Program-made: the position numbers and the translations under genes
DNA from: a bacterium
GTDB taxonomy: Bacteria; B130-G9
NCBI GenBank assembly: GCA_021160245.1
Contig: JAGHCW010000190.1
Span: 1-39,727 of the forward strand
Direction of reading: 5' to 3'
DNA: 39,727 nt
In this document: positions 1 to 39,727 of the stretch, piece after piece
Layout of the letters: each line of letters opens with the position of its first letter
Numbering within the stretch: position 1 is the stretch's first letter
Notes under the pieces: generated by a model
Told to the model about the DNA's origin: nothing
The model's database searches: none
What the model saw: only the letters and a program-made list of their open reading frames with translations

Positions 1-101
1 ATGGAAAAGACAATCAGATTGACAAAACAAACCAAGCCGCTTAACTTGTATTTACACACTTAATGATGGTAACTCAACGCTATCAGGTTATTTGAGAAGT
101 G

Positions 102-881
102 TCAACCGAGACAGCGCCTTTTGTGCCCCGTGTATTCCGCGTCGGCGGTTATGATGCGGCGCATTGGCTTCTGAGTCTTAATCTCCTCCACAATGTGAGC
201 CACAAGCCCCGGCAGTCTTGACGCGATGAAGAATGCGTTGGCCATAAGCGTGTCTATTTGCATCTCGCAGAGCAAAGCCGCGATCGCTCCGTCAACGTTG
301 ATTGGAAGCCTTTTTCCAGAAACTTCATGAAGCGACTTCTCAATGGCGAGCGCCATATTCACGTATTGGCCACAGACGCCCTCCTCCTTGGCTATCTCAA
401 AGAGCCTTGCCGTCCTCGGGTCATTCGTAGGGTATCTATGGCCGAATCCCGGGATCCGCTTCTTGGCCTCTTTATATTGCGCTACGAGGGCGACTGCCGC
501 CTCAACCAGCGTCTGGCCCTCGGCCTCCGCGCTCCGCACCGCCTCCGTAAGGACCTTCATGCAGCCCTCTATCGCGCCTCCGTGAAATCTCGAAATCGCA
601 AGCACGCCGGCAGCAATTGCGGCGTTCAAAGGCGAACCAGTCGAGGCGACCGTCATTGCGGCATTCGCAGACGGTGGCGTTACCCCATGATCCAGCGATG
701 AGACGAGGATTGCGTCGAGCACTTTCTTGTGCGAAGGCTCTGGGAGTTCACCCATCAACGTTAGGTAGAAGGCCTCTGCATAAGATACTTTGCCCATCAA
801 ATCGTCGATAGGGTAGCCCCGCAGCATAATCATGTTCGGCGCAACGTTGGTTACTCTAGTCTCCCACTTCTTGTCGCTCAA
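102..881 (-). CDS. ccl: Citryl-CoA lyase-like protein (citrate synthase superfamily, short form)
   Basis: A 259-residue protein of the citrate synthase fold, much shorter than a true citrate synthase (about 370-430) and close to the stand-alone citryl-CoA lyase of Hydrogenobacter or the C-terminal lyase part of ATP-citrate lyase. These enzymes split citryl-CoA into acetyl-CoA and oxaloacetate. Visible family signatures are SLDHGVTPPSA with the first His, PGFGHRYP with the second His, and INVDGAIAAL with the catalytic-type Asp. The start is TTG at 881, with an SD-like GGAGGG about 8 bases upstream. It is the last gene of a three-gene operon, 42 bases after the CoA-ligase alpha subunit, so it probably acts on that ligase's acyl-CoA product. 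A lyase for another hydroxyacyl-CoA cannot be excluded; the superfamily is certain, the citrate substrate inferred. Confidence 0.82.
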   Translation of the reverse strand: MSDKKWETRVTNVAPNMIMLRGYPIDDLMGKVSYAEAFYLTLMGELPEPSHKKVLDAILVSSLDHGVTPPSANAAMTVASTGSPLNAAIAAGVLAISRFHGGAIEGCMKVLTEAVRSAEAEGQTLVEAAVALVAQYKEAKKRIPGFGHRYPTNDPRTARLFEIAKEEGVCGQYVNMALAIEKSLHEVSGKRLPINVDGAIAALLCEMQIDTLMANAFFIASRLPGLVAHIVEEIKTQKPMRRIITADAEYTGHKRRCLG

Positions 882-923
882 TGACGTGCCCTCCGCACTG
901 CGGTTTTCATTGCTTCATAATTC

Positions 924-1823
924 TTACAGCGTCCTCAAGACATCCCGTGTGATCTCAGGTATCTCGCCAAAATTCTCAACGACGAAGCAGCCGGCCTCCT
1001 GCAAAGCCTTGACCTTGCTCTCGTGCGTCCCCCTGCCCTGCTCGATTATGGCGCCGGCGTGTGAGAATCGCATCCCGTGCTTCGCCGCAGCGCCGCCGAT
1101 GAAGGCGACAAGTGGTTTGTTGAACTTGCCGTCTGAAATGAGCGAGGCGACCTGCTCTTCCTGGGTCGATCCGATCTCTCCGAACATGACCACAGCCTTT
1201 GTCTCGTCGTCTTCTTGAAAGAGCTCCACCGCCTGGGCGAGGTTGATGCCGATGATCGGGTCACCGCCAACGTGCATGATGGTGGTCTGTCCGATGCCGA
1301 TCTTGTTCAGGTAATAGGCAATCGAGGTCGTGATGCCACCGCTTCTTGAGACAACACCAACTGGGCCTCGCTGAAAGTTCTCTCGCACAAACCGCGAGCG
1401 ACCGCCAATCATCCCCATGAGCGCCCGCTCTGGGCTCATCACCCCAAGTGTGTTCGGTCCAATGAAGCGGGCATTGTGCTCCGACGCCAGCTCAGAAACT
1501 GCCAGCACGTCGTAAATCGGTACGCGGTCAGGAATTAGAACGACCAGCGGTATTCCGGCAAGGATAGCCTCAAAGGCCGCGTTTTTTACATAAGGGCCGG
1601 GCACGAATATCACGCTCAGATCGAAATGGCTCTCGCGCTCTATCGCCTCGACAACGGTATCATATACGGGGAGGCCGTGGACTATCTCTCCGGCTTTGCC
1701 AGGGGATACACCGGCGAGCACCTTTGTTCCGTAGTCAAGCATGAGCTTCGTGCGGACCATACCCTCACGACCGGTTATGCCTTGAACGAGAACTCGCTTG
1801 GTCTCATCAATCAGGATCGACAT
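924..1823 (-). CDS. Succinyl/citryl-CoA synthetase alpha-like subunit
   Basis: A 299-residue protein of the succinyl-CoA synthetase alpha (SucD) family: a CoA-binding Rossmann domain (VLVQGITGREGMVRTKLMLD, residues about 11-30) and a ligase domain with the phosphohistidine loop near the C-terminus (GGAAAKHGMRFSHAGAII). The His of SHAGA is the residue phosphorylated in this family. The ATG start at 1823 has an AAGGA-type ribosome site. It lies 40 bases after the beta subunit gene and 42 before the lyase gene. Together the three look like an unfused ATP-citrate-lyase equivalent, as in the CcsA/CcsB/Ccl system of Aquificales. On sequence alone a succinate- or malate-CoA ligase is also possible; the lyase neighbour favours citrate. 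Confidence 0.85.
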   Translation of the reverse strand: MSILIDETKRVLVQGITGREGMVRTKLMLDYGTKVLAGVSPGKAGEIVHGLPVYDTVVEAIERESHFDLSVIFVPGPYVKNAAFEAILAGIPLVVLIPDRVPIYDVLAVSELASEHNARFIGPNTLGVMSPERALMGMIGGRSRFVRENFQRGPVGVVSRSGGITTSIAYYLNKIGIGQTTIMHVGGDPIIGINLAQAVELFQEDDETKAVVMFGEIGSTQEEQVASLISDGKFNKPLVAFIGGAAAKHGMRFSHAGAIIEQGRGTHESKVKALQEAGCFVVENFGEIPEITRDVLRTL

Positions 1824-1863
1824 GGGCCTTTCCTTTCACGATCAACATTGATCTCGAATTCGT

Positions 1864-3396
1864 TCACGATGCCGCCTCGTCGTCTAGCCCAGAAATTGGC
1901 AGCTCTATTTTGATACCCCGATTACCTAATAGATGGCACTCGAGCTCGCAGGCGAGGCATTCTGTGCAGCGGCCCTTTGCCGCCGCATCCTCCGCGATAG
2001 CAAGCCTAGGCACGCCATCTGTGAGCTTCAGAATCTGTTTTGCACAAGCGTCAATGCAGGGCTTCTCCTCGCATTTCAAACACCGCTCGTGGTCGAAATC
2101 GACTCGACCAGTTATCGTCCTAAATGAATAGCTCACAGAGCTTGGGAAATCGAATCGCTTCCATTCACTCGCGATGTCAGGTTTCTCCAGAAGAACGGAC
2201 AGCCGCTCTGCACAGAATTCGGGCGAATCGTCCTTGCCATAAGCCTCAAGCGGCGCGGGCCAATAGGCTGAGAATCGCCTCAGAATCTCAATTGCGACCT
2301 CCTCAGCATTTCCGCCGAGGCGGATTACCGCCGGCGCGCTGAGGCCTTCCTCGGCAAACGCCTTAACGAGCCCCCTGGCGGAATGAAACTGCTCCTGGCT
2401 GGCCACTCCAGAGCCGGATGCGAAATAGCCGTCGATGTTCTTCTGGGCGAGTATTATCCGTGCCGCCCTGTAAACTTTTGACGAGGGGGGATTGCCACTA
2501 GTATCGCAGAAGTTGGCGAGCTTATATCCCCTCTTTAGCAGCGCATCCATCGACATCATCGAGCCGCCTCCACCAGCCCCGTGGAAGCCTATGACGCCCT
2601 CACCTTTCTCGAAATCCCGTGTCATCTGGAAGAAATAGAACGTCCCACGATAGTCACCCGCCTCAATTCCATAAGCGATGCGCTCAAGAGACGTTGCCGG
2701 ACGGTCAAACTCTCGCGCTATTTCTATCCCACGGTCGGTATGGCGGAATTCGGCATAATCGTCAATCGTCATTCGGCAGTCGGCAGCCATGAAGCGGCCG
2801 TCCTTGGTCTGAACGAGGGGGTTGATCTCAGCACTGCGCGCCTCGTACTTGCGTGCGGCAGCCCAAAACGCCATGATGATTGGGATGAGTTTCTTCTGCT
2901 CGACACCCCTAATCCCAACCCTTCGCAGCATGTCCCGCGCCTCGAAATCGTAGATGTCCCGGTCTGGGCAAAGGTGCATTCTCGCTATGGATTCGGGCCA
3001 CTTGAGAGCGATTTCCTCGATGCCGGTGCCCCCGCGGGTGCTGAGCATCATAACGGGTCGCTTTCTGACGTCGTCAATCGTCATGCCGAGGAAGTACTCG
3101 GATGCGATGTCGAGTTTTTCCTCAATCAACAGCTTTAGAACTTGCTGGCCCTTGACGAGAGCGCCCAACATTCTCGTTGCGTGCGCAAATACATCATCCT
3201 GAGACTCGGCAAAGCTGATGCCGCCCGCCGACGCCCGGCCTGTTACCCAAACCTGCGATTTGAGAACGACAGGGAAGCCTATTCGCTCCGCGGCCTTTTG
3301 TGCTTCGTCGGCAGTCGAAATCACCTCTGAACGAGGCACTGAAATGCCGGCGTCTTCAATAATCGTCTTGCCCTGATACTCAAATAACCTCGCCAA
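1864..3396 (-). CDS. ATP-grasp CoA-ligase beta subunit with C-terminal di-[4Fe-4S] domain
   Basis: A 510-residue protein. Residues 1-425 follow the succinyl-CoA synthetase beta / ATP-citrate lyase small-subunit plan: an N-terminal LFEYQGKTIIEDAGI, an ATP-grasp domain with SAEINPL and a divergent MAADCRMTIDDYAEF, and a flavodoxin-like domain with IGFHGAGGGGSMMSMDALL and ANFCDTSGNPP. Residues 430-510 form an extra domain with two ferredoxin-type cysteine sets: C439, C442, C447, C451 (CX2CX4CX3C) and C477, C480, C483, C487 (CX2CX2CX3C). Ordinary SucC or CcsA proteins (about 390-430 residues) lack this. The start is TTG at 3396, which gives the family-typical N-terminus. First gene of the operon, with a candidate promoter at 3442-3470. 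The substrate is probably citrate, inferred from the downstream lyase; the role of the clusters is unknown. Confidence 0.85.
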   Translation of the reverse strand: MARLFEYQGKTIIEDAGISVPRSEVISTADEAQKAAERIGFPVVLKSQVWVTGRASAGGISFAESQDDVFAHATRMLGALVKGQQVLKLLIEEKLDIASEYFLGMTIDDVRKRPVMMLSTRGGTGIEEIALKWPESIARMHLCPDRDIYDFEARDMLRRVGIRGVEQKKLIPIIMAFWAAARKYEARSAEINPLVQTKDGRFMAADCRMTIDDYAEFRHTDRGIEIAREFDRPATSLERIAYGIEAGDYRGTFYFFQMTRDFEKGEGVIGFHGAGGGGSMMSMDALLKRGYKLANFCDTSGNPPSSKVYRAARIILAQKNIDGYFASGSGVASQEQFHSARGLVKAFAEEGLSAPAVIRLGGNAEEVAIEILRRFSAYWPAPLEAYGKDDSPEFCAERLSVLLEKPDIASEWKRFDFPSSVSYSFRTITGRVDFDHERCLKCEEKPCIDACAKQILKLTDGVPRLAIAEDAAAKGRCTECLACELECHLLGNRGIKIELPISGLDDEAAS

Positions 3397-3441
3397 TCTC
3401 TGAGCCTCTATATCTCTTGTTCCATTCTATTTCTAGGGGAA

Positions 3442-3470
3442 GAATACATTGAAGCCAATGCCCGTTCAAT
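3442..3470 (-). promoter_or_regulatory. Candidate sigma70-type promoter of the CoA-ligase/lyase operon
   Basis: On the minus strand, TTGAAC (3470-3465) is followed by a 17-base spacer and TATTCT (3447-3442), about 45 bases ahead of the TTG start at 3396. Pattern match only. Confidence 0.45.
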
Positions 3471-3503
3471 CATTTTGCAAAAAAAAGCCCAACGCAAGTG
3501 CAA

Positions 3504-3532
3504 TTGACTGAATCAGCCGAGGTCTGTATCTT
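3504..3532 (+). promoter_or_regulatory. Candidate sigma70-type promoter of folE
   Basis: TTGACT (3504-3509), a 17-base spacer and TATCTT (3527-3532). A transcript would begin near 3539, so a GTG at 3542 would sit almost at +1. This supports the internal ATG at 3614 as the folE start. Pattern match only. Confidence 0.45.
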
Positions 3533-3613
3533 CTGTCTATAGTGTTGATTCTGCGGCTCAAGTTGCAGGCGAGTGCTAAAGGCCAATTGGGCGTTGAAGA
3601 CTTAGGAGATGGC

Positions 3614-4171
3614 ATGGATAAGGATAAGATCAAACGAGGCGTCAGACTTATGCTCGAGGGCATAGGTGAGGACCCCGAACGGGAGGGTTTGAGGGGCACT
3701 CCAGATAGAATAGCCCGTATGTGTGAGGAGATATACTCTGGTATTTCCGAGGACCCTCGGCACTACTTGGGAAAAGTCTATGAGACCAACCACGACGAGA
3801 TGGTTATGATAAAAAACATCCCGATGTATTCTGTGTGCGAACACCACATGCTACCGTTTTTGGGCAAGGCTCACGTTGCATACATCCCCCGGGATGGCCG
3901 CGTCGTCGGCCTATCCAAGCTCATACGAGTTCTACACGCGCTTTCGAGGCGCCTGCAGGTTCAGGAGAGGCTCACTAGCCAGTATGCGGACATGATAATG
4001 GAAGGCCTGAACCCACTTGGCGTCTTGGTCGTTATCGAGGCTGAGCATCTCTGCATGTCGATGCGCGGGGTCTCCGAGGCCGGTTCAGTCGCAACCACAT
4101 CCGCTGTCCGAGGGGCCTTCCAAAAGCGGGAGAGTACGCGGCTTGAGGCAATGAACCTGCTTAAAAGATAA
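3614..4171 (+). CDS. folE: GTP cyclohydrolase I, type IA
   Basis: A 185-residue enzyme converting GTP to 7,8-dihydroneopterin triphosphate, the first step to folate and, in many bacteria, to 7-deazaguanines. It shows the zinc ligands of the family: C75 and H78 in [10 protein letters not shown] and C147 in [24 protein letters not shown] and [13 protein letters not shown] are further signatures. The reading frame is open from a GTG at 3542, but the ATG at 3614 has an AGGAG site at 3604-3608 and matches the family's usual N-terminus, so it is preferred. First gene of a tight plus-strand cluster, 3 bases before the phosphatase gene. A QueC-like gene lies elsewhere in the window (30499-31263), so a queuosine link is conceivable. 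Confidence 0.96.
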
Positions 4172-4174
4172 GAG

Positions 4175-4630
4175 ATGAGAGAAAAGAAGCTTCTCGTGTT
4201 ATTCGTGTGTAGTGGGAATATCTGTCGCAGCCCGCTGGGCGCCGCGATGTTGAAAAGCGAACTTGACACTCTTGGTATTGACGGCGTAATCGTTGAATCT
4301 GCTGGGACATTCTACCTGGATGGCCGATGCGCCTCAGAGCTTGCGATTGAGGTTGCGTTTGAGCACGGGCTTGATCTCACTCATCACAGGTCACGGCAGA
4401 TCAATGAGGATATGCTCTTGGAGGCCGACATTGTCGTTGCGGCGACGCCTGCCCACGCCGATCATATGGCGACCCTTTGTCCAGAAACACGCAAAAAGGC
4501 AATCGTCCTTGATGTTCCCGATCCCTACGGGATGCATCGGGAGTCGTATAACGTGGCATTCAGTCAGCTCTCGGACGCAATGCCCATGATAATCGAAGAG
4601 ATTAGACGAAAACTTGGCAATGAGGAGTAG
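4175..4630 (+). CDS. Low-molecular-weight protein-tyrosine-phosphatase family protein
   Basis: A 151-residue protein with the LMW-PTP active-site loop at the N-terminus, CSGNICRSP, giving C12-X5-R18. The general-acid Asp is D116 in VPDPYG. Length and layout are typical of the LMW-PTP/arsenate-reductase-like family. Bacterial members dephosphorylate tyrosine kinases of polysaccharide export, or sugar- and protein-arginine-phosphate targets; the substrate here cannot be told. It starts 3 bases after folE and ends 2 bases before rpiB. A phosphatase of this family next to rpiB is a recurrent bacterial arrangement (ywlE-ywlF in Bacillus), which makes a protein-arginine-phosphatase-like role possible but unproven, as no McsB kinase is in the window. 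Confidence 0.9.
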   Translation: MREKKLLVLFVCSGNICRSPLGAAMLKSELDTLGIDGVIVESAGTFYLDGRCASELAIEVAFEHGLDLTHHRSRQINEDMLLEADIVVAATPAHADHMATLCPETRKKAIVLDVPDPYGMHRESYNVAFSQLSDAMPMIIEEIRRKLGNEE

Positions 4631-4632
4631 CC

Positions 4633-5085
4633 ATGAAAATCGCAATCGCCAGCGATCACGGTGGTCTGGAATTAAAACGAGTATTATGTGGATTCTTAGA
4701 GGGTGGGGAACACGATGTGCTCGATCTCGGAACCCATACGAGTGAATCGGTCGATTATCCTGACTTCGCCGAGAAGCTTTGCAGAGCGATTCTTGCCGGC
4801 GAGGCAGAGAGGGGCATCCTCGTCTGCGGGACCGGCATTGGCATGTCGATTACGGCTAACAAGTTCAAGGGCATCTACGCGGCGCTCTGCACGAACGAGT
4901 TCATGGCCAGAATGTCCCGCGAACACAACGACTCAAATGTCTTGTGCCTCGGCGGCCGGGTCATCGGCGACGAGGTCGCGAAAGGCATCATTGACGTCTG
5001 GCTAAAAACCGACTTTGCCGGCGGCCGGCACACGCGCAGAACGGGCAAGATCAAGGCAATTGAGGGGGAGAATGCCGCCGAATGA
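4633..5085 (+). CDS. rpiB: Ribose-5-phosphate isomerase B
   Basis: A 150-residue RpiB/LacAB-type isomerase interconverting ribose 5-phosphate and ribulose 5-phosphate. Diagnostic parts are IAIASDHGGLELK at the N-terminus (D8, H9), the active-site Cys C65 in CGTGIGMSITANK, and SREHNDSNVLCLGGRVIG, with H98 as the ring-opening/phosphate-site His. Full length. It begins 2 bases after the phosphatase gene, so it is very likely co-transcribed with folE. Allose-6-phosphate isomerase activity is a known side activity of the family. Confidence 0.95.
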   Translation: MKIAIASDHGGLELKRVLCGFLEGGEHDVLDLGTHTSESVDYPDFAEKLCRAILAGEAERGILVCGTGIGMSITANKFKGIYAALCTNEFMARMSREHNDSNVLCLGGRVIGDEVAKGIIDVWLKTDFAGGRHTRRTGKIKAIEGENAAE

Positions 5086-5254
5086 TTCAGCATCTCTGCA
5101 TGATCGAGGCCATCTGAGCGCTTCGCTCGATGCAAACAGATGATTGGGGCCTGACGTTTGATTAGTGGTGAGTACCAAACATTGATTCTGAGATACCTAA
5201 GCCCTCGCGACGTGCTGGGAAACCAAAATGTTAGGTCTTTATTAGGGTATCTGA

Positions 5255-6301
5255 ATGAAATCTTTTGAGTCGGGCTATATCGCAGATCAGAAAATAACGC
5301 AGAATCTGCTGCGCACAATTCGCTTGATCGGCGAATATAAGGGCAAGCAGGAACTTTACAAGGAGCAGTCGCCGCAGATGCTCGAGGCGCTGCGCCAGAC
5401 TGCAATAATTCAAAGCATCGAATCATCTAACCGCATCGAGGGAGTAACTGCCCCGCTTCAACGAATCAAAGACTTGGTTGCTCAGAAGACCACACCCAGG
5501 AACCGGTCGGAGCAGGAGATCGCCGGCTATCGAGATGCCCTCAACACCGTCCATGCAAACTATGCCAACATGCCATCCACAACAGGGGTCGTCCGGCAAC
5601 TGCACCGAGACATTTCTCAATTCGCACCGGAGAAAGATGGTCGCTGGAAGCGAAGCGATAACTTGATCATGGAGACGTTGCCTGATGGAACGCGGAATGT
5701 GCGCTTCGCTCCTGTCCCGGCCGTTCAGACGCCGGATACCATGGAGCAATTGCATGACAAGTTTACGAATCAGCTGCAAGCAGGCGAGGTCGAACCGCTG
5801 CTCCTGATTTCCACTTACGTGCTGGATTTCCTCTGCATCCATCCCTTTAAGGACGGCAACGGTCGCACGGCGCGCCTCCTCACTTTACTGTTGCTATATA
5901 AGACCGGTTTTGAGGTCGGACGCTTCATCAGCCTCGAGAAGATCGTGGAGAATACAAAGGAAAGCTACTACGAGGCGCTGCATGAGTCATCCCAGGGATG
6001 GCACGAGCAGCAGCATAGCCCGCTACCGTGGTGGGAGTATTTCTTGGGGGTAATGTTGTTAGGAGCATATAGGGAGTTCGAGGCTCGCGTGGGCCTTATT
6101 ACAACAGCACGCGGTGCGAAGCGCGATATGGTTGTGGAGGCCGTAGCCCGCCTGCCAGCGTTGTTCCATTACGCGGATGTGGAGAGAGCTTGTCCCGGCG
6201 TAAGCCGCCCCACCATTAACCGCGTACTTAGAAAGCTTCGGGAACAGGAGGTTATCCGGTGCATTAAATCTGGCAGGGATGCGACTTGGGAGAAAACATG
6301 A
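5255..6301 (+). CDS. Fic-domain protein with N-terminal inhibitory motif and C-terminal winged helix
   Basis: A 348-residue Fic family protein, predicted to transfer AMP or a related nucleotide group to a target protein. The catalytic loop H196-PFKDGNGRTAR matches HPFx(D/E)GNGRxxR exactly, so the enzyme should be active. The self-inhibitory motif SxxxE(G/N) is present upstream as S58-NRIEG (E62, G63), making it a class II Fic whose activity is blocked until E62 moves. Residues about 285-345 (FHYADVERACPGVSRPTINR) look like a winged helix-turn-helix, so it may also bind DNA. No antitoxin gene is adjacent, consistent with built-in inhibition. ATG at 5255 has a weak AGGG site. Its stop codon lies inside a GATC-rich repeat (6300-6325). 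Confidence 0.93.
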   Translation: MKSFESGYIADQKITQNLLRTIRLIGEYKGKQELYKEQSPQMLEALRQTAIIQSIESSNRIEGVTAPLQRIKDLVAQKTTPRNRSEQEIAGYRDALNTVHANYANMPSTTGVVRQLHRDISQFAPEKDGRWKRSDNLIMETLPDGTRNVRFAPVPAVQTPDTMEQLHDKFTNQLQAGEVEPLLLISTYVLDFLCIHPFKDGNGRTARLLTLLLLYKTGFEVGRFISLEKIVENTKESYYEALHESSQGWHEQQHSPLPWWEYFLGVMLLGAYREFEARVGLITTARGAKRDMVVEAVARLPALFHYADVERACPGVSRPTINRVLRKLREQEVIRCIKSGRDATWEKT

Positions 6302-6325
6302 TCATGATCACGTTAATATGATCAT
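6300..6325 (+). repeat. GATC-rich 26-base element, copy 1
   Basis: GATC occurs at 6300, 6306 and 6320, each in a TGATCA-like setting, around a TTAA core. It overlaps the fic stop codon. 22 of 26 positions match copy 2 at 6497-6522 with identical GATC spacing (6 then 14). A further TGATCA lies at 6338-6343. It could be an operator or a methylation-sensitive site. Confidence 0.6.
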
Positions 6326-6496
6326 GGCAGGGAGTTATGATCACATTTGAGAGTTAAAATGGCACAAGAGCGCCGAGCAGCAACGCGTTGGAGAAATAGA
6401 TGACATACCCAATTAATAAGTATTGAGTAGGTGCGGAATACCTATATGCTGAGTCGAAGTTTACTGCTGTGATTGCGCGACTTTGGAGCAAAATGG

Positions 6497-6522
6497 GATC
6501 ATGATCGCATTAACAGGATCAT
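6497..6522 (+). repeat. GATC-rich 26-base element, copy 2
   Basis: GATC at 6497, 6503 and 6517, the same 6/14 spacing as copy 1, with a TTAA core; four mismatches to copy 1. It lies 197 bases downstream of copy 1 and about 75 bases before the putative glyA -10 region start. Confidence 0.6.
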
Positions 6523-6595
6523 AAATGGCTGTATGACTCATTAGATTCACAGATATGAAGCGCAAAGGGGCGGATGATTCGGCAAGACTATTCAA

Positions 6596-6623
6596 TTGAG
6601 TGAAAATCCGGTATAGATATTAT
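6596..6623 (+). promoter_or_regulatory. Candidate promoter of glyA
   Basis: TTGAGT (6596-6601), a 16-base spacer, TATTAT (6618-6623), about 60 bases before the glyA ATG. Pattern match only. Confidence 0.4.
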
Positions 6624-6684
6624 TGCGGCAAAATGATCTGTGGAGCCGTCTTGCGGTAAGCACGATTAAACGGGAGAGGAACTT

Positions 6685-7932
6685 ATGCTTTCAATGGATA
6701 TCATCAAGGGCGTTGATCCTGAGATTTTTGAGGCCATAGAGAACGAGGAGCGTCGTCAGCTGGAGAAGCTGGAGCTCATCGCGTCCGAGAACTTCGTGTC
6801 TGAGGCAGTGCGGACTGCCCAGGCGTGCGTTATGACGCACAAGTACGCGGAGGGCATCCCAGGCAAGAGATATTACGGCGGCTGTGAGTTCGTCGATGTC
6901 GCGGAACGGCTGGCGAGATCGCGGGCGATGAAGCTCTTTGGCGCAGATTACGCAAACGTTCAGCCGCACTCCGGCGCTCAGGCAAATATGGCAGTCTATA
7001 TGGGCGTGATGAAGCCTGGGGATACGATGCTGGGTCTTTCGCTGACCTGTGGTGGGCACTTGACGCACGGAAGCCCGGTCAACTTCTCCGGCAAACTCTA
7101 CAATGTAATCCCGTACGGTGTTGACCGCGAGACGGAGCAGGTCGATTTTGACGAGGTCGAGAAACTCGCGCTTGAGAACAAGCCGAAGCTCATCGAGGTC
7201 GGTGGGAGCGCCTATCCCAGGCGGCTGGATTTTGCAAAGTTCCGGGAGATAGCCGACAAGGTCGGGGCCGTCCTTATGGCGGACATTGCGCACATTGCGG
7301 GCCTTATCGTGGGCGGCGAGCATCCGGACCCTGTCCCCCACTGCCAATTCGTAACCACCACGACGCACAAGACGCTTCGTGGCCCTCGTGGCGGCATAGT
7401 GCTCTGCACGAAGGCGGACAGAAAGCTTGTAAACAGGAGCGTGTTCCCCGGCATTCAAGGCGGCCCGTTGATGCACGTCATCGCGGCAAAGGCGGTCGCG
7501 CTGAAAGAGGCTGCGAGCGATGGCTACAAGAACTACATCAAGCAGGTTGTCAAAAACTCGCAGATGCTTGCCAAGACGTTAATCTCAGGGGGCTATCGCC
7601 TCGTGAGCGGCGGCACAGATACTCATCTCGTACTGATAGACGTTGGCAAGAGCGGCATGACCGGAAAGGACGCTGAGGGATGGCTCGATCTCGCCAACAT
7701 AACCTGCAACAAAAACACGATCCCATTCGAGACCGAGAGCCCGTTCGTTACGAGCGGCATCAGGCTTGGCACGCCGGCCTTGACCACGCGTGGCATGAAA
7801 GAGGCCGAGATGAAGCAAGTCGGTGAGTTTATCGTGGCCGTCCTTGACAGCCGTGGCGACGAGGCGGTCGTTTCGCGAATCGGCAAGCAGGTTAAGGAAT
7901 TGACAGCAGGCTTCCCGCTTTTTGCCGGGTGA
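6685..7932 (+). CDS. glyA: Serine hydroxymethyltransferase
   Basis: A 415-residue PLP enzyme interconverting serine plus tetrahydrofolate and glycine plus methylene-tetrahydrofolate, the main entry to one-carbon metabolism. Family signatures: [42 protein letters not shown], the PLP-contacting DIAHIAGL, and the Schiff-base lysine K229 in [14 protein letters not shown]. The length is normal. ATG at 6685 follows a GAGAGG-type site; a second in-frame ATG at 6694 would also give a complete enzyme. It is transcribed alone and converges with the cyclase operon that ends at 8036. Confidence 0.97.
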
Positions 7933-8035
7933 GGCGGCTGGGAAATGCCCAAGGCTATATTTACTTGATGCACGGATGATTTTAGGGCTGGGATAACGCG
8001 GATTTGATCCGGGGCCGGATGAGGCGCGTATGCGG

Positions 8036-9778
8036 TTAGGCTAGCCCTACGAGTTCGTAGAGCTCTTCTGGTTTGGCTTTCCCCTTGAGCTCAATCGCTT
8101 TGGATGGGCGCAAGTTGAACTTGCCTGCTTTGACAACTTTTTCGTATGTCGATTTGCCGACGAGTATCTGGTCAGGCTCTGCGGCCGTCTCTATTCTCTT
8201 CGCGGTGTTGACCGGCTCGCCGACTATCGTGTAGTCCATTCTCTTTAAGCAGCCTATGTCTCCGACAAGCACGTGGCCGGTGTTGATGCCGGTTTTCACC
8301 CTGAACCTCATCTCCGGCGCTCTTGCGCTGTTCAGTTTTTTAAGCGAATCCCTCATTGAAAGGGCGGTGAGAAGTGCTCGCTCCGGGTCATCTGGTTGAA
8401 AAAACGGGACGCCAAATACAGCTAGTATCTCGTCCGCGATGAACTTGTCCAGCGTTCCTTCTCGCTCGAATATCACCTGTGTCATCTCGCCGAAATACTC
8501 ATTAAGCATGTTGCGGACTACTTCCGGTTTGTGCTTCTGACAGAACACAGTGAAATCCGTTATATCGGCGAAGAGTATAGTAACCTCGGCCTCCTGGACA
8601 TCCAGCGCGTCTTCCGGACCCACGATTATCCGCTCTATCACAGCTGGTGAATGATAGCGCGCCATTCTCCGGCGGAACTCATCCTGCCTTATTATCTCCA
8701 GGTTGAGCTGTGCTTGGCTTATCGCTATAGCCGCTATGTTGCCAAGCGCCGTAATCATGTCGAGATCGTCCTGAGTAAAACGGGCCGACTCGTCTGATGT
8801 GTCGAGATATAAAAGACCCAGCACGGCGCCTTGATGAATAATGGGAACGCACATGGCGGACTTAATGCCCAGTATCTGGACGCTCTCCTTTTCGCTGAGG
8901 CTCGGATGCAACATGATATCATTTACGAGTATGGCCTTTCGCTCCTTCATGGCTTGACCGGCGATACTCCTGCTCAATATGATCTTCGCGCCTCTTTCGA
9001 CCTCATCGGCGAAGCGGACTTTTTCTGGCCGCCATTCGCCTGTCTTGCTATCCACCATAATCAGGAGGCCATGCTTGACAGCGACATTCCCAAAGGCTAG
9101 GTCCATTACTCTCTCAAGCAGACCATCAAGTGAGGTGGCCGAGATGAGCGCTTTGCCCGCCTCGTATAAGATGGAGAGCATTTCGGTCTTTTTCTGAAGC
9201 TGTGAGACCTCCTGTGAGGAGAGCGTTTCTTTGTTTTCCTTATTCTTCTCCCTCTCCTTGGATACTGGCCCAATAGCGTCATCGACCGAGAGCATGATCG
9301 TCTTCCCCGAGCGAAGGTCTGGGACCGCGTCGGTGATCTCTACAACTGCATCCGCTGACGAAGTGAATGAGGCCTGGGCTTCGCCGGAGTAAGAGTTTGG
9401 ATACTTGATGGCGGAGTCTCGTTTAGTCAAACTGCCGCTATCTTGCTCAAACAAGAGCCTGTAGTTGCCGATGGCGATCACGTCCCCGTTCGAGAGGACA
9501 ACGCTGTCAACCTTGAGACCGTTGACATAAGTGCCGTTCTTGCTGCCAAGATCGGACAGTTCCGCTAGGCCGGTTCCCTTAATGTTCAGCATCGCGTGCT
9601 TTCGAGAGACGTTAAGGCCGCCCAGCTGCAGGTCCGGATCCTGCCTGTCCTTCAGCGACATGCGCCCGATGACGTGTGAGCCGGAAGCAAGTGTCCAATC
9701 CGTCCTAGCAGACCCGGGCTCAAGAACGATCAGTCTGGCCTTGGATGTCAGCTCGTAAACCGCGACGTCACTATCCAA
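8036..9778 (-). CDS. FHA-GAF-class III adenylate/guanylate cyclase
   Basis: A 580-residue cytoplasmic signalling protein with no membrane segment. Domains in order: FHA (about 18-112, with GRMSL, SRKH at 58-61 and GSKNGTYVNG) for phosphothreonine binding; a charged linker and short coiled coil (about 170-205); GAF (about 200-355) for a small-molecule or redox signal; and a class III cyclase domain (about 395-545). The catalytic set appears complete: metal Asp D405 and D449, purine-selecting K445 and D515 (the ATP-type pair), and transition-state N524 and R528. Adenylate cyclase activity is therefore likely. The start is TTG at 9778, needed to keep the FHA domain intact, with a weak ribosome site. 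Last gene of a five-gene minus-strand cluster, 25 bases after the BFN gene. Confidence 0.92.
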   Translation of the reverse strand: MDSDVAVYELTSKARLIVLEPGSARTDWTLASGSHVIGRMSLKDRQDPDLQLGGLNVSRKHAMLNIKGTGLAELSDLGSKNGTYVNGLKVDSVVLSNGDVIAIGNYRLLFEQDSGSLTKRDSAIKYPNSYSGEAQASFTSSADAVVEITDAVPDLRSGKTIMLSVDDAIGPVSKEREKNKENKETLSSQEVSQLQKKTEMLSILYEAGKALISATSLDGLLERVMDLAFGNVAVKHGLLIMVDSKTGEWRPEKVRFADEVERGAKIILSRSIAGQAMKERKAILVNDIMLHPSLSEKESVQILGIKSAMCVPIIHQGAVLGLLYLDTSDESARFTQDDLDMITALGNIAAIAISQAQLNLEIIRQDEFRRRMARYHSPAVIERIIVGPEDALDVQEAEVTILFADITDFTVFCQKHKPEVVRNMLNEYFGEMTQVIFEREGTLDKFIADEILAVFGVPFFQPDDPERALLTALSMRDSLKKLNSARAPEMRFRVKTGINTGHVLVGDIGCLKRMDYTIVGEPVNTAKRIETAAEPDQILVGKSTYEKVVKAGKFNLRPSKAIELKGKAKPEELYELVGLA

Positions 9779-9803
9779 GGGCCACCGTCAGACCGTACAA
9801 CGG

Positions 9804-10301
9804 TCACATCTTGTACTTGCCAAAATCATCGGGCTCCAGACTTTGCAGCACGTCAAGCAGCTTATCGCCCTCTTCGACCTCTAGCGTCAAGTCAACGACG
9901 GTTGTTTTTGAGAGAACCTCCTCGCTGACGTAAATGGGCGCGGAACAACGTAAGGCCAATGCAATCGCGTCGCTCGGTCTCGAGTCGATTGCAAGGACTG
10001 TCTTTCGGCGCTTCAGATAGGTCGTGGCGAAGTAAGTGCTGTCGCGAATATCTGTGATCTCTATCCTGAGAACCGACGCGCCCAGCTCCGACAAGAGATT
10101 CTTCATCAGGTCGTGAGTCATTGGTCGAGGAGGTTGAATCTGCTCCATGGCAACGAAGATGGCGTTGGCCTCGGATTGGCCAATCCAGATCGGTATCATC
10201 CTTCGGAAATCTGCATCGACCAATAGAATTATCGGGCTGTGCGTTACAGGATCAAGCGCTACCTTTCTCGGCTTAAACTCAATCAAGGTCTCAAACCTCA
10301 T
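9804..10301 (-). CDS. Bifunctional nuclease (BFN, DUF151) family protein
   Basis: A 165-residue protein of the BFN/DUF151 family, named after plant and Thermotoga members with reported RNase and DNase activity. Typical features are PIILLVDADFRRMIPIWIGQ, EANAIFVAMEQ, RPMTHDLMKNLL and the signature DSRPSDAIALALR. The ATG at 10301 gives the normal family N-terminus (MRFETLIEFKPRKVALDP). The frame stays open to a TTG at 10397, directly after lolA, which would add 32 residues of low similarity. Neither start has a convincing ribosome site, so the start is uncertain. Members often sit near MiaB or metabolic genes; here it is between lolA and the cyclase gene in an operon. Confidence 0.85.
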   Translation of the reverse strand: MRFETLIEFKPRKVALDPVTHSPIILLVDADFRRMIPIWIGQSEANAIFVAMEQIQPPRPMTHDLMKNLLSELGASVLRIEITDIRDSTYFATTYLKRRKTVLAIDSRPSDAIALALRCSAPIYVSEEVLSKTTVVDLTLEVEEGDKLLDVLQSLEPDDFGKYKM

Positions 10302-10398
10302 TGTTAATGATGTAGGGCTAATATCCCCACATAGAAGATAGTCCCTTTCCGGCTCACTGTCAATAAAACGAGAGAATGAGCAATTGAGATTTGACAAA

Positions 10399-11190
10399 TC
10401 AATAAGACAGAGAGCCTTGCGCCTCCACCACGACTACCCCTGGGGGCGGCACAAATACGAAGAGCTTGTCATCCAGCGGCTCGTTCACTTTCACATCATG
10501 AAGCGAGATAGTCGTCTCATCTCCGCCCTTTTCGAATGAGCGGAATTGAACCGGGAGCCCGGTTACTCTGTCAATGCGAATGTAAAACTCCCGAATCAGC
10601 CTTCCCATCCCCTCATCCTTCGGCTTCAGACTGACCTCAAACGTAGACTTATCACTGCAAATAAGATCGATAAAAAACGAATCGCTGAGATCGCATAGCG
10701 GACGCTCAAAGCCGAGGCAGAGCTTGTCAAAGAGCCGACTTTTCTTCTTGAACCTCTTGAGATCGTATAATTCGGCCCGACTGAATGCTGGGTAATAAAG
10801 CCACACTCTGCTGCCGTCGGAGACGGTAACGCTCTCGTCTGGAGGGAGATAATGCCAGACGAATTTTGCACCTTTCTTATAGAGAAACTCACCCTCAGAG
10901 ACGACTGGCGAAAGCAGCATTGAGAGCGACTTTTGTTGGACGATTTTTGCCCTTAATGTTCTTAGCGATTCGATCTTCCCCCGCGTGCCGGCAAGCAGTT
11001 CCATAGCTGCCTTATGGCTGTTGGAGGGGTGTTCTTTGACGCTCGAATGGGAGGGGAGCTCGCTCGCTTGCGGTTGCCCGTAATGTAGCAGACCGATAGA
11101 GACGACGACAGCAACTATGCGGACAATTCGCACGATCATGCTCATCTTAATCGGGGAAGATTCTTTGAGATTGAGTCGCAGACGCGTCAT
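10399..11190 (-). CDS. lolA: LolA-like outer-membrane lipoprotein carrier
   Basis: A 263-residue exported protein of the LolA family, which carries lipoproteins across the periplasm to the outer membrane. After an N-terminal hydrophobic signal segment (MIVRIVRIVAVVVSIGLL, about residues 18-35), the mature part shows the LolA order: LRTLRAKIVQQKSL, GEFLYKKGAKFVWHYLPP, SDGSRVWLYYP, then TGLPVQF and the C-terminal LFVFVPPPGV. The ATG at 11190 overlaps the preceding stop by 4 bases (ATGA), suggesting translational coupling; an internal ATG at 11145 would give a more standard signal peptide. Divergent enough that a related outer-membrane-stress or lipid-binding role is possible. Confidence 0.85.
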   Translation of the reverse strand: MTRLRLNLKESSPIKMSMIVRIVRIVAVVVSIGLLHYGQPQASELPSHSSVKEHPSNSHKAAMELLAGTRGKIESLRTLRAKIVQQKSLSMLLSPVVSEGEFLYKKGAKFVWHYLPPDESVTVSDGSRVWLYYPAFSRAELYDLKRFKKKSRLFDKLCLGFERPLCDLSDSFFIDLICSDKSTFEVSLKPKDEGMGRLIREFYIRIDRVTGLPVQFRSFEKGGDETTISLHDVKVNEPLDDKLFVFVPPPGVVVVEAQGSLSY

Positions 11191-12563
11191 TTGCTCTTAA
11201 AAGCCCTCTGAGCGCTCAGGGCTGTCTCAATAACGAGTGTGTCCAGATCAGCATCCCCCCCGACGACCTCCGGCGTATTGTCCATGAAAACCACTTCAAG
11301 CCCATTGTCGATGGCGATACTTGCAGCAACATCCACGGATGCCGCCTTTAGCTCAGTAATTAGAACGTCAGCATCAGGAAACCTGGCTATTGCGGAACCG
11401 AGCTCCTGCCTCAACCGCGACCCCGTCGCTAGGCTGTGCGTGATGGCAAGCGTCTCACAACCATAGGCGACCAGAAGATGATCACAAATCTCGCTTGCAC
11501 ACTCTCTTGGCGCGGTGGTTGCGACAATCGCCTTCTTCTGCTCAACGTCAATGAGCGGCTTGGGTCTGAATATAGTCCACACCACTTTGATCGAGGGGTT
11601 TATCGCTCTGATGGCAAGGTCAAGCTGCTTCACCTTGGTCATATCCGCGGAGGGAGGCTCGCAAAGCGTCAGGACTGCAAGGCTTGCGCGCCGAATCCTG
11701 TAAGGCCCCATGTATCCAGAGACGTTCTCCAGCGGTTGGTTGGCGCCGACAACAACAATCACCTCATCTGAGGCTACATCCGGGATTGAGGCGCCACTGC
11801 CCTTGAGGATCACGAGGTTGACCGGAAGATCGTTTGCCATCTCTGCGCCCTTGGCAACCGTCGATTCAAAGACCTGACCCGAGAATCCTCCACCGCAGCA
11901 TCTGCATCCAACTGTCGGTACTCGCGACATCAGAGCGTCTTCAAAGTGGCCCGATGACGCATTGCATCCCTTCTTGCTCATATCGAGTAGATAGCTGGGC
12001 GTTATCGCCAGCTCATCAGCCCTGATGATCTCAGGTTCCGACGGACCGCCCGTGTCCATCGTTACAATGCAGGGCAACCACGACTCATCGAAATCCCCTT
12101 CCAGGCCACTCAAAACGCGCGCCATGTAGGCCGAGACCGCCGTCTTGCCGATTCTCTTGCCCGTGCCGATAACTGCGATTGAGGGCTTCTTGCAGACCCT
12201 AGGCAACGAGGGCGGCGTGAACTCAAAGTCGGGCCCTTTGTATGCGATACCCAAACTCAATATCACGCACGCCATCTCCATTCGCTCAGCATATCCGACG
12301 ACAGGCTCGTCAGAAAGGTCGTATATGGTGTCCGGCGAGAATTGCTCGATTCCATCTCTTATGCCCTCAAGAGGCGAATTTGGGACGATTACCGGCACGT
12401 CCAGAACTTTGAGGTCTGAAGGCGGGCCGACCTTCTCCGTCCTACCAATAAAAATCGCTCCCACGACCTTAAAGCTCGTCATCCGATCAAGCGACTGAAG
12501 CGCTGCGCGAGTAACGGGGAGATGATGCTCTCCGTCAATCAAAGCCAGGACTCTCTTTGTCAT
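11187..12563 (-). CDS. Cyclic 2,3-diphosphoglycerate synthetase-like P-loop protein
   Basis: A 458-residue protein resembling the archaeal enzyme that makes cyclic 2,3-diphosphoglycerate, a compatible solute and phosphate store, from 2,3-diphosphoglycerate with ATP. It opens with RVLALIDGEHHLPVTR, typical of the family, and has a P-loop at 133-141 (GTGKRIGKT). The segment TVGCRCCGGGFSG and the C-terminal PDADVLITELKAASVDVAA are further apparent family features. It begins 9 bases after the radical SAM gene and overlaps lolA by 4 bases. Bacterial homologues are annotated in scattered lineages but their product is mostly untested. The family call is good; the actual product is an inference. Confidence 0.78.
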   Translation of the reverse strand: MTKRVLALIDGEHHLPVTRAALQSLDRMTSFKVVGAIFIGRTEKVGPPSDLKVLDVPVIVPNSPLEGIRDGIEQFSPDTIYDLSDEPVVGYAERMEMACVILSLGIAYKGPDFEFTPPSLPRVCKKPSIAVIGTGKRIGKTAVSAYMARVLSGLEGDFDESWLPCIVTMDTGGPSEPEIIRADELAITPSYLLDMSKKGCNASSGHFEDALMSRVPTVGCRCCGGGFSGQVFESTVAKGAEMANDLPVNLVILKGSGASIPDVASDEVIVVVGANQPLENVSGYMGPYRIRRASLAVLTLCEPPSADMTKVKQLDLAIRAINPSIKVVWTIFRPKPLIDVEQKKAIVATTAPRECASEICDHLLVAYGCETLAITHSLATGSRLRQELGSAIARFPDADVLITELKAASVDVAASIAIDNGLEVVFMDNTPEVVGGDADLDTLVIETALSAQRAFKSK

Positions 12564-12572
12564 AGGCGCCCC

Positions 12573-13985
12573 TTATTTCTCGTAATCACGAAGAGCTATT
12601 CGACGCAGTATCGAGAAAAATGCCCTCACGTGCATCATGAACTCTCTCCCCGAGGTTATCCTCGCTATCCTCCTGAGCAAGTAGGATGGTCTTAAATAGA
12701 ACTCCCTGTAGGCTCTATTCCGAAGCTCCCATATCTTGTCGATCGAGAGCTTGCCGGTCGGGACATTTGGCCGGGAAGAATCGTCGAATAGGTCCCACTC
12801 GGTCAAAACACTGCCATCGCTCCTTACCGCCTCGCCGAGCTTCGTCCCGGGATGGGGCATAGGAAGTGAGAACGCAGCCACATCGCAGCTGAGCTCCTTG
12901 GCGAACTTGATGGTCTTGAGCACTGTCTCCTCCGTCTCTCCAGGCATACCGATTATGAAAAAACCATTCGTCGTTATCTTATGTTTGCGGCAGAGATCGA
13001 ACGCGCGCCTCGTCTGTTCTAGCGAGATGCCTTTGGACATTGTCCTCAGTATGTTCTCATCGCCGCTTTCGACGCCGAACTGAATGCTGTGGCAGCCCGC
13101 TTCCTTCATCATAACCACGTGGTCCTCGTCAATTATGTCAACTCGAGACTGACACATCCAGACGAGATTGAGGCGGGCGTCGATCATCTTACGGCAGAGC
13201 TCTCTCAGATGCCCGACGTTGGCGCCAAAGCTCGAGTCCTGAAAGAGGATTTCATTCACGCCAAGGGACTTTATGTGCTCTAGCTCCTCCATGACATTGT
13301 CAACGTCTCTCAATCGGAAACCTAGCGTCCCGGGTATGCAGAACGTGCAGTGAAACGGGCACCCCATGCTCGTCAAGACCGCGGTATAGACCCGGCGCTT
13401 TGAGAGCGGAAAGATGTATCTTTTCAGGGGGAATAGCTCGTGCCTCGGCACAGGATACGAAAACCGCGGCTCAATTGGCGGGTTGCGGTCTCGCTTTCTT
13501 TCGACAATCGCCCCATTCTGGCGAAAGATGAAATCCCTCACGCCGTCATAATCGCCCTTAAGATAGTTTATGATGCTAGGATTGATGAAGTCCAAAATCA
13601 CCGCGTCCAAAAAGGGGAATCGCTCAAGCGCGCTTCGTCCTTTGAAGAGCAGGAATCCCCCATTGGCAATTGTAGTCATGCCCAGTTCCTCTTTGAGGCG
13701 CTGAGCAAATGCGAAGTCTTTGTCCCATGAGGCCGAGCAGGTCAAAAAGATCACGGCATCTGCGCCCATGCCCTTGATGCGCTCAAAGCTCTTCTCGAAC
13801 GATAGCCGCTCCGCAATTGCGTCCAGAACGAAAACGTCGTGATGTTCGCCGAGTATTCCGCTCAGGACTAGAAGGTCCACCTGCGGCCAGTAATAATCGG
13901 TCTTGGAGACGGATGTGCAGTACTTGTCCCTTGCGTAGAGCTTATCACCGGGGGGATTCATAAGAAGTATCTTGCGACGCGCCAC
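12573..13985 (-). CDS. B12-binding radical SAM protein
   Basis: A 470-residue enzyme with an N-terminal cobalamin-binding-like Rossmann domain (KILLMNPPGD at the start; about 1-150) and a radical SAM core. The [4Fe-4S]/SAM motif is C209-X3-C213-X2-C216 in MGCPFHCTFC. It belongs to the broad class B / BchE-like group that includes methyltransferases and cyclases acting on tetrapyrroles, hopanoids or natural products; the substrate is not evident. The canonical B12 base-off DxHxxG motif is not seen, so cobalamin use is uncertain. ATG at 13985. First gene of the minus-strand operon ending with the cyclase. A paralogous protein is encoded at 37442-38872, with a similar C-terminal R-rich region. 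Confidence 0.88.
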   Translation of the reverse strand: MARRKILLMNPPGDKLYARDKYCTSVSKTDYYWPQVDLLVLSGILGEHHDVFVLDAIAERLSFEKSFERIKGMGADAVIFLTCSASWDKDFAFAQRLKEELGMTTIANGGFLLFKGRSALERFPFLDAVILDFINPSIINYLKGDYDGVRDFIFRQNGAIVERKRDRNPPIEPRFSYPVPRHELFPLKRYIFPLSKRRVYTAVLTSMGCPFHCTFCIPGTLGFRLRDVDNVMEELEHIKSLGVNEILFQDSSFGANVGHLRELCRKMIDARLNLVWMCQSRVDIIDEDHVVMMKEAGCHSIQFGVESGDENILRTMSKGISLEQTRRAFDLCRKHKITTNGFFIIGMPGETEETVLKTIKFAKELSCDVAAFSLPMPHPGTKLGEAVRSDGSVLTEWDLFDDSSRPNVPTGKLSIDKIWELRNRAYREFYLRPSYLLRRIARITSGREFMMHVRAFFSILRRIALRDYEK

Positions 13986-14510
13986 TTAGATAACCCCTCT
14001 GCCCTCTTTGTAGCCTAGAACGACCGCCCCATAAAGCCGAGTCTCCGAGACTGGTCTAATGCAACAGAAAACATGATCGGACAAGCTTCGCTCCGAGCCA
14101 GGTTCGCGCTGCCATACAATTTAGGCAGCAAATAAAAAACTGCGATTGATTATCCCCGTCCGCCCTTACTGTGTCAAGGTCTAGCGAGCATCGCTTTCAG
14201 ACAGAGAATGCGGCAACGTACGCTATCCCAAGAGGAGGGGAGAGGTCCATCTTGTAGCCCTTCAGAGCAGTGTAGTGCGGGGATACAAGCAGTATTTTTT
14301 GAATCGGCTTCTCAATCAATCGATTTCACAGTCTTAAAACGCTTCCGCTCAATATCTGAGCTTCATTGCTATCACCGGCACAATTCAAGAGATAACAATA
14401 GATTGGCCAAGATAGTCTGTTTTCATCTTGCGATCAAATCAAATGCGCAGATTTTTCGTCGCGGGAGATTCGGCACGTGGGATGCGCCGGCAAGACGACC
14501 ACTGCGCAGT
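13986..14510. other. Intergenic region upstream of the radical SAM operon
   Basis: 525 bases between two minus-strand genes. A plus-strand open frame (14208-14549) runs through it but is low in recognisable protein character and overlaps the end of the permease gene, so it is not called. No RNA gene or repeat was recognised; the promoter of the 13985-8036 operon must lie here, but no strong match stands out. Confidence 0.5.
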
Positions 14511-16376
14511 CTATTCACCTTTTTCGTCCCGCTTTCGCCCAGAGATTAGTATGAAATTCCTCAGCTGACTTGCGCTCTTTGCCTCAAGCCACCTCTTGTG
14601 AAATCCCGGCTCCTGAGTGATCTGAGCGATGGCCATCAAGGCGCGCAAATGATAGTTTCGCTCGTCTCTCGAGCCGACCATAACGAATGCGGTATGCACG
14701 TTTGATGGGCCCATTGAGAAGGTGATTCCGGGCTTGCAGCGCACTAAGACGATATCAAATAGATGGTCGCCCTCAATCACAACGTGCGGAATGGCTATCC
14801 CCTGTCCGACCACTGTGCTGGATTCGTGCTCCCGTTCAAGAAACATCTTCAACAGATCAGCCTCAGGCAGCCCGAAACGAGGCGCAAGCGCCCCGGCGAC
14901 CATCGAGAGCATCTTGTGCGAGGAGATTGCCTCCTTAATGTCGAATATCTCACTGTTTTGTATCAACTTGTCGAATCTGTCCTCAACTATCTCGTCGCGC
15001 TCATAGACGATCTCCCGGAGTTCGCTCTCAAGGGAGCCGTTAACGAGTTCCTTGGAGGTGATACGTCTCACAAGGTGGACGAGCGCCGACTGTCTTTTTG
15101 TGGTTGCCCTGCAATAGATGGCATACCAACCCAACGCCAACAGGCCGAATATGCCCGAAATAATCATGGGCAGCGCCCCCATTTCGAATATCAGGAATCC
15201 ATATATGGCGATTGCTGCGCCTTGAATCCAGGGATAAAAGGGCGAGCGAAAGACTGGCCGGTAGCTCTGGATTTTGCTCTCTCGCATCACAATGACCGAG
15301 ACGTTGACAAGCGCAAAGAGGATAAGTTTCATGGTTGATGCGGTCTTGATGAGGTCTTCAATGGACAGAAAGGCGATGACCATAACCATGAATCCCGATG
15401 TTAAGATAACGGACACATAAGGTATTCCGCGACCGGGGCTCATTTTTTGAAGGAACTTGGGCAGCAGGCCGTCTCGGCTCATGGCCATCGGAGACCGGGA
15501 CGCGCTGGCTATCCCGCTGTTGGCGGTTGTAATAAAAGCCAGGATAGCTGCGACGGCAAGCGCGACGATTCCTGCGCGACCCATTGAGAGACCGGCGCCC
15601 AGTGAGATAGGCGTCAGGCTTCCGCCCAGCGACTCCGCTGGGACAAGACCCACCGTGATAAACACAACCACAATGTAAAGCCCGCTCACGACGAAGAAAG
15701 CTATGAACATCCCTAGCGGAATGTTTCTCCCGGGATTCCGCACCTCCTCTGCAATACTTGCGATCTTTGTTAGTCCACCAAAAGAGACGAAAACCAGCCC
15801 GGCCGTAGCCAGAATCGAGCCAAATCCCTTGGGCATGAAATCGGCGAAACGCTGGACATCTACTTTTCCGACGCCTTCCCCAATGTAAAGGAGCAGAAGC
15901 GCCAGAAGAATGACGACAAGGACTATCTGTGTCCGACCCACACTCTCTATGCTAATCAGGTTCAGGACGGTAAAGAAAACGCAGCAAGTGATGGCTATTA
16001 GTTTGACCTGTAATGAGGTTATGTCGGGGTAGATGAGGGCTGCGAACGCGCCGATTCCAAGTAGCGCAAACGCGCTCTTGAGCGTGAGTGAGAGCCATCC
16101 TGCAAAACCCGCTAGCATCCCGGCTAGCGGCCCCATGCTACGTTCTATGAAAAAGTAGCTTCCGCCGGCTTTTGGCATCGCGGTCGCCAGTTCCGCCTTC
16201 GATAGCAATGATGGGATCACGAGTATCGAGGCGAGCGCGTATGCCAATATCACAGCCGGCCCACTCGCCTCAAACGCGATGCCCGGCAGCACAAACAGAC
16301 CAGAGCTGATCATGCACCCAGTAGCAATGGCGAAGACACCAAAAAGCCCCAAGTCCCTTTTCATACTACTCTGCAT
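14511..16376 (-). CDS. APC-family amino-acid permease fused to a PTS EIIA-like domain (copy 2)
   Basis: A 621-residue fusion. Residues about 1-420 are an APC-superfamily transporter with about 12 membrane helices; the start GVFAIATGCMISSGLFVLPG contains the substrate-binding GxxSSG-type break of helix 1, and MPKAGGSYFFIERSMGPLAG follows. After a charged linker, residues about 470-615 match the fructose/mannitol-type EIIA domain, with the phosphorylatable His at H531 in GQGIAIPHVVIEG. It may be an amino-acid transporter gated or sensed through phosphorylation, but no EI or HPr gene is present in the window. 53 bases downstream of a paralogue of identical length (16430-18295). The substrate cannot be assigned. 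Confidence 0.9.
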   Translation of the reverse strand: MQSSMKRDLGLFGVFAIATGCMISSGLFVLPGIAFEASGPAVILAYALASILVIPSLLSKAELATAMPKAGGSYFFIERSMGPLAGMLAGFAGWLSLTLKSAFALLGIGAFAALIYPDITSLQVKLIAITCCVFFTVLNLISIESVGRTQIVLVVILLALLLLYIGEGVGKVDVQRFADFMPKGFGSILATAGLVFVSFGGLTKIASIAEEVRNPGRNIPLGMFIAFFVVSGLYIVVVFITVGLVPAESLGGSLTPISLGAGLSMGRAGIVALAVAAILAFITTANSGIASASRSPMAMSRDGLLPKFLQKMSPGRGIPYVSVILTSGFMVMVIAFLSIEDLIKTASTMKLILFALVNVSVIVMRESKIQSYRPVFRSPFYPWIQGAAIAIYGFLIFEMGALPMIISGIFGLLALGWYAIYCRATTKRQSALVHLVRRITSKELVNGSLESELREIVYERDEIVEDRFDKLIQNSEIFDIKEAISSHKMLSMVAGALAPRFGLPEADLLKMFLEREHESSTVVGQGIAIPHVVIEGDHLFDIVLVRCKPGITFSMGPSNVHTAFVMVGSRDERNYHLRALMAIAQITQEPGFHKRWLEAKSASQLRNFILISGRKRDEKGE

Positions 16377-16429
16377 AATACGGTCTCTGTTTTGAATTCT
16401 CGTGTTAATTGCGACTTCAACACGATCGT

Positions 16430-18295
16430 CTATCCATCTCTGTGGTCTCGCTTTCGTTCAGAGAGCAGGACGAGATTCCTTAGTTGGTCAATACTGGACG
16501 CCTCAAGCCATCTCTTTAGGAATCCTGGCTCCTGAGTTATCTGAGCGATGGCCATCAAGGCGCGCAGGTGATAATTACGCTCATCTCTTGAACCGACCAT
16601 AACAAACGCTGTATGCACGTGTGACTGCCCCATCGAGAAGCTGATGCCGGACTTGCACCGCACTAAGACCACGTCGAATAGATGATCACCATCAATCACA
16701 ACGTGCGGAATGGCTATCCCATGTCCGACCACTGTGCTGGATTCGTGCTCCCGCTTGAGAAACATCTTCAAAAGGTCATTCTCCGGCAACTCGAAACGAG
16801 GCGCAAGGGCCCCGGCTACCATTGAGAGCATCTTGTGCGAGGAGATTTTCTCGTCGATGTCGAATACTTCGCATTGCTTTATCAATTTGTCGAAGCGGTC
16901 CTCGACCATCTCGTCTCTCTCTTGGACGATTTTCTTGAGCTCGCTCTCCAGCGAGTCGTCAACCAGCGTTTTTGATGCTATTCGCTCGACAAGATGAACA
17001 AGGGCCGACCGCCGTTTTTCGTTGGCCCTACAATATATTGCGTACCAGATTAGTCCCAAAGCTGCGAAAACGGCAGTGGCGATGACGGGAGCCAGGCCCA
17101 TTTCATAGATTAAGAACAAGTAAATGACCGTCGCCGCGCCTTGAACCCAAGGATAGCCAGGGGAGCGAAACGTGGGGCGGTAGCTCTGGACTTTGCTCTC
17201 GCGCATCACAATAACCGCCACGTTGACGAGCGCGAACACGACCAGGATCATCGTCGATGCAGTCTTCACCAGATTCTCTATCGACAGGAAAGCCATCACT
17301 AGAATCATGAATCCGGATGTGAATAAAATGGAGATATACGGGATGCCGCTGCGCCTCAATGTTTTCAGAAAGATATTGGGCAGTAGGCTGTCTCTGCTCA
17401 TCGCCAATGGTGTGCGGGACGCGCCGGCGATTCCGCCATTTGCCGTCGTCATGAAGGCGAGTATCGCTCCAACGGCAAGCGCGATGCTCCCCACGCGGCC
17501 CATCACGACACCGGCGCCTAGGGATATGGGTGTAAGGCTGCCGGAAAGCTTTGCCGGCTCTACGAGGCCAACAGTTACCCAGAGCACGAGAATGTACAGC
17601 ACGCTCACTACGAAATAAGCCAGGAACATCCCAAGTGGTATATTCCTCGCTGGATCGCGGATTTCCTCGGCGACGAGCGAGATTTTCTTGATCCCGCCAA
17701 AGGAGACGAATACGAGCGCGGCTGTGGCAAGTATTGGCTCGGTACCTCGAGGTATGAAAGTGTCGAATTTTGTGGTGTCAACTTGTCCGATGCCGCCTGC
17801 AACATAGACGAGTAACAGCGTGAGTAGAGCGAATACCAGGGCCACTTGAGCGCGATGGACCCCTCCCATGCTAAAGAGATTAAGAAGCGTGAATAGGACG
17901 CAGAATCCGATGGCAATGAGCTTCACATGCAATGGAGTTATCCCCGGACAAAAGAGCGTAGCAAATACCCCGATGCCAAGCAATGCAAATGCGCTCTTCA
18001 ACGCGATAGAGAACCAATTCGCAAAGCCGGCAAACGTTCCCGCCAATGAGCCCAGGCTGCGGCCAATGAAAAAGTAGCTTCCCCCCGCCTTCGGCATGGC
18101 AGTGGTGAGCTCGGCCTGTGAGAGGATGGCGGGAATAACGAGGAGCGAGGCCAGGGCGTATGAGAGAATCACCGCCGGCCCGGTTGCCGCGAACGCGATG
18201 CCGGGAAGGACAAACAGCCCGGAGCTGACCATGCTCCCGACGGCCATGGAGAAAGTGCCAACTAGTCCGACATCTCGTTTCAGCGTCTTATGCAT
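16430..18295 (-). CDS. APC-family amino-acid permease fused to a PTS EIIA-like domain (copy 1)
   Basis: A 621-residue paralogue of the next gene, with the same architecture: APC transporter (TFSMAVGSMVSSGLFVLPG, then MPKAGGSYFFIGRSLGSLAG) and a C-terminal EIIA-like domain with H531 in GHGIAIPHVVIDG. The two EIIA domains are almost identical and align without a gap, whereas transmembrane parts differ more. For example, bases 16722-16753 equal 14803-14834 exactly, at the constant offset of 1919. This points to tandem duplication with later divergence of the transport part or conversion of the 3' part. It is the first of the pair to be transcribed, 170 bases after the NfeD gene. The transported amino acid is unknown. 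Confidence 0.9.
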   Translation of the reverse strand: MHKTLKRDVGLVGTFSMAVGSMVSSGLFVLPGIAFAATGPAVILSYALASLLVIPAILSQAELTTAMPKAGGSYFFIGRSLGSLAGTFAGFANWFSIALKSAFALLGIGVFATLFCPGITPLHVKLIAIGFCVLFTLLNLFSMGGVHRAQVALVFALLTLLLVYVAGGIGQVDTTKFDTFIPRGTEPILATAALVFVSFGGIKKISLVAEEIRDPARNIPLGMFLAYFVVSVLYILVLWVTVGLVEPAKLSGSLTPISLGAGVVMGRVGSIALAVGAILAFMTTANGGIAGASRTPLAMSRDSLLPNIFLKTLRRSGIPYISILFTSGFMILVMAFLSIENLVKTASTMILVVFALVNVAVIVMRESKVQSYRPTFRSPGYPWVQGAATVIYLFLIYEMGLAPVIATAVFAALGLIWYAIYCRANEKRRSALVHLVERIASKTLVDDSLESELKKIVQERDEMVEDRFDKLIKQCEVFDIDEKISSHKMLSMVAGALAPRFELPENDLLKMFLKREHESSTVVGHGIAIPHVVIDGDHLFDVVLVRCKSGISFSMGQSHVHTAFVMVGSRDERNYHLRALMAIAQITQEPGFLKRWLEASSIDQLRNLVLLSERKRDHRDG

Positions 18296-18465
18296 GTGCT
18301 GCGCTCTTTAGGTGCAATAATTGCAAGAGTTACTTCTCCAAATGCCCCATCTCAATTAAGGCAAATAAATACTAATCTAGGGCAGGTTCTTCCGCAAGGG
18401 AAGATGAAGTGGCGTTTTCATTCGGAGGAGACGAAAAGAGGGGGAGATGAATATTTTCCCGGTTA

Positions 18466-18912
18466 CTATGTTGGCCTCACAAGGACCCTCAAGCCTTTCA
18501 TAGAGACAACCTCGACCTCTGCGGCGAGCGGGATATCTTGGTCATCATGGGACCCGGCAACCCACTTCGTGCCGTCCAGAACCACCAGGCCATTCTCCCC
18601 CGAACCGCGGATGCTGACCACGACCACGCCTCGCTTGCCCACTATCTCTTTGCTGTTCACTCTGAGCGATTGAGTGTCCTCAAGAGGGTGCAGGGTGAGG
18701 AAAGAGAGTCGCTTGGACAAGGCGCACAAAACAACGGCGAGAAAAACCACTACGATTAGTTGAATGTAGAGAGGTATGCCGACAAAGGCCAAGATGGCAA
18801 CGATGAAAGCGTCAATCGAGAGCCAGAGGGTAAACTCACGGGCAAAGGCGAACTCAACAATAAGAAGCGCCACGCCCACCGCAATCCACATATAAGGCAA
18901 ATAAGGTAACAC
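18466..18912 (-). CDS. NfeD-like membrane protein (short form)
   Basis: A 148-residue protein with the short NfeD layout: N-terminal membrane segments (about 8-24, 30-45 and 48-66) and a C-terminal soluble OB-fold domain (about 80-148), including VGKRGVVVVSIRGSGENGLVVLDGT-type turns and the closing VEVVSMKGLRVLVRP. NfeD proteins associate with SPFH/stomatin proteins in membrane quality control; no stomatin gene is adjacent here. The start is GTG at 18912 with a strong AGGGGG site about 5 bases away. It precedes the permease pair on the same strand with a 170-base gap, so co-transcription is possible. Confidence 0.85.
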   Translation of the reverse strand: MLPYLPYMWIAVGVALLIVEFAFAREFTLWLSIDAFIVAILAFVGIPLYIQLIVVVFLAVVLCALSKRLSFLTLHPLEDTQSLRVNSKEIVGKRGVVVVSIRGSGENGLVVLDGTKWVAGSHDDQDIPLAAEVEVVSMKGLRVLVRPT

Positions 18913-19230
18913 ACAGTCCCCCTTAATATCTATTCACGCGCCATTCAGTTTATTTTATGCCGTATAACAATTACATCAAAGCAAAGACAGGAGTTCTGGC
19001 CTGGCATATTATTGCCCCATCTGATTATTAGGGTGTCAACATAATCCATTGGACACGGGTGTCAAGCCATTACGGCCGGAGAGCTGCAAGAGGCGCTGTC
19101 AATCCGATCGTTATCCGGTAACTTCGATGATTGACTCGCGGCGCGATCAGACTTAGCATATAACGTGAATTAAGCCCGTCGGCCGGGAAGGACTCTTTTT
19201 GCAAACGATGCTGTAGGGGATGCCGAGCGC
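18913..19230. other. Divergent intergenic region (NfeD / glycosyltransferase)
   Basis: 318 bases between divergent genes. It must carry both promoters; no strong -35/-10 pair, RNA gene or repeat was recognised. Ribosome sites are visible at each gene start (AGGGGG for the NfeD gene, AGGGGATG for the glycosyltransferase). Confidence 0.4.
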
Positions 19231-20193
19231 ATGAGAGATGGCGACGAGATATTTGTCTCTGCGGTTGTGCCGATGTTCAACGAGGAGGAGTCAATTGGGG
19301 AGCTCTATTCCGAGCTCAGGGCCGCTCTTGACTCGACAGGCAAGACATACGAAATAATCCTAGTGGACGATGGAAGCTCTGATTCCACGCTTGATAGAGC
19401 TATCGCGCTTTCGGAAGAGGACGATTCCGTTGTCGTTGTCCAGCTCTCAAGAAATTTTGGCCATCATCCAGCCGCAACTTGTGGAATGGAACACTCGCGC
19501 GGCAAAGTCATCGTTCTGCTTGATGCAGATCTCCAGAACGATCCGGCTGACATCCCCGCGCTTCTAGACAAGATCGAGGCGGGCTACGACGTGGCTCGCT
19601 GCTGGCGGCAAGGCCGCAAGGACCCTCTCTGGAGGACCATCCCATCGAAGTTCGTCAACTGGCTAACCTGCTGGGCCACCGGGGTGAAGCTCCACGACTA
19701 CGGGTGCTCGTTGCTCGCCATGAGGCGCGAGGTCGTGCATAGGCTTTCCCGATTCAGCGAGCGCAGCCGGCACGTGAGCGGATTGATCAGCTGGGCCGGT
19801 GGGCGAGTATGCGAGATTGAAGTTGAGCATCGTGACCGGAAATTCGGCAGCTCAAAGTACGGATTCGTCTCCTTGCTGCGTCTGACGATAAACTTGCTGA
19901 CGGGGTTCTCGACGTTGCCACTTCAGATGGTCGGCTTTGTGGGGGCGGTGACTTCTCTTCTGGGATTTATGGGCGCTTTGTATCTGGTGGTCAAACGGTA
20001 TGTATATGGAGTTGATCTGGACGGTGTTGTCATAGCAGTGGCCATAGGATTTATTTTTGTGGGGATACACTTCTTAGCGCTTGGAATCATGGGCGAGTAT
20101 ATCGGGCGTATATTCACCGAGGTTCAGGCAAGGCCATATTATATCGTGGGAGATGTCTTTCGCGGCGGCCATTCCGACAGGGCAAATGAGTGA
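19231..20193 (+). CDS. Family 2 glycosyltransferase, GtrB/DPM1-like
   Basis: A 320-residue membrane-anchored glycosyltransferase. The GT-A domain (about 8-215) has VVPMFNEEESIGELY at the nucleotide-sugar site, VDDGSSDST, and the metal-binding DADLQNDP at 98-105. Residues about 227-257 and 266-292 form two membrane helices, followed by the typical GEYIGRIFTEVQARPYYIV tail. This layout matches polyprenyl-phosphate glucosyl/mannosyl/aminoarabinose transferases (GtrB, DPM1, ArnC), which load a sugar onto undecaprenyl phosphate for use outside the membrane. The GT-C type protein at 33571-35667 could use such a donor, but they are not adjacent. ATG at 19231 with an AGGGG site about 10 bases away. 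Confidence 0.93.
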   Translation: MRDGDEIFVSAVVPMFNEEESIGELYSELRAALDSTGKTYEIILVDDGSSDSTLDRAIALSEEDDSVVVVQLSRNFGHHPAATCGMEHSRGKVIVLLDADLQNDPADIPALLDKIEAGYDVARCWRQGRKDPLWRTIPSKFVNWLTCWATGVKLHDYGCSLLAMRREVVHRLSRFSERSRHVSGLISWAGGRVCEIEVEHRDRKFGSSKYGFVSLLRLTINLLTGFSTLPLQMVGFVGAVTSLLGFMGALYLVVKRYVYGVDLDGVVIAVAIGFIFVGIHFLALGIMGEYIGRIFTEVQARPYYIVGDVFRGGHSDRANE

Positions 20194-20264
20194 CTCGATG
20201 AGCGATATGTATTCATCTCAGACTGCACGGGTTGTGGCCCTTGGCGGGTTTGCCGGGGGATGAT

Positions 20265-20984
20265 ATGACCAAGTGGATTGTACTTGCGTTATTTATTGTT
20301 CTTCTTCTCGGCATACCGACGGCCGATTGCATAGCCGAAATAGCAGTACCAACAACAGCCACACAGATGCGCCCTCAGATAACAATGGTCATACCGGCCT
20401 ACAGCTTCCGGGACGAGGAGTTCGAGATTCCATTCAAGATATTCTCAAGCGTGGCGACGGTTACAGTTGCGTCAACCAGACTGGGCGAGATAACCGGAAT
20501 GCTGGGTGCAAAAGCCCACGCTGACATTCTAGTTAAGAACATCGATATGGACAATTTAGACGCCCTTGTGATGATAGGCGGCATCGGCGCCAGGCAATAC
20601 TGGAAGGACCGCGCGATGCACAAACTACTCAGGCAAGCAGCTAAGGAAGGAAAGGTGGTCGCCGCAATCTGCATATCGCCCGTTACGCTTGGGTACGCTG
20701 GGATATTGAAGGGCAAGAGGGCGACGGTGTTTTACAGTGAGCGCGAGCGCCTGATAGCGGAAGGGGCTGAGTATCGACGGATAGACCTTGAGGTGGACGG
20801 TCTGATAGTCACTGCGGACGGTCCGCAAGCAGCCACGAAGTTCGCAGAAGTCGTGAAGCAGCTTGTTATTGAGGAATTAGAGAAGAGGCAGAAGAAAGCT
20901 ATGGCAGAAAGGGCCGCATCTGCCGACCATCACGCCGAAGCCGACACCGGGCCCGGTGATATAGAGCTCAAGAAACCGAAATAG
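20265..20984 (+). CDS. Exported or membrane-anchored DJ-1/PfpI family protein
   Basis: A 239-residue DJ-1/PfpI superfamily protein with an N-terminal hydrophobic segment (KWIVLALFIVLLLGIPTA, about 3-20) that should export or anchor it; most relatives are cytoplasmic. The core has TMVIPAYSFRDEEFEIP, LDALVMIGGIGA, and the nucleophile elbow AICISPVTLGYAGILKGKRAT with its Cys. The usual residue after Cys is His, giving a triad; here it is Ile, which suggests a chaperone, glyoxalase-like or other role rather than protease activity. The C-terminus is charged. The ATG at 20265 has GGGGGA just upstream and is preferred over an upstream GTG/ATG at 20232. It ends 14 bases before glgC. Confidence 0.85.
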   Translation: MTKWIVLALFIVLLLGIPTADCIAEIAVPTTATQMRPQITMVIPAYSFRDEEFEIPFKIFSSVATVTVASTRLGEITGMLGAKAHADILVKNIDMDNLDALVMIGGIGARQYWKDRAMHKLLRQAAKEGKVVAAICISPVTLGYAGILKGKRATVFYSERERLIAEGAEYRRIDLEVDGLIVTADGPQAATKFAEVVKQLVIEELEKRQKKAMAERAASADHHAEADTGPGDIELKKPK

Positions 20985-20998
20985 CATCTGGAGTTTTG

Positions 20999-22219
20999 AT
21001 GCCAGACGTTTTGACGATGATTCTTGCTGGCGGCAGGGGGAAAAGACTACTTCCGTTGACAGAAGATAGGACAAAACCCGCCGTCCCATTCGCAGGCATT
21101 TATAGGCTGATTGACTTCACACTCAGCAACTGCGTGAACTCCGGGCTCAGGCGAGTATATGTGCTCACCCAATACAAATCCGACTCTCTGAATCGCCACC
21201 TGAGTCTGGCATGGAGTATGCTCAGTCGAGAGCTGCGAGAATTTATCTACCCTGTGCCTGCTCAACAGCGCCTTGGCCAGGATTGGTATCGAGGCACGGC
21301 CGATGCTATCTGGCAGAACCTGCGCCTCGTAAAACAGGCCAAGGCGAAATACCTGTTCGTGCTATCGGGGGACCACATATACAAGATGGACTATCGTTTG
21401 ATGCTCGATTTCCACAAGGCGCGAGGCGCAGGAGCTACGATTGCCGGAGTGGAGCATTCTCTTGAGTCTGCCTCGGCCTTCGGGGTTGCGGTCACGGACA
21501 GCGACGGGCGACTGCTGGGTTTCCATGAGAAGCCCGAGAACCCTCTGCCCATGCCCGGCCGTTCCGATACCTGCCTCGTGTCAATGGGCGTTTATGTCTT
21601 CGACGTGGATTTTCTGATCGAGTCGCTCGAGGCGGACAGCCAGATGGAGAGCGAGCATGATTTTGGCAAGAACGTCATCCCAGCAATGATGAAGAGCGGC
21701 GAGGTCTTCATGTACAATTTCCGCAATGAGCAGACGCTCGAGCCGCGTTATTGGGAGGATATCGGGACTCTCGATGCTTACTGGAAGGCCAGCATGGCGC
21801 TCCTTGAGCTGAATCCGGAACTCAACCTTTACAATCCTGAATGGCCGCTGCGCTGCTATCATGGCCAATATCCGCCGGCAAGGACAGTCTTTTCGGATAG
21901 TGATCAGATCGGGTTCGTAGGTAACGTGCTCGATTCAATGATTTCAGAGGGCTGCGTGGTCGTTGGGGCCAGGGTCAAGCACTCAATACTCTCGCCCAAC
22001 GTTAGGGTCAGATGCTATGCCAATATCGAGGACTCGGTCATCATGAGCTCCACGACGATCGGCAAGAACTCCAGGATAAGAAAGGCGATCATCGACAAGG
22101 ATGTGGTCGTTCAGAACGGCGCCGTCATTGGCTACAATATGGGAAGTGATAGGCAGCGCTTCACCGTTACTGAGGGTGGTGTGGTCGTGGTTTCAAAGGG
22201 CACAGTCGTTTCATCATAA
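20999..22219 (+). CDS. glgC: Glucose-1-phosphate adenylyltransferase
   Basis: A 406-residue ADP-glucose pyrophosphorylase making ADP-glucose from ATP and glucose 1-phosphate, the committed step of glycogen synthesis. Signatures: LAGGRGKRLLPLTEDRTKPA, the GTADAIWQN loop, LSGDHIYKMDY, GFHEKPENP, and YWEDIGTLDAYWKA, followed by a left-handed beta-helix domain (about 280-406). Full length. The ATG at 20999 has CTGGAG 5 bases upstream; a TTG three bases earlier is less likely. It is adjacent to the DJ-1-like gene and probably co-transcribed. No glgA or glgB is present in the window. Confidence 0.97.
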   Translation: MPDVLTMILAGGRGKRLLPLTEDRTKPAVPFAGIYRLIDFTLSNCVNSGLRRVYVLTQYKSDSLNRHLSLAWSMLSRELREFIYPVPAQQRLGQDWYRGTADAIWQNLRLVKQAKAKYLFVLSGDHIYKMDYRLMLDFHKARGAGATIAGVEHSLESASAFGVAVTDSDGRLLGFHEKPENPLPMPGRSDTCLVSMGVYVFDVDFLIESLEADSQMESEHDFGKNVIPAMMKSGEVFMYNFRNEQTLEPRYWEDIGTLDAYWKASMALLELNPELNLYNPEWPLRCYHGQYPPARTVFSDSDQIGFVGNVLDSMISEGCVVVGARVKHSILSPNVRVRCYANIEDSVIMSSTTIGKNSRIRKAIIDKDVVVQNGAVIGYNMGSDRQRFTVTEGGVVVVSKGTVVSS

Positions 22220-22249
22220 CGGTTTCAAAATACAGCCGGCCCTGGACTC

Positions 22250-25200
22250 TCAATCCACAAGGTCCCAATTGAATGTGGCAATCTCGCCGAATAACTCCCC
22301 GTGCGCCGGATCAAAGAACGCTGCCCAGAACGTGTAAGGTCCCGATGCGAAGTCGGCCGGAACCGTAAGCGTTAAGACCTCCGCCTCTCCCGTCGAGAAC
22401 GCAGGTAGACAAATGGCCGGATAGAACGGCTCAACGGAGGTCGTCATGCCCGGCAGTGAGATGTCCTGGGAATCGGGCAGTGTCAACATAATATATAGGT
22501 CCAAAGTGCGCGATTCGTCCCAGTTTTCATATCCGGCCGAGAGGACGATTTCGTCTCCCAAGCGATACTGAGTCTCCGGCGTTGAGAGCCAGAGCGCGAT
22601 GCGATCGAAATCCACAACGCTAGAGGCGTCGGCGGAGTCCTTCTGATGCTCGACGTTGCCCGCATTATCAACTGCGAGCGTCATGAATTCATATAGCCCA
22701 GGGCCATCCTGCGCCTCGAATTCAAATCCCATTCCCTGATGCCAGGGCGTCTCCTCCGCTTCTGTCCACTGGGCCTCTTTCTCGGCATATCGAGCAGAGC
22801 TTTCAGCGCCCATGAATCGATATAAGAGGATGACGCGGTTGACGCCAGAGAGGGCATCGGATGCTGTGCAATGAACGCTAAACATGGGCATTGATAGATG
22901 TTCATCAACCTCCGCCCGAGAGCTCGGCGCCGTCACGTCAAACGTGCAGGCTGTCTGCGCTCTTGAGATTCTTGCCTCATCATTTCCAGCGTTGTCGCGC
23001 GCCGTGCTGTAGAACTCATAAAGACCCTCCTCGCTCGCGAGAAACTCTAGTTGGCCAGTCGGCCCTTCGCCTGAAAGCCCGGTAGAGCGCCAGGCGGCGC
23101 CGCCAAAGCGAAACCATATCTGAACCTGGTCCACGCCAGAGCAATCGTCCCGCGCTGTGTAGTTCACGGTGATAGCCGGAGAGCTCGCATATTTTGAAGT
23201 GCTGGCTGCGGAGGATGGCGGCTCAACGTCGAAGCCCGGCCCGACCAGTCGGCCATGCTCTGGGTAGCGAACGAATGACCCATGCCCATCAGCCACGAGG
23301 AAGTGAAACTCTATCCCCGGATCGCACCCTTGCCCATCTATCGGAAGCTCCACGCCAAATGTCCCGCAGAACGGATCGCCATCAATCAGCGCCAAATCGT
23401 GATACGTATCTCCGACCTTAACCTTCATCACAACCGGCTCGTCGCCATCTTCGTCGGCGTAGTGGACCTTAAATGTAAATGTGTCTTTAGGGCTGCCGAA
23501 AATAGGTACAACCTGTCCGCTCTCAAGTTCTGGTTCCACGTTTAATATGCCTATCACCTTATCCATGTAAGGGAAGAAGTTGTGCGCGGTTACGGTCAGA
23601 TCGAGCGTGCAATCATCGCTGAGGCCCGGCGAGAGCCTGGCGACTCCATATTCGTCGGTCTTCGACTTGCCCATGATGCGATCGCTGTCGGTCAGGCATA
23701 CCCTGGCTCCCTCGATCGGGCGCCCCGCCTTGTCGGCAACGACCACCTCAAGCGACTCTCTCTTCGATCTGTAAATCGCGGGATGCTCAACCGCCATCTT
23801 GGTTGGCTTCTTCGTCCAGACCGGCAATGTGGGCGTTCCTAAGAGGTTCATTCCGTAAATCACCCATCGGAAGCAGGCAAACCAACCACGCTTCGACCGC
23901 TTCGCATACGATATATATCTTGTCTTCATCAAGGCGAATGTCTCCCCGATGAAATAATGGTCCCCATTGAATAGGACCTTGAAGAACTCCCGGTCGAACA
24001 AGTCCGAGGGGCCGCCACCGGGTGAACCAGATGAATACCAACCATATCTGCTGTTCACAAGAGCCGCTATCGCGCCTCCTTTTGAGCAATTCAAGAACCG
24101 TTCCCCTAAGCTGTCCTTGTCCATCGCGCCAAACCAACAGCCAACTGTGTAAAGAATCGAATAACGAGGCGCATTCTTCAGCTTACTGATATCCGTGCGG
24201 AAGATGTACTCTCGGTCATCCTCAGGGGCGTTATGCAAGGCTCCTGTCACGTTGTAATTGCTGTGTCCCACGTTGTTGATGATGGCGTATCCCCGATTCA
24301 TGGCGTCAATGATATTGTCCTTGCCGGAGGTGCCATCCCTGTCGTAACAGGTCGTAATCGTCGCTGTGGTTGGGAGATAGCCGTCGGAGATGATCTTGTC
24401 CTTTACGTCTCCACCCCAAGTTGGCCGCGCGTCCAGCTCACATCCCCAGAAGAGATATCTATTAAGATAGTCCGTAGGAATACTGTCCCAACCGGCGCTC
24501 TCGTATGCGAGAATCCTCTCCACAGCCCGCTCCGCCTCAGAAGTTGCCCGGGCGGGTATTCGACCTACAAAGACGTCGGGGAACATGTCGATCCTATCGT
24601 CACTGTACTCGCCCCACAGCTCGTCGCCGTCCTCATTCCAGCTCCTATCCAGATCGGAGAAATAGTAATCGCATTGCTGACGGTCCTCATCATCAAACTC
24701 GCTGCCGGTTTGGAACGCGAAAGCGACTCGCGTCGGCACGTACGACTGCTCGCCGCCGAGAATTACCCAGCCGAGGCCACGATTGTGATAGTAGTCCTTG
24801 ATGCGATTTCTCATTCTCTCCGGGCCATCTCGCCCCTCATTCTCCGTCGCAATCTCATCCATTGTAACGATTTCCGTCCGCAGACCTCTTCGGTCAAGCC
24901 AGTCGGCAAGCTCCACATAGTATTTTACGAATTGACTTGGCGAAATGATCAGAACATCGACGAAGCTCCCGTTGAAAAGGGGCGTGACCCTCGGATATTG
25001 ACGGGCCTGTTTTGGATTCACAACCAGCGAACGCACGAGCGACGCTGCCGCCACATCCCCCGCTAAGGGGCCTTCTGGAAACGGAGCCGCAATCGGGACC
25101 GGCAGCTGGTTTCCCCTAACCTCAATCGTCATCCTCTTGTTGAGAAACACTGCTTGAGAAGAGGGGACATATTGGAGAGGAAATACGATAAGACTCAAGA

Positions 25201-25639
25201 TGCTATAGCCACGAAGCGAGCCCTGACCGGTCTCCACAAACGGCTCTGGTGGCGTCTTGGACGAGCTTGAATAGACACTCTGGGCCGGTCCCAAAGGGGC
25301 GCCCTTGTACGGCCTCGAAATCGGCCTGACCGGCTGGGCAGGCGCGATGTTGAACTTGCCTGATACAGCCACCTGCTCACATTCGGCAAGTCTAACGCTC
25401 GTCACCTCAAACCCGGGCGGCAACGAGATATAGACCGGCTTGGACGGCAAGAGCGGTTCGCCGGGCTCCCCGAAAAGATCACAGTCCTTCACACTTAGAA
25501 GGTCATATCCGGCCATCTTGCCAAATGAAACCGTCTCATACGGGAACGTAAGATCATAGGTAAGCGACTCTGCAAAGACAGGAATAGACGCAACAAAAAG
25601 GACCATCAGGCCCAAGAGACAACGTGTCAACCAGATCAT
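22250..25639 (-). CDS. Secreted gingipain-like C25 cysteine protease with Ig-like repeats
   Basis: A 1129-residue secreted protein. Signal peptide at 1-23 (LLGLMVLFVASIPVFA). A propeptide-like region with PLLPSKPVYISLPPGFEV (about 60-80) precedes the C25 peptidase domain (about 225-610): VDVLIISPSQFVKYYVELAD, GWVILGGEQSYVPTR, then catalytic-type His H459 in INNVGHSNYN and Cys C501 in LYTVGCWFGAMD, as in the His/Cys dyad of gingipains. Next come a carboxypeptidase-regulatory-like segment (about 625-700), two Ig-like repeats ending in GLYEF..ARDNAGN and GLYEF..AVDNAGN (about 815-1010), and a C-terminal beta domain (1013-1129). No Por-type sorting signal was recognised. Start has an AAGGTGA ribosome site. 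It is the only gene on its transcript. Confidence 0.9.
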   Translation of the reverse strand: MIWLTRCLLGLMVLFVASIPVFAESLTYDLTFPYETVSFGKMAGYDLLSVKDCDLFGEPGEPLLPSKPVYISLPPGFEVTSVRLAECEQVAVSGKFNIAPAQPVRPISRPYKGAPLGPAQSVYSSSSKTPPEPFVETGQGSLRGYSILSLIVFPLQYVPSSQAVFLNKRMTIEVRGNQLPVPIAAPFPEGPLAGDVAAASLVRSLVVNPKQARQYPRVTPLFNGSFVDVLIISPSQFVKYYVELADWLDRRGLRTEIVTMDEIATENEGRDGPERMRNRIKDYYHNRGLGWVILGGEQSYVPTRVAFAFQTGSEFDDEDRQQCDYYFSDLDRSWNEDGDELWGEYSDDRIDMFPDVFVGRIPARATSEAERAVERILAYESAGWDSIPTDYLNRYLFWGCELDARPTWGGDVKDKIISDGYLPTTATITTCYDRDGTSGKDNIIDAMNRGYAIINNVGHSNYNVTGALHNAPEDDREYIFRTDISKLKNAPRYSILYTVGCWFGAMDKDSLGERFLNCSKGGAIAALVNSRYGWYSSGSPGGGPSDLFDREFFKVLFNGDHYFIGETFALMKTRYISYAKRSKRGWFACFRWVIYGMNLLGTPTLPVWTKKPTKMAVEHPAIYRSKRESLEVVVADKAGRPIEGARVCLTDSDRIMGKSKTDEYGVARLSPGLSDDCTLDLTVTAHNFFPYMDKVIGILNVEPELESGQVVPIFGSPKDTFTFKVHYADEDGDEPVVMKVKVGDTYHDLALIDGDPFCGTFGVELPIDGQGCDPGIEFHFLVADGHGSFVRYPEHGRLVGPGFDVEPPSSAASTSKYASSPAITVNYTARDDCSGVDQVQIWFRFGGAAWRSTGLSGEGPTGQLEFLASEEGLYEFYSTARDNAGNDEARISRAQTACTFDVTAPSSRAEVDEHLSMPMFSVHCTASDALSGVNRVILLYRFMGAESSARYAEKEAQWTEAEETPWHQGMGFEFEAQDGPGLYEFMTLAVDNAGNVEHQKDSADASSVVDFDRIALWLSTPETQYRLGDEIVLSAGYENWDESRTLDLYIMLTLPDSQDISLPGMTTSVEPFYPAICLPAFSTGEAEVLTLTVPADFASGPYTFWAAFFDPAHGELFGEIATFNWDLVD

Positions 25640-25677
25640 TATTTCACCTTTATCAGCAAATTGTAGATATCAAAAAT

Positions 25678-25712
25678 CGGATATTATCCGCCCCTTGTAT
25701 CGATTAATCGAT
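25678..25712. promoter_or_regulatory. Pair of palindromes upstream of the C25 protease gene
   Basis: CGGATATTATCCG (25678-25690, palindromic apart from its centre) and the perfect 14-base palindrome ATCGATTAATCGAT (25699-25712), 40-73 bases before the protease start. Their position suits operator sites; no regulator is identified. Confidence 0.35.
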
Positions 25713-25861
25713 CAAGATGCCTGTACTTGTAAACAATTATTCTCTCAAAAGCGGCACTATAAGTAAAGCCACAGATAAAGGTGGTGGTTTGGGCTGCTTG
25801 TTCCATAGGTTGATCCTGGATTGCAAGTTCGGAGGAAGGAGCTCTGCGGACCGGGCTGCCT

Positions 25862-25888
25862 CATCGCCCGACTTTGGTCGAAGCGATG
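25862..25888. other. Compound hairpin
   Basis: CATCGC (25862-25867) pairs with GCGATG (25883-25888); inside, CGAC (25869-25872) pairs with GTCG (25877-25880) around a TTTG loop. Possible part of a structured RNA or repeat. Confidence 0.35.
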
Positions 25889-25910
25889 AAAAGGATTCCT
25901 ATTCTCATAA

Positions 25911-25930
25911 CCCCCGAATTCATTCGGGGG
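25911..25930. repeat. Perfect GC-rich hairpin, REP-like
   Basis: CCCCCGAA (25911-25918) and TTCGGGGG (25923-25930) around a TTCA loop, a 20-base near-palindrome. Resembles REP-type elements in other genomes. There is no T-run after it on the plus strand, so it is not an obvious terminator. Only one copy is seen in this window. Confidence 0.45.
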
Positions 25931-26027
25931 ATGTACGGTGGCCGGCGTCTCCCTTGTATGTCCTGCAGATGCGGATTCTGGTGAGGGAGGAGGGGGCGGC
26001 CGCGTCTCTTCAGGTCACCCGAGTTAA

Positions 26028-26033
26028 TATAAT
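26028..26033 (+). promoter_or_regulatory. Candidate -10 box upstream of hutU
   Basis: A perfect TATAAT about 165 bases before hutU, without a recognisable -35. A second weak pair, TTGGCT (26111-26116) and CATACT (26134-26139) with a 17-base spacer, lies closer. Neither is secure. Confidence 0.25.
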
Positions 26034-26196
26034 GAGAACCATCTATATCGCCGCGTTAAAATACGGTGATTCGGAGAAAAGAGCTCTCTAGCCCCGGTTG
26101 CATTTCCCATTTGGCTCTCAAAGAAGAGCGTGGCATACTTCATATCATATAAGCTATGATCAGGCACTAGCATTCTAGTCCGCGGAGGGGACAAAG

Positions 26197-27852
26197 ATGA
26201 CGGATTACAAGCCAATAGAACTACCATTGGGCAGGGAGATAACCTGCAAGGGTTGGCAGCAGGAAGCGGCAATGCGGATGTTGATGCACAATGTAAGTCC
26301 CGAGGTCGCCGAGAAGCCGGAAGAACTTATTGTATATGGCGGCACTGGAAAAGCTGCCCGGAGTTGGGAGGCGTTTCACAATATCGTCGCGGCGCTTAAG
26401 CAGCTCGAGAATGACGAGACACTACTCGTCCAATCCGGAAAGGCCGTCGGCGTATTCAAGACCCACCCAGACGCTCCCAGGGTTCTCATCGCGAACTCCC
26501 TGATCGTTCCCAAATGGGCAACGTGGGACAATTTTCGGAAATATGAACGACTCGGACTGACCATGTATGGCCAAATGACGGCCGGCAGTTGGATATACAT
26601 TGGCACCCAGGGAATACTCCAGGGAACTTATGAGACGTTCGCCGCCGCAATCACAAAGCATTTTGGGGGCGATATCGCTGGAAAGACGATTCTCTCCGCC
26701 GGCCTTGGCGGAATGGGTGGCGCCCAACCCCTCGCCGCGACGCTAAACGGCGCCTCGTTCTTGGGCGTCGAGGTTGACCGAGACCGTATCGAAAAGCGGC
26801 TTCAGACCGATTATGTGGACTTGATGACGGATGATCTTGGCGCGGCGCTTCGGCTTATCGAGGACGCCAGAACGAATAAGACGGCGAGGTCAGTGGCGCT
26901 GTTGGGTAACGCGGCCGACGTGTATCCAGAGCTCGTCCGACGAGGCGTCTTCTTTGAGATAGTAACCGACCAGACGAGCTCACACGATATGCTCAACGGT
27001 TATGTCCCGGCCGGCATTCCTTACGAGAATGCGCTTGAGCTCAGAAAATCCGATCCGGCGAGGTACCAGAGCATGGCCCTCGATTCGGTAGGCAAGCACG
27101 TTCAGGCAATGCTTGATATGCAGAAGAACGGCTCGATTGTTTTTGATTATGGCAATAATATTCGAGGTCAGGCACAGACTGCCGGTGTTGAGAACGCGTT
27201 CGATTTCCCAGGCTTTGTGCCGGCCTATATTCGCCCGCTATTCTGCGTCGGCAAGGGGCCTTTCAGGTGGGTAGCGCTTTCCGGCGACCCTCAGGACATA
27301 TACGAGACGGATGAACTAGTTCTTAGTCTATTCCCTGACGATGAGCCGCTTTGTCGTTGGATAAATGAGGCGCGGAAGAAGGTTAGATTCCAGGGCTATC
27401 CAAGCCGGATATGCTGGCTAGGTTATGGCGAGCGGGCGAGATTCGGGCTCGCGATCAATGAACTTGTGAAAAGCGGCAAAGTCAAGGCTCCAATTGTGAT
27501 CGGCAGAGACCACCTCGACAGCGGGTCCGTTGCCTCGCCGTATCGGGAGACAGAGGGTATGAAGGACGGCAGCGATGCGATTGCCGACTGGCCCATTCTC
27601 AACGCCCTTCTGAATGCCATATCTGGGGCAAGCTGGGTTTCTGTCCACCATGGCGGCGGCGTCGGCATTGGGCTCTCTATCCACGCTGGAATGGTTATCG
27701 TTGCTGATGGAACGGACGCCGCGGCGAGGCGCTTGGAGCGAGTTCTGACTTGCGATCCCGGCAGCGGCATCGTGCGGCATGTGGACGCCGGCTACGATGA
27801 GGCTATTGCTATAGCCAAGGAGAAAGGTGTGAAGGTTCCGGGGCTCTCGTAG
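26197..27852 (+). CDS. hutU: Urocanate hydratase
   Basis: A 551-residue urocanase, the second enzyme of histidine degradation, adding water to urocanate with NAD+ as a tightly bound electrophile. It shows [34 protein letters not shown], the NAD-binding [15 protein letters not shown] (about 167-181) and the active-site Cys region [14 protein letters not shown]. Full length, with a strong GGAGGGG ribosome site at 26184-26190. No hutH, hutI or formiminotransferase gene is present in the window, so the pathway is either scattered or incomplete. Its stop codon is one base from the stop of the convergent exchanger gene. Confidence 0.97.
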
Positions 27853-27853
27853 G

Positions 27854-28915
27854 CTATCCACTGCCGAATGAGAAGATGAGTATCCACCCGCATAGCCATA
27901 ATATAACGATGGCTAGCGACATCGGCATCTGCTTGAAACCTGGGAAGAGCCGCCTATATGTGGAGCCCAGAATGAAGACGACTGTTATCACAATCGCCAA
28001 AATGCCGGTTAGAACGTGAACGTTACTGACATGGGCTAGGATGGGTCCTTTCACAAAGAACAGGTCGGCGAAGAAGAGGGCGGCGATGTTGAAGATGTTG
28101 CTTCCGAATATATTGCCGACCGCCATGTCCGCTGAACCCATTCTAACGGCTGCAATGCAGACAGTGAGCTCGGGAAGAGAGGTGGCAATGGCGAGAAAGA
28201 ACGTCCCGATTACGCTCTGGCCTAGGACGAACGTCGGACCGAGGATGCTGATAGGTCTAACGGCCAGGAGATCGCCAAGAAGCACCATTCTGTAGCCTGA
28301 GCTGATTATCACGATTGCGAACACAGAGAATCCAATGCAGGCGTTTACTAGGCTCTTTTCGCCATACATCTCCCGCTCAGTCTCTGCGGGCCTACTCCTC
28401 TCATCTGAAAATAAGAGATACATACTGAGCAAGTAGGCCCCCATAATTAGCAATGTGCCCGGGCCAATGTAAGCGTTCTTAAGGGTCCATCCGACTGACG
28501 ATTCGTCCGGGGCCATGAGATTATATGCGATAATAGAAATCAGAGCTAGAGAGATGATAAGCAGACTCAGAGCGCCAGCAAGGAGATGGCGCCGGCCCCT
28601 ATCGTCCCAATTTGCCGCTCGCGGCATCAATACACCTAATATGCCTAATATAGCGAGGTTGAAGACGTTGCTTCCGAAGATGTTCCCGACCGCGATATCA
28701 GCAGCGCCTATACCACCGGCCGTGCAGCTTGTGATCATCTCCGGCATGGACGTTACAGCGGCTAGCAGGACAAGACCTATCCACGTTTTGCCGATGTCCA
28801 GCTTCTCACCTATTATGTCCCCGTAGCGTGAGAGCTTGGCTCCCGCAAAAACTGTGGCCGTCCCACAAAGCAGGAATTGTGTCCAGAGAAGATTGTCATT
28901 CGGCCAAGTCAGCAT
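27854..28915 (-). CDS. Cation/calcium exchanger, CaCA family
   Basis: A 353-residue membrane protein with about 10-11 helices and the two inverted alpha-repeats that define sodium/calcium exchangers: AAVTSMPEMITSCTAGG followed by ADIAVGNIFGSNVFNLAI, and AIATSLPELTVCIAA followed by ADMAVGNIFGSNIFNIAA. The acidic residue of SxPE and the GNIFGSN motif bind the cations. It is similar in size to YrbG-type bacterial exchangers. A K+-dependent or H+-coupled variant cannot be excluded. ATG at 28915. It converges with hutU with a single base between the stop codons. Confidence 0.93.
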   Translation of the reverse strand: MLTWPNDNLLWTQFLLCGTATVFAGAKLSRYGDIIGEKLDIGKTWIGLVLLAAVTSMPEMITSCTAGGIGAADIAVGNIFGSNVFNLAILGILGVLMPRAANWDDRGRRHLLAGALSLLIISLALISIIAYNLMAPDESSVGWTLKNAYIGPGTLLIMGAYLLSMYLLFSDERSRPAETEREMYGEKSLVNACIGFSVFAIVIISSGYRMVLLGDLLAVRPISILGPTFVLGQSVIGTFFLAIATSLPELTVCIAAVRMGSADMAVGNIFGSNIFNIAALFFADLFFVKGPILAHVSNVHVLTGILAIVITVVFILGSTYRRLFPGFKQMPMSLAIVILWLCGWILIFSFGSG

Positions 28916-29041
28916 AGTCGCCTCGCGTCTATTCCATTCAAAGATGTCTGCTGGATAAGAATGTGCACCTCACACGGTCGAGTCAACCGTCACTTGATAT
29001 GAGGAGGCTTCGGCCGATGTGAGCTTTCATCATAAACTAGC

Positions 29042-29069
29042 TTGCAATGAGAAATTCGTGAATTATAGT
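29042..29069 (+). promoter_or_regulatory. Candidate promoter of tRNA-Asp
   Basis: TTGCAA (29042-29047), a 16-base spacer and TATAGT (29064-29069), 14 bases before the mature tRNA. Pattern match only, but the position is right. Confidence 0.5.
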
Positions 29070-29082
29070 CTCAGTGATTCTT

Positions 29083-29160
29083 GGGGTCGTAGTTCAGTTT
29101 GGTTAGAACGCCGGCCTGTCACGCCGGAGGTCGCGGGTTCGAGTCCCGTCGACCCCGCCA
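29083..29160 (+). tRNA. tRNA-Asp (anticodon GTC)
   Basis: 78 bases including an encoded CCA. The 7-base acceptor stem GGGGTCG pairs with CGACCCC, followed by discriminator G and CCA. The anticodon stem CCGGC/GCCGG flanks the loop CTGTCAC with anticodon GTC at 29118-29120. T-arm contains GGTTCGAGTCC. Complete, single tRNA, not in an array. Confidence 0.98.
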
Positions 29161-29314
29161 TATTGAGTTATGCGATCTCAATCCCCTCGATGAATGATCA
29201 AGCCCCTCAAGATGAGAAACCATTCGACGGCGACATCAGAAGAAAGCACAACCAATGTGGAATGCCCGCTGCAGAGGGCTGCAGCCCAGTAAGGCTAGGC
29301 ACAAAGAGAGCTTC

Positions 29315-29337
29315 CGCCACTTGAAACACAAGTGGCG
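29315..29337. terminator. Perfect 9-bp hairpin downstream of the HDOD gene
   Basis: CGCCACTTG (29315-29323) and CAAGTGGCG (29329-29337) with a 5-base AAACA loop. It lies 28 bases after the stop of the minus-strand operon, where a terminator is expected, though the following T-run on that strand is short and broken. A role for the tRNA transcript is also possible. Confidence 0.45.
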
Positions 29338-29364
29338 CGACTCAGGAGGCATCGTACTCAACCG

Positions 29365-30423
29365 CTACATGTCGAATATTTTCTTGTCCCTTTCGACCGC
29401 AGTCTGTGTCTCTTCGATGACCCATGCAAGAGATTTCGAGTCTATCCCAAGGATGTTGCAGGATGGCATCTCCTGTACTCTGGTAGCGTCGTCTTGGCGC
29501 TCGGCAGGATTCAGCGCAAGATGATAGCTTATCGCATCAGCAAGAGCTACAATGTGTGCAAGATTGGAGTCCTTCTTGCTCTTGCTCGGGTCGTGATGAT
29601 AAAGAATCGCTTTCTCAAGCAATTCAGGGAAGTTCCACTTCTTGCAGACTACGGCTCCCAGTTCTGAATGAGCGATACCCAACGTTTTCCGTTCGATCTC
29701 CTCCAGAGTCTCATCTGAGTCTTTCAGAAGGCTCATCATCTGCTGACCTGTGCCCGGCAGCCTACTCTCGATAATGCTCTTGCCAATGTCGTGCAAAAGC
29801 CCGGCCACAAAGGTCTCCTCCATTTGCTTCTTGTCAACGAGGCGGGCAAAAAGCCGGGCGGCTATAGCGGTCTCAACGGAGTGTACCCACATGTTCTTCC
29901 CGGCGGCCAGATAGCCTTGCGAGCGAGATGAGTGCATGCTTTTAACAGAGGATGCAATAACTATAGTCTTCACAGTCGAGAAACCAAGCAACACGAGAGC
30001 GTCTGTGAGGCTGGAAATCTGACCGGCTCTGCCATAGAGCGCGGAGTTCGAATACCTCAGAACCTTGGTCGCAAGCGCCGGGTCTTTTAGGATAACCTCT
30101 TCCATTTGCTTCATCGTTGTGTTGGGAGATGAGGTCAGCTCCATTACCTTTGTTGCGACAAAAGGTAGGCTGGGGAGGTCTTTCACCTTAGTAAGTGTTA
30201 GCCTCGCCTGAGCTGGTCCGGCTGGGGCTGCGGTAGAAGACGTTCTAGCGGCGGTCTGCGTAGTCTTCCCGGCAGTCGCCGCATCAGAGACCTCGCCCTT
30301 TTCACGAACGTGGACAAGGAATCCCACCTTGCACTTGATGCACCTAAATTTCACATTTGGATTGGGAACCTTACGAGAATCGGCCTTGAACTCTGTACCA
30401 CAATTCTGACATCTAAACAGCAT
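29365..30423 (-). CDS. Zinc-ribbon HDOD domain protein
   Basis: A 352-residue signalling-type protein. The N-terminus is an MJ0042-like zinc ribbon with C5, C8, C28 and C31. After a Ala/Thr-rich linker (about 45-75) comes an HDOD domain (about 80-290): KDLPSLPFVATKVMELTSSP, PALATKVLRYSNSALYGR, VAGLLHDIGKSIIESRLP and ILYHHDPSK. HDOD domains resemble HD phosphohydrolases; the HDIGK here retains the HD pair, so enzymatic activity is not excluded, but most HDOD proteins are regulators of chemotaxis or development. An ATG at 30435 is open, but the ATG at 30423 has GGAG at 7 bases and gives the zinc ribbon its usual start. Third gene after rsmA, 75 bases downstream of the PP-loop gene. Confidence 0.9.
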   Translation of the reverse strand: MLFRCQNCGTEFKADSRKVPNPNVKFRCIKCKVGFLVHVREKGEVSDAATAGKTTQTAARTSSTAAPAGPAQARLTLTKVKDLPSLPFVATKVMELTSSPNTTMKQMEEVILKDPALATKVLRYSNSALYGRAGQISSLTDALVLLGFSTVKTIVIASSVKSMHSSRSQGYLAAGKNMWVHSVETAIAARLFARLVDKKQMEETFVAGLLHDIGKSIIESRLPGTGQQMMSLLKDSDETLEEIERKTLGIAHSELGAVVCKKWNFPELLEKAILYHHDPSKSKKDSNLAHIVALADAISYHLALNPAERQDDATRVQEMPSCNILGIDSKSLAWVIEETQTAVERDKKIFDM

Positions 30424-30498
30424 GGTCTGCTCCATAAGTTTTCATTCTCGATCTCCTAGCCACTTTTCAAATCGGCAGCAGGCCTTTGACGAATCATC

Positions 30499-31263
30499 TT
30501 AAGATGACAGGACTCTTTCTACGGAAACGTCCTCGCCCAGTAACTCGAAGTGCCGCTGGACGTGCTCTATCAACATGGGCGTCTTTTCCTCAATATAACT
30601 ACGAATAGCCTTATCGGAAACGGGAAGAGATACCTTAAAGAGTGCCTCGCGCAAAAACGCCAGCGAATCACCATACAAGCAAATCGGCTGAGTGCCGTAA
30701 TCCCTGCCAGCCACCTTGCGGCCCGTCGAAATCCCAAGCTCCCTCAGCCTTTCCCGCTCCTCCTCCCTATCCCTGATCTCAACTACCGGATTGGAGTATG
30801 ACAGTCCCAAGGCCGCGTGGAGGTTCCGGTATCCATCGAGCGCCGCCATCGCCTGATCGGACATCCACTCCGTTGCGCCCGAGGCGCCGTCTGCGATGTT
30901 CGGTATGCCTTCGGAGAGACAGTAAATGGCCCCAACCGTGTGCATCACGAGCTTGCAGCCGACGCATATTACAAAAAGTCCCTTGTACTTGACGATATCC
31001 CTAAAGAGACTCCGGACTACCACGCGCCGGAAGAGGCTGTTGGCTCTCAGCAGAGAATACATGTACTCACCCTCGCCCGCGAGGTCGCTCAGTTCATCAA
31101 AGCGCCTTCTCGTTCTCCCAACCTTCAGCTGTCCGTAGCCCCTAGCCACGGAAAGAAGATGAACCTTGTCATAGGTCTCCTTGAGAACTGTGGCGGCAAG
31201 CGTCGAATCGAGCCCGCCTGAAAAGAGTAGGGCAACCTCTTTAGAGTACGGCTCCTCTCCCAT
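30499..31263 (-). CDS. PP-loop ATPase, distantly related to QueC
   Basis: A 254-residue protein of the PP-loop ATP-pyrophosphatase superfamily, with the loop LLFSGGLDSTLA (S15-GG-L-D19-S20). It recalls QueC (7-cyano-7-deazaguanine synthase), but QueC's C-terminal four-Cys zinc site is missing; instead a mid-protein CVGC (C100, C103) with C115 is present and the GIPNIADGASGATEW segment follows. It may therefore be a thiolation, amidation or other ATP-activating enzyme. The frame is open to 31320, overlapping rsmA; the ATG at 31263, behind GAGGGAG, is preferred. It begins 22 bases after rsmA. The superfamily is sure, the reaction unknown. Confidence 0.78.
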   Translation of the reverse strand: MGEEPYSKEVALLFSGGLDSTLAATVLKETYDKVHLLSVARGYGQLKVGRTRRRFDELSDLAGEGEYMYSLLRANSLFRRVVVRSLFRDIVKYKGLFVICVGCKLVMHTVGAIYCLSEGIPNIADGASGATEWMSDQAMAALDGYRNLHAALGLSYSNPVVEIRDREEERERLRELGISTGRKVAGRDYGTQPICLYGDSLAFLREALFKVSLPVSDKAIRSYIEEKTPMLIEHVQRHFELLGEDVSVERVLSS

Positions 31264-31285
31264 TCCTATTACTCCCTCAAACGAA

Positions 31286-32107
31286 TTACTCACCGCAGCG
31301 CATCGCGAGCTGTTCCGCAAAATACAAGTATATGGATACAGAAATCTCTTGCGCTCTGCAAGAGGAAGATAACGAAAAATGCTTAAGCTGCGATCTCACC
31401 GCCTCGCGTTGCGATGAGAACTTGGCGCTGCGGGCCAGAGAATTGAGTAGCGTCTTCCGCCTATACTGGAAAGCAGCGGTGACGAAATCGTCAAAAAACT
31501 CGGCGTGAATCTTGGACCGGAATGGGTTTGGCCGAGGTAGAATTTCAAGCAAGCTTGAGTCGACCTTTGGTCGAGGCCAGAAGGCGCTTGCCGGAACGGA
31601 CATGAGTTCTTTCACAGCAGCTCGCGCCTGCACTATGACTGAAAGCCTGCCATATTCGTGCGTGCTTGGTTTGGCCACGATGCGCCTCGCCAGCTCGGTC
31701 TGGGCCATCAAACGCATATCCTTAATATGAGTCAGCTGTCGCATGAGCGTCATAACAATTTGCACAAACGAGCAATATGGCAAATTGCCGACGACTCGGA
31801 CTCCGGCCTCCAATCGGCCATCATCGATAATTTTCTCAAAGCTCAGGCGTCTTGCGTCGAGGCAATGAAGCGTCACATTTGGAGTAGCCTCGAAGCGCTC
31901 TTGAAGCATCGAGAATAGGCCACGGTCAATCTCGACGGCGTGAACCAAGCTGGCCGTTTCCAACAGAAGCTGCGTTAATCGCCCATCTCCAGCGCCGATC
32001 TCCACAACGACCTGGCCCCCAGGCTCCATAAGTCTCGCCGTCTTTTGGAGCAAGTTCTTGTCATGTAGGAAGACTTGGCCAAGGCTTTTCTTGGGTCTGA
32101 GTATCAT
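31286..32107 (-). CDS. rsmA: 16S rRNA dimethyladenosine transferase
   Basis: A 273-residue RsmA/KsgA enzyme that dimethylates two adjacent adenines in the 3' hairpin of 16S rRNA late in 30S assembly. Signatures: KSLGQVFLHDKNLL, the SAM loop VVEIGAGDGRLTQLL (35-49), VEID at 58-61 and the catalytic NLPY at 108-111. The segment after NLPY (CSFVQIVM) differs from the more common IS-P-I form, but the rest, including AFWPRPKVDSSLL, is standard. ATG at 32107 with AAGGA 5 bases upstream. First gene of an operon with the PP-loop ATPase and HDOD genes. Confidence 0.94.
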   Translation of the reverse strand: MILRPKKSLGQVFLHDKNLLQKTARLMEPGGQVVVEIGAGDGRLTQLLLETASLVHAVEIDRGLFSMLQERFEATPNVTLHCLDARRLSFEKIIDDGRLEAGVRVVGNLPYCSFVQIVMTLMRQLTHIKDMRLMAQTELARRIVAKPSTHEYGRLSVIVQARAAVKELMSVPASAFWPRPKVDSSLLEILPRPNPFRSKIHAEFFDDFVTAAFQYRRKTLLNSLARSAKFSSQREAVRSQLKHFSLSSSCRAQEISVSIYLYFAEQLAMRCGE

Positions 32108-32555
32108 GCGCGTCCTTATGCCTTGTTTTCGATTCCGATTGCTGTGCTACAATTGTTGAGTCTCGTTCTTGGGTTTCTAAGGTCAGGAGCTTAGGCATCC
32201 CAGCCCATAGGTCAAGGAAGAAGTCGCGGAGGCTAGTATTCTTTCTGGACTGGCGAGAGAAAAGAATCGGCATCGACTGGACAAGGCTATTGTCGCGGCT
32301 ATTTCACATTCCAAGATTCGCCATCTTCCCTTTATTTCATCTCTCTGGTTTTCATCTTGTTGAAAGCCTCATTCAAAAGAGTTGACTCAGATCAGCGTGC
32401 TTAGTATTCTCCTAAATCGCTTGTTTTACACAAGACGGCTTGAGGGCGGTGTTGTTTCTGTCGCATGAGAGCCGTACTCTTTGGCTAATGCCTGACTTTG
32501 AATGTGGATTTGAGCTTCAATTCTACCAGACCTTGGAGAGAACAGGAGAGACAAT
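32108..32555. other. Divergent intergenic region (rsmA / outer-membrane protein)
   Basis: 448 bases between divergent genes. A minus-strand frame (32061-32273) that overlaps rsmA is not credible as a gene. The only signal recognised is the candidate promoter at 32382-32410. No RNA gene or repeat was seen. Confidence 0.45.
32382..32410 (+). promoter_or_regulatory. Candidate promoter of the outer-membrane protein gene
   Basis: TTGACT (32382-32387), a 17-base spacer and TATTCT (32405-32410), leaving a leader of about 140 bases before the ATG at 32556. Pattern match only. Confidence 0.4.
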
Positions 32556-33452
32556 ATGACCTTACCGCGGTTCCTCGCTATTGTTTGCGGCTTGATGCTA
32601 GTTGTAAGCACGGGCCTCAGCTTTGCTAACGATACGGACATCAGATTCAAGTACTCTTGGCCAAATCTTGACATTGAAGAACGGCCCGGATGGGCTAAGC
32701 AGTCCGTTGAGGGCGTAGGCTGCATTGATGCCAGCATAAATTTCTGGGAGGACCAGCTGGGTCTCCTGGCTTCGCTAGAAATGGGCCGATTCAATATGCA
32801 CGGCATGAACGGGGAGCATTACATAAACCGAGGCACGGCCGCCGAGAGAAGATTCGATTTTGAGACTCATGATGAGATTACCAAAACATCTTTCCACGCT
32901 GATATGCGAGTTTATATAGCCAACTTCGTCAAGAATTGGTCTGAAGCGGAGATGAAAGGCCTTGTGGATTCGAAGTTAGCCTTAATAGTCGGCTTGCATT
33001 GGCAGCACTACAAGTTCGACCGTTTCATTGACGAGCTTTCTGGCGATGAAAGTGATGCCCAACTTCTGCCCTGGGAGCACGAGACAAACTTCGCGGATGA
33101 CCACGGTAGCGCATACAAATTGAAGGTCATGGCTCCGGAAGTGGGACTCTCTCTCAACTGGAAGTTCGTGGACGAGCTCGCTCTAGTTGCCTTGTGCCGA
33201 TACTTTGAGTTCGGCGAGGCTGACTATTACGGTGATAAGTGGCAAGAGAACATCAAGAATGTCTATGGTGGTGAAGGAGAGATCGGACTTTCATACGATT
33301 TCGCCAAGCTCTTTGACATGAAGAATCAGCGTTTAGCAATCGGCCTGAGCTATGAATACCGATTCATGGATAGCCACGGAGCAGATATGCAGACCACGAC
33401 ATCCCACGGGGCTGCGATGAGCGTGAACTACGGCTTCGCACATAATTGGTAG
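32556..33452 (+). CDS. Exported protein, probable outer-membrane beta-barrel; family not recognised
   Basis: A 298-residue protein with a clear signal peptide (LAIVCGLMLVVSTGLSFA, cleavage after A24). The mature part is acidic, rich in Trp, Tyr and Phe and in short alternating segments, and ends in a C-terminal Trp (YGFAHNW), as many outer-membrane barrels end in an aromatic residue. Segments such as LALIVGLHWQHYKF, VDELALVALCRYFEF and RLAIGLSYEYRFM look like membrane-spanning strands. No specific family, motif or enzyme was recognised. ATG at 32556 with AGGAGAG 5 bases away. It precedes a membrane GT-C-like gene by 118 bases on the same strand. Confidence 0.7.
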   Translation: MTLPRFLAIVCGLMLVVSTGLSFANDTDIRFKYSWPNLDIEERPGWAKQSVEGVGCIDASINFWEDQLGLLASLEMGRFNMHGMNGEHYINRGTAAERRFDFETHDEITKTSFHADMRVYIANFVKNWSEAEMKGLVDSKLALIVGLHWQHYKFDRFIDELSGDESDAQLLPWEHETNFADDHGSAYKLKVMAPEVGLSLNWKFVDELALVALCRYFEFGEADYYGDKWQENIKNVYGGEGEIGLSYDFAKLFDMKNQRLAIGLSYEYRFMDSHGADMQTTTSHGAAMSVNYGFAHNW

Positions 33453-33570
33453 AGACCTCGACCGAACTTAGATAACTCGAGGTCGCCCGCCAGCATATAG
33501 TGGCGCCTTAACGGAGCACGCGACGAAACGTCAAAAGGGCTGAATACGAGGGACGAGACAGAAGGGCAGC

Positions 33571-35667
33571 ATGGCCCAATCCGGATTTCTGAAACGTCTG
33601 GGCATGGTGGGCGCATCTGACTGCTCTGCGTCAGGCAGCGGGGTCCCTTTGAATATCCACACAGGAAAGGGCACGAGGTTGCTGGGAGTCGTGTGCTGCA
33701 CGGCAACGGCGGTTTTCGTCTTCTACCTCACATATACCCTCATGCTTCCGATCGATGATCTGGTTAGGTTCATCCCAGATGACGCCTTCTATTATGTGAA
33801 GATCGCGATGAATGTGGTCAATGGAGATGGCTTCACATTCGATGGACTAGGCCCGACTAGCGGGTTCCAGCCCCTATTCCTGCTGTTGCTCCTTCCAATC
33901 ATCGGCCACCTGAAAGGCAACCCCGAAAGCGCCGTCCGCGCCTCAATCCTGCTCTCAGGTCTCATCTGGTATGGTTGTGCGATTCTTGCACATTCGCTCC
34001 TGAAACGAACTGGAGGCGCAAGGGCAGCCGCTATCGCGTTCGTGAGCTTGCTGGTGATGCCATCGCTTGCGATCGTCGGCTTCGGTGGACTTGAGACGTC
34101 TCTTAGTCTGCTTTTTGTTCTCGCCTCAATAATCACATATAGAAGTATCATTCGCGATAAGAAGATTCGCGGCGGCAAATGGCTCCTCTTCGGGACACTT
34201 TGCGGCCTGGCAGCGATTGCGAGGACTGATAACACCCTCCTTATCGCCGCATACATCGTGACGTTCTTTGTCTTATCCAGACGAAGCGAGACCAGGATCT
34301 TCCGGAAGAAGAGCCTTGTTCTCTTTCTTCTTCCGGCGCTTGCCTTTCCTGTGGCCTTTTTCATCTGGTCGGACACGGTAACTGGCCTGCCTGTGCAATC
34401 GAGCGGAGTAGCTCTCAGCATCCATTCATGGCAGCTATCAACGCCTTCACTTTGCAATGCCTCGGATATATGGGGGCGCATTTCGGAGACTGCAAGCGAT
34501 TTTGTGGCTAAGACATTTGGGCTCTCCGGTTACTCAGCGTGTCTTCTCCCTCTGCTGTTGTTTCTGCTTGTTTCCGCCGCGCTTATCTCGGACCTATCGC
34601 ACATTACCAGGTTTGCTCGCCACACAAGGATAATGCTTCCCCTTGCGATTCAATTTATACTGCTGCTGCTGTTTTATGCCGGCTGGCTGGGGCACGTCCA
34701 GCTCTGGTATCTTATTCCGGGCGCGGCCCTAGTTATCATCATTGTCTCACTTGTTTGCGGAGCGTTGTGCGATTGCCTCGGCGACGCATGGAACGATGAG
34801 CGGGTCTCGGCGCGAGTGACGGCCTTTCTGGCGCTGATGATAATCCTCATCGGGGCATACAGAGCATACGGACTCTTCGAGCGAGGAATATATACCTGGC
34901 AGCCTGAGATGCTGCGCGCCGCAAAATATCTCTCGGGAAAACTTCCGCCGGGCAGCAGGGCAGGGGCCTTCAATGCCGGCATTCTGGGCTGCTTTCTTGA
35001 CTCGCCGGTCGTCAACCTGGACGGAGTGGTCAACAACAGAGTGCTGCGTCATCTAAAGGACAGAACGCTTGACCAATATCTAGCTGATACAAACGTGGAC
35101 TATTTGGTCGATTACCAGCAGAGCTTTCTGCTCTTCAGCCGTGCTACAGAGCGGTCGGCCTTCGCCGGATTTGAGCGGGTGGCAGAGTTCTCGGGCAGCT
35201 GGCGAGGCACCAACCTATGGGTCTGCCGGCGTGGAAGCGAGGATTCGCTGTTGGAGACGACCATCATAAAACCTGCTTCCGGCCTTTACTCCTCGGAGAG
35301 ATGGACAGACGGTGATTTCGATTTCCGGTGGTCACGTGGACGGTCCTCGACGTTCTCGATACTCCCCTCCGATCCGAACGTTCCACTCGAGGTGTTGATA
35401 TGGGCGTTTCCGTTCGAGATGTGCGGTCATAGTGGGCAATCGGTGACCGTCTTCATCAACGGCTCGATGCTCATCCGCAAGGAGCTGGCGTCGGGTTGGC
35501 GTCTCTATCATCTCCCAATCCCGGCAGGGCTGCTCGACCCGGGACAGAACACATTAGCATTTGAGTTTGGCTATACGGTCTGTCCGGTAAGAGATTGTGG
35601 CTCTCATTTTAGGGATGAACGCGAGCTTGCAGTGGCGTTTCGCCCTATCCGCTGTCAGAGGAAATAG
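33571..35667 (+). CDS. GT-C type multi-spanning glycosyltransferase-like membrane protein
   Basis: A 698-residue protein with about 11-12 membrane helices (about 36-430) and a C-terminal soluble beta-rich domain (about 570-698). The first extracytoplasmic loop carries an acidic pair, FIPDDAFYYVKIA (D70, D71), followed by GDGFTFDGLGPTSGFQPLF, the arrangement of the polyprenyl-phosphate-sugar-dependent GT-C enzymes (PMT/ArnT/mannosyltransferase group). The loop after the helices has FNAGILGCFLDSPVVNLDGVVNN, recurring in this uncharacterised GT-C branch. It may glycosylate a lipid or protein at the outer face of the inner membrane. The gene's last 13 bases overlap the convergent HAD gene. The donor and acceptor are unknown. 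Confidence 0.8.
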   Translation: MAQSGFLKRLGMVGASDCSASGSGVPLNIHTGKGTRLLGVVCCTATAVFVFYLTYTLMLPIDDLVRFIPDDAFYYVKIAMNVVNGDGFTFDGLGPTSGFQPLFLLLLLPIIGHLKGNPESAVRASILLSGLIWYGCAILAHSLLKRTGGARAAAIAFVSLLVMPSLAIVGFGGLETSLSLLFVLASIITYRSIIRDKKIRGGKWLLFGTLCGLAAIARTDNTLLIAAYIVTFFVLSRRSETRIFRKKSLVLFLLPALAFPVAFFIWSDTVTGLPVQSSGVALSIHSWQLSTPSLCNASDIWGRISETASDFVAKTFGLSGYSACLLPLLLFLLVSAALISDLSHITRFARHTRIMLPLAIQFILLLLFYAGWLGHVQLWYLIPGAALVIIIVSLVCGALCDCLGDAWNDERVSARVTAFLALMIILIGAYRAYGLFERGIYTWQPEMLRAAKYLSGKLPPGSRAGAFNAGILGCFLDSPVVNLDGVVNNRVLRHLKDRTLDQYLADTNVDYLVDYQQSFLLFSRATERSAFAGFERVAEFSGSWRGTNLWVCRRGSEDSLLETTIIKPASGLYSSERWTDGDFDFRWSRGRSSTFSILPSDPNVPLEVLIWAFPFEMCGHSGQSVTVFINGSMLIRKELASGWRLYHLPIPAGLLDPGQNTLAFEFGYTVCPVRDCGSHFRDERELAVAFRPIRCQRK

Positions 35668-36488
35668 CGCTCAATCGCAATCGCGACTCCGTCGGAGTTG
35701 TTTGAGGGGACGATTTCATCTGCTGCGTCCTTAACCTCCGGCAGCGCGTTCTCAACAGCTATCCCAACGCCGGCGTTCTCGATCATGCCGAGATCGGAGA
35801 TATCGTCGCCCATTGCCACAATCTCATCATCCGATATGCCAATGTCATCCGCTATTTCAGCAATGGCGTGCCACTTGCTTGCTTGACTATTCAAAATCTC
35901 AAGCGCGCTCGCCGGAATCGTCAGGTTCCTCACGATATGAACGTTCAAACCCCAGCCATTCCGTCCGTCGCTAAGGGCTTTCTGAACAGACGAGAGAATG
36001 GCAAGTTGGTCCATGATAATGAACTGAATTATCCGATCACTCGGAGCAAATCTCAGGTCATCGAACTCGCGAAGGAACTCGAAGTTTCGGGACACATACT
36101 GGCGGTGGAAGCGATTTGTGTCAGACTTGCTGCAATAAAGATCGACGCCATCATCGAACGAATCTACGTGCAGAACGGGGCTGAGATCAAAGCTGGCGAG
36201 TAGTTCAACGATGGAGGCGAAGTGCTCACTCGGAAATAGAGTCTTCTGCATGAGGCGGTGGGATGGGCATTCTCTGACCGCCGCCCCGTTGTTATATGCG
36301 ACGAGTATCGGGCGCCTCATTTCCGTTACGATTGGGATAACTGTGCGATAGCGTCTTCCCGTGCAGAAGACGACGATAACGCCCGCGTCAATCGCCGCTC
36401 GAATGGCGGTTATCGCCCGTGAGCTGATGCGCTTGTCATCAGTGAGTAGCGTGCCGTCTAGGTCAAGCGCGAGCAGTTTGTGCTTCAA
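35655..36488 (-). CDS. HAD superfamily phosphatase, Cof-type
   Basis: A 277-residue Cof/YbiV-type HAD hydrolase. Motif I is LLALDLDGTLLTDD with nucleophile D9 and D11; motif II falls in VVFCTGRR; motif III/IV are KWHAIAEIADDIGI and EIVAMGDDISDLGMIENAG. These proteins dephosphorylate sugar phosphates or nucleotides such as FMN precursors; the substrate is not evident. The chosen TTG start at 36488 has a GGGAG site about 7 bases away and gives the usual N-terminus just before motif I. The frame is open upstream to 36659, but that extension looks like a fragment of another gene (see 36560-36786). The 3' end overlaps the convergent GT-C gene by 13 bases. Confidence 0.85.
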   Translation of the reverse strand: MKHKLLALDLDGTLLTDDKRISSRAITAIRAAIDAGVIVVFCTGRRYRTVIPIVTEMRRPILVAYNNGAAVRECPSHRLMQKTLFPSEHFASIVELLASFDLSPVLHVDSFDDGVDLYCSKSDTNRFHRQYVSRNFEFLREFDDLRFAPSDRIIQFIIMDQLAILSSVQKALSDGRNGWGLNVHIVRNLTIPASALEILNSQASKWHAIAEIADDIGISDDEIVAMGDDISDLGMIENAGVGIAVENALPEVKDAADEIVPSNNSDGVAIAIERYFL

Positions 36489-36559
36489 GGCAAATCTCCC
36501 AAAGTCGGGGCTTATCCATTTCCACTCAACATTGTGGCATTCTATCCAACATATTTGAC

Positions 36560-36786
36560 CGGTGTCCACTAGATGTGTCGGACTGAGTGCCCTTGAAGGT
36601 GAGGGCTTGACATCGGCCATCATAAAAAGCTCACCGTCTTGCGTTAGAAGGCCACACAAACATCGACGCTCTTCGCCTCGTCAGAGCACTGGGCGGAAAG
36701 CTTCACCTTAATCGTATCGCCCGCAGCGCATGTCCCCGAGCCGTCGCAATACTAGAATTAGGGCAATTCAGGCCGACCAGATTCAC
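36560..36786 (-). pseudogene. Frameshifted remnant of an exoprotein domain
   Basis: Coding-like sequence spread over different frames between the membrane protein gene and the HAD gene. One frame (36733-36644) gives TCAAGDTIKVKLSAQC...SVDVCVAF and stops at a TAA at 36646-36644; the next frame continues in register as LLTQDGELFMMADVKPS. Inserting one base restores a single frame. The pattern (GDxI...S...S.D.....L....G) resembles the C-terminal domain of the C25 protease (about residues 1025-1060). A GTG at 36786, overlapping the preceding stop, starts a third short frame. Probably a decayed gene or domain, not expressed. A sequencing error is possible. Limits are approximate. Confidence 0.4.
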
Positions 36787-37445
36787 TTATCTGCTTTTCT
36801 ATTTGGGTAGCGCTTGCGCGAGACATATTGCTTACCCGCTTGATAGAGGGCTGTCAGGAGGAAGCCCAGGATCGCATAGACTGCGATACCGCAGCCATCG
36901 ATTCTCGCAATGCGGAATAAAGGAAACTCAAACCAGACCATGAACAAAGCTGCTGATACGGCTGCAGCGCAGACCGCGCCTCGTGAGGCGCAGCTTACTT
37001 GTCGGCTATTCTGATGAGGGCGTCTTCGATCGGACGAACCGGATACAACCTGAAATAGAGCGAGAATGAGGGTAACCAGGACGAATACTTTGCCGATCGG
37101 CGAGTCGTTTCCGGCAGATAGAAGCAACAACTTGAAGATAGCGCAAATGGCGAGATCGATGGTGAGGGCAAGCAAGAGGGCACTAAGAAGCCGCCTAGTG
37201 AGGGAAAGGGCGAACGAGGCGGAGAAAATAGATATGCCGCCGATTAGCGCGCATGCTGTGATGAAGACGGCAATCCTGATTGGAGAATCGAAGAAGTTCT
37301 TCATAGAGATGATTGACAGAATGGACACGGTCGCGAGGCCGCTTAAGAGCCCTGACACCAGCCCCCAGGCCGCAAGAAGGAGAGAACGCTTGATGCCTGC
37401 GCCGTGAATTGGATGTTGTATCGCTTTCATGCGCCGGGCGTTCAT
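36783..37445 (-). CDS. Six-helix membrane protein, family not recognised
   Basis: A 220-residue protein with about six predicted membrane helices (SLLLAAWGLVSGLLSGLA, IAVFITACALIGGISIF, LLSALLLALTIDLAICAIF, VFVLVTLILALFQVV, AVCAAAVSAALFMVWF, IAVYAILGFLLTALY) joined by basic loops such as SGSSDRRRPHQNSR, and a basic tail. The frame is open to 37517, but the ATG at 37445 overlaps the stop of the upstream radical SAM gene by 4 bases (ATGA), a translational-coupling layout, and is preferred. No family, transporter motif or enzyme residue was recognised. Coupling suggests it works with the radical SAM enzyme. Confidence 0.7.
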   Translation of the reverse strand: MNARRMKAIQHPIHGAGIKRSLLLAAWGLVSGLLSGLATVSILSIISMKNFFDSPIRIAVFITACALIGGISIFSASFALSLTRRLLSALLLALTIDLAICAIFKLLLLSAGNDSPIGKVFVLVTLILALFQVVSGSSDRRRPHQNSRQVSCASRGAVCAAAVSAALFMVWFEFPLFRIARIDGCGIAVYAILGFLLTALYQAGKQYVSRKRYPNRKADK

Positions 37446-38872
37446 TTCTTCGAGATGAGCATCCAGGCGTTTTCGGCGATTATTCGGCCCTCGCGGATTG
37501 GTTGTTTGACGAACCATTTGAGTCTCTTGGCGAAGTAGCGAGGCCTGAAGTAGAAACGGTTATAGCACCGCCTGAACAGCCGCTCCAGCTCACCGTCCGA
37601 CAGGATGTCGTGCTTCATCAGCGCGAAGCCCTGGTGCAGGTACTCGTCCCAGACCGAGTGGAGTATTCGACCCTCGCGGACGGCGTCCTCATAGACCTGA
37701 CTCCCCGGGAAGGGCTTTAGAATCGCAAACGTGGCGACGTCGGGCGATATTTTGCAGGCGAACTTTATCGTCGCCTCAATGTCCTCTGCTGTCTCGCCGG
37801 GGATGCCGATCATGAAACTCGCGTTGCTCTCAATGCCGGCCCGCCTACAGAGCTCCATCGCCTCGGCAGACTGCTCAAGCGTAATGCCCTTCTTGATGCG
37901 CCTCAGCGACTTCTCGGTTCCACATTCAGGGCCCCACTTTATCTGAAAACACCCAGCGCGCCTCATCAGCTTCAACATATCAAGGTCGGCGGCATCAACG
38001 CGCGACATTGCGCTCCACGTCAAATCAAGCCCGCCATCCAAAAGCAATTCGCAGAACTTGGCGACCCAGTTCTTATCCAGCGTAATCACGTCATCGATCG
38101 ACTTGAAGTTGCGAATGCCGAAAGTCTGTACGCAGTACTCGATCTCCGCCACGGAACGTTCTGGGGACATGATGCGGAGTGAATGTCTGCCATAGACTCC
38201 CTTGGAGCAGTTCGTACAATTATATGGGCAACCTCGGCTAATGGCGAGGCTCGTCGTTGGCAGCCGGAAGTAGTTTGAGTGAGAGCCGGCGTATCTTTCG
38301 TGCTCCAGCTTCTCTCGCGCCGGAAAAGGGAGTTCATCCAAATCGTCAATCTGCGACCTTTTGGAATTGACTATGATCTCGCCATCGCGTCTGAACGCCA
38401 GGCCGGGTTCCGAGCTCGGGTCGGCGCCATTCAAGATGTGAATAACGAGCTGGTGAAATGTTATCTCCCCCTCGCCAACAACCACGTAGTCAAATAGCGA
38501 AAACCGTCGCAACGTGTCCTCTGGCAAAGCCGAAGCGTGTATTCCACCGACCACAACCGTAATCTCCGAGTCGATATCCTTTATTTGGGCGGCGGCCTTG
38601 TGCGCGTTGTATATATGAGGCGTCATCGCCGTTAACCCGACGACCTTTGGTCTGAGCTTCGCAACGAGCTGCCTTAGTATCGGATAAGGCTCCCGATACA
38701 GATCCATATCTAGTATCTCAGTCGTCACCCCGCGCTGCTCAAGATATGCGGCAATCGCAGCCACAGAGAGCGGCGTCTCGTTGCCGTAAGGTAGGTCGAG
38801 CTGGCGCGCGCGCGGCATCTGAGGGTACACCAGCATCACATCAATAGGGCCGTCGCAATCCGCTATGGGCAA
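37442..38872 (-). CDS. B12-binding radical SAM protein
   Basis: An enzyme with an N-terminal cobalamin-binding-like domain (IDVMLVYPQMPRA, then VVGLTAMTPHIYNA, TVVVGGIHASALPE and DYVVVGEGEITF) and a radical SAM core with the CX3CX2C cluster motif in SRGCPYNCTNC (C215, C219, C222 from the chosen start). This is the BchE/HpnP-like class B arrangement; the substrate is not evident. The frame is open to 39010 (ATG at 39004), but the TTG at 38872 has a GAGGAG site 9 bases away and begins just before the conserved domain, giving 476 residues. The 46-residue extension looks unconserved. Translationally coupled to the six-helix membrane protein. Paralogue of the protein at 12573-13985. Confidence 0.87.
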   Translation of the reverse strand: MPIADCDGPIDVMLVYPQMPRARQLDLPYGNETPLSVAAIAAYLEQRGVTTEILDMDLYREPYPILRQLVAKLRPKVVGLTAMTPHIYNAHKAAAQIKDIDSEITVVVGGIHASALPEDTLRRFSLFDYVVVGEGEITFHQLVIHILNGADPSSEPGLAFRRDGEIIVNSKRSQIDDLDELPFPAREKLEHERYAGSHSNYFRLPTTSLAISRGCPYNCTNCSKGVYGRHSLRIMSPERSVAEIEYCVQTFGIRNFKSIDDVITLDKNWVAKFCELLLDGGLDLTWSAMSRVDAADLDMLKLMRRAGCFQIKWGPECGTEKSLRRIKKGITLEQSAEAMELCRRAGIESNASFMIGIPGETAEDIEATIKFACKISPDVATFAILKPFPGSQVYEDAVREGRILHSVWDEYLHQGFALMKHDILSDGELERLFRRCYNRFYFRPRYFAKRLKWFVKQPIREGRIIAENAWMLISKK

Positions 38873-39121
38873 ACCGTTATTCTCCTCATTGCGTAAATTG
38901 TCAGTATTATCATTTGGAGGGCCAATATAGGTCGAATGCTCGCCGAGTTCAAGTTCCCCGCCGTCGCAGACAATTGACTCGATCAAATGAAATGAGAGCT
39001 GCATCCCCAAAAAACACTTGACACAAGCATGTATCTGACTATGATCCCTCTCCGAAATCTATTAGTTTAGTGTTAGAAATATATCCACGCTCAACACCGG
39101 ATCAACCGCTAGGTGCTTGAT

Positions 39122-39150
39122 TTGGGTTAGTTGAGTCGATTGCATATAGT
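39122..39150 (+). promoter_or_regulatory. Candidate promoter of the ASH-repeat protein gene
   Basis: TTGGGT (39122-39127), a 17-base spacer and TATAGT (39145-39150), about 58 bases before the ATG. The -35 is weak. Pattern match only. Confidence 0.3.
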
Positions 39151-39207
39151 GTTGTTTGGTTTAGAGGGCTAAATTCACATCTTTAACTTGTTGAAAAGGA
39201 GGAAGAG

Positions 39208-39727
39208 ATGACTTTGAGAAGGCTTGGAGTTGTCATTGCGGTGTTAGCGGTTCTTGTGACTTTTGCATCCGTGCAAGGTCTGCTGGCCGCTGAGGCTAAC
39301 ATTTCTGTAACGCCTGACACTTATGACTTCGATTATGGGCCCGTTGGCGTATGCGGCCCGCCAGTTGACTTCACGATCAGCAACGACGGCGATGCAACGC
39401 TGTCAGTGCTGGATGTGATAAGCAGCGATCCCTCGGTCTTCGAGGTGATTTGCTCCACACCGGCAACCGTCGCGACGGGCGCCACGGCTGGCGCACTCAT
39501 CGCGTTCTGCCCCGGAGCAGCCCAGGACTACGTTGGCACGGTAACGTTCGTGAGCAACGATCCTGATGGCGATTTTGTCGTCAACGTTACAGGCACGGGC
39601 ATCCCACCCGCTATCTCTGTAACACCCGACACTTACGACTTCGATTATGGGCCCGTTGGTGTTTGCGGCGCGCCAGTTGACTTCACAATTGCCAACGGTG
39701 GCCATGGAGACCTGGTAGTTACGGACG
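39208..39727 (+). CDS. Secreted choice-of-anchor D (ASH-type) repeat protein, cut by window end
   Basis: The first 173 codons of a longer gene; no stop before the window ends. A strong AAAGGAGG site lies at 39195-39202. A signal peptide (LGVVIAVLAVLVTFASVQG, cleavage near LLAAEA) is followed by tandem ASH/choice-of-anchor D modules: ISVTPDTYDFDYGPVGVCG at the start of one, and the same 19 residues again 104 residues later. The repeats are also close at DNA level (312-base period). Such modules, starting with a proline-rich beta strand and ending in VTGTG, occur in large cell-surface proteins. Total length and the C-terminal anchor are outside the window. A role in adhesion or surface structure is an inference. 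Confidence 0.88.
   Translation, partial: MTLRRLGVVIAVLAVLVTFASVQGLLAAEANISVTPDTYDFDYGPVGVCGPPVDFTISNDGDATLSVLDVISSDPSVFEVICSTPATVATGATAGALIAFCPGAAQDYVGTVTFVSNDPDGDFVVNVTGTGIPPAISVTPDTYDFDYGPVGVCGAPVDFTIANGGHGDLVVTD

Follow-up and report, generated by a model that had tools for sequence, protein, structure and literature searches.

The window, the whole 39,727-nucleotide stretch of DNA analysed here, is contig C195 in a 3.43-Mb genome whose named relatives belong to Candidatus Coatesbacteria. Near one end it carries a gene for a CoA-ligase beta subunit with a ferredoxin-type domain fused to its C-terminus, followed downstream on the same strand by genes for a CoA-ligase alpha subunit and a citryl-CoA-lyase-type protein (Table 1). 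The beta subunit begins with LARLFE or MARLFE, an N-terminus common to its relatives on sequence comparison. All eight cysteines placed by the original prediction at residues 439, 442, 447 and 451 and at 477, 480, 483 and 487 were confirmed in the open reading frame. The lyase scores above two curated cut-offs (NF004869, 277 against 212 bits; NF004866, 267 against 245 bits), and its best solved relative is Hydrogenobacter CCL (6hxp, E 2.6e-60).

Table 1. Positions of the fused ligase, its parts and partners in the window, and of two operon dehydratases from other loci
Feature	Position	Strand	Basis and remarks
CoA-ligase beta subunit with C-terminal ferredoxin-type domain	1864..3396	-	510 aa, TTG start; full length kept in relatives
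Beta residues 1-405, ATP-grasp and CoA-ligase domains	2182..3396	-	Pfam ATP-grasp_2 (E 6e-49) and motif comparison with SCS and CcsA; motifs GAGGGGSMMSMD, NFxDTSGNPP and GVASQEQ
Beta residues 424-510, predicted 2[4Fe-4S] ferredoxin-type domain	1867..2127	-	Cysteine pattern, domain models
CoA-ligase alpha subunit	924..1823	-	299 aa, phospho-His motif SHAGAI kept; adjoins beta in 24 of 26 relatives
Citryl-CoA-lyase-type protein	102..881	-	259 aa; NCBIfam citryl-CoA lyase subfamilies
Operon dehydratases passing TIGR00139	L046:14048-15979; L151:3863-5791		In bacteria with the fused ligase

Elsewhere in the window, two adjacent 621-residue paralogues each join an amino-acid permease to a PTS EIIA-2 domain (14511-18295), and an FHA-GAF-adenylate/guanylate cyclase fusion protein is encoded at 8036-9778. 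A 458-residue protein (11187-12563) with a P-loop-like GTGKRIGKT motif has no Pfam or NCBIfam match; we take it to resemble archaeal cyclic 2,3-diphosphoglycerate synthetase.

Distribution and gene context of the fusion

The fusion is present in all four genomes of the source family, two full-length Coatesbacteria copies being 72% identical to the query. A survey of 386 genomes found it in 14, source family included, and in the distant relative G242; three phylum-level searches added ten more carriers, and a Chloroflexi MAG, known from a named record, also has it. The genome search proposed with the original prediction thus showed the fusion to be kept across 14 bacterial families, that is, the source family and 13 others by the tool's family labels, with the Chloroflexi MAG left out of the count. 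Because independent assemblies carry the same architecture, misassembly of two genes is excluded. Chance clustering of cysteines is ruled out by the retention of all eight in 24 of the 26 distinct fused beta sequences that formed the conservation set, most of them approximately 48-72% identical. No unfused close relative was found in the 386 genomes, where no match was confined to the ligase part of the query, and a scan of viral contigs yielded no relative.

Of the 26 loci, 24 have the alpha gene adjacent to beta and 20 have the lyase gene there; the operon also encodes an HD-domain protein at 14 loci, an aconitase-family dehydratase at 11 and a dehydrogenase of the isocitrate/homoisocitrate type at 8. 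Since contigs end, each of these counts is a lower bound. The original prediction asked whether the fusion is always next to an alpha subunit and a lyase; it is so at most loci, but not at every one. The HD protein, dehydratase and dehydrogenase join the operon in other phyla; that of Coatesbacteria has no linked dehydratase or dehydrogenase. The alpha and lyase genes of G107 lie on a separate contig from the fused beta gene, as does the lyase gene of G305, where alpha is still beside beta. No lyase of the citryl-CoA type was found in G243, G391 or G242, and the only lyase found in G375 is an ATP-citrate-lyase-type fusion.

Several features of these neighbourhoods deserve separate mention. The HD-domain protein (PF01966) is small and follows the lyase in the operons of at least 14 relatives (L042:6341-6871, L049:7308-7859 and 12 further loci). 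In G375, which also has the fused ligase, one cluster (L135) combines aconitase, an ATP-citrate-lyase-type pair (beta and a 713-residue alpha-lyase fusion) and SucCD. The distant, single-cluster fused beta of G242 and its alpha subunit (L051:5941-11664) lie beside a DUF362 gene and the gene for an aldo/keto reductase that itself contains a Fer4 domain.

The ferredoxin-type domain

The two cysteine motifs of the domain, CxxCx4CxxxC and CxxCxxCxxxC, follow the ligand pattern of dicluster ferredoxins. In canonical dicluster ferredoxins each cluster is held by four cysteines, three from the start of one motif and the final one of the other. By analogy, Cys439, Cys442 and Cys447 with Cys487 would bind cluster I, and Cys451 with Cys477, Cys480 and Cys483 would bind cluster II. 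The two sequences that depart from the pattern support this predicted pairing, since both have lost all the cluster I ligands together: Cys439, Cys442, Cys447 and Cys487 are replaced by Phe, Glu, Val and Ala in L050 and by Trp, Lys, Ser and Ala in L051, and the four predicted cluster II ligands are retained in both. L050 groups in the tree with L049, in which all eight cysteines are intact (support 97/96), so its loss of cluster I is secondary; L051 forms a long branch of unsure position.

Family matches agree with the cysteine pattern. The window protein has a weak Pfam match to the dicluster family Fer4_9 (residues 438-488, E 0.015, under the gathering cut-off), which 14 of 15 family members also match, at best with 1.1e-5. 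Searched against the PDB, a profile of the domain retrieved solved ferredoxin-type proteins, with HycB4 the best (4.4e-6) and 2-oxoglutarate:acceptor oxidoreductase and PsaC also among them. A first impression from the motif, that of a FixX/ETF-QO-type ferredoxin, found no family match in support. Taken together, the evidence strongly indicates a 2[4Fe-4S] ferredoxin-type domain, predicted to bind its clusters through these eight residues, and on sequence comparison it is too diverged for assignment to one ferredoxin subfamily. AlphaFold models, made for the full protein and for the domain by itself, reached pLDDT values of only 55 and 42, from a 4-sequence alignment that was too shallow, and did not place the domain.

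Among the nearest named domain families is OorD, the delta subunit of 2-oxoglutarate:acceptor oxidoreductase, for 13 of 15 members (solved as 8ys5_D), and PFOR/OGOR-type genes (POR_N) are present in 15 of the 15 genomes tested. These observations would suit an electron relay or docking module linking the ligase and lyase to a ferredoxin-dependent 2-oxoacid oxidoreductase, so that the same partner would receive both acetyl-CoA and electrons. However, dicluster ferredoxins all score alike against the domain, HgcB, PsaC and HycB matching it too, and the operons showed no gene for such a 2-oxoacid oxidoreductase; we consider such a relay distinctly improbable.

Ligase identity and substrate

The ligase part of the protein scores well under the cut-offs of the models for succinyl-CoA synthetase (SCS) beta subunits (TIGR01016, 237 against 375.6 bits; NF001913, 250 against 370 bits) and for malate-CoA ligase beta (NF010647, 166 against 604 bits). 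In a tree with 20 SCS-like beta subunits the fused proteins all fall on one side (100/96). GGGGS and SGNPP mark its substrate region, at the places where CcsA has GGGGS and GGNPP and SCS has GAGLAMxTMD and GGGA or GGSS. The loop that follows, GVASQEQ (GSGVASQEQ), is peculiar to the fused proteins and differs from both SCS and CcsA; the CcsA-type citrate loop (GGTANN) is absent from the fused beta subunit. On these comparisons the ligase part branches as sister to SCS and has citryl-CoA-synthetase-like substrate motifs. The GGGGS and GNPP motifs point to a citryl-CoA synthetase but do not prove one, and they are not unique to that enzyme, since the similar motifs GGGGAS and GGNP of three SCS-like paralogues (L006-L008) have parts in common with them. 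The organisation is also that of a citryl-CoA synthetase, with a beta subunit of ATP-grasp and CoA-ligase domains and a separate alpha subunit bearing the phospho-His motif, and is not that of ATP-citrate lyase (AclAB), the alpha subunit and lyase here being separate genes.

It is very improbable that the enzyme is simply the usual succinyl-CoA synthetase of Coatesbacteria to which a tail has been added. The fused beta is the sole SucC homologue found in the source genome G000 (95% complete), G001 and G003, and a second role on succinate is possible in Coatesbacteria because no separate SucC was found there. Against this stand the very low SCS model score, the separate SucC that other carriers possess (over the cut-off in 10 of the 15 genomes searched) and the linkage to a citryl-CoA-type lyase gene. 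With no other SCS beta found in G000, G001 and G003, the TCA cycle of these organisms may be open or may use another enzyme. Annotation as SucC masks a distinct enzyme family.

The original prediction supposed citrate as the substrate, with the reaction as a possible entry step of the reductive TCA cycle. Neither is established: the operons of relatives point about equally to homocitrate, and the source genome also has one operon (contig C2) for citrate synthase, the large and small subunits of aconitase and NADP-isocitrate dehydrogenase. We consider citrate and homocitrate about equally likely. The proposal that the substrate is homocitrate or another citrate homologue, with the operon running the alpha-aminoadipate lysine route in reverse (from 2-oxoadipate through homoisocitrate, homocitrate and homocitryl-CoA to 2-oxoglutarate and acetyl-CoA), concerns the substrate only and is compatible with any role for the ferredoxin-type domain. 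It is supported by one phylum, in which the operon dehydratase scores over the homoaconitase equivalog TIGR00139 (763 and 591 against 529.9 bits) and has a solved homoaconitase as its closest solved match; in other families the dehydratases score over the cut-off of no equivalog. For the operon dehydrogenase the highest-scoring model is the homoisocitrate dehydrogenase AksF2, but under its cut-off (344 against 540), and its best solved match is an isocitrate dehydrogenase, about equal to homoisocitrate dehydrogenase (233 and 227 bits). Two operons of one genus include a gene of the saccharopine-dehydrogenase family (saccharopine/lysine-dehydrogenase-like), assigned by annotation at L049 and by gene order only at L149. 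The distinctive GVASQEQ loop and the separate citrate synthase-aconitase-isocitrate dehydrogenase operon of the source genome likewise favour homocitrate; the absence of a linked dehydratase and dehydrogenase from the Coatesbacteria operon, and a lyase nearest to true citryl-CoA lyase, speak against it. Overall we regard the reverse lysine route as a real possibility, somewhat on the doubtful side of even.

The source genome encodes an unlinked dehydratase on contig C70 that is 65% identical to the operon dehydratase of L041. The L046 and L151 dehydratases (Table 1) mark a possible bacterial reverse alpha-aminoadipate route. Nothing relevant was found in the literature on homocitryl-CoA or on Coatesbacteria metabolism. 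If homocitrate is the substrate, this would point to a route of lysine or 2-oxoadipate metabolism, and its key intermediate was named nowhere in the literature searched.

A possible redox gate and its relation to known systems

Our preferred reading, which we hold tentatively and put just short of an even chance, is a citrate or homocitrate ligase-lyase with a redox- or oxygen-responsive gate. The beta and alpha subunits would form an ATP-dependent CoA ligase of the citryl-CoA-synthetase type which, with the citryl-CoA-lyase-type enzyme, would activate a 2-hydroxytricarboxylate, either citrate or homocitrate, and cleave it to acetyl-CoA and a 2-oxoacid, the cleavage direction being that expected from known citryl-CoA lyase chemistry. 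The ferredoxin-type domain that the beta subunit permanently bears would hold two [4Fe-4S] clusters that take no part in the ligase chemistry and instead limit an ATP-costly, otherwise wasteful cleavage to a reduced, low-oxygen cytoplasm; docking to ferredoxin-dependent 2-oxoacid oxidoreductases is a possible addition. Sequence data establish the fusion and how widely it is kept, the ligand pattern, the operon and each enzyme's family, and from these we infer cluster binding, substrate, direction and gating. An oxygen-sensitive [4Fe-4S] cluster in the glutamine PRPP amidotransferase of Bacillus provides a precedent for such gating.

No electrons move in the ligase reaction, which leaves regulation, docking or stabilisation as roles for the clusters. 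The electron-bifurcation-like role suggested in the original prediction found no support, as the chemistry is not redox and no flavin-binding, NADH or other redox-active partner was seen in the operons. A need for control is suggested by full-length citrate synthase, present in all four Coatesbacteria genomes and most other carriers: a citrate-cleaving ligase would there create a futile ATP cycle unless controlled, an argument that fails if the substrate is homocitrate. A heme-copper oxidase (COX1) is present in 13 of 24 fusion-bearing genomes and absent from 11, among them the four Coatesbacteria genomes; restriction of the domain to anaerobes is thereby ruled out, and many carriers must cope with oxygen. 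Against the gate, the oxidase-bearing G305, the source of L050, has lost cluster I yet keeps alpha and lyase, which shows that not every lineage requires two clusters.

This dispensability of cluster I, with cluster II and the rest retained in L050 and L051, would suit a purely structural role, in which the clusters help to build a folded cap, or an element for oligomerisation, that serves to stabilise the ligase or to hold the lyase, with no sensing or electron transport. The ligase has no requirement for electrons, and the flanks of the cysteines, ECLACE and LPI, are well conserved too. A two-cluster ferredoxin would, however, be a costly and oxygen-sensitive cap, and 24 of 26 sequences, over 14 families, retain the ligands of both; we therefore think a structural role rather unlikely, if plausible. 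For the gate, a regulatory redox link between cleavage and the cell can reasonably be inferred. A more specific version, in which these are homocitryl-CoA (or citryl-CoA) synthetases switched by the built-in two-cluster domain so that tricarboxylates are cleaved only in a reduced cell, perhaps on a reverse lysine-pathway route yielding acetyl-CoA and 2-oxoglutarate, strikes us as unlikely.

Conservation of the fusion in at least 14 bacterial families suggests that cleavage of citrate, or of a close relative, is coupled to the cell's redox or oxygen state. Citrate-cleaving enzymes set whether the TCA cycle runs forward or backward, and a two-cluster domain fused to one in many lineages, and not seen unfused, would be a testable link between redox state and an ATP-costly step. 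We found no description of a ferredoxin domain on any CoA ligase from this superfamily, although subscription journals were thinly covered by the search, which makes this weak evidence; the main text of a survey of the reductive TCA cycle (PMC9802188) mentions neither a ferredoxin domain nor Coatesbacteria.

Among the closest known enzymes is CcsA of Hydrogenobacter thermophilus (6hxq_B), the large subunit of citryl-CoA synthetase, which shares the ATP-grasp and ligase domains, the GGGGS and GNPP motifs, and an alpha subunit and a lyase that are proteins of their own, but has 429 residues, no ferredoxin domain, and the loop CGGTANN in place of GSGVASQEQ. SucC has the same fold, Thermus 3ufx_B being the best solved-chain match of the query (E 7e-65), but its solved chains are 385-397 residues long, lack the Fe-S domain, carry other substrate motifs and fall in a separate clade. 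AclB (Chlorobium 6hxj_A, 398 residues) belongs to the same superfamily and reaction type; it too lacks the domain, and its partner AclA is fused to a lyase domain. The earlier statement that SucC, AclB and CcsA are without the domain holds for all solved chains checked, whose alignments to the query end before residue 386, and for the 20 SCS-like proteins compared (361-396 residues). OorD, HgcB, HycB and PsaC share the dicluster ligand pattern of the beta subunit; here, in contrast, the ferredoxin-type part is fused to the C-terminus of a ligase whose reaction is not redox.
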